The notes under the pieces: generated by a model
Told to the model about the DNA's origin: nothing
The model's database searches: none
Seen by the model: only the letters and a program-made list of their open reading frames with translations
In this document: positions 1 through 56,674 of the stretch, piece by piece
How the letters are laid out: every line of letters starts with the position of its first letter
How positions within the stretch are numbered: the stretch's first letter is position 1
NCBI GenBank assembly: GCA_030830625.1
Contig: JAURMQ010000115.1
Coordinates: forward strand, 1-56,674
Source: Flavobacteriaceae bacterium
GTDB taxonomy: Bacteria > Bacteroidota > Bacteroidia > Flavobacteriales > Flavobacteriaceae
Direction: 5' to 3'
DNA length: 56,674 bases
Made by a program: the position numbers and the translations under genes

Positions 1-23
1 AGCATTATTGTTTTCTTTTCCAT
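1..23 (-). CDS. 5' end of a gene running off the left edge (reads MEKKTIM...)
   Basis: On the minus strand an ATG at 23..21 opens a frame without stop to the window edge, just downstream of the SulP gene in the same orientation. Only 7 codons are visible. Confidence 0.3.
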
Positions 24-29
24 ATTGTT

Positions 30-1898
30 TTATTTAAATTGATGGTTGGCCTTAATTAAGGCAAAACATTCTTTATAATTTTCAAAAATATTTTCTCTTG
101 GGATCAGTTTGGGAACCATTTCTACTCGTTCCATCATATATCTGGGCTGCTTCTGAAGATCTATGAGATAGATGGTCTTCCCTTGATCACTTAGCTCCAC
201 AAGGATTTCCTCCAATGCATAAAGCCCCGACTGATCTATATAATTCATCGTCTCTAACCTAAATACAACTACCTTGGCAGAGCTTGGGATTTTTTTTGCC
301 AGTTTTTGAAATCCATCGGCCGATCCAAAAAATAAGGGGCCAATGATTTCTTTGATTACGATATCTGCAATTCCATCCCCATCCGCATCAACAACCTCTT
401 CTTCCTCCATAGATGAATCTGAAGGGAGCGCCTTTAACTTTGAGAGCTCGGCGGTCGAATCTCCAATTTTTTTCATAAACATCAAAGAAGCAATCACTAA
501 GCCAATTCCAACGGCATAAACCAAATTCCAAAAAGTGGCCAATAACATGACTGTAAGCATCACTATAACCTCTGAACTCATTCCTAATTTCCCCCATTTA
601 ACATCTTTGGGAAGACTGGGAATGGCTTTAAGACCACGATAATCCATAACACTGATGCCTACAGTAACTAAAATTCCAGCCAATACCGCTGCAGGTATCG
701 CAGAAGCCACAGAACTGAAAATGAGCAGAATGAGAAGCAGCACCATACTGGATATCATACCCGAAAGACGAGTTACCCCTCCAGAATTGATATTAACAAC
801 GGTTCTGATGGTGGCTCCTGCTCCAGGAAGTCCTCCAAATATAGCTGAAATTGTATTTCCAATCCCTTGACCAATGAGCTCTTTGTTGGGTAAATGACGG
901 GTCTTGGTCATGTTGTCTGCCACTACACTGGTCAATAATGAGTCAATGGCTCCCAACATGGCCAATGTCAATGAAGTCAGAATGTAAGGAGTCAATTCTA
1001 AAAGACTGATTTCTGTAAATATCCCCCATTGTGGGACAGGAAATCCACTAGGTATGGCAGTGATGGGTCGGTAACTGGGCACAAAAAAAACGGCAACTCC
1101 CGACATGACCACCAGAGCCACCAACGTACTGGGAATGGTGGTCGTAATCCTCTTAAAACCATAAATGATAAATATGGTTCCCAAGGCGAGTAACATTTCG
1201 ATCCAATTAATTTTTCCCAACGCTATGGGCAATACTTTTATTGAACCCATTACCCCCGAAGCATATTTGGACGCCAAAACTGCAGCTTCTTGATGAATTT
1301 CGCCTTCCGTAATCTGTCCTCCTCTACTCACAGTTTCTGAAAAATCTTCTAAAACAAGTAAGCCCTCTTCGGCCTCCTCTTCAAGAATTTTACTGAGTAA
1401 AACTGCCTCAGCGTCGGGCTTAAAGGAATCCACCAAAGTGATGTCTTCTTTAGGATAATAACCCAATACGGGAAGGGTTTGGGTGGTCAATATGATCAGA
1501 CCGATTGCTGTCATGAATCCAGAAACAACGGGATAAGGAATATAGCGTATGTATTTGCCCAATCCCATAAAACCCAATCCTACTTGCATCAAACCGGAAA
1601 GCATAAATACGGCTAAAATAATGGGTAATGCTTTTCCAACATCTCCATCATTAGAAGCAATTAAACTGGCAATGACCAACATGCTGAGTGCTGTCATGGG
1701 AGCCGTAGGCCCTGAAATTTGCGTATTGGTCCCTCCCAATAAAGCCGCAAAAAAACTTAAAAAGATCGCGCCGTATAAACCCGCTGTGGGACCTAAACCC
1801 GAGGATACTCCAAAGGCAAGTGCTAAAGGTAAGGCAATGATTCCTGCCGTTATACCCCCAAAAAGATCTCCCTTAAAATGTGAAAACAATTTATTCAT
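30..1898 (-). CDS. SulP family inorganic anion transporter with C-terminal STAS domain
   Basis: 622 aa; N-terminal GGITAGIIALPLALAFGVSSGLGPTAGLYGAI and multiple TM segments; STAS-like C-terminus (VVVFRLETMNYIDQSGLYALEEI). Confidence 0.93.
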   Translation of the reverse strand: MNKLFSHFKGDLFGGITAGIIALPLALAFGVSSGLGPTAGLYGAIFLSFFAALLGGTNTQISGPTAPMTALSMLVIASLIASNDGDVGKALPIILAVFMLSGLMQVGLGFMGLGKYIRYIPYPVVSGFMTAIGLIILTTQTLPVLGYYPKEDITLVDSFKPDAEAVLLSKILEEEAEEGLLVLEDFSETVSRGGQITEGEIHQEAAVLASKYASGVMGSIKVLPIALGKINWIEMLLALGTIFIIYGFKRITTTIPSTLVALVVMSGVAVFFVPSYRPITAIPSGFPVPQWGIFTEISLLELTPYILTSLTLAMLGAIDSLLTSVVADNMTKTRHLPNKELIGQGIGNTISAIFGGLPGAGATIRTVVNINSGGVTRLSGMISSMVLLLILLIFSSVASAIPAAVLAGILVTVGISVMDYRGLKAIPSLPKDVKWGKLGMSSEVIVMLTVMLLATFWNLVYAVGIGLVIASLMFMKKIGDSTAELSKLKALPSDSSMEEEEVVDADGDGIADIVIKEIIGPLFFGSADGFQKLAKKIPSSAKVVVFRLETMNYIDQSGLYALEEILVELSDQGKTIYLIDLQKQPRYMMERVEMVPKLIPRENIFENYKECFALIKANHQFK

Positions 1899-1960
1899 TG
1901 ATTTAATTTTTTGTAAATTAGAAAAGTGAGGATAACGAAAACTACCCCTGAAACCAAAGT

Positions 1961-2311
1961 CTAAGATAGGAGGAATAGCTCGGGGGGAGGAAAATCTTTG
2001 TGGTTCAGTTCCTCGGATAGGTTTTGAAGTAAATAATTAAAACTATTTAACTCAACTGAATAACCGATAACGTGAAAAAACCCTTCAAGAATCTTGGTTT
2101 CTTCTTCGTTATCAAATGAGTTTTTATCTTCTTTATTATTTTGATCAACATCACCGTTAGTGTATGCAATTTTATCTTCATTTACCAAAAAATCGGTCAA
2201 CAAGAATGTATTGGAAAGTTGACTCAATATCAAAATCACAAAAATATATTTTGTGACTGAAATCTTAATATTGAAACGATTATACATCTGACCAAAAATA
2301 ACCATAAACAA
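1961..2311 (-). CDS. Hypothetical protein with an N-terminal hydrophobic segment
   Basis: 116 aa ORF, no family recognised; start may be the internal Met (MYNRFN...). Confidence 0.4.
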   Translation of the reverse strand: MFMVIFGQMYNRFNIKISVTKYIFVILILSQLSNTFLLTDFLVNEDKIAYTNGDVDQNNKEDKNSFDNEEETKILEGFFHVIGYSVELNSFNYLLQNLSEELNHKDFPPPELFLLS

Positions 2312-2448
2312 AAATATAAAAAAACGATTGACTCAAGCTAAAATATAACCCAATAATGATTTCCTGGTTCTTGGATCAAAAGGAGAGTTTTTTAGATCGA
2401 ATTCCCGATCCATAAAATCTTTTTATTAATTTACCATCCCTCTAAACT

Positions 2449-2697
2449 CTAAAAGCAGTACTCATCCCCAATCTCATAATCATCATAAATAGCTTTGGAT
2501 ACTTTTCCAGAAACATATTCGGTATTGAACCCTCCCCCACTTATAGAATTTGATTGAGGGGTGGCATAAAAATTGGGTCGAAAATAAAAGTAGTAGCTGC
2601 CGCGGATTTCTTCCTTATTCTGGATAAGCTCACACTCCTTTTCTTTATGGCAAGAGAGGCAAAAGAAAAGGATCATTAAAGATGGAAATATTTTCAT
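2449..2697 (-). CDS. Small putative lipoprotein, unknown function
   Basis: Internal start gives MKIFPSLMILFFCLSC, a lipobox-like signal, then a short globular part. Confidence 0.45.
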   Translation of the reverse strand: MKIFPSLMILFFCLSCHKEKECELIQNKEEIRGSYYFYFRPNFYATPQSNSISGGGFNTEYVSGKVSKAIYDDYEIGDEYCF

Positions 2698-2809
2698 AGG
2701 CCAACAAATACTCAAACCGAAAATACAATGGATTGATAAAAGTCATTATTTTTACAAAAATAGTGAATTTGCTCAAGCTCACTATATCCCGATAAATAAT
2801 TGAAATCAC

Positions 2810-4228
2810 ATGAAAAGTAATCCCAAAGACAGTATTCAATTCGGAGAGGGTAATTTCTTGAGGGCTTTTGTAGAATATTGCATACAAATCCTCAACGAAA
2901 AAACAACTTTTTCAGGCCAAGTAAACCTCATTCAACCCCTTCCGGATGGAATGATTGAAGTATTGAATCGACAAAAAGGAAAATACCATCTTTTCTTGGA
3001 GGGAATCATGGGAGGAGAAACCATTCGAGAAATCCAACCGATTGATTGTATTGACCAAATGGTAAACCCTTATCAGGATTTTGATACATTTTTGAAACTC
3101 TCAGAAAATGAAAATTTAACTTTTGTTTTTTCCAATACCACCGAAGCTGGAATTACGCTCGACACTCATGATCTTTTTACCAATACTCCTCCAAAATCTT
3201 TCCCTGGCAAATTGACAAGCTTATTGTATCACAGGTACAAAACATTCAAGGGAGACCCTTCAAAGGTACTGCACATCATTCCCTGTGAGCTGATCGATAA
3301 AAACGGAAGTAAGCTCAAAAATATTGTACTGGAGCTTTGCGACCTCTGGCAACTTGAGGAAGGTTTCAAATCATGGATTGAAAAAAACCACTTCTACAAT
3401 ACGTTAGTCGATAGAATTGTTCCTGGATTTCCAAAAAAAGACCTTGATTTTTATGAAAAAAATCTGACCTTCGATGATCAATTAATGGTTACTTGTGAAC
3501 CCTTTTTTCTATGGGTTATTGAAGGGAATCCTATGCTTTTAGAGCTCTTTCCAGTAGATCAATTGGAAAACATTAGTGTAAAAATTGTTCCCGATTTGGG
3601 GATATACAGAACCCGTAAAGTAAGAATACTCAACGGCTGTCATACCGCATTAGTTCCAGTAGGGTTACTCAACGGTACCCTAACGGTATCGGAAAGTTTG
3701 GAGGACGATTTTCTAAAAATGTTCCTTTCTCAAACGCTATTTGAAGAAATCATTCCGAGCATAGACTTTGATAAAAAAGAATTGGAAGCCTATGCTGGGT
3801 CTGTATTAGAACGTTTTTCAAATCCTTTCATCGTTCATCAATTGGAGTCCATTGCTTTAAACTCTATTTCGAAGTTCAAAGTCAGGGTCCTGCCCAGTTT
3901 ATTATCTTATTACCAAAAAGAAGGAAAGATCCCCAAAAACCTCACCTTTGCCATGGCTGCACTCATTTACTTCTACGGAAAAGAAGTTTCCCAACATCCC
4001 CATCCACTGAATGATGATCCCCAAAACCTCTCTTTTTTCCAAAAAGTTTGGAAAGACAATGAAGTGGAGCAAGTGGCAGAAAAAACCCTATCCAATTCTT
4101 CCCTTTGGGACCAAAACCTGAACGAAACACTCCCCCTAAAAGGCCCGCTGAGCGCAGCGCTCAGCGCCATTTCCACCCACGACAAAATCAGTGATGCTTT
4201 TCAGGCTTTTCTAATCCATCAATCATGA
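2810..4228 (+). CDS. uxaB: Tagaturonate reductase / mannitol dehydrogenase family
   Basis: 472 aa; IQFGEGNFLRAFVEY N-terminus, long-chain mannitol dehydrogenase-like architecture; overlaps uxaA by ATGA. Confidence 0.85.
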   Translation: MKSNPKDSIQFGEGNFLRAFVEYCIQILNEKTTFSGQVNLIQPLPDGMIEVLNRQKGKYHLFLEGIMGGETIREIQPIDCIDQMVNPYQDFDTFLKLSENENLTFVFSNTTEAGITLDTHDLFTNTPPKSFPGKLTSLLYHRYKTFKGDPSKVLHIIPCELIDKNGSKLKNIVLELCDLWQLEEGFKSWIEKNHFYNTLVDRIVPGFPKKDLDFYEKNLTFDDQLMVTCEPFFLWVIEGNPMLLELFPVDQLENISVKIVPDLGIYRTRKVRILNGCHTALVPVGLLNGTLTVSESLEDDFLKMFLSQTLFEEIIPSIDFDKKELEAYAGSVLERFSNPFIVHQLESIALNSISKFKVRVLPSLLSYYQKEGKIPKNLTFAMAALIYFYGKEVSQHPHPLNDDPQNLSFFQKVWKDNEVEQVAEKTLSNSSLWDQNLNETLPLKGPLSAALSAISTHDKISDAFQAFLIHQS

Positions 4229-5826
4229 GAAAAGTTATAAAAATTCACCCCGAAGACAATCTTGTTGTAGCCCTTGAAAATTTAAAAAAAGGGGAAATAA
4301 TTGACCTGGAGCAAGCGCAAATATCCTTGAGAGAAGACATCCAACAAAAACACAAATTTGCGCTTCAAGAAATTAAAAAAGGGGATTCTTTACTCATGTA
4401 TGGCGTAAAGGTCGGTGTTGCCAATCAAAACATTTCCAAAGGCTCGGCGGTTTCCACAGAAAACATGGACAATGCTTTCAACGATAATATTGTTTTTAAA
4501 AACACAGGAAAATCAACTCCTCTCCGGAAACCCAAAACAAAAAAACACTTTATGGGCTACCCCCGTAAAGACGGTTCGGTAGGCACTCAAAATATTTGGC
4601 TCTTTTTTCCTTTAGTATTTTGTGAAAACAGAAATATAGAGCTGCTCAAAACCGTATTCGAAAGAGAGTTCTATCCCGATCAATTATCAGAACATCAGCA
4701 TTTCCTTAGATCCCTTATGCAAGGAGAGCAAGAAGTTATGGATACCTATCAGCCTGTCAATCCATTTCCCAATGTAGAGGTTAGATTTATCACCCACCAT
4801 TCTGGTTGCGGAGGGACAAGAGCCGATTCTACCCTGTTGGGTAAACTTCTCGCAGGCTATGTCAATAACCCCAATGTAGCTGGGGCAACTGTTTTGAGCT
4901 TGGGTTGTCAAAATTTACAAGTAGATGTATTTCTGAACGAACTCCATAAAATCAATAAAGACTTTGAAAAACCCTTGCTGATATTCGACCAACAAAAAGT
5001 AGGGAATGGTGAGAATTTAATTCAAAACATAATCAAAGACTCTTTGATCGAAATTCAAAAGGCCAATCAAATTCAAAGAGAAAAAACTCCTCTTTCCAAA
5101 CTCACTATTGGTTTAGAATGTGGAGGTTCGGATGGCTTTTCGGGTATTTCTGCCAACCCCACTTTAGGGGCTTCAATCGACCAATTGGTGTCCCATGGAG
5201 GGAGTGCCCTACTTTCGGAATTTCCTGAGCTCAGAGGGGTAGAGCAAGAGCTTGTGGACCGATGTGTAGATGTGGATACTGCCAAAAAATTCATCTCCCT
5301 TATGAAAGCCTATGAAAATAAAGTCATTGCTTCTGGAACCGATTTTAGCACCAATCCTTCTCCAGGCAACATCAAAGACGGTCTGATTACCGATGCCATG
5401 AAATCTGCTGGGGCAGCCAAAAAAGGAGGCAGTTCTGCCATAGTCGATGTTCTCGACTATGGAGAATATATAAAAACCCCTGGTTTAAATTTATTGTGTA
5501 CCCCCGGTAACGATGTGGAAAGTACCACCGCCATGGCAGGATCAGGGGCCAACCTTATCATTTTTACCACTGGTTTGGGGACTCCTACGGGCAATCCCGT
5601 TGCTCCCGTAATAAAAGTTTCTTCCAATACCACAGTCTTTAACAAAATGAAAGACATCATCGACTTTAATACAGGCTCCATCATCGAAGGCACCCAATCA
5701 TTGGAAGAATTATCCGATGAAATGTTAAATTTTATCATCAAAGTTGCAAGTGGAGAAATAACAACCAAAGCCTTAATAAACAGGCAGTTTGACTTCCTTC
5801 CATGGAAGCGCGATATTTCTCTTTAA
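4225..5826 (+). CDS. uxaA: Altronate dehydratase, full length (SAF domain plus dehydratase domain)
   Basis: 533 aa; SAF-like N-terminus, then GYPRKDGSVGTQN, HHSGCGGTRAD and TIGLECGGSDGFSGISANP motifs. Confidence 0.92.
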   Translation: MRKVIKIHPEDNLVVALENLKKGEIIDLEQAQISLREDIQQKHKFALQEIKKGDSLLMYGVKVGVANQNISKGSAVSTENMDNAFNDNIVFKNTGKSTPLRKPKTKKHFMGYPRKDGSVGTQNIWLFFPLVFCENRNIELLKTVFEREFYPDQLSEHQHFLRSLMQGEQEVMDTYQPVNPFPNVEVRFITHHSGCGGTRADSTLLGKLLAGYVNNPNVAGATVLSLGCQNLQVDVFLNELHKINKDFEKPLLIFDQQKVGNGENLIQNIIKDSLIEIQKANQIQREKTPLSKLTIGLECGGSDGFSGISANPTLGASIDQLVSHGGSALLSEFPELRGVEQELVDRCVDVDTAKKFISLMKAYENKVIASGTDFSTNPSPGNIKDGLITDAMKSAGAAKKGGSSAIVDVLDYGEYIKTPGLNLLCTPGNDVESTTAMAGSGANLIIFTTGLGTPTGNPVAPVIKVSSNTTVFNKMKDIIDFNTGSIIEGTQSLEELSDEMLNFIIKVASGEITTKALINRQFDFLPWKRDISL

Positions 5827-5896
5827 TGCCAAAAAATCATGCACATTGTGATAAATCAAAAAACTTGATTATTTTTATAAAATCAAAAACTGAATT

Positions 5897-7363
5897 ATGC
5901 ATAATAAACAATCCAAATCGCGCAGAAATTTCATCAAGAAAACAGGAATGATCGGAACTGGAGTATTCATTGTTCCGCGCAATGTTTTGGGTGGAGTGGG
6001 GTACACTGCCCCTAGTGATCAATTGGCATTAGCAGCCATTGGGTCTGGAGGAAAAGGAACTTCCGACATCAACAATGCATATCAAAACGGTAAGAATAGA
6101 ATTATTGCCCTTTGTGATGTTGACCCTGCTAGTGCGACCACCTCATACACCAAACACGCCGATGCGAACAAGTATATCGACTACAGAGAAATGCTGGACA
6201 AAGAAAAGGACATCGACGCCCTCACCATTTCTACTCCCGATCACAACCATGCCAAAATTGCTTACGATTGTATGAATAGAGGCATTCACGTTTATGTGCA
6301 AAAACCCTTAACCCATACCATTGCCGAGGCAAGGCTGTTGGCTCAAACCGCCGAAAAAAATAAAATCGTTACCCAAATGGGTAATCAAGGAGGATCCAGT
6401 ATAGGAGTCCCTAAAATCCAAGAGTGGATCGATCAAGGCAAAGTGGGAAAAGTTCACACCATTTACGCCTGGACCAACCGTCCCGTTTGGCCACAAGGAA
6501 TCAATCATCCAGGCCCAAATGCTGTCAAAAAACCCGACTCTCTCAACTGGGATTTATGGTTGGGAACGGCCAAGTCCAAACCTTATTCTCCCGGCTTACA
6601 CCCCTTTGACTGGAGAGGTTTTTGGGAATATGGAACGGGTGCATTAGGTGACATAGGATGTCATACCCTTGATGCTCCCTACAAAACCTTAAAATTGGGG
6701 TACCCGAGCAGTGTGGAATGCACCGCTACCAATGTATTCAAGAAAATGTGGACTCCAGAGTACACCCCAGAAGGGTGTCCCATCTCTTCGATGGTAACCT
6801 TAGAATACAAAAATTCTCCCCACAACAAAGATGGAATTAAACTCATCTGGATGGACGGAGGACTTACACCTACCATTCCTGAAGAAATTCAAGAAGAATT
6901 TATTATGGATTTTGACATTGGGAATTCAAGTGGTATTATGATGTTGGGAAGCAAAGGGGTAATTACCTCAGAAATTTATGCCAATAATCCTACCCTATAC
7001 ATTAAAGGGGAAGACCCAATCGTATATGATACCAGTAACCAACCTAATGTAAATGACGTTCATGCATCTACTTGGACCGAAGCGTGTAAGGCAGGATTCA
7101 ACAGTACCGAACACAAAAATTTAACCTCTTCCTTTGACTATTCTGGACCTTTTACGGAAACCGTAATCATGGGGAATTTGGCCTTGAGAAGTCGTGACCT
7201 CCGAAAAAGTATTGGAACCCGACCGAATGGAAGAGAAATCATGAATTACTTCGGTAGGAAAAAACTCCTTTGGGATGGCGAAAACATGAGAATCAAAAAC
7301 TTGGAAGAAGCCAATGCCTTTGTCAGTAAAGAATACCGCCAAGGCTGGGAACTACCTATTTAA
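5897..7363 (+). CDS. Gfo/Idh/MocA family oxidoreductase with twin-arginine-like signal
   Basis: 488 aa; SRRNFIKKTG Tat-like start, AAIGSGGKGTSDI nucleotide-binding region, HVYVQKPLTHTIAEA. Confidence 0.88.
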   Translation: MHNKQSKSRRNFIKKTGMIGTGVFIVPRNVLGGVGYTAPSDQLALAAIGSGGKGTSDINNAYQNGKNRIIALCDVDPASATTSYTKHADANKYIDYREMLDKEKDIDALTISTPDHNHAKIAYDCMNRGIHVYVQKPLTHTIAEARLLAQTAEKNKIVTQMGNQGGSSIGVPKIQEWIDQGKVGKVHTIYAWTNRPVWPQGINHPGPNAVKKPDSLNWDLWLGTAKSKPYSPGLHPFDWRGFWEYGTGALGDIGCHTLDAPYKTLKLGYPSSVECTATNVFKKMWTPEYTPEGCPISSMVTLEYKNSPHNKDGIKLIWMDGGLTPTIPEEIQEEFIMDFDIGNSSGIMMLGSKGVITSEIYANNPTLYIKGEDPIVYDTSNQPNVNDVHASTWTEACKAGFNSTEHKNLTSSFDYSGPFTETVIMGNLALRSRDLRKSIGTRPNGREIMNYFGRKKLLWDGENMRIKNLEEANAFVSKEYRQGWELPI

Positions 7364-7383
7364 AAGTTTCTTAGACTAACAAT

Positions 7384-7420
7384 AAAACAGGAATAGTGAT
7401 ATTTTCATTATTCCTGTTTT
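7384..7420 (+). terminator. Rho-independent terminator after the Gfo/Idh/MocA gene
   Basis: AAAACAGGAATAgTGA-tatttt-TCAtTATTCCTGTTTT: about 16-bp stem with one non-Watson-Crick position, followed by AATTTTT. Confidence 0.75.
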
Positions 7421-7431
7421 AATTTTTAAAA

Positions 7432-7923
7432 ATGGAGCAAAACAAAAAATTCTTTGAAATTAAAACCCACATCGAGTCCTTCGGATACGGTGTAATCGAT
7501 TACGATTTTGAACGTCCTTGGGGAGGATTCTTAGTGATTGATGAACGTCAAGCTCAGAAATTTGCCGACCAGTTTTTTGAGGGCATCACCATTGACAGCC
7601 TAAAAATAGGCGGAAAACTCAGTCCTAAAATTCTCATCGTCCACCCAGACTCTAGACTGTCGTGGCAGTACCATCACCGAAGAGCCGAAATATGGAGAGT
7701 CTATCAAGGAACTGTGGGGATCATCCGATCCAACGATGACAATCAAAAACCTTTGATAACCCTAAATGAAGGGGAACAAATTCGACTGAAACAAGGAGAA
7801 CGCCACCGGCTTGTTGGGCTTGAAAAACTGGCGCTGGTTGCCGAAATTTGGCAACATACCGATCGTGATAATCCCTCAGATGAAGAAGATATCATTCGGC
7901 TTCAAGACGACTTTGGACGCTGA
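7432..7923 (+). CDS. Cupin-domain protein, phosphomannose isomerase type II C-terminal-like
   Basis: 163 aa; RPWGGFLVID and HPDSRLSWQYHHRRAEIWRVYQG...GEQIRLKQGERHRLVGL cupin motifs. Confidence 0.75.
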   Translation: MEQNKKFFEIKTHIESFGYGVIDYDFERPWGGFLVIDERQAQKFADQFFEGITIDSLKIGGKLSPKILIVHPDSRLSWQYHHRRAEIWRVYQGTVGIIRSNDDNQKPLITLNEGEQIRLKQGERHRLVGLEKLALVAEIWQHTDRDNPSDEEDIIRLQDDFGR

Positions 7924-8033
7924 TCATACCGCCTATTTTAATCGTTTCACAAGGATATAAAATCGCATGGAAAATTTTCTTAATTTTAGGATAACGTATC
8001 TCATTTAAATTGAATCATAAAACCATTATCGAA

Positions 8034-9134
8034 ATGAAAAATACTCCTAAAACAATTCTTTTTCTCTTCATAGCCCTCCCTTCGTGGATTTGGGCACAGG
8101 AAAATCGCTTTTTTAAAGCCCCTGAGGGAGTATCGCTTGTCAGTACCGACCTTCACATCCATACCGCCTTTTCCGATGGTTCGGTGTGGCCCAACCTAAG
8201 AGTAGAAGAAGCGCTAAAAGAGGGGTTAGACCTGATATCCATCACAGATCATCTGGAATATCAACCTCATCGATCTGACTTACCGAATCCCGATAGAAAC
8301 CGTTCCTTTGATATCGCCCAAAAAACCGCCAACGATTCCGAATTGACCATCATTAGAGGAGCAGAAATTACACGCTCTATGCCCCCCGGTCACATCAATG
8401 CTGTTTTTATTGAAAATGCCAACAAACTATTATTTCCAGACGATCCCATAGCGGGCATCAAAGAAGCCAACCGCCAAAAAGGATTTGTTTTTTGGAATCA
8501 CCCCAACTGGGAAGCCCACCGAAAAGATGGGATTGCGAGACTCGATCCCCTTCACATCGAACTCATTAAAGAAAAACTCCTACACGGCATAGAGGTCGTC
8601 AACCACATCACCTTTTCTGAAGAAGCCATCGATATTGCTTTGGAAAATGATCTTACTATGATCGGAACCTCTGATGTACACAAATTAACTGCTTGGGATT
8701 TTGATATCCCTCAAGGGGGGCATCGTCCCATGACTTTTGTTTTATCTAAAAATGAGAGTCTGAATGAAATAAAAAAAGCTCTTTTTGAAGGAAAAACCAT
8801 AGTGTGGTTTAAAGAATTGTTGATTGGAAAAGAAGAGCACCTCAGAGAGGTGGTCAAAGCCAACCTTACTGCATCCGCTCCCACCTACAACAAAGACGAA
8901 TTGATCGCAAAAATCGTTTTGGAAAATCACTCCGCCAATACACTTCACCTCAAATATACAGGTCCTTATACCTTTCATCAAGACGGAACCATTTTCAAAA
9001 TAGATCCCTACAGCAAAAAAACATTAGAGGTCAAAACATTAGAGGTCAAAACATCCCTCGAATTCCCGTTTGAATTACTCAATGGCCTCATTGGCCAAAA
9101 AAAGCACCTCAATTTTAAGATTTTAAGTCCGTAA
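8034..9134 (+). CDS. Secreted PHP-domain metal-dependent phosphoesterase (Sb-PDE-like)
   Basis: Signal peptide then DLHIHTAFSDGSVWPNLRVEEALKEGLDLISITDH, the PHP motif. ATG at 8034 preferred over the TTG at 8010. Confidence 0.82.
   Translation: MKNTPKTILFLFIALPSWIWAQENRFFKAPEGVSLVSTDLHIHTAFSDGSVWPNLRVEEALKEGLDLISITDHLEYQPHRSDLPNPDRNRSFDIAQKTANDSELTIIRGAEITRSMPPGHINAVFIENANKLLFPDDPIAGIKEANRQKGFVFWNHPNWEAHRKDGIARLDPLHIELIKEKLLHGIEVVNHITFSEEAIDIALENDLTMIGTSDVHKLTAWDFDIPQGGHRPMTFVLSKNESLNEIKKALFEGKTIVWFKELLIGKEEHLREVVKANLTASAPTYNKDELIAKIVLENHSANTLHLKYTGPYTFHQDGTIFKIDPYSKKTLEVKTLEVKTSLEFPFELLNGLIGQKKHLNFKILSP
9021..9050 (+). repeat. Perfect tandem duplication of a 15-bp unit (acattagaggtcaaa)x2 within the PHP gene
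   Basis: Direct reading; encodes TLEVKTLEVKT. Confidence 0.95.
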
Positions 9135-9169
9135 TTCTTCTGAAAGCTTTTTTTTACTTCTCTTTTTTT

Positions 9170-9979
9170 TTGATATGGATCAACGGATTTATGAATCAAT
9201 ATGATCTGATGGCTCAAACCGTTGTTTATGAAACTCCACTTCCAAAAATTATTGAAGAAACTTCTGGTTTAGAATTTTTGAATCAAGACTTACTCACCCA
9301 TAACGACTCTGGTGGAAAGCCTGTATTGTACCGTTTCAATCTAAAAGGTGAATTACTGCAACCATACACTATTGAAGGAGCTGAAAACAATGACTGGGAA
9401 GACATGGCTCAAGATGAAAATTTTATTTACATCTCCGATAGTGGAAACAATAAAGGAAATAGAAAAAACCTCAACCTACTCATTGTTGATCCCAAAGACA
9501 ACTTTGCAACCGTGGGGCAGATATCATTCCACTATCGGGATCAACAAAATTTTGACAAACGAAGTGAACATCCCTTTGATGCCGAAGCACTAATCGCTAC
9601 TGAGGAATCTCTAATCCTGTTTTCTAAAAACAGAGAAACACTCACTACAGAATTGTATTCCCTTCCCAAAAAAGCAGGAAATTACTCCCTGAAACCCCAA
9701 AAGTCTTTCGATGTCCAATCCCTCATTACTGGCGGAGATTATCATCACAAACTCCAACTCGTAGCGCTCGTAGGTTATGTAAAATCTGGAGAACAATTTT
9801 TATACACCCTGAGTAATTTTGATTTGGACCATTTGAATTCTGTCGAAATAAAGAAGTTCAAGCTCCCGCTCGACGGAAAACAAATTGAAGCCGTAAAAAT
9901 CATCGATCACAAGACTTTTTGGATCACCAGCGAGGACGAGGGGAATCGCCATCCCATGTTGTACAAAATACAGATTTAA
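9170..9979 (+). CDS. Secreted beta-propeller-like hypothetical protein
   Basis: 269 aa from TTG; the hydrophobic signal peptide probably begins upstream (see findings). Confidence 0.6.
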   Translation: MIWINGFMNQYDLMAQTVVYETPLPKIIEETSGLEFLNQDLLTHNDSGGKPVLYRFNLKGELLQPYTIEGAENNDWEDMAQDENFIYISDSGNNKGNRKNLNLLIVDPKDNFATVGQISFHYRDQQNFDKRSEHPFDAEALIATEESLILFSKNRETLTTELYSLPKKAGNYSLKPQKSFDVQSLITGGDYHHKLQLVALVGYVKSGEQFLYTLSNFDLDHLNSVEIKKFKLPLDGKQIEAVKIIDHKTFWITSEDEGNRHPMLYKIQI

Positions 9980-10077
9980 CCCTCCGATTCCATTCTGCTT
10001 TAGCCCTTTTTAATCCAGCCTTAAAGCTCGAAATTAGTGTATCATTTAAAATAATTACATTTGAAAAACTCAATTTA

Positions 10078-10722
10078 ATGGATCACTCCAGAAAACCAGA
10101 AGATTATTTCAGTCACCAAAGGCGAGAACTACTCCAATTTTTACCCAAGCAATACAAAACGGTTCTCGATATTGGTTGTGGTGATGGCAGCTTTTTAAAA
10201 CTTCTTCCGGGTGACCATTCAGAATTTTGGGGAATAGAACTGGTTGAAAAACAAGCAAAAAAAGCCCGAGAGACGTTCAAAAATGTGTTCTCTGGACCGG
10301 TGGAAAACAACCTGTCTAAATTGCCTGAAAATCATTTCGACGTGGTCTTTTTCAACGATGTCTTAGAGCATTTAACCGATCCGTATTGCGTACTCCAACA
10401 AATGAAAAAATATTTGAAAAAGGAGGGCGTAGTCATCAGTTCAATTCCCAATATCAGATACCACAGCGCTCTTAAAAGTCTTTTGTGCAATAAAGAATGG
10501 AAATACGAGTCGCATGGGATTATGGACAAAACACATCTGCGCTTTTTTACAGGAAAAAGTGTCAGAAGAATGTATCAGGAGGCGGGGTACAACATCCTCT
10601 CCCATAAAGGAATAAACCTTTCCCGATCGCTAAAGCCTTGGTTGTATAACATCCCTTTGTTGTTTACCGCCATGGATATTCGAATTCCTCAATATGCCAC
10701 TTTAGCCAAAAAAATTAACTGA
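10078..10722 (+). CDS. Class I SAM-dependent methyltransferase
   Basis: VLDIGCGDGSFLKLL motif I; FDVVFFNDVLEHLTDP. ATG at 10078 preferred over the upstream 9919 start, which overlaps the previous gene. Confidence 0.88.
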   Translation: MDHSRKPEDYFSHQRRELLQFLPKQYKTVLDIGCGDGSFLKLLPGDHSEFWGIELVEKQAKKARETFKNVFSGPVENNLSKLPENHFDVVFFNDVLEHLTDPYCVLQQMKKYLKKEGVVISSIPNIRYHSALKSLLCNKEWKYESHGIMDKTHLRFFTGKSVRRMYQEAGYNILSHKGINLSRSLKPWLYNIPLLFTAMDIRIPQYATLAKKIN

Positions 10723-10724
10723 AT

Positions 10725-11648
10725 TTGAATCCAAGCCCATCAAACATTATCGAGGTATCCATCATCATCTTAAACTATAATCAATCGAAACTTACCCTTG
10801 ATTGTGTTGAATCCATCTTAAGAGTTGAAAAAGAATTAAACTACGAACTTATTGTCGTTGATAATGGATCAAAAAAAAATGAGCTGGAAGTACTTGAGCA
10901 AAGTCCATATAGAAAGCACTATACATTTGTTGCATCACAGAAAAATGGCGGCTTTGGTTATGGTAATAATTTAGGAGCACACCATGCTAAAGGCAACTAT
11001 TTGGCCTTTATAAATAACGATACCTGTTTTGAAAAACCCTGTTTTTCATTTCTAAAGAATTTTATGTCAAACCATCCCGATGTGGGGGTTTGTACTCCAC
11101 AACAATGGGCTCCCAACCATACCTCTAGACCTTCATTTGATCATCACCATGGCCTGAGACAATTTTTCTTTGGAAATTCTTTCCTGGAAAACATCTTTGG
11201 AAAACCCAAAAGAAGCGCAACTTTCGACGGTCATATAGAAGTTGATTTTGTTCAGGGCTGCTTTATGTTTTTTCGAAAAACTGTATTTGAGGAAGTAGGT
11301 GGCTTTGATCCAAACCTCTTCTTGTACTACGAAGAAATGGATATTTGTACCCGACTACAAAACAAAGGGCATAAAGCCGTTTATCACCCTGGCAGCGATT
11401 TTTACCACATTCATGAAGCTTCTACCAGCGTTTCCATAAAAACTACAGGCGCCAAAAAAGCACAAATTCTTTATTCCTACCTATATGTACTTAGAAAAAA
11501 TCATTCCATAACTAAATTCTCCATCATCAAAGCTGCTCTGTTTTTTTCATATTGTTTAAAAAGCCTATTTCGGTCTAAGGCAAGAATTGTTTTCAAAGCA
11601 TTGCTCAAATATAAGCCTGCAGCAGCCGGCATGCTTTATGAAAAATGA
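10725..11648 (+). CDS. Glycosyltransferase family 2
   Basis: VSIIILNYNQSKLTLDCVESI...IVVDNGS...FINNDTCF...GCFMFFRKTVFEEVGGFD...EEMDICTRLQNKG. Confidence 0.9.
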   Translation: MNPSPSNIIEVSIIILNYNQSKLTLDCVESILRVEKELNYELIVVDNGSKKNELEVLEQSPYRKHYTFVASQKNGGFGYGNNLGAHHAKGNYLAFINNDTCFEKPCFSFLKNFMSNHPDVGVCTPQQWAPNHTSRPSFDHHHGLRQFFFGNSFLENIFGKPKRSATFDGHIEVDFVQGCFMFFRKTVFEEVGGFDPNLFLYYEEMDICTRLQNKGHKAVYHPGSDFYHIHEASTSVSIKTTGAKKAQILYSYLYVLRKNHSITKFSIIKAALFFSYCLKSLFRSKARIVFKALLKYKPAAAGMLYEK

Positions 11649-11727
11649 ATTTTGTCCAGACTTCACGCTGCTGATTTTGAATTCAACTCATTCAATCTGT
11701 ACATTTGAATGAAATAAATCCTACACG

Positions 11728-12795
11728 ATGCGAATATTAGTCATTCAACAAAAAATGATTGGAGATGTACTGGTCAGTACTTTGATCTGTAAAAATTTGA
11801 AACGATGGAATCCCGATATACAGATCGATTTTATTGCCAATCGACACACTTTAGATGTAATTCGCAATAACCCATACATGGATGAAATTATAGTCTTCGA
11901 AGACTCCTTCAAAAAGGATAAGTGGGGGCTTTTTCAATTCTTACTTCAGCGCCGAAATAAAAAATACGATTACATCATAGACGCCTATGGAAAACTCGAA
12001 AGTCTTTTGATCTGTTTGTTTACACCGGCGACCCAAAAAATCGGAATCAAAAAGATACACACCTCTTTCATATACAATACAGCCGTCAAAATTGGAAATG
12101 TGCAGGACGACACACTCCAGTGGTCCATTAAAAATAGGTTGCAATTATTGGAACCCATTATGGGTGATTTTCCAAAAACCAGCGAGTTTGAAATTCATTT
12201 AACCCCAGAAGAGATTTTGGCGAGTAGAGAAAAAATGGATCGGGTCTTGGGGAAGGGAAATCAAGCCCTAATGGTTTCTGCCATGGGGAGCAGTAAAAAC
12301 AAGACCTATCCTTTTGAATATATGGCACAGTTAATGGATCGTGCTTTTGAAACTACCAAACTGCCTTTCATTATCAACTACCGTCCCGATCAAGCCAAAC
12401 AAATCGACGAATTAATCGATCTACTCCATCCCCATACCCAAAAAGCCGTCATAAAATCCCTTACTCCAAATTCTCTTAGAGATTATATGGCAACAGTTTA
12501 CCACTGTTGTGCTGCAGTGGGAAATGAGGGCGGAGCCCTCAACATCGCAAAAGGACTCCACAAACCCACTTTTGCAATTTTTTCTCCTTTAATTGACCCT
12601 TCCGGGTGGCATACCGAAGTTCCCAACAAATGTATGGCTGTAGATCTCAAATCCTTTTTTCCCGAAGCAGTTGATTACCAAAACCATCGGAAGCTTGCAA
12701 AAAAACCTGAAAAAGTGATCGAATTGTACAAAATGCTCCACCCAAAATTCTTCGAAAAACAATGGATTGATTTTTTAAAGAATTGTACAAAATAA
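11728..12795 (+). CDS. Glycosyltransferase family 9 (heptosyltransferase-like)
   Basis: MRILVIQQKMIGDVLVSTLICKNLKR...; C-terminal GNEGGALNIAKGLHKPTFAIFSP. Confidence 0.85.
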   Translation: MRILVIQQKMIGDVLVSTLICKNLKRWNPDIQIDFIANRHTLDVIRNNPYMDEIIVFEDSFKKDKWGLFQFLLQRRNKKYDYIIDAYGKLESLLICLFTPATQKIGIKKIHTSFIYNTAVKIGNVQDDTLQWSIKNRLQLLEPIMGDFPKTSEFEIHLTPEEILASREKMDRVLGKGNQALMVSAMGSSKNKTYPFEYMAQLMDRAFETTKLPFIINYRPDQAKQIDELIDLLHPHTQKAVIKSLTPNSLRDYMATVYHCCAAVGNEGGALNIAKGLHKPTFAIFSPLIDPSGWHTEVPNKCMAVDLKSFFPEAVDYQNHRKLAKKPEKVIELYKMLHPKFFEKQWIDFLKNCTK

Positions 12796-12885
12796 TCTAA
12801 CAATATATATAGTAAATAACTTTATGGTTTTTTCATTTTTTTTTAACAAAAAAAACCGTCTTTTTTGAAAAAATAAAAGGACTCA

Positions 12886-12918
12886 TTGTTTATTAAAAAA
12901 ATTTTGGAATTACTTTCG
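12886..12918 (+). promoter_or_regulatory. Candidate Bacteroidota promoter upstream of a putative small RNA
   Basis: TTG at 12886-12888, 22-nt spacer, TACTTTCG at 12911-12918 (one mismatch to TAnnTTTG). Confidence 0.35.
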
Positions 12919-12961
12919 AGGCCTTTGATTCATTCTTTTGAATTGATTTATGGTTAATTCC

Positions 12962-12990
12962 AAGGGCATCGATTCAGATGCCCTTTTTTT
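12962..12990 (+). terminator. Rho-independent terminator
   Basis: AAGGGCATC-gattca-GATGCCCTT followed by a T tract; 9-bp perfect stem. Confidence 0.85.
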
Positions 12991-13101
12991 GTCCATAATT
13001 TTAACGTGCATTTAACCTCTCTTTACCAATTCTTTAACAAAACAAAGGGTAAGTTTACATTAGGCTTTAATAAGCTTCATTTTTGTTTGTTTAATTGGTT
13101 C

Positions 13102-13141
13102 AACCCGCTAAAGTTAGGGTAAAGCTTGGCGGGTTTTTTTT
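13102..13141 (+). terminator. Second rho-independent terminator on the plus strand
   Basis: AACCCGC...GCGGGTT with an inner AAG/CTT pairing, followed by TTTTTT. Confidence 0.75.
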
Positions 13142-13159
13142 ATGAAATGAATTTGTAGA

Positions 13160-13528
13160 TTACTGAGAAACCTCGTATTCAAACTCCCAGTTGGGATCAT
13201 CCAATCTATTGATGATATACGCTATGGTAATTTCCCTACCCTGGGCAATGGGTTCGAGTGCCTGAATACGAATGTGTTTTAACTTGCCCATTTCTTCGTC
13301 TTGATCGGCAATCAAAGCTTTACAATTGGGAATCTCGTGGTGATTGATAAAACCCCCCAAAGGCAATCGAATATAACCATCGGGAAAACGTTCATCGAAA
13401 ATATGAGAAATTCCCAAGTCAAACCCTTTGGGCAAATCACGAGTAGCAAAAACGCCCAACCCTTCAATCTTACTTTCTTTGATGGTCAAAAACTCGGGTA
13501 ACGGACGCCAACTTGTTTTTTTTATCAT
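13160..13528 (-). CDS. Small SET domain-containing protein
   Basis: 122 aa; KIEGLGVFATRDLPKG, GGFINHHEIPNC, GREITIAYI motifs. Confidence 0.82.
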   Translation of the reverse strand: MIKKTSWRPLPEFLTIKESKIEGLGVFATRDLPKGFDLGISHIFDERFPDGYIRLPLGGFINHHEIPNCKALIADQDEEMGKLKHIRIQALEPIAQGREITIAYIINRLDDPNWEFEYEVSQ

Positions 13529-13646
13529 TACACTACATTTAGAATTATAAGATCCTTTAGCATTCTTTTTGATTACTTTTTACTGCTTTAAATCTTTTAC
13601 AAAAATACCTAAAAACCGATTGTTACAAAACAAAGGTAAATCCGCT

Positions 13647-14774
13647 TCAAAACTGCTTAAGCATAGCTCTTAAAACTGGCTCATAGGCATCGGCATAGCG
13701 AACCATTCCAAGATCGTTGGGGTGAGAACCGTCTGTGGCTCCCTCTCCATCATCCCCCAACAAATGATCTCCATCCAAATAATAGAGGTTGGCTACGCCT
13801 GCATCGGTCAATTCAGCATAGGCTTTTCTAAGTGCTGTTCTGCTTTTATGATGATGTGCTTTTCTTGAGGGGAAAAATGGGGTATTGGTAAAACTCCTGT
13901 CTTCCACCAAAAGGATAGGGGTGTCATGATGCGCTTCCCTGAGTTTTTTAACCAATGGAATTGTTCGTTCTGAAACAGTGGTTTCATTCATATTGGGGAG
14001 GCAATCAATCACAAAGGCACAAGGATCTAACTCCGCCAACAAAGCAGCCACTTCAGCTTCCATCCGCCCATTTCCTGAAAAACCAAGATTGAGGGTGGGA
14101 CGTCTTAGCCTTCTGCCCAAAATGGCAGGAAATGCCATTCCCGGACGTGAGGCAGAAGCTCCATGCATGATGGATGTTCCGTAAAAAAGGATGGGTTTTT
14201 CCTCACGAGGAGCCAATGGTTTAAAAGATTCTCCTTGAGTCACACCCACTTCCAAATCGTCAACTCCATTGTACAATGGCAAATAAAGGGTGTAGCGACG
14301 GGAACCAGGGGCTAAATCTTTGGCAATGGAGGTATCCATGAGTTGTTTGTCAGGTCTTACAACCGACACCCAACGATCAATTCCTGCATTGTCTTCGGCA
14401 TACAAATCTAACCCACTCACTCCTGTTGCAGGCATGTGCAACATCGAAAGCCTTTCCAGATGTAATGTATAACGAACATATATATTGGGTGAATCTGTAA
14501 CAAATCGCATACTCATTCCCGCCGAATGGCGCGAAAGATTCCAGACTTTTTCAGGAACCCTTCCCTCTGCTTTGGCGGGCAAACGGTCAAAATATCTTTT
14601 TGTAGCGGTCCATCCTTTTCCCTCTACTCCAATATTTTTTACATCATACCAATCTATTTCTTCTTCTGTCAACAAAGGTTTTTGTGCAAATAAAGCTGGG
14701 GAAAAACCTAAAGTGATAACTCCCCCAACCAATTGAGAGGTAAATCTTCGGCGACTGTAGTGATCCGTTTTCAT
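13647..14774 (-). CDS. SGNH/GDSL hydrolase family protein, exported (Tat-like signal)
   Basis: SRRRFTSQLVGG signal; ILFYGTSIMHGASASRPG; DGSHPNDLG catalytic block. Confidence 0.88.
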   Translation of the reverse strand: MKTDHYSRRRFTSQLVGGVITLGFSPALFAQKPLLTEEEIDWYDVKNIGVEGKGWTATKRYFDRLPAKAEGRVPEKVWNLSRHSAGMSMRFVTDSPNIYVRYTLHLERLSMLHMPATGVSGLDLYAEDNAGIDRWVSVVRPDKQLMDTSIAKDLAPGSRRYTLYLPLYNGVDDLEVGVTQGESFKPLAPREEKPILFYGTSIMHGASASRPGMAFPAILGRRLRRPTLNLGFSGNGRMEAEVAALLAELDPCAFVIDCLPNMNETTVSERTIPLVKKLREAHHDTPILLVEDRSFTNTPFFPSRKAHHHKSRTALRKAYAELTDAGVANLYYLDGDHLLGDDGEGATDGSHPNDLGMVRYADAYEPVLRAMLKQF

Positions 14775-14825
14775 TCGTTCAACTTTTTGTTTTATAAATC
14801 AGTAGTGAATATACGATGAATTCTT

Positions 14826-15779
14826 TTATTTAATTTCTACTTGTTTTTGGGACGGGGCTTCAGAAGACTTCATCCTGAATAAGGCTACAAAAATACTTCC
14901 GTACAGAGAATGAACTAAGCTAGAAATAGCGGCAGGAATGGCAACCGCAGGGTTCACAAAGTTCTCTTTAGCCAAAACAACGCCCAAGCCAGAATTTTGC
15001 ATCCCCACCTCTACCGAAATAGTTCGGCTCACCGCTTCGTCTTTTAGTAAAAGTTGGCTTAAAAAATACCCTAAAACAAATCCAATCAAATGCAGGATCA
15101 TAATAGAAAAAATCAAAGATGGTCCAGAGTCGAGAATGATTTCTTTCCCTTGTCCGATGATGCTGGCGACAATAAGAGTGATGAGTAATACCGCTATGGA
15201 AGGTGCATAAAATTGAATCTTTTGGGTATAACGTGGCAGTCGAGCATTAAGAAAAATGCCCAACACAACCGGTACCAATACTACCTTCAACGTACTGTAA
15301 AATAAGCCCATCGCATCCACATCAATTTCATTTCCAGATAAACTGCTGGTCAATAAAGGAGTCAGCACTATGGCAGCCATGGTCGAAAGCGCAGTCATGG
15401 TTAAAGAAAGGGCCAAATTGGAACGGGATAAAAAGACGATTACATTGGAAGCCGTTCCTCCAGGACAACTCGATAGCAATATCAACCCCAGTGCGAAAAA
15501 AGGAGGTAATTCAAAAAGCTTTCCCAAAAGCCAACCAAAAAAAGGCATAACCGTAAACTGTAAAAACAAACCCGTCAGAACCCATTTGGGAGTTTGAGTC
15601 ACCCGACGAAAATCTTCCCATCGTAAGGTCAAACCCATACCCAGCATAATGCCTCCCAACCCAAGGGTAATCCAATTTCCTGAAAACCACGTAAAAACAG
15701 GGGGATGGTATAGCGCCAGACAAGAAGCCGATAGAACAATCCAGGGAAAAACTCCGGGTATATGATTAAAAATACGCAA
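14826..15779 (-). CDS. Bile acid:sodium symporter family transporter
   Basis: 317 aa; LSSCPGGTASNVIVFLSRSNLALSLTMTALSTMAA and SVEVGMQNSGLGVVLA. Confidence 0.92.
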   Translation of the reverse strand: MRIFNHIPGVFPWIVLSASCLALYHPPVFTWFSGNWITLGLGGIMLGMGLTLRWEDFRRVTQTPKWVLTGLFLQFTVMPFFGWLLGKLFELPPFFALGLILLSSCPGGTASNVIVFLSRSNLALSLTMTALSTMAAIVLTPLLTSSLSGNEIDVDAMGLFYSTLKVVLVPVVLGIFLNARLPRYTQKIQFYAPSIAVLLITLIVASIIGQGKEIILDSGPSLIFSIMILHLIGFVLGYFLSQLLLKDEAVSRTISVEVGMQNSGLGVVLAKENFVNPAVAIPAAISSLVHSLYGSIFVALFRMKSSEAPSQKQVEIK

Positions 15780-15782
15780 AGC

Positions 15783-16454
15783 CTATGGGGTTCTAAAAGT
15801 CCATATTTCGTGCAAAGGATCTCCTTTACTACTGAACCCCTTGTGATGCCAGTCAAGCCCTTTTTTGGCATACTCAAACTCTAGCGAAATGCCTACTTTA
15901 TTAGGGTCTCTGGAGAAATAATCGAGGGTTTCGATATAAATGCCCTTCTCTGCGGTGTATGTTCCTCCTCCAGAACCGTGAAAGGAAAAAGTAGCCGTAT
16001 CGAATGCAATCCATTGGAAATAACCGTCAACCAAGATTTTCATGGTTTTACGGGATCTGGTGGTATCTCTTCTTTGTTCATCATTTCCAATCACCCGACC
16101 GGCCATCAGCCATTTCCCCTGAAGCGGCTTCATTTTATCAGAAATTTTTTTCCATGCGTTTAGATTGCCGATCACAATATGCTTTATACTGTCTTGGGAA
16201 AAATTTGAATTGAACTCCAAACGTACCTCAAATTCAGTCCCCTTTTTTTGATAGAAGCCCCCGATCGTTTTTATAAATTGAGGGGGTTGGGTCGTAAACT
16301 GTGTTTCTACAAAATAGCTCTCGTCCAACAATATTCGGTGATGTACATTTTGACCCTTTTCGTTTGATGTGTAAGAAAAAACTTGCGCCAATGTGATGTG
16401 GGTAGAAAACAATAAGACAATCAAAAGGGATGGTGAGTACGTTTTTCTAATCAT
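15783..16454 (-). CDS. Secreted hypothetical protein (lipocalin-like fold suspected)
   Basis: 223 aa with signal peptide; 3 nt upstream of the symporter gene, so probably co-transcribed. Confidence 0.6.
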   Translation of the reverse strand: MIRKTYSPSLLIVLLFSTHITLAQVFSYTSNEKGQNVHHRILLDESYFVETQFTTQPPQFIKTIGGFYQKKGTEFEVRLEFNSNFSQDSIKHIVIGNLNAWKKISDKMKPLQGKWLMAGRVIGNDEQRRDTTRSRKTMKILVDGYFQWIAFDTATFSFHGSGGGTYTAEKGIYIETLDYFSRDPNKVGISLEFEYAKKGLDWHHKGFSSKGDPLHEIWTFRTP

Positions 16455-16622
16455 TTATTAAAATTTAAATCAAAGGATGTTAAAAAAATTTCATCCCTCA
16501 ATTTAGTGAAATGATATCCTTTTTTTAAAACTTTTTGTTAATGATTTCATCCACGCTCTTTTTTTGAAGACGGTTTGAACATTTTTTATTAAATTAGAAA
16601 AAAATTAAACCTCAATTAAAAT

Positions 16623-17954
16623 ATGAAAGCACTTAACCTCAGCATCTTACTTTTGCTATTGACTGTCTTTCAATCGCTTTACAGCCAACAAGTAGAATTT
16701 GAAGAATACGATCTCGAAAACGGTCTTCACGTAATCCTGCACCAAGACAATTCTGTACCCATAGTGACCACCTCGGTTTTGTATCACGTTGGTTCCAAAG
16801 ATGAAAATCCTGAAAGAACAGGTTTTGCCCATTTCTTTGAACACCTACTGTTTGAAGGCACAAAAAACATTTCCAAAGGGAAATGGTTCAGCATTGTCAC
16901 CGGTAACGGGGGTTCGAATAATGCTTACACCAATAATGATTTTACTTATTACTATGAGAATTTTCCTTCCAACAACCTCAAATTAGGCTTGTGGATGGAA
17001 TCAGAACGCATGCTTCATCCCATTATAGATCAAACGGGAGTCGACACTCAGAATGAGGTTGTGAAAGAAGAAAAACGAATGCGCTATGACAATAGTCCAT
17101 ACGGGAAATGGAATGAAAATGTCAAATCTCACCTGTACAAAGTACATCCCTACCGTCAAACTACCATTGGGAAAATGGAACATCTGGATGCAGCTACATT
17201 GGAAGAGTTTATGGCCTTCAATCAAAAATACTACATCCCCAACAATGCCACTTTAACCGTTGCGGGAGACCTCGATATCCCCCAAACCAAAAAATGGATT
17301 GAGGAATATTTTCGGTCTATTCCCAGAGGACCAGAAATAGTAAGGGTATTTCCCAAGGAGTCCCCCATTCAGGAAACCATTAAAGCAGAAGCTTTTGATC
17401 CTAACATTCAGATCCCTGCCATATTTCTCGCCTATAGAACTCCCAAACGAAATTCCAGAGATGCCAGAGTATTGGATGTTATTTCAACCTATCTCAGCCA
17501 AGGAAATAGTTCGAAACTATATAAAAAACTGGTTGACGATCAAAAAATGTCCCTCCAAGTTGCTGCTTTCAACATGAATAATGAAGACTACAGTACCTAC
17601 GTCATTTTAAGTTTACCACTGGGTGAGACTCAACTGGAAACCTTGATTACTGAAATTGATGAGGAAGTAGAAAAAATTCAAAAAGAATTGATCTCTGAGA
17701 AGGACTATCAAAAATTACAAAATCAGTTTGAATCCGATTTTGTCAGTTCCAATTCCACCATAGAAGGAATCGCCAATTCATTAGCCGAATACTATACTTT
17801 TTATGGAGGAGATACCAACTTGATCAATAAGGAATTGGAACTTTATAAATCTATTACCCGAGAAGACATCAGGAATGTCGCTCAGAAATACCTCAATCCA
17901 AGCCAGCGATTAGAATTATCTTATCTACCCGAAGCCCAAAAAGAAGAAAAATGA
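16623..17954 (+). CDS. M16 family zinc metallopeptidase, catalytic
   Basis: HxxEH motif in FAHFFEHLLFEGTKNISKG; signal peptide; ATGA overlap with the next gene. Confidence 0.92.
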   Translation: MKALNLSILLLLLTVFQSLYSQQVEFEEYDLENGLHVILHQDNSVPIVTTSVLYHVGSKDENPERTGFAHFFEHLLFEGTKNISKGKWFSIVTGNGGSNNAYTNNDFTYYYENFPSNNLKLGLWMESERMLHPIIDQTGVDTQNEVVKEEKRMRYDNSPYGKWNENVKSHLYKVHPYRQTTIGKMEHLDAATLEEFMAFNQKYYIPNNATLTVAGDLDIPQTKKWIEEYFRSIPRGPEIVRVFPKESPIQETIKAEAFDPNIQIPAIFLAYRTPKRNSRDARVLDVISTYLSQGNSSKLYKKLVDDQKMSLQVAAFNMNNEDYSTYVILSLPLGETQLETLITEIDEEVEKIQKELISEKDYQKLQNQFESDFVSSNSTIEGIANSLAEYYTFYGGDTNLINKELELYKSITREDIRNVAQKYLNPSQRLELSYLPEAQKEEK

Positions 17955-19966
17955 TTAGAGCCCTAATAGTATTAATTTGCGTTGGCTTTTTGAGCAACGT
18001 TCATGCACAAGTTGACCGATCCGTCCAGCCACAAGCTGGTCCTGCTCCAGAAATTAATTTTGGAACGCCCAAAGAACATACGTTCAAAAATGGACTTACA
18101 CTACTGGTTGTAGAGAACCATAAACTGCCTCAAGTTTCTGTTTCCCTTCTTATCGATAACCCCTTGTATGTGGAAGGGGATAAGGCTGGCGCATCAGGCT
18201 TGTTGGGAAGGATGATGGGCAAAGGGTCCAAAAACATCCCCAAAGATGATTTTGAAGAAGAAATCGACTTTATGGGTGCGCGGTTGAATATAAATTCTGA
18301 AGGAGCCTTTGCCAGTTCCCTAAAACGCTATTTCCCCAGAGTTTTTGAAATGATGGCCGATGCCGTATTGCATCCCTCTTTCCTCGAAGAAGAATTCGAA
18401 AAAGAAGTAAACAAAACCTTAGAAGGGATCAAATCCAATGAAAAAGACGTCAAAACAGCTGCACGAAGAGTAGAGAACATACTGTCCTACGGAAAAAATC
18501 ACCCCCTTGGCGAATATGTATCGGAAGAAAGTGTAAAAAAAGTAACCTTAGAGGATCTGAAAAAACTTTATGAAAAAAACTTTCACGCCCTAAAGGCATA
18601 CGTTATCATCGTGGGGGATATCGATTTTGATTCCGCCAAGAATTTAACCAAACAGTACTTGGGAAATTGGGACAAAGGGGAGCTTGTTACCTCAGAGTTT
18701 ACTGAGCCAGAAAACGTATCCCAAACCCAAATTGCATTGGTTGAAATGCCCAATGCCGTTCAGTCCGAAATCTCGGTTTTAAGCACCTCAAGTATAGACA
18801 GGAACAACCCCGATTATTATGCAGTCATCATAGCCAACCAGATTTTGGGTGGGGGTGCAGAGGCCAGACTATTTCTGAACTTAAGAGAGGATAAAGGATA
18901 TACCTATGGTTCCTATTCTCGGTACACCGTCAATCACAAAACCAAATCCCGTATGCGGGCTTTTGCAGCCGTTCGAAATGCAGTGACCGATAGTGCTGTA
19001 GTTCAATTGCTTTATGAAATTGACCGCATCAATAAAGAAATGGTCACTGAGGATGAATTGAAATTGGTCAAAGAAAAATATGCAGGTTCGCTCATTCGAT
19101 CACTTGAAAACCCTCAAAATATCGCCAATTTTGCATACGAAATCAAAACTCAAAAATTGCCAGACAATTTTTACAATATGCTTTTGAAAAATATTCAAAA
19201 AGTCAGTCGGGAGGACATCATCAGGGTCTCCAAAAAATACTTTAATCCCGATCATATGCAAGTATTAGTCACAGGAAAAGGAAGCGATATTCTAACTTCT
19301 CTTGAAAATATAGAATTCAATGGCCAACCCATCCCCTTGAGCTATTACGACAAATACGGCAAGGCTACCGAACGACCAGAATTTTCAACCCCCTTGCCCG
19401 AGGGACTGAGTACCCAAAAAGTTCTCGATGGCTATATCGAAGCCATTGGTGGCAGGGATCCATTATCCAATGTAAAAACAAAGCATATGTTATTGGAAGC
19501 CACTATGCAAGGCATGACCATCCAATTGTCTAACCGGCAAACCTCCAAAAAACAAATGAGCGTCGAAGTCAGTATGATGGGTAATGTTATGCAAAAAACC
19601 GTAATCAACCCCACCCAAGCCTACAACGAAATACAAGGGCGAAAAATAGAAATGAAAGGAGTTGATTTGGAAAATGCGCAAAAAGAAGCAAGCTTATTTC
19701 CTGAATTGGTAGCCGACTTAGATCAAATTTCGCTTAAAGGAATCGTTTCTGTAGATGGAAAAGATGCCTACGAAATCAAATGGTCTGACAAAAAAACCTT
19801 TTATTATGCCGTCGACGGTTTTCTCAAAATCCAAATGGTAGAAACCATGGAAATCCAAGGACAAATTCAAACTTCAACGACTTCGTTTAATGATTATAAA
19901 GCCGTTGAAGGCATCCTTATCCCACAAAATTACCATGGATATGGGACCCCAAAAAATGGATTTTGA
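17951..19966 (+). CDS. M16 family peptidase-like protein lacking HxxEH, with extra C-terminal domain
   Basis: 671 aa; GASGLLGRMMGKGSKN in place of the zinc motif; GYTYGSYSRY retained; the C-terminus appears frameshifted (see findings). Confidence 0.88.
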   Translation: MIRALIVLICVGFLSNVHAQVDRSVQPQAGPAPEINFGTPKEHTFKNGLTLLVVENHKLPQVSVSLLIDNPLYVEGDKAGASGLLGRMMGKGSKNIPKDDFEEEIDFMGARLNINSEGAFASSLKRYFPRVFEMMADAVLHPSFLEEEFEKEVNKTLEGIKSNEKDVKTAARRVENILSYGKNHPLGEYVSEESVKKVTLEDLKKLYEKNFHALKAYVIIVGDIDFDSAKNLTKQYLGNWDKGELVTSEFTEPENVSQTQIALVEMPNAVQSEISVLSTSSIDRNNPDYYAVIIANQILGGGAEARLFLNLREDKGYTYGSYSRYTVNHKTKSRMRAFAAVRNAVTDSAVVQLLYEIDRINKEMVTEDELKLVKEKYAGSLIRSLENPQNIANFAYEIKTQKLPDNFYNMLLKNIQKVSREDIIRVSKKYFNPDHMQVLVTGKGSDILTSLENIEFNGQPIPLSYYDKYGKATERPEFSTPLPEGLSTQKVLDGYIEAIGGRDPLSNVKTKHMLLEATMQGMTIQLSNRQTSKKQMSVEVSMMGNVMQKTVINPTQAYNEIQGRKIEMKGVDLENAQKEASLFPELVADLDQISLKGIVSVDGKDAYEIKWSDKKTFYYAVDGFLKIQMVETMEIQGQIQTSTTSFNDYKAVEGILIPQNYHGYGTPKNGF

Positions 19967-20074
19967 GGTAAAGTCTATCACTCTAAACGAACCCATGTCT
20001 GACGAATTATTCGAATAAAAAAAGACAGACATCCCTCTTTTTGAGAACGCTTAATTTAATTCTATCATTGACCT

Positions 20075-20446
20075 ATGAAAAAAAGACCATTCTTGTCGCT
20101 GTTGATCGGACTCTGGGTTTTGAGTGCTACGGCCTGTAAAAACAATACTACTCCAAAAACCATTGAAGTAAAAACGCAAACTGCCCAAACCGTTAAGGCC
20201 TCTTTTGATAAAGCACAAAAAATCGCCATGAATATCGAAGGAATGGTTTGTGCCATGGGCTGTGCGGCTGTTATTGAAAAAAACCTTAACCAAACCGCTG
20301 GAATTAAAGAGGCCAAGGTGGATTTTGAAACCAAAAAAGCAACATTGATCTACGATGCTGAAATACTAACCCCCAATGAGATCACACAAGTCGTCCTTAA
20401 AACAGGAGAGTCTTATTCGGTAAAAGATTTCAAATTATTGGACTAG
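20075..20446 (+). CDS. Lipoprotein-anchored heavy-metal-associated (HMA) domain protein
   Basis: LSATACKN lipobox; IEGMVCAMGCAAVIEKNLNQTAGIKEAKVDFETKKATL. Confidence 0.82.
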   Translation: MKKRPFLSLLIGLWVLSATACKNNTTPKTIEVKTQTAQTVKASFDKAQKIAMNIEGMVCAMGCAAVIEKNLNQTAGIKEAKVDFETKKATLIYDAEILTPNEITQVVLKTGESYSVKDFKLLD

Positions 20447-21009
20447 TACTTCCAACGTAAACTTTCCATAAAATGCATTACGTCTCGCTCTACATATTTA
20501 GCGGCAGGCATGATGGAATCGTAGTTGGGCCTTGAGTAAAAATAAAGCGATCCCATGAGGAAGTGATCGGTAGAGTCGGTCAGAAAAAACTGTAACTGAG
20601 AAGCCGCATTTCCAACTACTGTAAACAAAGTACCGTATACCTTTTGCTCTGGAGCTATAAATACCTTTTCGGGAATTTCCTGAGCTTTGACCCTATGTTT
20701 TCCAGGAAGCTGATAGGCGTCATTTAATAAGGAATCTATATTATTTTCCACTTCTACATAGGACAGATAAAGGGTCGCTTTCATTTTAGGATAGTACAAA
20801 TAGGGTGCATTTGAATTCTTCCCTTTCAGTTCAACCCAGTCGTTGTATTCAAATTCAAAGGGATAAGAATCGGGGGCCGATCTATATTGGGGTTCTGGAA
20901 ATTGAAGACGCAACAAGGCTTTAGGCTTAGGCTGTTGAACCCTATCACAACTCACCATAAATAAACCCAAAAACAGAAAAAATATCAATGCCCAATTTAT
21001 TATTCTCAT
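20443..21009 (-). CDS. gldD: Gliding motility lipoprotein GldD
   Basis: 188 aa; lipobox FMVSCDR, PKALLRLQFPEPQY; adjacent to gldE. Confidence 0.9.
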   Translation of the reverse strand: MRIINWALIFFLFLGLFMVSCDRVQQPKPKALLRLQFPEPQYRSAPDSYPFEFEYNDWVELKGKNSNAPYLYYPKMKATLYLSYVEVENNIDSLLNDAYQLPGKHRVKAQEIPEKVFIAPEQKVYGTLFTVVGNAASQLQFFLTDSTDHFLMGSLYFYSRPNYDSIMPAAKYVERDVMHFMESLRWKY

Positions 21010-22322
21010 GAAGTAGAGGGTAAAATGACCTTGATCCTTTTGATTCTTTTACGATCAACAGATTCTATAACAAACTGATAGCCTTCAAATTGAATGACCT
21101 GCCCAATTTTGGGAAAGGCTTGGGACACTTCTAGAACAAATCCTGCAATGGATTCGGATTCTCCCTTATATTTTTCAAAGGTCTCTTCCTCTTCCAATTC
21201 AATGACTTTGTAGAAATCTTTGAGGTTGATCTTTGCGTCAAAAACAAAAGTATGATCATCCAATTTGGAGTAATTCAAATCGTCGTCGTCAAATTCATCG
21301 CTGATGTCTCCAACAATCTCCTCAATGACATCCTCAAATGTGATCACTCCCGAGGTCCCTCCATATTCATCAACGACTACTGCCAAATGAATTTTTTTCT
21401 GTTGAAATTCTTTCAAAAGATCATCCAATTTTTTGTTTTCCGGAACGTAAAAAGGAGGTTTTAAAAGCCTTTTCCATTCAAAACTGGACTGCTCAATGTG
21501 CGGTAATAAATCTTTGATGTATAGGATCCCCACAATATTATCCATACTATCCGAAAATACAGGTACCCTTGAAAATCCTTTTTCAAGAATGAGAGGAACT
21601 ATGGTTTCCATATCCATTTCTTCAGACAATGCAAACACATCAATTCGAGGACACATCACCTGCTTGGTATCGGTATTTCCGAAGTTAACGATGCCCTGTA
21701 AAATCTTGTGTTCTTCTTTGGTTGTTTCTTCTTCGCCCGTCAATTCCAAAGCCTGAGACAACTTGTCAATAGAAAATTCATTGTTTTTTTGAGCCAATCT
21801 CGATTCCATAAAACGGGTAATTTTACTCATAGGAACGGTTAGAAAGAACAAAAAGTAACGATCTAAAGTGTAGATGGGAAAGGCCATGGTTTTCGAAAAA
21901 TTCAAAGCATTCCTATTGGCGTAAACCTTAGGCAAGATTTCTCCAAAAAAGAGAATTAAAAAAGTGATGGCTCCAATCTCAATCAACAAAACGATCAATG
22001 GGTTTTGGATCTGACTAAAAAGAACCTCACCCGTAGAGGCAAAAAGCAATACTATGGCAATATTGATAAAATTATTAGTGATCAGTATTGTCGCCAACAG
22101 ACGTTTAGGATTTTGAAGCATCTCTTGGATGATCTCCATTTGTCGAGATTTATTTTCCTCCTCTGAATCCCGTTGGGCTTTGGTCAAAGAAAAAAAAGCT
22201 ACCTCAGCACCAGAGATCAGCCCTGAGATGATCAAAAGCAAAACCAGTGCGATCAACTGAATCAACAACGACCCTTGTCCATTCAAGACAACGAGTAAAA
22301 AACTTAAAGGGTCGGGATCCAA
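21006..22322 (-). CDS. gldE: Gliding motility-associated protein GldE (DUF21/CBS/CorC architecture)
   Basis: 438 aa; N-terminal TM domain, CBS pair (VPVFSDSMDNIVGILYIKDLL, LAVVVDEYGGTSGVITFEDVIEEIVGDISDEFD). Confidence 0.9.
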   Translation of the reverse strand: MDPDPLSFLLVVLNGQGSLLIQLIALVLLLIISGLISGAEVAFFSLTKAQRDSEEENKSRQMEIIQEMLQNPKRLLATILITNNFINIAIVLLFASTGEVLFSQIQNPLIVLLIEIGAITFLILFFGEILPKVYANRNALNFSKTMAFPIYTLDRYFLFFLTVPMSKITRFMESRLAQKNNEFSIDKLSQALELTGEEETTKEEHKILQGIVNFGNTDTKQVMCPRIDVFALSEEMDMETIVPLILEKGFSRVPVFSDSMDNIVGILYIKDLLPHIEQSSFEWKRLLKPPFYVPENKKLDDLLKEFQQKKIHLAVVVDEYGGTSGVITFEDVIEEIVGDISDEFDDDDLNYSKLDDHTFVFDAKINLKDFYKVIELEEEETFEKYKGESESIAGFVLEVSQAFPKIGQVIQFEGYQFVIESVDRKRIKRIKVILPSTS

Positions 22323-22338
22323 TTAATTAATGCTTTAA

Positions 22339-22758
22339 TTAAAAAGGAAGATCATTCTCTGGAGGGGCTTCCGCAGCAGGAGGGGACGATACTGAAGGAT
22401 TCGATCCGTCTCCCTCATTCTTTTTGGTGCTTAAAAAAGTAAACTCGTCCACATTGACTTCTGTAGTGTATCGGTCTTTCTGATCTTGATCTTGCCACTT
22501 TCTGGTTTTGATCTTTCCTTCGATGTAAATTTTATCCCCCTTACTGAGGTACTTCTCACATATCTCTGCAGCTTTATTCCTCACTACCACATTGTGCCAA
22601 TCGGTATGGGTCACTTTTTCACCAGAGGTTTTGTTGGTATAAACTTCATTGGTTGCAAGAGGGAATCTCCCAATACAACCTCCACCGTCGAAATAATGCA
22701 TCTTAACATCATCTCCGAGGTGGCCAATTAACATAACTTTGTTTAGCGTACCATTCAT
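22339..22758 (-). CDS. ssb: Single-stranded DNA-binding protein
   Basis: MNGTLNKVMLIGHLGDDVKMHYFDGGGCIGRFPLATNE...; acidic tail ending ENDLPF. Internal ATG at 22758 preferred. Confidence 0.93.
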   Translation of the reverse strand: MNGTLNKVMLIGHLGDDVKMHYFDGGGCIGRFPLATNEVYTNKTSGEKVTHTDWHNVVVRNKAAEICEKYLSKGDKIYIEGKIKTRKWQDQDQKDRYTTEVNVDEFTFLSTKKNEGDGSNPSVSSPPAAEAPPENDLPF

Positions 22759-22803
22759 GATAAAAGATTTTTGGATTAGTATATCAAATGTAGTGAATCG
22801 CAA

Positions 22804-23850
22804 TCAGCTGATAAAAAAATTATCTCTAAAATTTTGGAGGACTCTTGGCATGGGATAATTTTTCATTTTACGGCACTGAATATCTAAATTAGCATTCTCT
22901 TTCAGCTTGACAATCCAAAAATTAATTTCTAAAAGCTGGTGACTAAGTTTGTGAATAACGGGCAATTCATTCCATTTCTCCATCACATAATCGGCTTCGA
23001 TATGATACTTATTCAGCAGTGATTCAAGTTCTTGGGAAGTAAAATTCTTTTGTTTTTCAAAAGTTTCAATAAGCGGAAATTGATATAGATTTTGCCAAAT
23101 CCCTTTACCTTTCCTTTTTTCCAAAAGTGTATTTTTTGAATCATCGGTCAACACAAAATAGTGAAGGTAGCGTTTTTGGACCTTTATCTTTTTGGATTTG
23201 ATGGGCAGTGAACTTACTTTTCCTTGTTGGAAAGCCAAGCATTTGTTTTGAAAAATACAGTCCGAACAATTGGGACTTTTGGGAACACATTGGAGTGCGC
23301 CAAACTCCATCAAGGCCTGATTAAAATCGCCTGGTGGTGCTCCTTTCATTAATTGTTGTGCCTTTTCTTTGTAAATTTTGTGAGCTCCAGAGGCGTCTAT
23401 GGGCTGATCCATACCGAAAATTCTGGATAATACCCTGTACACATTGCCATCTACAACCGCATGATCTTGATTGAAACAAATGGAAGTAATGGCACTGGCA
23501 GTATAATCGCCTATTCCCATTAGGCGCTTTATTTTATTAAAATCGTTTGGAAACTTTCCGTCGTAAGAGTCTGCTATTTCTTTGGCAGTAGCATGAAGAT
23601 TTCTGGCTCTGGAATAATACCCCAGCCCTTGCCAAAGATGCATTACTTGATCTTCGCTGGCCTTGGCCAGTTCAGAAACGGTAGGAAAAGCTGAAATAAA
23701 TCTTTCGTAATAGGGAAGACCTTGAGCCGCTCGGGTTTGTTGTAAGATGATTTCTGACAGCCAAACATTATAGGGTTCTTTGTTCTCTCGCCAAGGAAAG
23801 GATCTGCGGTTTTCATTATACCAGTTTATTAATTTGTTATGGAAACTCAT
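22804..23850 (-). CDS. mutY: A/G-specific adenine glycosylase
   Basis: FPWRENKEPYNVWLSEIILQQTRA; helix-hairpin-helix; CVPKSPNCSDCIFQNKC iron-sulfur motif. Confidence 0.94.
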   Translation of the reverse strand: MSFHNKLINWYNENRRSFPWRENKEPYNVWLSEIILQQTRAAQGLPYYERFISAFPTVSELAKASEDQVMHLWQGLGYYSRARNLHATAKEIADSYDGKFPNDFNKIKRLMGIGDYTASAITSICFNQDHAVVDGNVYRVLSRIFGMDQPIDASGAHKIYKEKAQQLMKGAPPGDFNQALMEFGALQCVPKSPNCSDCIFQNKCLAFQQGKVSSLPIKSKKIKVQKRYLHYFVLTDDSKNTLLEKRKGKGIWQNLYQFPLIETFEKQKNFTSQELESLLNKYHIEADYVMEKWNELPVIHKLSHQLLEINFWIVKLKENANLDIQCRKMKNYPMPRVLQNFRDNFFIS

Positions 23851-23933
23851 CTGAGCTTTAAAAAATGAATTGTGCGAAAAACGCTTAAACAAAGATAAAA
23901 AGGTAAGTCTGAATGAATTATCATTTTAATTTT

Positions 23934-23941
23934 TATATTTG
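23934..23941 (+). promoter_or_regulatory. Candidate -7 element upstream of the HU gene
   Basis: TATATTTG matches the TAnnTTTG consensus, 50 nt before the ATG. Confidence 0.5.
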
Positions 23942-23990
23942 CAAGCCTTTAAATTTCTAATACTAACGTGCTAATACAAATTATTTAAAT

Positions 23991-24281
23991 ATGACAAAAG
24001 CTGATATTGTTAACAATATATCTGATCAGCTAGGTATTGATAAAACTGATGTTCAAGCCACAGTTGAAAAATTCATGAGTGAGATTAAGAACTCCTTAGA
24101 GAGTGGAGAAAACGTTTACTTAAGAGGATTCGGAAGTTTTATCATAAAAACAAGAGCGGAAAAAACGGGAAGAAATATTTCTAAGAATACTGCCGTTAAA
24201 ATTCCTGCTCATAATATCCCAGCCTTCAAACCCGCTAAAATTTTTGTAAACGGAGTTAAATCGAAGGTAGAAGTTGCTTAA
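23991..24281 (+). CDS. HU/IHF family DNA-binding protein
   Basis: 96 aa; MTKADIVNNISDQLGIDKTDV...VYLRGFGSFIIKTRAEKTGRNISKNTAVKIPAHNIPAFKPAK. Confidence 0.95.
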   Translation: MTKADIVNNISDQLGIDKTDVQATVEKFMSEIKNSLESGENVYLRGFGSFIIKTRAEKTGRNISKNTAVKIPAHNIPAFKPAKIFVNGVKSKVEVA

Positions 24282-24316
24282 AAAATTATTTATAAATCCA
24301 AACTTAAAGTTGAACT

Positions 24317-24406
24317 ATGCCAAGTGGTAAAAAAAGAAAACGGCATAAGGTCGCCACGCACAAAAGAAAAAAGCGTAGAAGAGCCAACCGTCACAAGAAA
24401 AAATAG
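24317..24406 (+). CDS. 29-aa Lys/Arg-rich protein MPSGKKRKRHKVATHKRKKRRRANRHKKK, likely RNA-binding or ribosomal
   Basis: ATG-to-TAG ORF translated by hand; absent from the supplied ORF track because it is below 60 aa; same strand between HU and rng. Confidence 0.85.
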   Translation: MPSGKKRKRHKVATHKRKKRRRANRHKKK

Positions 24407-24453
24407 TGTTTGGAAATACACTTAAAAACATTCTCCAAAGTTCATTGATATTT

Positions 24454-24529
24454 GATACTGCTCCGTCAGTATCTTCAGGAAAATCCTGAATATTTATTGT
24501 TTAACAACGACATGCGTAAAAGCTGTCGT
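24454..24529 (+). promoter_or_regulatory. Structured leader of rng: three consecutive hairpins
   Basis: GATACTG-ctccgt-CAGTATC (24454-24473); TTCAGGA-aaa-TCCTGAA (24474-24490); ACGACA(t)GC-gtaaaa-GCTGTCGT (24507-24529); start codon GTG at 24547. Confidence 0.6.
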
Positions 24530-24546
24530 ATCTAAAATTCATCAGA

Positions 24547-26106
24547 GTGAATAAAGAACTGATTATACGATCGAATTCCTCTGCTGTTGATTTTGCACTG
24601 CTCAAGGATGGAAAATTAATTGAGCTCAATAAAGAAGTAGACAACAACAAGTTTTCTGTAGGTGACATTTATGTTGCCAAAATCAGAAAACCTGTATCGG
24701 GTCTGAATGCCGCTTTTGTTGGCGTAGGTCATGAAAAAGATGGTTTTTTACATTATCATGATTTAGGACCAAACCTTCCTACTTTATTAAAATTTTTTAA
24801 ACAGGTAAGCTCAGGTAAAACCAAAGATTATTCATTAAAGAATTTTCGGTTCGAAAATGAAATCCCCAAAGACGGATCGATACAAGATTATCTAAAAGCC
24901 CAACAACAGATACTTGTCCAGATTGTCAAAGAACCCATTTCTACTAAGGGACCCAGAGTTAGCTCTGAGTTGTCTTTAGCGGGAAGATTCATGGTACTCA
25001 TTCCCTTTTCTGACCGTATTTCTATTTCACAGAAAATCGAAAGTAATTCGGAAAAAAATCGGTTAAAAAAACTGGTAAAAAGCATAAGACCCAAAGGTTT
25101 TGGCGTTATCATAAGAACAGTAGCCAAAGACCAAAAAGTCAAAGAGCTGGACGCCGATTTACAACAATTACTCAGTCGTTGGAAAAACTTGTGTGAGAAA
25201 TTTGTCAAGGTAGATCAATATCCTACCAACATTCTCAGTGAGATCAATCGATCTTCTTCCATTTTAAGAGATATTTTCGATAACGATTTTACTGGCATTC
25301 ATGTGGATGATCCCGAAATGCTAGTCGAGATTAAAGATTACTTAGAAACCATCGCCCCAGACAAAGTATCTATCGTCAAGTATTTCAATAATAAAACCGC
25401 ACCCATTTTCGATCATTTTGGAGTCGAAAGACAAATCAAAACCGCATTTGGCACAACCGTTTCCATGCAAAAAGGAGCGTATTTGGTCATCGAACACACC
25501 GAAGCCCTACATGTGATAGATGTCAACAGCGGAAATCGATCCAACAAGGCCAAGTCTCAAGAACAAACTGCCTTAGAGGTCAACTTGATTGCCGCCAGCG
25601 AAATTGCCCGTCAATTGAGGTTAAGAGACATGGGAGGTATTATTGTAGTGGATTTCATCGATCTCAATTCCAACGAAAATCGAAAAAAATTATTTGAACA
25701 TCTCCGTAAAGAGATGGAAAGTGACAGAACCAAACACAAAATTCTGCCACCTTCTCGATTTGGACTAATCCAAATCACACGTCAACGGGTTCGCCCCGAG
25801 ATGAATATTAAAACCCATGAACCCAATCCCAACAAAAATGGCGAGGTTGAGGCACCCATTGTTTTAATAGACAAAATCAACGCAGAGCTTGACAAAATTG
25901 TCGAGCAAAGGCAAAACAAAAAGAAAAAGTTGCATTTGCACCTTCATCCTTTTATTGCTGCCTATTTAACCAGCGGTTTCCCCTCCATCCGGATGAGCTG
26001 GTATTTTAAACACAAAAAGTGGGTGCAAATTGTACCCCGTGATGCTTACCTGTATTTGGAGTTTCGTTTTTTGGATAAAAACAGAAAATTACTCCGTACT
26101 AAATAA
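24547..26106 (+). CDS. rng: Ribonuclease G/E family endoribonuclease
   Basis: 519 aa; S1-like VGDIYVAKIRKPVSGLNAAFVGVGHEKDGFLHYHDLGP; HVIDVNSGNRS; DMGGIIVVDFIDL; LIQITRQRVRPE. Confidence 0.93.
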   Translation: MNKELIIRSNSSAVDFALLKDGKLIELNKEVDNNKFSVGDIYVAKIRKPVSGLNAAFVGVGHEKDGFLHYHDLGPNLPTLLKFFKQVSSGKTKDYSLKNFRFENEIPKDGSIQDYLKAQQQILVQIVKEPISTKGPRVSSELSLAGRFMVLIPFSDRISISQKIESNSEKNRLKKLVKSIRPKGFGVIIRTVAKDQKVKELDADLQQLLSRWKNLCEKFVKVDQYPTNILSEINRSSSILRDIFDNDFTGIHVDDPEMLVEIKDYLETIAPDKVSIVKYFNNKTAPIFDHFGVERQIKTAFGTTVSMQKGAYLVIEHTEALHVIDVNSGNRSNKAKSQEQTALEVNLIAASEIARQLRLRDMGGIIVVDFIDLNSNENRKKLFEHLRKEMESDRTKHKILPPSRFGLIQITRQRVRPEMNIKTHEPNPNKNGEVEAPIVLIDKINAELDKIVEQRQNKKKKLHLHLHPFIAAYLTSGFPSIRMSWYFKHKKWVQIVPRDAYLYLEFRFLDKNRKLLRTK

Positions 26107-26108
26107 TT

Positions 26109-26140
26109 AAAAAACCGCCTTGGTTTCAGGGCGGTTTTTT
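26109..26140 (+). terminator. Rho-independent terminator after rng
   Basis: AAAAAACCGCC...GGCGGTTTTTT, 11-bp stem plus T tract. Confidence 0.9.
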
Positions 26141-26261
26141 TCTTGTACTGCACCTCCTTTGGTGAGGTACCCTCCTTATGGAATCGGGCTATTGAATAAG
26201 CGTATAGATTTTTATCAAGAAAGCGCATCGCTTAATCCTTTAAAACTTATTAATTTTGGTT

Positions 26262-26741
26262 ATGCCAGAAGAAGTACTTCATTTGAAGGAAATCCAAAAA
26301 AAAATGGAACACTACTGCGCCTATCAAGAGCGCTGTCATCAAGAAGTCGTGCAAAAACTCAAAGGGCTTGGCGTTTATGGTCTTTCCGTTGACCGTATTG
26401 TTTCTCATTTAATCGAACAGAATTATCTTAACGAAACGCGTTTTGCAGAGCAATTTGTTCGTGGAAAATTTAACCTCAAAAAATGGGGGAAAAATCGATT
26501 GTTCAGAGAGCTCAAACAACGCAATATTTCTGAATGGAATATCAAAAATGCCATGAAACCCATTTCGGAAAACGACTATAGGGAATGCGCTCAGGCGCTT
26601 GCCGAAAAGTTTTGGACGGCCCACAAAAGTAAATCCTTATCCCTTCAAAAGAAAAAAGTGTGGGATGCAATGCAATATCGGGGATGGGAGACAGAACTGA
26701 TTATGAAAAATATACTACGGCTTGAACATCAAAAAGAATAA
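26262..26741 (+). CDS. recX: Regulatory protein RecX
   Basis: CHQEVVQKLKGLGVYGLSVDRIVSHLIEQNYLNETRFAEQFVRGKFNLKKWGKNRLFRELKQRNIS. Confidence 0.88.
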   Translation: MPEEVLHLKEIQKKMEHYCAYQERCHQEVVQKLKGLGVYGLSVDRIVSHLIEQNYLNETRFAEQFVRGKFNLKKWGKNRLFRELKQRNISEWNIKNAMKPISENDYRECAQALAEKFWTAHKSKSLSLQKKKVWDAMQYRGWETELIMKNILRLEHQKE

Positions 26742-28561
26742 CGCAAGCCCAAAAGTCCATTTCCTTTGGGCATTGGAACCAAATTGGATTCCCAGTATTC
26801 TGTATTAAAAATGTTATTTAAATACAGACTCATTTCAAAAGATTTGAACATCCAACGGGCAGATACATCAGCCACACTATAGGCATCCCCCGAGGTTCTT
26901 TCAACGTATTTATAGACAAAATGGGCGCTTACTTTTTGTGAAAAGGGCAAACTATAACTCCCCACAAAATGATGCTTTAAATCGTTGTTAATGGAATAGC
27001 GCGTGAAATTGTAACCGCTGTCTTGAAGATTGTTTTCCAAATAGGAATAGTTGATTTTAAATTGATGGTTAAGAGAATTGATTGGAATGAGATGGATGAG
27101 CTCCAAATCGATCCCATGGGTATTCACTTGTTGTATGTTTTCTGCTTTGAATGGAGTCGCATTGTCATCGCTATTTTTAACAAAGTCAATAAGATTTTCG
27201 GCCTTCCTGCTAAAAAAGGCTAAAGAAGCCGTGACTGTAGCATTAGAATAACGTATCCCTATTTCATTGGAAATGGCCTCCTCAGGAATCAGGCCCGAAT
27301 TGCCCAGGGTGGTACTGTCGGAATAGTATAAATCTGTAAAGGTGGGAATACGAAAGGTCCTACCCGTATTGGCATAGATTCTCACCCCTGGCTTGAGTTG
27401 CCACCCGAGGTCAATTCCAGGAAAGCTGTGCGATCCAAAGTCGGAAAAATAGTTGGCTACTATCCCTGGAGTGAGATCAACGCTATTGTTGAACAGATAA
27501 AAACGGTGTTCAAAAAAGAAGTTCATCATGGTCCTACTGCGGTTGCCGAGATTGTTGCTCCGAATGCCTACGCGAGAAAAGTCCACCCCAAAGCCTGTCA
27601 ACCCCAAACTTGAAGCTGCAGAGACATCCAAAGCAGCACCCACTTTATTGGTTACATGCAAATTACGGTATATGTCTGGTCTGTTTCGTATGTATTCATA
27701 CATGTCCTGACCTCTTCGCCAATAGACTTTGGGTTTATAAATCCAAGTCCCCACAGTACGTCTTTGTGACAATGAAAACAAGCTGGCTTGAGTTGCTTCA
27801 TATTGATCTACTGCCGAAGGGGTGGCATAAAAACCATTGGCTCCAAATTTTCGTGACGAATGACTGGCGATCAGATCGACAGGCGTTTTATGACGATTTA
27901 AGCTTGATTTTATAAAATAGTGGGTATGGTCGTAATCCGTATTATAACGGTAGCCATCTGAAGTGTATTTGGACACCAACCCAAGGACAGCAGTTTTTTC
28001 GGAGGTATTTCCTACAAAAATAGAGCCATTGGTCTGATCGTAATTGCCCTTTTGCAGGTCTAAAGTCAAGGTTTTAGGGGTTTCTTTTTTGGTTACTATA
28101 TTAATAGCACCGGTAAAAGCATTTTGACCATAAGCTCTGGCTGCAGGACCTTTGATGATTTCGATGCGTTCCACCATTTGTGGAGGGGGTAGGAAATTGA
28201 GCGTATGATGTCCGGTTTGACCGTCGTCTAATTTAATCCCATCGATGAGCAACAGGGTTTGGTCGAAAGTACCTCCTCGAATGTTGAGATCCGCCTGGGC
28301 AGCTCCTGCTCCTCTTCTTTTGATATCCACTCCCCCTACTTGCTGGAGTAGATCGACCAAATGAGTAACTCCACTTTGTCGAATCTGTTGTGCCGTAACT
28401 ATTTGAACGGTTTTAGAGTTCTGTGTATAAAGGGTTTCAATCCGATCGGATGAAAGGATTACTTCATTCAACTTTTGAGTAGAGAGTGTATCGATTTGAG
28501 CATTGAGATGACCGATCAAAAAAACAAAAGATAACCGCCTTAACAATTGATTTTTTTTCAT
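26729..28561 (-). CDS. TonB-dependent receptor (BtuB-size)
   Basis: 610 aa; plug domain VDLLQQVGGVDIKRRGAGAAQADLNIRGGTFDQTLLLIDGIKLDDGQTGHH; C-terminal YSF. Confidence 0.9.
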   Translation of the reverse strand: MKKNQLLRRLSFVFLIGHLNAQIDTLSTQKLNEVILSSDRIETLYTQNSKTVQIVTAQQIRQSGVTHLVDLLQQVGGVDIKRRGAGAAQADLNIRGGTFDQTLLLIDGIKLDDGQTGHHTLNFLPPPQMVERIEIIKGPAARAYGQNAFTGAINIVTKKETPKTLTLDLQKGNYDQTNGSIFVGNTSEKTAVLGLVSKYTSDGYRYNTDYDHTHYFIKSSLNRHKTPVDLIASHSSRKFGANGFYATPSAVDQYEATQASLFSLSQRRTVGTWIYKPKVYWRRGQDMYEYIRNRPDIYRNLHVTNKVGAALDVSAASSLGLTGFGVDFSRVGIRSNNLGNRSRTMMNFFFEHRFYLFNNSVDLTPGIVANYFSDFGSHSFPGIDLGWQLKPGVRIYANTGRTFRIPTFTDLYYSDSTTLGNSGLIPEEAISNEIGIRYSNATVTASLAFFSRKAENLIDFVKNSDDNATPFKAENIQQVNTHGIDLELIHLIPINSLNHQFKINYSYLENNLQDSGYNFTRYSINNDLKHHFVGSYSLPFSQKVSAHFVYKYVERTSGDAYSVADVSARWMFKSFEMSLYLNNIFNTEYWESNLVPMPKGNGLLGLRYSF

Positions 28562-28585
28562 ACCAATACGAATGGATCTGAAAAT

Positions 28586-28863
28586 TTAATCTGCAAGCAG
28601 AATCAATTTGTTGTTTCTCATTTCGACGGTTCCAGAACTGATTTCAAAAAGGGTCGTGTTGGCGTCTTGTCTTTTGAACTTATTCTCCACGGTTTTGTCT
28701 AAGTCCATTTTTCCTGAAATGGTGACCGTTCCCTCTTTGAGTGTAGAAACAATAGGGGCATGATTGTTGAGCATCTGGAACGATCCTGTAGTTCCTGGGA
28801 CGGTTACGGAATCGACTTCACCACTAAACAAGGTGGCTTCGGGGGAAACAATTTCTAAATGCA

Positions 28864-28864
<1 letters not shown>
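28586..28864 (-). CDS. atpC: F1 ATP synthase epsilon subunit
   Basis: MHLEIVSPEATLFSGEVDSVTVPGTTGSFQMLNNHAPIVSTLKEG. Confidence 0.95.
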
Positions 28865-30378
<1,514 letters not shown>

Positions 30379-30471
30379 CTAAATTTTTTGTTAAAAGAAA
30401 CCGATATAAGGTGATAAATTCAGATGCAAATATAGGGGAATATCTAAAAGTTTATGTGCTGTTAGGGCAAA

Positions 30472-30500
30472 AAAAAGAGCCCGATTGGGCTCTTTTTATA
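30472..30500 (-). terminator. Rho-independent (potentially bidirectional) terminator downstream of the SusC-like receptor
   Basis: AAAAAGAGCCC-gatt-GGGCTCTTTTT, perfect 11-bp stem. Confidence 0.88.
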
Positions 30501-30519
30501 AATTAATATGGGGTATAAA

Positions 30520-33468
30520 TTAGAAATCAAAACTAACTGAAGTATAGTATAGACTGCCTATCCTACCTCCACCAAGTACACTCTGATATTCTTTACCTCC
30601 CAAGTTATTTCCTCCAACTTTAACAATCGCTTTTAATGAAGGTATCTGATAAGAGACTTGAGCGTCAATTACGGTTCTGGCATCAATCATACCATCCACA
30701 AACGAAGCTTCGTAATAGTACTCTGAAGTGTATCTGGAAGACAAGTTGAAAGACAACTTGTCAAAGTTACCCAATAATCCAGCTTTTAAGTTGTGCTCTG
30801 GAGTATTGAAGCCTGCCTCAAAACTTGATCCAGGTTTTGGGGTAAAATCAAGTTTATTATAATCGTAAACTAAGTTGAATATGAATTTTTTTGATAAAGC
30901 TTTAATCATTTCGGCACTCAATCCATAGGTCTTTAGCTCCTCATTTGAATTTGAATCGACTTGATAGATGGCAAAATTTCCTGTGCTTCTGTAGTTCGCA
31001 AGAGTGACACCGGGGTAGAAAGCAGGAACATAAACATCGGTAGAACCAATCTTGTCGCTGTAGTCGCTGTAATAGGCAGAAATATCGAAGGTAAACCCAG
31101 GTTTTTTAAATCTATATCCAAGGTCGATAGAGGTAATTTTTTCTGCTTTTACGTGTTTTAAATTCGACGCACTGCCATTCTCATTGTAGGAGTTGTTGAA
31201 TACAAAATCACCTGTAAACTGAAAAGGACTACCGTTATCCAAAACTACTACGCCATTATATCTGCTTATGTTATCAGGCGAAGATCCTAATAGGGTTACG
31301 TCTCCAGCAAATAGACCAATGTACTGATCTTGGTTGGTTGGGTTTCTAAATCCTGTTTGGTAGGAAATTCTGAAGTTTTGATTTTCATTAATATGAATTA
31401 ATGCTGCAAGCCTCGGAGTGTAATTTGCATCGAAAAACTCGTGTTTATCAACTCTAATTGATCCCGTCAGACTGACTTTGTCGTTCAAGACGTTAGTGAC
31501 CCCTTGAACATAAGCACCTGTTTCTGAATACTCTATAGGACCATTTACATCTGAGTAGATTGTCCCTTGTGAATTCAATCTTGTTTTTCTCATTGATCCC
31601 CCCACCAAAAAGTCAACATTTTTGGTTAAACCGGATAAGTCATAGTTTAATTCGTAGTTGTAGGTTTCCGTATCATCAAAAATACCTGCTCCTCCTCCTG
31701 TAGCTTGAACAACAGGGAGGTTTTTTGACGTAACTTTATTAAGCTCTTCTTCAAAAGCAGCAGTTCCTGGCTGAATCATCCCTTGATTGGCTGCTTGTCT
31801 GGCCAAGTTATGTAATGCTCCAGTTCCTCCTGGAAGCAACTGATTTATTGAAGTTCCACCCGTCATGATATGACCTCCTATTTCCCCAACCAAAGATCGA
31901 ATTCCATTAAATGCAAGCAATTGATCCATAGGGTTTCCTGGGTTTGGGGTGTAGTAGCCTTTCGCGGCAGCCAATGCTCCCATATAAGCGAGATTATAAT
32001 TGATAAACCATCCTTGATAACCCGAGTAGGCGTTTAAACCCAAAGCACTGAGGTCTATTTTATTAGAATTGGCTGAGTTGGCAATCAATCCCGCCGCTGC
32101 GGATAACTGATAACTGTCTCCATCTTGCTCTCTGGTATAATAAGTTCTAAAATTGAGACGTCCACTGTCTATTTGCAGTTTGTGTTGCTCAATTTGGATG
32201 TTTTTCATCGAATATCTTCCGAATCCTTGAAGGGGAGAATCTCCTCTACCAATTAAAGAAGTTACACTTACTTCGGTCTTTTCGTTGGGTCTGAAATGAA
32301 TGGCAAACATTCCTTTAGAATTTTCGGCATTATTTGAAATCAAATCACGATCCTTATACCCAGTACTCATTACCGCATCAAAATAATTGGGTTGAGCAGA
32401 TGAAATCGCTCTAAACCCACCCTGAGAAACAGGATCAGATGGGGTAAGTAATCCTACAAGTCCCCAAGTGTTTGAGCTTGGGAAGTACCTTTCTCCATAT
32501 ATGTTTAAACCGTTATAATCGGGGGCAGTCTTAGAATAAGAGGGATTAACTTCCCCCCCAGCAACAGCTTGATGGGAGTAATCTGCAGGCATCCATTCTG
32601 TTCCTATTTTATGATTTAAAGAAGCCTTTATGGCCCATTTCTCTCCAAGCTTTGTTGCAAGTCGCACCCCTACATCAGTAAAAGGATTACTCCCAGCAAC
32701 ATCTTGATCGGTTACCCCAGTTCTATAATATGCACTAATTCCTTCGTGCTCAAAAGGGTTTTTACTGTTCAAAAACATTATCCCTTTGTAGGCGTCAGCT
32801 CCATAGAGTGCAGAGGAAGGGCCAGGAATTACTTCCACGCTTTGTACATCCAATTCATTGAGCCCAATCAAATTCCCCATGGCAAAACCAAATAGTGGAG
32901 ACATATTGTTCATCATGTCAACCAGGGTTACAAAACCTTCATTGTAAACCGTGGCAAAACCTCTGGTCACAACTTGATTTAAAAACAGCCCTCCTTGTTG
33001 AAGCTGAATTCCTTTAATGTTTTCTAAGCCATTAAAAAAATCGGCTGAAGGGGTTTGCTGAATTTGCAGTGCACTGTATTTTTCGACAGTAATTGGGGAT
33101 TCAAAAATTCGTTGAGCAAACCTTGATGATGCTACTACGATCTCATCGAGAGAGTCACTCCCTGGAGCCAAAGAAATATTCAATGCAGCTGCTGCTGAGG
33201 ATACCTCTATCGATTTGGTTCCAAATCCCAAATAGCTTACTTCTAATGTAAGGGGAAGCTCTTGTTCGGTGGTGATGGAAAAATTTCCATCAAAATCAGC
33301 GGAGACTCCTGTGTAAGTACCTTTAACAACAATATTTACTCCAGGAAGCGGCTGGTTGGTTTCTTCATCGACTACCGATCCTGTAATCGTAGTCTGAGCA
33401 TAAATAACATTCAACAAGAGCACAGCACTTATGAAAGTTATCCTTTTAAATAACGTTTTTGTTTTCAT
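30520..33468 (-). CDS. TonB-dependent receptor with N-terminal carboxypeptidase-regulatory-like domain (SusC/RagA-like)
   Basis: 982 aa; TITGSVVDEETNQPLPGVNIVVKGTYTGVSADFDGNFSI; plug domain with VEVIPGPSSALYGADAYKGIMFL. No SusD-like gene adjacent. Confidence 0.9.
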   Translation of the reverse strand: MKTKTLFKRITFISAVLLLNVIYAQTTITGSVVDEETNQPLPGVNIVVKGTYTGVSADFDGNFSITTEQELPLTLEVSYLGFGTKSIEVSSAAAALNISLAPGSDSLDEIVVASSRFAQRIFESPITVEKYSALQIQQTPSADFFNGLENIKGIQLQQGGLFLNQVVTRGFATVYNEGFVTLVDMMNNMSPLFGFAMGNLIGLNELDVQSVEVIPGPSSALYGADAYKGIMFLNSKNPFEHEGISAYYRTGVTDQDVAGSNPFTDVGVRLATKLGEKWAIKASLNHKIGTEWMPADYSHQAVAGGEVNPSYSKTAPDYNGLNIYGERYFPSSNTWGLVGLLTPSDPVSQGGFRAISSAQPNYFDAVMSTGYKDRDLISNNAENSKGMFAIHFRPNEKTEVSVTSLIGRGDSPLQGFGRYSMKNIQIEQHKLQIDSGRLNFRTYYTREQDGDSYQLSAAAGLIANSANSNKIDLSALGLNAYSGYQGWFINYNLAYMGALAAAKGYYTPNPGNPMDQLLAFNGIRSLVGEIGGHIMTGGTSINQLLPGGTGALHNLARQAANQGMIQPGTAAFEEELNKVTSKNLPVVQATGGGAGIFDDTETYNYELNYDLSGLTKNVDFLVGGSMRKTRLNSQGTIYSDVNGPIEYSETGAYVQGVTNVLNDKVSLTGSIRVDKHEFFDANYTPRLAALIHINENQNFRISYQTGFRNPTNQDQYIGLFAGDVTLLGSSPDNISRYNGVVVLDNGSPFQFTGDFVFNNSYNENGSASNLKHVKAEKITSIDLGYRFKKPGFTFDISAYYSDYSDKIGSTDVYVPAFYPGVTLANYRSTGNFAIYQVDSNSNEELKTYGLSAEMIKALSKKFIFNLVYDYNKLDFTPKPGSSFEAGFNTPEHNLKAGLLGNFDKLSFNLSSRYTSEYYYEASFVDGMIDARTVIDAQVSYQIPSLKAIVKVGGNNLGGKEYQSVLGGGRIGSLYYTSVSFDF

Positions 33469-33560
33469 TAGTTATATAAATTTAAAGTATGAGTTTCTCG
33501 GCGTTGTCTTGGCATTTTGATCAACACAAATTGCTCTTTGTTTAGTTTGGAGTAAATATA

Positions 33561-35237
33561 CTACTTTTCGAATAAAACAGAACGATGGTCTTCATGCCAA
33601 GCTTTATACTTTGAAGAGTACATTTTCTCTACATTTCCCCTTTTAATCTTTAAAGTGGGGCCCAGAATTTTGTTTTGTTCTGTCCAAGGATCTTTTACGA
33701 TCACCAAAGTGGATATTTTTTTATAATTCTCCAGATCCAGATTGATCTCCTTCAGTTTTTGAGTCAACAATTCTATAAGTTCATGCTCAGGGAGGGCTTT
33801 TCCAATTTCCGATAGTTGAGCCAAGGCTATAGGCTGAGGCAAACCCAGACCTGTAACACAGACTTCTTCCAAAGGCTTGATGGTTCCAAAGAGATTTTCT
33901 AAGGTCAACGGTTCGATGAATTTCCCCTTGGAGGTTTTAAAGCTGTCGGCTACCCTGCCGGTAATATATAAATAACCGTCTTCATCCAAATGACCTTTGT
34001 CACCGGTGTGAAGCCAACCCTCAACAAGAGTTTCTTTGGTGAGTTTTTCATTTTTATAATATCCGTCCATTACAAAAGGACCTCGCATGAGGACTTCCTT
34101 TGTGTTTTGGTCTATTTTGATTTCGACTCCACATTGAGGTTTTCCAACGGAAGCGGATTTTTCAAAATCACGTCCATCTACCTGAGTACAAATGGCACAA
34201 TTTTCGGTCATACCATAACCATTGGTAATGTATATGCCTAACTTCCTAAACCACTTGATCTGAGACAGAGGAATGGGAGCCGAACCAGAAACGGTGGATC
34301 TGGCCCTTGTGAGTCCTAAATTTTTTTTCAGCTTTCTTTTAATCAAGGTCGAAACCAATGGGATTTTAAGTAATATGTCAAGTTTTTTTTGGGGCACTTT
34401 TGCCAAAATCCCCAATTGAAATTTGGTCCATATTCGGGGTGCAGCAAAAAAGACATGAGGTTGAATTTCTTTTAAGTTGGCGGCAAAAGAGCTGATGGAT
34501 TCAACAAAAGACATGGACCCGCCAAAACGCAAACACACATGCTCTACCACCACACGCTCTACAATGTGATTGAGGGGAAGGTAGGAGATAAAGTCGTTGT
34601 TTCCTGAAAAATCAATTTTTAGTGGGTTGAGCTGTTCGGTAATGATTTTTGTTTCGTCCAAAGCCAAATAAGACAGTTCAACACCTTTGGGGTTTCCTGT
34701 AGTCCCCGAAGTGAAGATGATGGTCCATAAGTCAGAAAGTTTAGGAATGTGAATCTTTTGTAAAGGTTCATGGCGGTTGAGAAAAGCAAACCATTCTTCT
34801 CCTCTATCTACAGCCGAACAAGCCTCGTAATGTGGAAATCTAACCACCGGAAGTTCCTCCGGAATATGGCTTTTTATATCATTCCACGTTTCGATTTTTC
34901 CTACAAATAAGAGGTCTACATCTCCAAAGTCCAATAAAAACTCCAACTCCTCTCCTTTCAGTGAAGGGAAAAAAGGGATGGATACATACCCTGCCATCAT
35001 AATGGCGATATCGGCAATGATCCATTCTCTACAGTTTTTTGAAATCAGGCCAATGTGTGCTTTTTCTTTTAGCCCAAGAGACTTGAGCCCAGTAGCTAAT
35101 TTTCTGGCCATTTGACCCACCTCTGCCCAGGTGTATTCTTCCCATCGATCCCCAAAGGGTTGTCTGAGAAAGGGGCGGTCGTGGAACTTCTTTTCCCACT
35201 CATAAAATTTGAAATCAAACGATTGGCTATTACTCAT
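33561..35237 (-). CDS. AMP-binding long-chain acyl-CoA ligase
   Basis: TIIFTSGTTGNPKGVELSY; ITNGYGMTENCAICT; GWLHTGDKGHLDEDGYLYITGRVADSFKTSKGKFIEP. Confidence 0.92.
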   Translation of the reverse strand: MSNSQSFDFKFYEWEKKFHDRPFLRQPFGDRWEEYTWAEVGQMARKLATGLKSLGLKEKAHIGLISKNCREWIIADIAIMMAGYVSIPFFPSLKGEELEFLLDFGDVDLLFVGKIETWNDIKSHIPEELPVVRFPHYEACSAVDRGEEWFAFLNRHEPLQKIHIPKLSDLWTIIFTSGTTGNPKGVELSYLALDETKIITEQLNPLKIDFSGNNDFISYLPLNHIVERVVVEHVCLRFGGSMSFVESISSFAANLKEIQPHVFFAAPRIWTKFQLGILAKVPQKKLDILLKIPLVSTLIKRKLKKNLGLTRARSTVSGSAPIPLSQIKWFRKLGIYITNGYGMTENCAICTQVDGRDFEKSASVGKPQCGVEIKIDQNTKEVLMRGPFVMDGYYKNEKLTKETLVEGWLHTGDKGHLDEDGYLYITGRVADSFKTSKGKFIEPLTLENLFGTIKPLEEVCVTGLGLPQPIALAQLSEIGKALPEHELIELLTQKLKEINLDLENYKKISTLVIVKDPWTEQNKILGPTLKIKRGNVEKMYSSKYKAWHEDHRSVLFEK

Positions 35238-35445
35238 TTCTCTTGTTTTTTTATTATTCTTTTGGGTACAAAAGGATCTCCCTAATTAAAATTGAAAATT
35301 TAATTGATTAATATAACCAAAAATATAATCAAATGCTATTTCCAATAGGGCCCAGAAGTTAGACTCTATTTATTTTTGTTAAATTGTGGTAGAAGTACGG
35401 TCACTATGAAATGTCAAATATTTGAAAAACGACGCCTTTAGCCGA

Positions 35446-36486
35446 ATGAAAAAACTGTTTTATTATTTCGTAAAGTACACGGCTAAGTTGGCCAGTCACT
35501 GTTATTTCAGAGAAATTAAAATTTACGGACTCGAAACCCTCCCCAAAAAGGGCGGGGTCTTGTTTTCCCCCAACCATCAAGGGGCTTTTTTGGACCCTCT
35601 TTTGGTGGGATGCAATATCCCAAAAGGGGTTACCTCGTTGACACGGAGTGATGTTTTTGGAGGGCCATTACAATGGTTTTTGGATGCCTTAAAGATGTTG
35701 CCCGTTTACAGAATCCGAAATGGTTATGCCAATCTTAGAAAAAACGATATCATTTTTGAAAAATGCAAGAAACTCCTTTCAGAAAATCAGTGGATCATGA
35801 TGTTTTCTGAAGCATCACATCACAGTGAATACTATCTGCAATCCTTATCCAAAGGCAGCAGTCGATTGGCCTATGAGGCTCAGGAGATATCCAAAGATCC
35901 CATTTACATTGTTCCAGTAGGCATCAATTATGGAGATCATAAAAATCCCTATTGTGATCTTCATTTGGTTTTTGGTCCACCCATTGCGATAAGTCCTTAT
36001 TTTGAAAGAGAAGAGGAAAAGCCTGCTGTAATTAATGCCATCAGGGATGCCCTAAGAGTGGCGATGAAAAAATGCATATGGCTTCCTGAAAATGACGAGC
36101 CCTATCTGACTCGAAAACAATTGATTCACAGAGGAAACACACGCCTGTCTTTTCGGGATATAAAAAAAGGTATTGAAGATCTAAGTCTTACCCCCAAAAA
36201 AAGCAAGCAGGTAAAAAAATGGCAAAAAGGATTCATGGGTTTAGTTTCGATTCCCAACCTCCCTCCTTTGTTGGTTTTAAAAAGAATTCTGGGACTATTT
36301 GAGGATATTGTGTTTTACAGTTCGATCAAGATGTGTGCTGGATTGATATTATTCCCTGTTTGGTGGATCACTGTTTTTCTATGCAGCCAATTATGGTGGG
36401 ATTGGGAAATGGGCATTCTTCTTTCAGCTTGCTGTGTGGTCTTATTATATTTTAGGCAATTATTATCCAATAAATTTTTATCATAG
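35446..36486 (+). CDS. Lysophospholipid acyltransferase family protein
   Basis: LFSPNHQGAFLDPLLVG (NHxxxxD variant), IMMFSEASHHSEY, IVPVGINYGDH; C-terminal TM segments. ATG 35446 preferred over TTG 35422. Confidence 0.85.
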   Translation: MKKLFYYFVKYTAKLASHCYFREIKIYGLETLPKKGGVLFSPNHQGAFLDPLLVGCNIPKGVTSLTRSDVFGGPLQWFLDALKMLPVYRIRNGYANLRKNDIIFEKCKKLLSENQWIMMFSEASHHSEYYLQSLSKGSSRLAYEAQEISKDPIYIVPVGINYGDHKNPYCDLHLVFGPPIAISPYFEREEEKPAVINAIRDALRVAMKKCIWLPENDEPYLTRKQLIHRGNTRLSFRDIKKGIEDLSLTPKKSKQVKKWQKGFMGLVSIPNLPPLLVLKRILGLFEDIVFYSSIKMCAGLILFPVWWITVFLCSQLWWDWEMGILLSACCVVLLYFRQLLSNKFLS

Positions 36487-36648
36487 TTTTTCTTTATAAT
36501 TGACCCTAAATTTCGACTACATCAAACAATAAATATAGTAAATATATTTATATATAGTTTCTGTCTATAGTATACGACAATATTATTGTATATTATTATG
36601 ATTAGGGTTTTCAGGGGTAATGATCGCTCGAGTTGGAGAAGCTGAGCG

Positions 36649-38481
36649 CTATTGCTCTGTATAGAAGATCTCAAGCTTTAACCCTCCCTCAGGGTGATTT
36701 TGGCTTTCCGAACCATGAAGAATGACTCCTTTTGGATTGAGGACTGCAGTAGCAGGATAGTTGATGAATTGTTCCCCTGCAGTCTGAGCTCTTTTAAAAT
36801 TCAATGAGGAAAATCCATTGGAAGGCACTAAGGCTAAACTTATATTGGTGGAGTCTTTTTTAATCAATCGATTGATATGGTCGGTTATCCTGAATTTGTA
36901 TCGATAGGGTCGATCGGCATCATCAAGTTCCAATATTCCGCCATAGATGTACTTGTCTCTGTTCTTCAAAGAAACGTTTTCTGTATTGTCAATACTGAAG
37001 TCGCTCAAGGGAAAGCCGGTTTTGTACTTGTATAAATAAAGTCGATCCGGAAACTGAGATTTCTCAAGTGAGCTGTATTGATCTTGATTGATATACAACA
37101 CCACATTTGCTTCATTGATCAACCATTGATTTTCTCTTAACATATTCAACAACTGGTCTTCTTCGCTTTCTTTCTCAAACAGTCTCAAAGTGGAAAACAA
37201 TCCATTGCCGCTGAGGTATATATTTTCTGAAGGCTTAAGAAGTTCCCCTGCCGCGATTTCTTGGTCAACCCGACTGTTGATATTGTCCGTTTTTATGGTG
37301 CTGAAGTGCAGCCCAAAATTCAAAATAAAAGTTTTTGACCGTTGACTTTTCACGTCATCAGCGGTATTAGTGGGCGTAGAATTGGTATCGACATGATCGT
37401 AGGTGTACTCAATTCTTATTAATGCATTGGCGATGTCGAGTAACATATACAAATCCTCATTAGAAGGGTCTGCCTGAATGATGAGCCCCCTAAGGTGCTG
37501 AGAAAAGCTATCGCTGTTCGAAAAAACCGCATCTCCTTCTTTGTCCAATATTTTTTTCTGGAAAAAATCTTTGTCTAAAGGAACTCTGATTCTGGGTGTG
37601 AGTCGGACGGCTACGGTTTGCCGCTCGTCCACATCTTCGGTCTCAGGATTGTCTTCCGTATAATTGAAGCGTAACTCTTCCAGATTGAGCTGATAAGAAT
37701 CGTTGTGAAGTGTTTCGCCATAAAAACCCCTTTCATAAAAATCGGTATTGGAAAAGAATTTCGATTCCTTTTCAAAATCGGCCGCTGGGTCGTACTGAGA
37801 CAAATAATATTTTAGCTCATAAACTTTTAAGCCAAAGGGGGCCTGTCGATTTCCATATACGGAATCGATTTCATAAACTTGATTTTCATACTCATAGGTC
37901 TTGTTGTCCAAGTCTACATCGTCCAAAATACCATCCCCATCACTGTCGTCACTCAAAGGGTTGAGGTTGGCAACCGTTTCATTATAATCTGTAAGTCCAT
38001 CGCCATCGGTATCACTGTCTCGATCCAGAGGATCGATATCTAAAGCATCGATAACCCCATCGCCGTCTTGATCATTGGTGTTGTTGAAAAAAGGTATTTC
38101 GAGAAATACTCCGGAAACGGTTTCTTTTTCATCGATTACGGCAGGATCTTCATTGTCTCCCTCGTTCTCTCTCTGCTGAGAGTAGTTGCCAAAAGTAGGG
38201 TTGGCGGACGCTACAAGTTTGGCAGTAATACTGGCCTCTGAAGTTCCTAAACCCGGCAATTCTAATTTCCCTAATTGAGCCAAAGGCAGTCCATCTGTCT
38301 GATAATAATTGACCTTGTTTTGATAGGAGTAAATAGGGGCAACATAGGTTTTGGTATGGAGAGCCGTTCCCAAAAGAAGTTCGGATCCTACAGCATGATA
38401 ATCTTTATCGCAAGAAATAATGACTAACGATATTGACAAAAGAACAGTCACACGATTGATGAACATCCTCAATGAATACAT
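36649..38481 (-). CDS. DUF4270-type lipoprotein carrying thrombospondin type-3-like calcium-binding repeats
   Basis: LVIISCDKDYHAVGSELL lipobox; DQDGDGVIDALDIDPLDRDSDTDGDGLTDYNETVANLNPLSDDSDGDGILDDVD. Confidence 0.85.
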   Translation of the reverse strand: MYSLRMFINRVTVLLSISLVIISCDKDYHAVGSELLLGTALHTKTYVAPIYSYQNKVNYYQTDGLPLAQLGKLELPGLGTSEASITAKLVASANPTFGNYSQQRENEGDNEDPAVIDEKETVSGVFLEIPFFNNTNDQDGDGVIDALDIDPLDRDSDTDGDGLTDYNETVANLNPLSDDSDGDGILDDVDLDNKTYEYENQVYEIDSVYGNRQAPFGLKVYELKYYLSQYDPAADFEKESKFFSNTDFYERGFYGETLHNDSYQLNLEELRFNYTEDNPETEDVDERQTVAVRLTPRIRVPLDKDFFQKKILDKEGDAVFSNSDSFSQHLRGLIIQADPSNEDLYMLLDIANALIRIEYTYDHVDTNSTPTNTADDVKSQRSKTFILNFGLHFSTIKTDNINSRVDQEIAAGELLKPSENIYLSGNGLFSTLRLFEKESEEDQLLNMLRENQWLINEANVVLYINQDQYSSLEKSQFPDRLYLYKYKTGFPLSDFSIDNTENVSLKNRDKYIYGGILELDDADRPYRYKFRITDHINRLIKKDSTNISLALVPSNGFSSLNFKRAQTAGEQFINYPATAVLNPKGVILHGSESQNHPEGGLKLEIFYTEQ

Positions 38482-38484
38482 TTG

Positions 38485-39291
38485 TTATTTTAAAATATGG
38501 TTAGCGTAAAAATGGACAAAGGCATCTTTTTTTTGAGATTCTTCATGACTCAATCCAGGGATTCCTTTTTCTTTTGAGAAAGCTTCAATTGATTTTGGAG
38601 TTTCGCCATCGGCAATGACATAGCCGTCGGAAAAGTTCAAACTCAATTGCGCTAAATTTTCAAAATGAGACTCTTTCAGAGGTTTTAAAAACTCAGCCGA
38701 TATGTCGTCGAAAGCAACTTTTTTGTGAAATTGATCGGAGAGTACCCCTTCAAAATCTTTAGCATACACCGAAGTAATGATTTTACTGTTGGCAAAGATG
38801 GGTTCGTCTTTGTAGTATGTATTGAGGTAAAGGGGGAAAAGACTGGTAAACCATCCGTGTAAGTGAATGATATCGGGGGGCCAGTTTAATTTTTTTACGG
38901 TTTCGATGACTCCTTTGGTGAAGAAAATCATCCTTTCGTCATTATCGGCGAAAGGCATTTGCTTGTCATCTTTTAATATCGCACGCCTTTTGAAATACTC
39001 CTCATTGTCAATAAAATAGACTTGCATTCGCTCTTTAGGAATAGAGGCAACCTTGATGATCAAGGGCATATCAACGTCATTGATGACCAAATTCATTCCG
39101 GAAAGACGAATCACTTCATGCAGCTGATGTCTTCTTTCGTTGATCAAACCATAGCGAGGCATGAAGATCCGGGTTTGACCTCCGTGATCGTTTATGTTTT
39201 TTGGTATTTTAAATGAACTGATCGCTTGATTGGTCTGCGGCAGGTAAGGAACCACTTCAGACGAGATATTCAGAACTTTTTTGTCTTTCAT
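38485..39291 (-). CDS. Glycogen/starch synthase N-terminal-domain-like protein (GT5-like, truncated form)
   Basis: KVLNISSEVVPYLPQ...DIIHLHGWFTSLFPLYL; about 268 aa, lacking the C-terminal Rossmann half. Confidence 0.82.
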   Translation of the reverse strand: MKDKKVLNISSEVVPYLPQTNQAISSFKIPKNINDHGGQTRIFMPRYGLINERRHQLHEVIRLSGMNLVINDVDMPLIIKVASIPKERMQVYFIDNEEYFKRRAILKDDKQMPFADNDERMIFFTKGVIETVKKLNWPPDIIHLHGWFTSLFPLYLNTYYKDEPIFANSKIITSVYAKDFEGVLSDQFHKKVAFDDISAEFLKPLKESHFENLAQLSLNFSDGYVIADGETPKSIEAFSKEKGIPGLSHEESQKKDAFVHFYANHILK

Positions 39292-39392
39292 ATACTCTCT
39301 ATTTATCAAGGAGGCAAAAGTTTTGCGAAATTACAAAAATTAAACGGAATATGTTGAATTCTGTATCTTTAGGGCTGTTAATTTTTTACTAA

Positions 39393-40232
39393 ATGGAGGT
39401 TTTCGACTCTTCCCTGTCCTTAGTTAAATGTTTGTCCAACAAGCCTCGACCTCTTGGAATGGTTCCCACCATGGGGGCCCTTCATCCGGGTCATTTTTCA
39501 TTGATTGAGAAAGCAATGGAAGAAAATCAAACGGTATTGATTAGTATTTTCATCAACCCTACTCAATTTAATGATCAAAATGATTTTGAAAATTACCCCT
39601 TCCAAATTGATTCTGATTTGGAAAAAATAAAAAAGTACGGAAACAAGACATTTGTTTATGTTCCCAAAGCATTCGACATATACGGCGATAGAGTGCAGTC
39701 CAAATCTTTTGACTTAAATGGACTGGATGTGATGATGGAAGGGGAGAAAAGAGCGGGCCACTTTCAAGGAGTGGCCACAGTGGTGTCGTATTTCCTTGAA
39801 ATATTCCGCCCAAATCATGCTTATTTTGGAGAAAAAGATTTTCAACAGCTTCGCATCATAGATCATATTACACAATCAATGGGCTTGAAGACCAAAATCA
39901 TAGGATGCCCCATTGTAAGAGAAAGCGATGGACTCGCTATGAGTTCTCGAAACAGCCTGTTGACTTCCGAAGAGCGAAAACTAGCTGTTAAATTATTTGA
40001 AGGGTTACAGTTTGCGAAGTCCCATGCGAAAAAGGTTCCCTACCGAGCGCTTAAAGAAATGGTAGCGGCTTGGTTTGACAATTACGATGATTTGGCATTG
40101 GATTATTTCCAAATAACCGACCCAAAAACCCTAAAAGAAATTAGTTTTGACGAGCCGCTTACTAAAGGAAGAGGTTTTATCGCTGCCCATTTAGGAAAAA
40201 TTAGGTTGATTGATAATTTGGATATGTCTTAA
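39393..40232 (+). CDS. panC: Pantoate--beta-alanine ligase
   Basis: GMVPTMGALHPGHFSLIEKA; FINPTQFNDQNDFENYP; YFGEKDFQQL; MSSRNSLL. Confidence 0.96.
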   Translation: MEVFDSSLSLVKCLSNKPRPLGMVPTMGALHPGHFSLIEKAMEENQTVLISIFINPTQFNDQNDFENYPFQIDSDLEKIKKYGNKTFVYVPKAFDIYGDRVQSKSFDLNGLDVMMEGEKRAGHFQGVATVVSYFLEIFRPNHAYFGEKDFQQLRIIDHITQSMGLKTKIIGCPIVRESDGLAMSSRNSLLTSEERKLAVKLFEGLQFAKSHAKKVPYRALKEMVAAWFDNYDDLALDYFQITDPKTLKEISFDEPLTKGRGFIAAHLGKIRLIDNLDMS

Positions 40233-40249
40233 ATCATTAAATTTGCCGC

Positions 40250-40600
40250 GTGCTGATAGAAGTAATTAAATCAAAAATTCATAGGGTCAGAGTAACTGAT
40301 GCCGACTTGAGCTACATTGGTAGCATCACGATTGATCGTGATCTGATTGATGCCGCCAATTTTTTGGTAGGTGAAAAAGTTCAGGTAGTCAACCTTAATA
40401 ATGGTGAACGACTGGAAACCTATATCATCGAAGGAAAAAGAGGGACCGGAGAAGTTACCCTCAACGGACCTGCTGCCAGAAAAGTTCAAAGAGGAGATAT
40501 CATCATCATCATTGGATACGCGCAAATGGAATTTGAAGAGGCTAAGAATTTTCAGCCTACTATAATTTTTCCTGATGAAAGTACCAATCGCTTAACCTAA
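40250..40600 (+). CDS. panD: Aspartate 1-decarboxylase
   Basis: [23 protein letters not shown] (pyruvoyl Gly-Ser cleavage site is IGS); [32 protein letters not shown]. Confidence 0.96.
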
Positions 40601-40603
40601 GTT

Positions 40604-41566
40604 TTGAAGAAAGTAATATCACTTTCAAAAAAAATTATCCCTTTGCTGATCGGGCTATTTTTTATCTACATCAGTTATCAAAACACTACTCCCGAAGACC
40701 GATTAAACATTTTTAAATACATTAAAGATGCCGATTATCGTTTTGTCTTTCTTTCTGCTTTTTTTGGAATTCTGAGTCATATTTCAAGAGCCATCCGTTG
40801 GAAATTTCTTCTTGCCCCACTCGGGTATATGCCCAAAACAATCAATTGTGTTTTGGCGGTTTTAATTGGCTATTTCTCGAATTTGGGTATTCCTCGCTCT
40901 GGAGAGTTTTTGCGAGCAACAGCCCTGGATCGTTATGAAAACATTCCGTTTCAGAAAGGCTTTGGAACTGTGATTGCTGAACGGGTTGTGGATCTTGCCC
41001 TATTGATGTGTTGTATCCTATTGGCATTAGGACTTCAGTTCGAATTGATCGCTGAATATTTGAAGTTTGAAAACCTCAGCCTTTTTCAAACAGGGATAAG
41101 CCTCAGCGCAATCATTGTAATGTTTGTTGTCATGAGAAGGTTTTTCCTCCGTTCTTCTCACCCCATCACGGAAAAAATAAAGTTTTTTTTTCAAGGAATA
41201 TGGGAAGGAATGATTTCCATCAAATACATGAAAAACAATGGGCTTTTCATAGGTCATACTTTTTTCATCTGGACGATGTACGTTTTGATGTTTTGGGTCG
41301 TTAAATTTTCCATCCCTGAAATAGCTAATTTAGGAATTAATGCGATGATTCCGGCTTTTGTGGTTGGAGGGCTCTCAATTTCTGCAACCAATGGAGGCAT
41401 CGGGATTTACCCCTATTCGGTATCACTGGTATTGATTGCTTTCGGGATTTCGAAAGAATCGAGTCTCGCTTTTGGTTGGATTGTGTGGACTTGTCAAACG
41501 CTTATGGTGGTGACTTTTGGAGCCATGGCCTTTTTTGCGTTACCTTTGGTAAATCGCCAAAAATAA
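40604..41566 (+). CDS. Lysylphosphatidylglycerol synthase TM region/UPF0104 family membrane protein
   Basis: 320 aa polytopic protein; SHISRAIRWKFLLAPLGY, GYFSNLGIPRSGEFLRATAL, ATNGGIGIYPY. Confidence 0.82.
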   Translation: MKKVISLSKKIIPLLIGLFFIYISYQNTTPEDRLNIFKYIKDADYRFVFLSAFFGILSHISRAIRWKFLLAPLGYMPKTINCVLAVLIGYFSNLGIPRSGEFLRATALDRYENIPFQKGFGTVIAERVVDLALLMCCILLALGLQFELIAEYLKFENLSLFQTGISLSAIIVMFVVMRRFFLRSSHPITEKIKFFFQGIWEGMISIKYMKNNGLFIGHTFFIWTMYVLMFWVVKFSIPEIANLGINAMIPAFVVGGLSISATNGGIGIYPYSVSLVLIAFGISKESSLAFGWIVWTCQTLMVVTFGAMAFFALPLVNRQK

Positions 41567-41590
41567 AACTCATATTTTCCTAAAATTACC

Positions 41591-42949
41591 ATGAGCAAAG
41601 TCAAAACCTCATTCTTTTGTCAAAGTTGTGGCACACAACACGCCAAATGGCAAGGGCAGTGTAACTCTTGCAAACAATGGAATACACTAACGGAAGAGGT
41701 GTTGGAAAAACCCAATACAAAAAGCTGGAAAAACGAAAAAAAATACAGCTTAATTTCCAAGCCCCTCAAAATTGAAGAAATTGAAATTTCTTCTGAATCA
41801 AGAATCAATACAAAGGATACTGAATTGAACCGCGTTTTGGGAGGGGGCATCATTCCTGGGGCCCTTATGCTTTTGGGCGGAGAACCGGGAATAGGAAAAT
41901 CAACTCTTTTACTTCAAATCGCCATGTCGGTGGGCTGTAAAGTACTCTATGTATCGGGGGAGGAAAGCCAACAGCAAATTAAAATTCGCTCTGATCGAAT
42001 GGATGTTTCTTCAAATCAATGTTATGTACTGAGTGAAACAAAAACACAAAATATATTTTCACAAATTGAAGCCATAGCCCCTGATCTGGTGGTAATCGAT
42101 TCTGTACAAACCTTATATACCGATTATATCGACAGCAGTCCGGGCAGTGTGTCTCAAATTAAAGAATGTACCGCAGAGTTTATCAAATTTGCTAAAGAAA
42201 CCCACGTCCCTGTTTTTCTGGTAGGACACATCACCAAAGACGGCCAAATTGCAGGGCCCAAAATATTGGAACATATGGTAGATGTAGTTTTGCATTTCGA
42301 AGGAGACCGCAATAACATTTACCGGATCTTAAGAACCCAAAAAAATCGTTTTGGCCCTACTTCCGAAATTGGAATTTACGAAATGCAATCCAAAGGATTG
42401 AGGGCCGTAAGCAATCCCAGCGAATTACTGATTTCTGAAAAAGACGAAAAATTAAGCGGACATGCGATTGCCGCTACTGTGGAGGGCATTCGCCCTTTAA
42501 TGATCGAAATTCAAGCCTTGGTCAGCAGTGCTGTATATGGAACTCCACAAAGAACCACCTCGGGATACAATACCAAAAGACTCAACATGTTGCTGGCTGT
42601 TTTGGAAAAAAGAGCAGGATTTGAATTGGGGACTAAAGACGTTTTCATCAATATTACTGGCGGAATTTCAATTGCCGACCCTGCCATAGATTTGGCTGTA
42701 ATTGTTGCCATTTTATCCAGTTATCACGATATCGCAATTCCCGAAAGCTTTTGTTTTGCTGCAGAGGTGGGCTTGTCTGGAGAAATCAGACCCGTCCCCA
42801 AAACCGAACAACGTATTCAGGAGGCGGCAAAACTGGGTTTTGACACCATTGTGATTTCTAAATTTGCTAAAATCAGCAAACAAAACCACTCCATAAAAGT
42901 ACTGACAGTATCCAAAATTGAAGCTCTGATTACAACGCTTTTTGATTAG
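41591..42949 (+). CDS. radA: DNA repair protein RadA
   Basis: FFCQSCGTQHAKWQGQCNSC zinc finger; LLGGEPGIGKSTLLLQ; KNRFGPT; Lon-like C-terminus. Confidence 0.96.
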   Translation: MSKVKTSFFCQSCGTQHAKWQGQCNSCKQWNTLTEEVLEKPNTKSWKNEKKYSLISKPLKIEEIEISSESRINTKDTELNRVLGGGIIPGALMLLGGEPGIGKSTLLLQIAMSVGCKVLYVSGEESQQQIKIRSDRMDVSSNQCYVLSETKTQNIFSQIEAIAPDLVVIDSVQTLYTDYIDSSPGSVSQIKECTAEFIKFAKETHVPVFLVGHITKDGQIAGPKILEHMVDVVLHFEGDRNNIYRILRTQKNRFGPTSEIGIYEMQSKGLRAVSNPSELLISEKDEKLSGHAIAATVEGIRPLMIEIQALVSSAVYGTPQRTTSGYNTKRLNMLLAVLEKRAGFELGTKDVFINITGGISIADPAIDLAVIVAILSSYHDIAIPESFCFAAEVGLSGEIRPVPKTEQRIQEAAKLGFDTIVISKFAKISKQNHSIKVLTVSKIEALITTLFD

Positions 42950-43006
42950 AATTTCAATTCTTTTCCATTATAAAAATGTAATTTTAATAGATCAAATTTG
43001 AATTAA

Positions 43007-44347
43007 ATGGACACGACTATAAAAGATTTTTTGACAGAGGTCAATAAAAGAAATCGGAATGAACCTGAATTTATGCAAGCCGTAACTGAAGTGGCAGAAA
43101 CGGTTATTCCATATATCGTAAAAAACGATGTTTACTATGGGCAAAATATTCTGCTGCGAATGGTGGAACCCGAACGAGTCATTTCTTTTCGGGTCGCTTG
43201 GATCGACGACCAAGAAGAAATTCAGGTAAACCGCGGGTACAGAATAGAGATGAATTCGGCCATTGGTCCCTACAAAGGAGGTCTCCGATTTCATCCCAGT
43301 GTGAATTTGAGTGTTCTCAAATTTTTGGCTTTTGAACAAATTTTTAAAAACAGTTTGACTACGCTCCCAATGGGTGGAGGAAAAGGAGGGTCAGATTTTG
43401 ACCCCAAAGGGAAAACGGATACAGAGGTAATGCGCTTTTGTCAAAGCTTTATGACAGAGCTCTTTCGTCACATTGGACCCAATCGGGATATTCCTGCTGG
43501 GGACATTGGGGTGGGAAGTAGAGAAATCGGTTATATGTTTGGCCAGTACAAAAGACTTAAAAATGAGTTTACAGGAGTCCTTACTGGAAAAGGAATTTCT
43601 TGGGGGGGTTCATTGATCAGGCCAGAAGCTACTGGCTATGGTGTAGTGTATTTCGTTCAAAAGATGATGGAACATAAAGGAACTGGCTTGCGCGGGAAAA
43701 CAGTAGCTATTTCCGGCAGTGGAAATGTAGCACAGTACGCCGCCGAAAAAGCCATCCAAATGGGGGCCAAAGTATTGACCCTATCCGATTCTTCCGGCTA
43801 TATTTTTGATGCAGAAGGCTTGGATGAAGAAAAATTGACCCACATAATGGAACTTAAAAACATAAAAAGAGCACGCATTAGCGCTTACCTGGAAAAATAC
43901 CCTAAAGCAAAATTCGTTTCAGGCAAGTCCCCTTGGGAGGTGCCTTGTGAAGTTGCATTGCCTTGTGCAACACAAAATGAATTGAACGAAAAAGAAGCCG
44001 AAATGCTGATCAAAAATGGCTGTATATGTGTAGGCGAAGGGGCCAATATGCCCTCTACCCCTGAGGCCATTCATCAATTCACCAAGCACAAAATTCTCTA
44101 TGCTCCCGGCAAAGCTTCCAACGCTGGGGGAGTTGCTGTTTCGGGATTGGAGATGGCCCAAAACTCACTTCGTTACAACTGGACTCGTGAAGAGGTTGAT
44201 GCCAAGTTGCAATCCATCATGTCCGATATTCATCAATCTTGTTTGGATTATGGCCAAGAAAGTGGTTATGTTAATTATGTAAAAGGAGCTAATATTGCAG
44301 GCTTTGTAAAGGTTGCCGATGCCATGCTTGCTCAAGGAGTAGTCTAA
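43007..44347 (+). CDS. gdhA: NADP-specific glutamate dehydrogenase
   Basis: GPYKGGLRFHPSVNLSVLKFLAFEQIFKNSLTTLPMGGGKGGSDFDPKGK. Confidence 0.96.
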   Translation: MDTTIKDFLTEVNKRNRNEPEFMQAVTEVAETVIPYIVKNDVYYGQNILLRMVEPERVISFRVAWIDDQEEIQVNRGYRIEMNSAIGPYKGGLRFHPSVNLSVLKFLAFEQIFKNSLTTLPMGGGKGGSDFDPKGKTDTEVMRFCQSFMTELFRHIGPNRDIPAGDIGVGSREIGYMFGQYKRLKNEFTGVLTGKGISWGGSLIRPEATGYGVVYFVQKMMEHKGTGLRGKTVAISGSGNVAQYAAEKAIQMGAKVLTLSDSSGYIFDAEGLDEEKLTHIMELKNIKRARISAYLEKYPKAKFVSGKSPWEVPCEVALPCATQNELNEKEAEMLIKNGCICVGEGANMPSTPEAIHQFTKHKILYAPGKASNAGGVAVSGLEMAQNSLRYNWTREEVDAKLQSIMSDIHQSCLDYGQESGYVNYVKGANIAGFVKVADAMLAQGVV

Positions 44348-44361
44348 ATCTACTGTTTGCC

Positions 44362-45090
44362 ATGTTGATTGAAACCGATGCCATTGTTCTGAGCACGCTC
44401 AAATATGGAGATTCTAGCCTTATTGCAAGATGCTATTGCAAGGAAATTGGGCTGAAATCATTTCTCCTAAAAGGCATATTGTCTTCCAAAAAAGGCAGCA
44501 TAAAAAAGGCATTGTTTCAGCCCCTAAGCCTTATCTGTTTGATCACTCAGGTGAAAAATGAGAACAGCGAGGGGCTCCATTACATCAAAGAAGCTCGGAT
44601 GGCCTTTCCATTGGTTGAAATCCCCTCTGACATCAAGAAGAATTCAGTAGCCCTGTTTTTGTCTGAGGTAATGACACGAGTCATTACTCAAGAAGGCACT
44701 CCGCATTTTTCTTTATACCATTTTGTTGAAAAAAGCGTTATGAATTTAGAGGAAAAAAAGTTTTCTCCATTTTTTCATTTAAAATTCATGATAGAACTCA
44801 GTCATCAACTTGGATTTTATCCCAATAAATCTCAGATAGATGATGATTATTTTGATTTGGAAAGTGGATGTTTTTGTAAGGCTTCCTCATCAAAATACGT
44901 CATGGGTGGAGACGTGGTTATGGCGTTCAAAAAATTACTGGATACAGATTTTGATGCGCTGGATCTTATGGTGATTCCTAATTCCCTAAGAATAAAGTTG
45001 TTGAATGTGTTGATAGATTATTTTAATTTACATTTGCAGGGCTTTGGAAAAATAAAATCAATCGATATACTCCATGAAATCTTTCGATAG
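44362..45090 (+). CDS. recO: DNA repair protein RecO
   Basis: ETDAIVLSTLKYGDSSLIARCYCKEIGLKSFLLKGI; size and gene order consistent. Confidence 0.88.
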   Translation: MLIETDAIVLSTLKYGDSSLIARCYCKEIGLKSFLLKGILSSKKGSIKKALFQPLSLICLITQVKNENSEGLHYIKEARMAFPLVEIPSDIKKNSVALFLSEVMTRVITQEGTPHFSLYHFVEKSVMNLEEKKFSPFFHLKFMIELSHQLGFYPNKSQIDDDYFDLESGCFCKASSSKYVMGGDVVMAFKKLLDTDFDALDLMVIPNSLRIKLLNVLIDYFNLHLQGFGKIKSIDILHEIFR

Positions 45091-47569
45091 AAATTATTTT
45101 CTTACGGTAATGGCCACTTTATCGTTTTTATATGCCCTAAAGGGTCAGGAAGTTTGGGTGGAAGATGGTGTTACTGGAGAACCTCTTGAAAATGTTGTAA
45201 TTTATTCTGAAAACGGACAGCACAACACCCAGACAGATCTTTTGGGAAAGGCTTCTTTACAAAACTTCCCCCCAGTGGGACAAATCCATTTCAATCTTTT
45301 GGGATACCACCCTCTTTTGGTTTCAACTGTTGACCTTTTGAAAGGGAAAAAAATCATCCAAATGACCTCGGAAGAAAATATTTTGGAGGAAGTCGTACTT
45401 TCTGTAGCCCGCTCCCAAGCCACAAGGGATAAAATTGCGGAGCAAGTAGGGATCATCTCACAAAAAGATATTGAAATAGTTTCGGCAGCGACTGGTGCAG
45501 ATCTTCTAGAAATCAGTCCAAACATCAGAATTCAAAAATCTCAAGGGGGAGGTGGAAGTCCTGTTTTGAGGGGATTTGAGGCCAATCGGGTCTTAATCGT
45601 TGTCGACGGAGTACGAATGAACAATGCCATCTACCGATCCGGTCATTTGCAAAACGCGATTACCATCGATCCACACAACATAGAAAGAGTAGAGGTCACT
45701 TTTGGTTCTTCCTCTGTAGGTTACGGTTCGGATGCCCTGGGAGGGGTGATTCATTATTACACCAAATCCCCTCAATTGAATAGTAATCAACCCGTTGAGT
45801 CTGAATTTTCTACCACCTTCAATCAGGCCAATCTTTCTTTTGTAAACAATGCCAATACCTCCTTGAGTTTTAAAAACTGGGGAAGCCTCACCAGTGTGAG
45901 TTATTCTAATTTTGGAGACATTAGCATTGGAAATAACAGAAAACATGGTTTTTCTGACTGGGGATTGACTCCGTATTACTCTCTCAATAATAGAAATCAA
46001 TATAGCGAGGCCCCAACATCCAGTTCGCATCCCAATATCCAAAAAAATACCGCCTACGATCAATTTGATATATTCCAAAAGTTTGTGGTGGGTCTTCCTC
46101 GTGAAATGGTTTTAAACTTCAACCTTCAATATTCGGAGTCTTCTGATATCGATCGATACGACAAATTGGTTGAGGAACGCGATGGCAGTCTTCGCTTCAG
46201 CGAATGGTACTACGGTCCTCAAAAAAGATTTTTTCTTTCTCCCCAACTCAAATTTTTCATGGGTAAAAATTGGTTGAAAAAAGGAACCCTTACCGCCGCC
46301 TATCAAAAGGTGGAAGAGTCCAGAATCAACCGAAAATTTGGAAGCTTAACGCGTTCACACCAAATTGAAAATGTTGATGTATTGAGTGTCAATGCCGATT
46401 TTTTCGGAAATATTACCGACGGTCATTCTTTTTCCTATGGTATGGAATGGATGTACAATAAAATACAGTCCCAAGGGTTTGCCCATGACTTAATCCTCAA
46501 GGGAGAGGACATCATTGGATACACCGGTCGAAGTATAATCCCCTCTCGTTATCCCAACGAGGGGAGTAGCGTTTCCAGTTTTGCGGGCTATTTGAACTGG
46601 ATTTATATAGTAAATGAGCGCCTAACGTACAATGGAGGACTTCGAATGAATGTCTCTAAAATTACCGCAAGTTGGAATGAAACGGCATTGGTGGACAAGT
46701 TTCTGTCATCAGTCAATTTATTATCCGATGCATTGACCTACACTTTAGCCATGACCTACCGCCCCAACCCAAAATGGCAATTCAACTACTTAATTTCCAG
46801 CGGTTTTAGAAATCCCAATATTGATGATATCGGAAAAATACGAGAAAGCAGTGGTATTCTGTTGGTTCCCAATTCCTTTTTAAAACCAGAGTATGCCTAT
46901 ACTTTTGAATCAGGAATCAAATTTAATGCTCCCAACAAGATGAATTATATTGAGCTGAGAGGTTTTACTACCTTGGTTTCTCGTCATATTGTGAGATCGG
47001 ATTTCATCGTTTTTAATGACGTTAGTACGCCCAACGAAAACACCATTTTATACAATGGAGAGGAAGTGGTTACCCAAGCCAATAAAAATTTGGGAAACCG
47101 TTATATTTATGGCGGTTCCCTCGAAGGCAAATGGGTTTTGAGTGACCCATTCGAAATCAGCGGAGGAATCACTTTCACTGCAGCCGATAAAAATTCGAAT
47201 TATGGTCCCATGCCATCCATTGCTCCCTTATTTGGAACCTTTTCGCTATCGCATAAAAGTAAACGCTTAAATACACTGTTGATTTGGAAATTCAGTGACT
47301 CCAAAGATCCCAGTGGATACAGCTGGGGAGGGGAGGACGGACTTTATGAAACTGCTTTGATCGATCCCACAGCAAATGATGCAGTCAATAGATATTACGG
47401 AATGCCTTCCTGGAATGTTTGGTCGATTTTATCTCAATATCACGTTCGAAAGAATTTCATTTTAAACTTTGGACTAAAAAACATTTTTGATCTGCACTAC
47501 AGAACTTTTGCTTCTGGAATCTCTCAAGAGGGAAGGAGTTTTCAGCTGGGGGTAAAGGTTAAAATCTAA
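45074..47569 (+). CDS. TonB-dependent receptor (heme/hemoglobin-type suspected)
   Basis: 831 aa; PNIRIQKSQGGGGSPVLRGFEANRVLIVVDGVRMNNAIYRSGHLQN...VGYGSDALGGVIHYYTKSP; overlaps recO by 17 bp. Confidence 0.9.
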   Translation: MKSFDRNYFLTVMATLSFLYALKGQEVWVEDGVTGEPLENVVIYSENGQHNTQTDLLGKASLQNFPPVGQIHFNLLGYHPLLVSTVDLLKGKKIIQMTSEENILEEVVLSVARSQATRDKIAEQVGIISQKDIEIVSAATGADLLEISPNIRIQKSQGGGGSPVLRGFEANRVLIVVDGVRMNNAIYRSGHLQNAITIDPHNIERVEVTFGSSSVGYGSDALGGVIHYYTKSPQLNSNQPVESEFSTTFNQANLSFVNNANTSLSFKNWGSLTSVSYSNFGDISIGNNRKHGFSDWGLTPYYSLNNRNQYSEAPTSSSHPNIQKNTAYDQFDIFQKFVVGLPREMVLNFNLQYSESSDIDRYDKLVEERDGSLRFSEWYYGPQKRFFLSPQLKFFMGKNWLKKGTLTAAYQKVEESRINRKFGSLTRSHQIENVDVLSVNADFFGNITDGHSFSYGMEWMYNKIQSQGFAHDLILKGEDIIGYTGRSIIPSRYPNEGSSVSSFAGYLNWIYIVNERLTYNGGLRMNVSKITASWNETALVDKFLSSVNLLSDALTYTLAMTYRPNPKWQFNYLISSGFRNPNIDDIGKIRESSGILLVPNSFLKPEYAYTFESGIKFNAPNKMNYIELRGFTTLVSRHIVRSDFIVFNDVSTPNENTILYNGEEVVTQANKNLGNRYIYGGSLEGKWVLSDPFEISGGITFTAADKNSNYGPMPSIAPLFGTFSLSHKSKRLNTLLIWKFSDSKDPSGYSWGGEDGLYETALIDPTANDAVNRYYGMPSWNVWSILSQYHVRKNFILNFGLKNIFDLHYRTFASGISQEGRSFQLGVKVKI

Positions 47570-47604
47570 AATCCTTATTTTTTGCCTAAAATCCTTAATT
47601 TCGC
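47566..47604 (+). repeat. Imperfect tandem repeat spanning the receptor stop codon and the ileS upstream region
   Basis: ctaaaatccttattttttgc (47566-47585) then ctaaaatccttaatttcgc (47586-47604). Confidence 0.75.
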
Positions 47605-47627
47605 AACTTTAATGAACGCATCCTATC

Positions 47628-50600
47628 ATGGTTTTTAAGGAGTATAAAGGACTGAATCTGCCCAAAGTTTCATCGGAAATACTGGAATTTTGGGAGAAAC
47701 ACCAGATTTTTGAAAAGAGCATCTCCGAGAGGGAAAACCATCCTCCTTTTATTTTTTACGAAGGTCCTCCCTCGGCCAATGGTATGCCAGGCATCCACCA
47801 TGTTATGGCGCGTACGATCAAAGATATTTTTTGTCGATATAAAACTCAAAAAGGGTATCAAGTCAATCGAAAAGCAGGTTGGGATACTCATGGGCTCCCT
47901 GTTGAATTGGGTGTTGAAAAAGCCCTGGGGATCACCAAAGACGATATTGGGAAATCTACTTCCATAGAAGAGTATAACATCGCCTGCAAACAGGCAGTGA
48001 TGAAATATACCGATGTGTGGAACAAACTCACTCAGAAGATGGGTTATTGGGTAGACATGGACCACCCCTATGTGACCTATACTTCCAAATATATGGAGAC
48101 GGTTTGGTGGCTCATCAAACAGATTCACGAAAAAGGGCTTTTGTACAAAGGCTACACGATTCAGCCCTATTCTCCCAAAGCAGGAACCGGACTGAGTTCT
48201 CACGAATTGAATCAACCCGGTACCTACCAAGAGGTGAGTGATACCACAATAACCGCACAGTTCAAAGCTGTAGAGGATTCGTTGCCAGATTTTTTGAAAG
48301 ACAAAACCCCTCTTTACCTTTTGGCTTGGACCACCACGCCTTGGACATTGCCCTCCAACACTGCGCTCACTGTGGGGCCAAAAATAGACTATGTTGTGGC
48401 TCACACCTACAATCAATATACTTTTCAACCCATCCGTGTGATTTTAGCAAAAGCATTGGTGGGGAAACAATTCTCTGGAAAATATGAAGAGGTCGAATCT
48501 TTAACAGATGTTCAAGTGTATGCGGAGGGCGCTAAAAAGATTCCTTTTTTCATAGAAAAAGAAATGAAAGGAAACGAACTTTTAGACATTCGTTATACAA
48601 AAATATGGAAAGAGGCACCGTCACCCATTGACCATCCTGAGAATGCATATCGGGTAATCTCTGGTGATTTTGTTACTACCGAAGACGGAACTGGAATCGT
48701 GCATACGGCCCCTACTTTCGGAGCCGATGACGCCAAAGTTGCTAAAGAGGCTGTCCCTGAAGTTCCTCCACTTTTGATTTTGGACGAAAACAACAATAAA
48801 GTTCCATTAGTAGATTTACAAGGAAAATTCGGGCCTGAGATGGGATTTCTGGCAAATCAATATGTAAAAAATGAGTATTACGATGACGGTAAGGCTCCCG
48901 AAAAATCCGTTGACGTCCAAATTGCCATTCGCCTCAAAGAAGATAATGCAGCATTCAAAGTTGAAAAATACGTTCACTCTTATCCCAATTGCTGGAGAAC
49001 GGATAAACCCATTTTGTATTACCCTCTCGATTCTTGGTTCATAAAGGTCACAGGGATCAGAGACCGATTAAGTGCCTTGAATCAAGACATCAATTGGAAA
49101 CCCAAATCTACGGGAGAAGGACGTTTTGGTAACTGGTTGGCCAACGCCAACGACTGGAATCTTTCAAGATCTCGTTTTTGGGGGATCCCACTTCCTGTCT
49201 GGAGGACAGAAGACGGTCAGGAGACCAAAGTAATCGGATCGGTTGCCGAGTTGTTTGAGGAAATAGAAAAATCCCTACAAAAAGGGTACATGAATTCCAA
49301 TCCTTTTGAAGGGTTTGAAATAGGCAACATGAGTGAAGCAAATTATGAAAAAATAGACCTCCACAAGCACATTGTAGATGAGCTTGTGCTGACCTCAGAT
49401 CAAGGCCTGCCCATGCAAAGGGAAAAAGATTTGATCGATGTTTGGTTTGACTCCGGCTCAATGCCCTATGCCCAATGGCACTACCCCTTTGAAAATAAAG
49501 AAAAAATCGATGAGGGAACTGCATTTCCGGCCGACTATATCGCCGAAGGTGTAGATCAAACCCGTGGATGGTTTTATACCCTTCACACCATCAGTACTCT
49601 GGTTTTTGATTCTATATCCTACAAAAATGTGATTTCCAATGGGCTGGTTTTGGATAAACAGGGTCAGAAGATGTCCAAACGCTTGGGCAATGCCATCGAT
49701 CCTTTTGAGACCATTGACCAATATGGAGCAGATGCCACCCGTTGGTACATGATCTCTAATGCCAACCCCTGGGATAATCTCAAATTTGATCTGGAAGGAA
49801 TAGATGAGGTTCAACGAAAGTTTTTTGGCACACTGCACAATACATATTCTTTCTTTAGTCTTTATGCTAATATTGACGGTTTTAAAAATACCGAAGCCCC
49901 CATCCCTCTCGATGAGCGCTCTGAATTGGATCGTTGGATCCTGTCTGAACTTCACAGCTTGATCGGAAAAATAGAAGCTTTTTACGACGATTATGAGCCC
50001 ACCAAAGCCTGCCGAGCAATTTCCGAATTTGTACAGGAAAAACTAAGCAACTGGTATGTAAGATTGTGCAGAAGGAGATTTTGGAAGGGAGAGTATCAAA
50101 AAGATAAGGTTGCAGCCTATCAAACGCTCTGGGAATGTCTGCTTACCGTAAGCCAACTGGCTGCTCCAGTAGCTCCCTTTTACAGTGAGCATTTGTACCA
50201 AGATTTGACAGAGAATACGGATACCCAAAAATCACTGTCGGTACATTTATCAAATTTTCCAAAAATGAATCCCGATGCAATCGATTCGAATTTGGAAAAT
50301 CGCATCAATAAAGCTCGAAACATAACTTCCTTGGCCCTTTCTTTACGCAAAAAAGAGCAAATCAAAGTCCGACAACCTCTTCAATCTCTCATGATTGCTG
50401 TAAATGGCCCTGAAGAAAAAAGTGAAATTGAAAAAATCCAAGAGCAAGTGCGTTCCGAAATCAATGTAAAATCTATTGAACTGATTGATGACAACAGCAA
50501 TATTTTGGTCAAAGAAATCAAGCCCAATTTTAAAGTGTTAGGGCCTAGATTCGGAAAAGAAATGGGTACAGTAGTAGCCAAGATCAATGGGTTTGGAGAG

Positions 50601-51029
50601 GCCGAAATAAAAACCTTGGAGCAAGAGGGAGAAATTAATATTCGCCTTAACGAAAAAAATATTATTTTAGACCTAAACGAGGTGGAAATCACTTCAAAAG
50701 ATATTGAAGGATGGCTTGTTGCTCACGGTAACGGTTTGACAGTCGCCCTTGATATTTCGTTGACAGAAGAATTGATTGATGAAGGCATCGCACGTGAATT
50801 GGTGAATCGCATTCAAAACATTCGGAAAGAAGCTGGGCTGGAAGTTACCGACAAAATTGATATCAGCTTTTTGGCCGATGAGGTATTAAAAGAAAAAATT
50901 GAAAAAAACAGTAAATATATCTGCTCGGAAACCTTAGGAGAAAGCATACACTATCCTGAAACCATGAAACAGGGAACCGAAGTTGTTTTTGACGATATAA
51001 AAACACTAATAACCATTAAAAAGATTTAA
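47628..51029 (+). CDS. ileS: Isoleucyl-tRNA synthetase, type-2-like, with GIHH in place of the HIGH motif
   Basis: 1133 aa; PPSANGMPGIHHVMARTIKD; GWDTHGLPVELGVEKALGI; GQKMSKRLGN. Confidence 0.96.
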   Translation: MVFKEYKGLNLPKVSSEILEFWEKHQIFEKSISERENHPPFIFYEGPPSANGMPGIHHVMARTIKDIFCRYKTQKGYQVNRKAGWDTHGLPVELGVEKALGITKDDIGKSTSIEEYNIACKQAVMKYTDVWNKLTQKMGYWVDMDHPYVTYTSKYMETVWWLIKQIHEKGLLYKGYTIQPYSPKAGTGLSSHELNQPGTYQEVSDTTITAQFKAVEDSLPDFLKDKTPLYLLAWTTTPWTLPSNTALTVGPKIDYVVAHTYNQYTFQPIRVILAKALVGKQFSGKYEEVESLTDVQVYAEGAKKIPFFIEKEMKGNELLDIRYTKIWKEAPSPIDHPENAYRVISGDFVTTEDGTGIVHTAPTFGADDAKVAKEAVPEVPPLLILDENNNKVPLVDLQGKFGPEMGFLANQYVKNEYYDDGKAPEKSVDVQIAIRLKEDNAAFKVEKYVHSYPNCWRTDKPILYYPLDSWFIKVTGIRDRLSALNQDINWKPKSTGEGRFGNWLANANDWNLSRSRFWGIPLPVWRTEDGQETKVIGSVAELFEEIEKSLQKGYMNSNPFEGFEIGNMSEANYEKIDLHKHIVDELVLTSDQGLPMQREKDLIDVWFDSGSMPYAQWHYPFENKEKIDEGTAFPADYIAEGVDQTRGWFYTLHTISTLVFDSISYKNVISNGLVLDKQGQKMSKRLGNAIDPFETIDQYGADATRWYMISNANPWDNLKFDLEGIDEVQRKFFGTLHNTYSFFSLYANIDGFKNTEAPIPLDERSELDRWILSELHSLIGKIEAFYDDYEPTKACRAISEFVQEKLSNWYVRLCRRRFWKGEYQKDKVAAYQTLWECLLTVSQLAAPVAPFYSEHLYQDLTENTDTQKSLSVHLSNFPKMNPDAIDSNLENRINKARNITSLALSLRKKEQIKVRQPLQSLMIAVNGPEEKSEIEKIQEQVRSEINVKSIELIDDNSNILVKEIKPNFKVLGPRFGKEMGTVVAKINGFGEAEIKTLEQEGEINIRLNEKNIILDLNEVEITSKDIEGWLVAHGNGLTVALDISLTEELIDEGIARELVNRIQNIRKEAGLEVTDKIDISFLADEVLKEKIEKNSKYICSETLGESIHYPETMKQGTEVVFDDIKTLITIKKI

Positions 51030-51030
51030 G

Positions 51031-51414
51031 ATGGCTGAGGAAATAAAAGCTAGATACTCCGACGAAGATTTGGAATATTTCAGAACATTGATTGAAGAAA
51101 AAATAAGTAAAGCAAAGGAGGACTTGGTATTGCTGAAAAGTGCCTACATGAATGATGGGAACAATGGAACAGACGATACCTCTCCTACTTTTAAGGCTTT
51201 TGAAGAGGGATCCGAAACCATGTCTAAAGAAGCCAACACCCAGTTGGCCATTCGACAAGAAAAATTTATCCGCGATCTCAAAAACGCCATGATTCGGATT
51301 GAAAATAAAACCTACGGTGTATGTCGTGTGACTGGAAAATTGATCAATAAGCAACGACTTTTGTTGGTCCCTCATGCTACTTTGAGCATTGAGGCCAAAA
51401 ATATGCAAAAATAG
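51031..51414 (+). CDS. DksA/TraR-family regulator with degenerate zinc finger
   Basis: 127 aa; coiled-coil N-terminus, IENKTYGVCRVTGKLINKQRLLLVPHATLSIEAK. Confidence 0.85.
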   Translation: MAEEIKARYSDEDLEYFRTLIEEKISKAKEDLVLLKSAYMNDGNNGTDDTSPTFKAFEEGSETMSKEANTQLAIRQEKFIRDLKNAMIRIENKTYGVCRVTGKLINKQRLLLVPHATLSIEAKNMQK

Positions 51415-51417
51415 CAC

Positions 51418-52095
51418 TTGAAATTAAAGGTCTCCAATATCAACCTGCCAACAGCCATTGTCGTTATACTTTGTATGCTGTTGATGGATCAAGCGTCAAA
51501 GTTTTTTATCAAAATGAATTACCCTCTTTCTCTTTATGGCAATAGTGCCATACTGGATTGGGGATTCTTTAAGTTGCTTTTTGTAGAAAATAAAGGAATG
51601 GCAATGGGAACCAAACTCAATGATTTTTTCCCGTTTATCTCTGACAAATCCGCTAAACTCGTATTGACCATTTTCCGCCTCATTGCTATCGTTGGTATTG
51701 GGTATTGGTTATGGGATAACATCCGTAAAAAAACCTCTAATCTCTTTCGTTGGGCGCTATGCCTCATTTTTGCCGGAGCGTTGGGAAATATTATTGATTC
51801 TGTTTTTTACGGACTTATTTTTTCACACAGTTATGGTCAAATAGCTACCCTATTCCCAGAAGGTGGAGGATATGCCCCAATCTTTCAAGGACATGTGGTA
51901 GATATGTTACAATTTCCACTGGTCAGCTGGAATTGGCCTGATTGGATGCCTTGGGTGGGTGGAGAGCATTTTACCTTTTTTAAATATGTCTTCAATATTG
52001 CCGACTTTTTTATCAGTATTGGAGTAGGCATCTTAATCGTTTTTAATAAAAAAATATTTGGGCAGACGAAACCCCTTTTGAATCAAAAAGAATAA
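51418..52095 (+). CDS. lspA: Lipoprotein signal peptidase
   Basis: MDQASKFFIK; VENKGMAMG; ALGNIIDSVFYG; NIADFFISIGV catalytic Asp motifs. Confidence 0.92.
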   Translation: MKLKVSNINLPTAIVVILCMLLMDQASKFFIKMNYPLSLYGNSAILDWGFFKLLFVENKGMAMGTKLNDFFPFISDKSAKLVLTIFRLIAIVGIGYWLWDNIRKKTSNLFRWALCLIFAGALGNIIDSVFYGLIFSHSYGQIATLFPEGGGYAPIFQGHVVDMLQFPLVSWNWPDWMPWVGGEHFTFFKYVFNIADFFISIGVGILIVFNKKIFGQTKPLLNQKE

Positions 52096-52646
52096 ATCTC
52101 CCTTGGGGTTACTGCATAGTCCAATGCGATATCATAGGGTTGAACCTCTTCAATTTTAGGAATAGGATCGAAGAAAGACAGTCCTACTTTAACAACGCTT
52201 GAATTGCATTGGGCTAAAAAACGGTCGTAATACCCCTTCCCATAGCCCACGCGCTGGCCTTGCTTGTCAAAAATCAATAGGGGTACAAAAACTACCTCTA
52301 CTTGTTTTGGGGAAATCGCAATTCCCGAAAGAGGTTCGGGAATGCCCCAACTGTTTTCTTTCAAAGGGGTCTGATCGGTGAGCAAAAAATGTTCTAGGCT
52401 ATAATTTGCCACCATCTTGGGAATAACGGAAGATTTGTCTTTCCCTTGCAAAATAGAAAGCAAATAAGAAGTATCTACTTCCTTGTTTTTTTCGGACGTC
52501 AAAAACAAATGATAAACAGAGTGCCCCCATATATCTAAGGCCAAACATCGGTTGGAAAGATCGATACTCCCCTGTGCAATTTCGTCCTCTGAAAGCAAAT
52601 CTCTCTGCTTGAGATACTCCTTTCTTAAAGCCGCTTTATGGTTCAA
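52083..52646 (-). CDS. 5-formyltetrahydrofolate cyclo-ligase
   Basis: KAALRKEYLKQRDLL; VFVPLLIFDKQGQRVGYGKGYYDRFLA. Confidence 0.92.
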   Translation of the reverse strand: MNHKAALRKEYLKQRDLLSEDEIAQGSIDLSNRCLALDIWGHSVYHLFLTSEKNKEVDTSYLLSILQGKDKSSVIPKMVANYSLEHFLLTDQTPLKENSWGIPEPLSGIAISPKQVEVVFVPLLIFDKQGQRVGYGKGYYDRFLAQCNSSVVKVGLSFFDPIPKIEEVQPYDIALDYAVTPREIYSF

Positions 52647-52742
52647 ATACTTTTGATTTAGGATTTAAAATTAAGCATATTTAACGACCCTCTGTCTCAA
52701 GTTCTTTTTTTCTAATGCTTTGAGAAAACGTAACTTCGTATT

Positions 52743-54536
52743 ATGGATACAGCACCCATCGAAATTCAAATCAAAACACTTCCCACCGACCCAGGTGTAT
52801 ATCAGTATTTTGATAAGGACGATACTGTGATTTATGTGGGTAAGGCCAAAAACCTCAAACGCAGGGTAACCTCATATTTTACAAAGGTTCACGACAATGC
52901 TAAAACCCGAATACTGGTGAAAAAAATCTACCGAATGGAACATATAGTGGTTCCTACTGAGGTAGATGCTTTACTGCTGGAAAACAACCTCATCAAAAAA
53001 TACCGTCCCCGATATAATATTCTTTTAAAAGACGACAAAACTTATCCTTGGATTTGCATCAAAAAAGAGCCTTTCCCTCGTGTGTTCAGTACCCGAAAAG
53101 TGATCCATGACGGATCTGAATATTTTGGTCCCTATCCTAATGTAAAAACGGTTTATACCTTATTAGAACTCATTCGAGGATTGTACCCCATACGAACGTG
53201 TAACTACGACCTCTCAGAGCAAAAAATTCAAAAAAAGGAATATAAAGTTTGTCTAGAATACCATATTGGCAATTGTCTGGCTCCTTGTGAAAACAAAGTA
53301 AGCGAAGAAGATTACGCCCAAAATATTGCTGCCATTCGTGACATCATTAAGGGAAATTTTCGGCGGTCACTGGACCAGTTCAAAACCCAAATGAAGCAAT
53401 ATGCATCAGCAATGGAGTTTGAAAGGGCACAAGAAATCAAAGAAAAACTGGAGTCACTGGAAAATTACCAAGCCAAATCTACAGTGGTGAGCCCAAAAAT
53501 TACCAATGTAGACGTTTTTACCATTATCTCCGACGAAAGCTATGGCTATGTCAACTTTTTCCAAGTCGCCTATGGCTCTATCATCCGTTCTCATACTTTA
53601 GAAATCAAAAAAAAGCTGGATGAAAGCGAAAAAGAAATGCTGTCCCTGGCCATCGTTGACCTTCGCCAGCGGTTCAATTCTCAATCCAAGGAAATATATC
53701 TGCCCTTTGAAATCCACTTGGGACCAAAAGTGAAAGTAACTGTTCCCAAATTGGGTGATAAAAAAAAACTGATAGCGCTTTCCCAAAGGAATGCCAAGTT
53801 TTTCCGCTTAGAGCGCTTTAAACAAATTAAAATAATAGACCCCGAACGTCATGTAAAACGCTTAATGCAACAAATGAAAACAGATCTCCGCCTTCAAGAA
53901 GAACCTGTTCATATCGAGTGCTTTGACAATTCCAACATTCAAGGAACCAACCCCACTGCAGCCTGTGTCGTCTTTAAAAATGGCAAACCTTTTAAAAGGG
54001 ACTACCGCCATTTTAAAATAAAAACTGTTGTGGGTCCCGATGATTTTGCTTCTATGGAAGAGGTCGTTCATCGTCGCTATAAACGACTCGCTGATGAAGG
54101 GCAATCTCTCCCGCAACTGATCGTGATTGATGGGGGAAAAGGCCAACTTTCGTCTGCAGTGAAAAGTCTAGATCGATTGGGCTTAAGAGGTCAAATTGCC
54201 ATCATTGGTATCGCCAAAAGACTGGAGGAAATCTACTATCCTGACGACAGTATTCCGCTGTACTTAGATAAAAAATCAGAGACTTTGAAAGTCATTCAAC
54301 AATTACGAAATGAGGCCCACCGCTTTGGTTTGACTCTTCACCGAAACATCCGAAGCAAGAATGCTCTCAAATCCCCCTTAGATGATATCGAGGGAATAGG
54401 CCCAAAAACTAAAGAGCTGTTGCTCAAAGAATTCAAATCGCTTAAAAGAATCAAGGCCGCAGAGCAAGGGGAAATCATCCTATTGCTTGGAAAAGTAAAA
54501 GGAGGTAAAATTTACCAAAAATTAAAAGCCCTTTAA
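52743..54536 (+). CDS. uvrC: Excinuclease ABC subunit C
   Basis: GVYQYFDKDDTVIYVGKAKNLKRRVTSYF (GIY-YIG), ECFDNSNIQGTNPTAACVVF, IDGGKGQLSSA, C-terminal HhH. Confidence 0.97.
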   Translation: MDTAPIEIQIKTLPTDPGVYQYFDKDDTVIYVGKAKNLKRRVTSYFTKVHDNAKTRILVKKIYRMEHIVVPTEVDALLLENNLIKKYRPRYNILLKDDKTYPWICIKKEPFPRVFSTRKVIHDGSEYFGPYPNVKTVYTLLELIRGLYPIRTCNYDLSEQKIQKKEYKVCLEYHIGNCLAPCENKVSEEDYAQNIAAIRDIIKGNFRRSLDQFKTQMKQYASAMEFERAQEIKEKLESLENYQAKSTVVSPKITNVDVFTIISDESYGYVNFFQVAYGSIIRSHTLEIKKKLDESEKEMLSLAIVDLRQRFNSQSKEIYLPFEIHLGPKVKVTVPKLGDKKKLIALSQRNAKFFRLERFKQIKIIDPERHVKRLMQQMKTDLRLQEEPVHIECFDNSNIQGTNPTAACVVFKNGKPFKRDYRHFKIKTVVGPDDFASMEEVVHRRYKRLADEGQSLPQLIVIDGGKGQLSSAVKSLDRLGLRGQIAIIGIAKRLEEIYYPDDSIPLYLDKKSETLKVIQQLRNEAHRFGLTLHRNIRSKNALKSPLDDIEGIGPKTKELLLKEFKSLKRIKAAEQGEIILLLGKVKGGKIYQKLKAL

Positions 54537-54602
54537 GCTTCTTTTAATTTTTATTTAATCCTCAAGATTCGAGCTTTACAATCATTTATTTATTTTTGTC
54601 TG

Positions 54603-55418
54603 ATGATCCCAATGATGAAAAAACAATTTCTGATCATTTTATTAAGCAGTAAATGCTTGTTGAGTTTCGCTCAATTGGATACAGAAAATACAGCTTCAGA
54701 TAAAGGACTCCCTTTCAAGGCAGGAGAATGGTTCCAGTTCAGAATCCACTATGGAATATTCAATGCCAGCTATGCAACCTTAGAACTCAGCAGAGACACC
54801 TTGAAAGGCATGCCCGTTTTGCATGCCAAGGGGTACGGCACTACTACTGGTCTTGCACGTTGGTTCTTTAAGGTCGAAGATTATTACGACTCCTATTTTG
54901 ATGATAAAAAGGTAATCCCTTACTGGTTCGTTAGAGACATCTATGAAGGGGGGTACACCAAAAACTTAGAAATCAATTTTGATCACCATAAAAATTTGGC
55001 TTTTGTAAATGATTTAAAAAACAAAAAAAAGCGGTCATTTAAAATTGCTAAAAATGCTCAAGACCTTATCTCTGCCTTCTACTATCTGAGGGCCAATTAT
55101 CCTGAAGATGAACTCATTCTGAACGAAACTTTTAATATCAATATGTTTTTCGATAACGAAAACTATGTTTTTAAAATGAAGTACTTGGGAAAAGAAACCC
55201 TGAGCACAAAATTTGGCAAAGTCCCTTGTGTAAAGTTCAGGCCTTATGTTCAATCGGGACGAGTTTTTAGAGAACAGGAAAGTGTTACCTTGTGGATCAC
55301 AGAAGATGACAACAAAATTCCCATCAGAGTTCAAGCCGATTTAGCCATTGGATCCATCAAAGTCGATTTAGAAAAATTCAGAAATTTATCAACTCCCTTT
55401 AAAATCAATTTCGATTAA
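54603..55418 (+). CDS. DUF3108-type secreted protein
   Basis: 271 aa; KAGEWFQFRIHYGIFNASYATLEL; signal peptide. The start may be the internal ATG at 54612 or 54615. Confidence 0.78.
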   Translation: MIPMMKKQFLIILLSSKCLLSFAQLDTENTASDKGLPFKAGEWFQFRIHYGIFNASYATLELSRDTLKGMPVLHAKGYGTTTGLARWFFKVEDYYDSYFDDKKVIPYWFVRDIYEGGYTKNLEINFDHHKNLAFVNDLKNKKKRSFKIAKNAQDLISAFYYLRANYPEDELILNETFNINMFFDNENYVFKMKYLGKETLSTKFGKVPCVKFRPYVQSGRVFREQESVTLWITEDDNKIPIRVQADLAIGSIKVDLEKFRNLSTPFKINFD

Positions 55419-55523
55419 AACACCTGATTGTTTATTACTTTTTGAATAACTTTTTGTTAAATCCTTTGCGATTCAACACTTAATACAAGAAATTTGCGTT
55501 GAACAAAATAGGTTTGTGTTTAG

Positions 55524-56674
55524 ATGAACAAAGCTTTTGTCGTACTATTTTTATACGGAATTGCCGTTTTATTGTCTTCCTGTGAAGATAAAGCACCATC
55601 CTTATTGACAGACTCCCCCGTCGCCGAAGTCAAAATGAAACCCAAAATACTGAAATATGGTTTTGACTTGGATGAATATACATTTGTAAAGAAAAAAATA
55701 AAAAAAGGAGATACTTTTGGATCAATCTTAGAGAGCAATGGTATTGACTACCCTGAAGTATTCAATATTCTTCAAGCCATCAAAAATAAAGTGAGCATAA
55801 AAAGATTGATAGAAGGAAAATCCTACACGCTCTTTTATACCAAAGATAGTATTCCTACCCCCAAAGCTTTTGTTTACGAACCCCAAATTGACTCTTACAC
55901 CCTGATTCAACTCAGAGACAGTATTTATGGTGAAATCGTAAACAAACCCATCAAGAGGGTTCAAAAAGAGGCCTATGGTATGATCGAAAATTCACTGTAC
56001 GAAACCATGTTGACTGCTGGATTAAACGATCAATTGACCTATTACTTAGCGGACGTTTACGCTTGGAATATTGATTTTCATAGGCTGCACAAAGGCGACC
56101 GTTTTAAAGTCATTTACACTGAAAAATTTGTGGATGATACCCTCTCTATTGGTATCGAACGGATTAAAGCTGCCATATTTGAACACGCAGGAAAAGAGTT
56201 TTACGCCTTCGAGTTTAAACCCGATTCGATCAAAGGAATCGTTGAATATTTTGATGAAAACGCCAAAAATCTAAGACGGGCCTTTCTCAAAGCGCCTGTA
56301 AAGTTTGGTCCTATTAGCTCTCGTTATAATCTCAAACGCAGAATTGCTTATTATGGAAACCGCGTCAGACCCCACCGTGGTACCGACTTTGCTGCCAATG
56401 TAGGAACTCCAATTCTGTCCACTGCCAATGGAGTCGTAACCAAATCCTCCTATACCAAAGGAAACGGCAATTATGTGACCATCAAACACAACAACACCTA
56501 TAGCACCCAGTACCTTCATATGAAACGCCGAAAAGTAAAAGTGGGAGAATTTGTTACCCAAGGACAAGTGATTGGATGGGTAGGAATGACAGGCAATACC
56601 TCGGGGCCTCATGTTTGCTACCGATTCTGGAAAAACGGTAAACAAGTAGATCCATTTAAGCAAAAACTGCCAGA
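55524..56674 (+). CDS. M23 family metallopeptidase lipoprotein, truncated by the right edge
   Basis: Open to the edge so missing from the ORF track; MNKAFVVLFLYGIAVLLSSCEDK lipobox; HRGTDFAANVGTPILSTANGVV and QYLHM...GNTSGPHVCYRFWKNGK. Confidence 0.9.
   Translation, partial: MNKAFVVLFLYGIAVLLSSCEDKAPSLLTDSPVAEVKMKPKILKYGFDLDEYTFVKKKIKKGDTFGSILESNGIDYPEVFNILQAIKNKVSIKRLIEGKSYTLFYTKDSIPTPKAFVYEPQIDSYTLIQLRDSIYGEIVNKPIKRVQKEAYGMIENSLYETMLTAGLNDQLTYYLADVYAWNIDFHRLHKGDRFKVIYTEKFVDDTLSIGIERIKAAIFEHAGKEFYAFEFKPDSIKGIVEYFDENAKNLRRAFLKAPVKFGPISSRYNLKRRIAYYGNRVRPHRGTDFAANVGTPILSTANGVVTKSSYTKGNGNYVTIKHNNTYSTQYLHMKRRKVKVGEFVTQGQVIGWVGMTGNTSGPHVCYRFWKNGKQVDPFKQKLP

Follow-up and report, generated by a model that had tools for sequence, protein, structure and literature searches.

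A 29-codon gene between HU and rng in Flavobacteriaceae as ribosomal protein bS22, and a boxA-like element in the rng leader

The short open reading frame that separates the genes for an HU-family DNA-binding protein and an RNase G/E-family ribonuclease in a 56,674-nucleotide stretch of Flavobacteriaceae DNA (the window) is a real coding sequence rather than a chance frame, and it almost certainly specifies the flavobacterial ribosomal protein bS22, which sits in the h2/h27/h44/h45 pocket of the 30S subunit. The gene (24317..24406, + strand) runs from ATG to TAG and encodes a small basic 30S protein of 29 aa, MPSGKKRKRHKVATHKRKKRRRANRHKKK; it is conserved, syntenic and near-identical to a chain in a solved structure, and is assigned on the basis of phmmer matches in the PDB, synteny and an excess of synonymous differences. 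The peptide belongs to an already known family, bS22 having been seen previously in a Flavobacterium ribosome. The frame and the peptide of the first-pass annotation, with HU upstream and RNase G/E downstream, were exactly reproduced, and its count of 18 Lys or Arg residues among the 29 is revised to 17/29. The source genome is a draft assembly of 153 contigs that is 86% complete.

Searched against the PDB with phmmer, the peptide is identical at 28/29 positions over residues 1-29 to chain 5 of 7JIL (E 4.2e-11), which we take to be the F. johnsoniae 70S ribosome, and the comparison with F. johnsoniae ribosome chains that had been recommended thus gave a clear match. The two proteins are of the same length class and from the same class of bacteria; they differ in that Arg21 replaces Ala21 and in one extra C-terminal residue of the F. 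johnsoniae protein, whose chain sequence is found in four other PDB entries as well. PDB matches of the peptide are limited to this chain, chain 10 of 9I5V (E 3e-8; also 9I5X), which is named "AURKAIP1/COX24 domain-containing protein", and the Borrelia bS22 in chain V of 8FMW (E 2e-6). A 10-row family profile, which contains relatives of those three chains and includes two rows typed from PDB output, recovers 7JIL, 9I5V and 8FMW at 9e-16 to 2e-13 and nothing else up to E=10. The placement of bS22 comes from two published accounts: one notes its presence in F. johnsoniae 70S ribosomes and describes the same site in C. acnes (PMC10085706), and in the other the Borrelia protein, which resembles F. 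johnsoniae bS22, occupies the h2/h27/h44/h45 pocket, makes contact with H68, and is likened to mS38 and eL41 (PMC10618245). The F. johnsoniae protein is assigned to this pocket too, which is filled by mS38 and eL41 in other ribosomes. The near-identical F. johnsoniae chain taken together with these two papers identifies the ORF as bS22, so that the original guess of a ribosome-associated, bS22/mS38-like basic peptide was right. Its place in the ribosome is that of the published structures, and by analogy it probably has the same role in the source organism.

The codon pattern of the ORF is that of a protein under strong purifying selection. Relatives were gathered by an HU scan of genome contigs that yielded 80 loci, mostly labelled Flavobacteriaceae, or 81 with the window. 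Among these 81 loci (75 distinct DNA sequences) codon differences from the window comprise 984 synonymous and 17 nonsynonymous changes, differences at codon positions 1, 2 and 3 number 257, 12 and 992, and the gene product exists in five protein versions. This synonymous excess stands against an expectation of about four-fifths nonsynonymous (201/252 of random single-base changes in the ORF).

The gene arrangement is equally well kept. HU (23991..24281, + strand, with relatives of up to 93% identity) is preceded by a divergent mutY, and rng (24547..26106, + strand) begins with a GTG start; both frames are taken from the ORF list, rng being supported by synteny also, and their names come from the earlier reading and fit the sequences. 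The proposed check of HU-x-rng synteny came out in favor of the gene, since the bS22 ORF lies 26-90 bases past the HU match in 80/80 fetched loci and rng is next in every locus long enough, L077 ending before rng. The gene is single copy in its own genome, and a bS22 match is present in 378/393 sampled Bacteroidota genomes. The negative genomes cluster in one family, f36, where near-complete genomes gave no match (G147, G195, G199, G310, G324, G336 and G369), and in several members of one genus, g91 (G227, G275, G287, G339 and G390). A profile search of twelve bS22-negative genomes gave no convincing match, which reflects either real loss or strong divergence. Lack of conservation of the peptide and a non-coding codon pattern, which had been named in advance as grounds for rejecting the gene, were both examined, and neither occurred, given the 80/80 loci, the 984 synonymous to 17 nonsynonymous differences and the 378 positive genomes.

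The constant neighbors of the gene in Flavobacteriaceae, HU and rng, are what would recommend a different reading of the coding ORF, as a nucleoid- or RNase-associated basic peptide that partners HU or RNase G/E and is not ribosomal. In more distant Bacteroidota families (L140-L149), however, the peptide is kept with no rng match found nearby and with HU absent or further off, and retention of the peptide while its neighborhood loosens argues for a ribosomal function and not for partnership with the neighbors. A near-identical chain has moreover been built in the F. johnsoniae ribosome, and such cryo-EM chains already largely refute partnership with HU or RNase G/E, which is left very improbable. 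Scarcely credible is the identification of the ORF as bL38, a lineage-specific 50S protein, since the name "50S ribosomal protein L38" that the same sequence carries in the PDB is opposed by the description of bL38 as a separate 50S protein with beta-strands, near H95/H97 with uL6, uL14 and bL19, while the helical 30S chain is bS22 (PMC10618245). The conflict in PDB naming, in which one chain sequence (that of 7JIL chain 5) goes under two names, "30S ribosomal protein S22" and "50S ribosomal protein L38", is resolved by the papers in favor of bS22. bL38, also named in the first-pass annotation, belongs to the 50S subunit and is distinct from this peptide.

Borrelia burgdorferi bS22 (bb0822) matches at full length over 28 residues and has its pocket in a published structure, but shows ~71% identity, has a GUG start according to the paper and belongs to a different phylum. 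The actinobacterial bS22 proteins (M. smegmatis, C. acnes) and mitochondrial mS38 share, according to the papers, the basic helix and the same 30S pocket, and C. acnes and F. johnsoniae bS22 are 37% identical (PMC10085706). Unlike the Borrelia protein, the actinobacterial proteins and mS38 (COX24_C, PF08213) give no significant sequence or profile match to the peptide described here. The peptide had no matches in Pfam or NCBIfam, and PF08213 matched neither the protein nor anything in its own genome at E<=10, so that the suggested HMM comparison failed to connect the peptide with COX24_C. Comparison with actinobacterial bS22 by hhalign gave a probability of 4% over 2 columns, both alignments being very shallow (10 and 2 rows). 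Since neither PF08213 nor hhalign gives a signal, a deep relationship of the peptide to the actinobacterial and mitochondrial proteins is based on published structures and not on sequence.

On the basis of the published structures, the short and almost wholly positive bS22 helix would insert after translation into the h2/h27/h44/h45 pocket of the 30S subunit and, on subunit joining, would touch 23S H68 (given as H67 for C. acnes). Pocket insertion together with the H68 contact leads to a proposed role for bS22 as an RNA-charge-neutralizing staple and an intersubunit bridge near the decoding region.

The HU, bS22 and rng genes appear to be transcribed together. The Bacteroidota promoter -7 element is TAnnTTTG, and a putative example, TATATTTG, is located 57 nt before HU (23934..23941, + strand). 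In 81/81 loci a TAnnTTTG word is present in the 150 nt that precede HU, vs ~10% in shuffles; it occurs in only 1/81 loci between HU and bS22 and in 8/81 within the first 120 nt after bS22. Presence in every locus before HU and rarity thereafter suggests that HU-bS22-rng is one transcription unit, of which these are the first, second and third genes, read from the promoter-like site before HU. At the bS22 stop codon 62/81 loci have a terminator-like hairpin with a U-run; the window scores negative, its sequence containing a short hairpin (AGTGT...ACACT, 24405..24422, + strand) that overlaps the stop codon and is not followed by a U-run, and the window's genus likewise keeps the hairpin and is missing the U-run. 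In the first 30 nt past the bS22 stop of L005-L081 the terminator-like stem often includes the stop codon itself (TAGTT..AACTACTTTTT), and changes in this stem keep the pairing (TAGTC..GACTA, TAGTG..CACTA). Just past rng lies a terminator-like hairpin with a U-run (26110-26145, AAAAACCGCC..GGCGGTTTTTTT), which probably marks where the HU-bS22-rng unit stops.

The region between bS22 and rng contains a boxA-like element, GTTCATTGATATT (24440..24452, + strand), a motif of the rRNA operons of the family. The consensus GTTC[ACT]TTGANA, chosen after the leaders had been viewed, is present within 120 nt past the bS22 stop in 78/81 loci (96%) vs ~0.1% in mononucleotide shuffles; it replaced an earlier position-weight score for boxA, built from just 6 rRNA copies, that was too strict. 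The 16S leaders and 16S-23S spacers of other family members contain GTTCATTGACATATTG or GTTCATTGATATATTG where boxA is expected, and the leader sequence GTTCATTGAnAT of the window matches these elements; a 16S sequence was not found in the window's own genome. The latter genome has only two strict matches to the motif, one in the rng leader and one inside an ORF. In a survey of five genomes that left some reverse-strand loci unclassified, nearly all classifiable strict matches beyond the rRNA operons and bS22-rng fall inside long frames; a relative, L165, has one strict match outside any long frame. Within the window's genus, bS22 followed by the strict pattern was found in 19/22 genomes with no control matches, and the assemblies of the three motif-negative genomes are <=82% complete. 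After bS22 the motif was not found in the five readable relatives of family f2 or in the readable other families, except L140. By sequence and position, the motif is thus a candidate boxA.

Another reading is that the motif after bS22 is a promoter -33 element or some other conserved leader signal. It is suggested by the TTTG or TTG that the motif contains, as do Bacteroidota -33 elements, and by the lack of an exact match to the gammaproteobacterial boxA consensus GYTCTTTAANA. However, the -7 word that should accompany a promoter follows bS22 in few loci, as given above, the motif is the one that the family itself has in its 16S leader and 16S-23S spacer, and its near absence from mononucleotide shuffles is set against its presence in almost every locus; a -33 element or other signal is accordingly judged unlikely, though it keeps some weight. 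For a boxA outside rRNA operons there is a known precedent in the suhB leader of Enterobacteriaceae, an rRNA-type boxA ahead of a protein-coding gene (PMC5725501); the present case differs in concerning rng and Bacteroidota, with the boxA-like element ~105 nt before the start codon and three hairpins between. The literature on boxA and antitermination in Bacteroidetes and on RNase G yielded no report of an rng-leader element, and a boxA-bearing rng leader appears to be undescribed.

The three hairpins, identified from the MFE fold and from covariation, follow the candidate boxA on the + strand as stem-loop 1 (24454..24473, GATACTG/CAGTATC), stem-loop 2 (24474..24490, TTCAGGA/TCCTGAA) and stem-loop 3 (24507..24529, ACGACA/TGTCGT). 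The MFE fold of the window leader (24404-24560) has a z of -4.1 vs shuffles, and per-sequence folding of 62 leaders gives a median z of ~-4 for the segment with stem-loops 1 and 2 and of -3.7 for stem-loop 3. Hairpin lengths vary across all 44 leaders, for which RNAalifold is unsuited, and covariation was therefore counted on the named structure in 21 related sequences. There 82.5% of the cells are paired, double-change cells number 71 vs 28 in shuffles, and the covariation score is 0.47 vs 0.25 in shuffles and <=0.25 when the structure is slid, values that are favored by the choice of the 21 leaders for compactness and by the drawing of the structure from one of them. A conserved TTGTTTAA stretch is seen ahead of the third hairpin. 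A leader covariance model scores the window at 68 bits and detects the leader in 4/10 sampled Flavobacteriaceae genomes, own genome included, a rate at which the model cannot define the leader's range; a weak match in another family, L198, was set aside, having no bS22 or rng start nearby. An Rfam scan of the operon found no family at cut-off, with sub-threshold matches only at the rng 3' end. The E. coli rne 5' UTR has autoregulatory hairpins, and the rng leader resembles it in being structured and in preceding a gene of the RNase E/G family, but differs in having no Rfam match, in the candidate boxA that precedes the hairpins, and in that autoregulation here is putative.

We propose, from sequence features, that a Nus-factor/boxA system together with the leader may control RNase G/E expression in Flavobacteriaceae. 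An abundant HU-bS22 message would end mostly near the bS22 stop codon, transcripts that read through would recruit NusB/S10 at boxA, and the three-hairpin leader would set RNase G/E output. This scheme is offered tentatively, as one that has a little less than an even chance of being correct; NusB/S10 binding, antitermination and autoregulation at the rng leader are predicted components of it. If boxA and the Nus factors do act on the rng leader, output of an rRNA-processing RNase would be coupled to the Nus machinery by which rRNA synthesis is driven.

The ORF shows how readily gene calling with too high a length minimum can overlook a ribosomal protein that lies near the decoding region. bS22 is ordinary in its phylum, being found in nearly all sampled Bacteroidota, and in Flavobacteriaceae its position between HU and rng eases annotation; what may be new is the rng leader. 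If confirmed, the leader would give Nus antitermination a non-rRNA target beyond Proteobacteria and would join rRNA transcription, a ribosomal protein and an rRNA-processing RNase into a single circuit.
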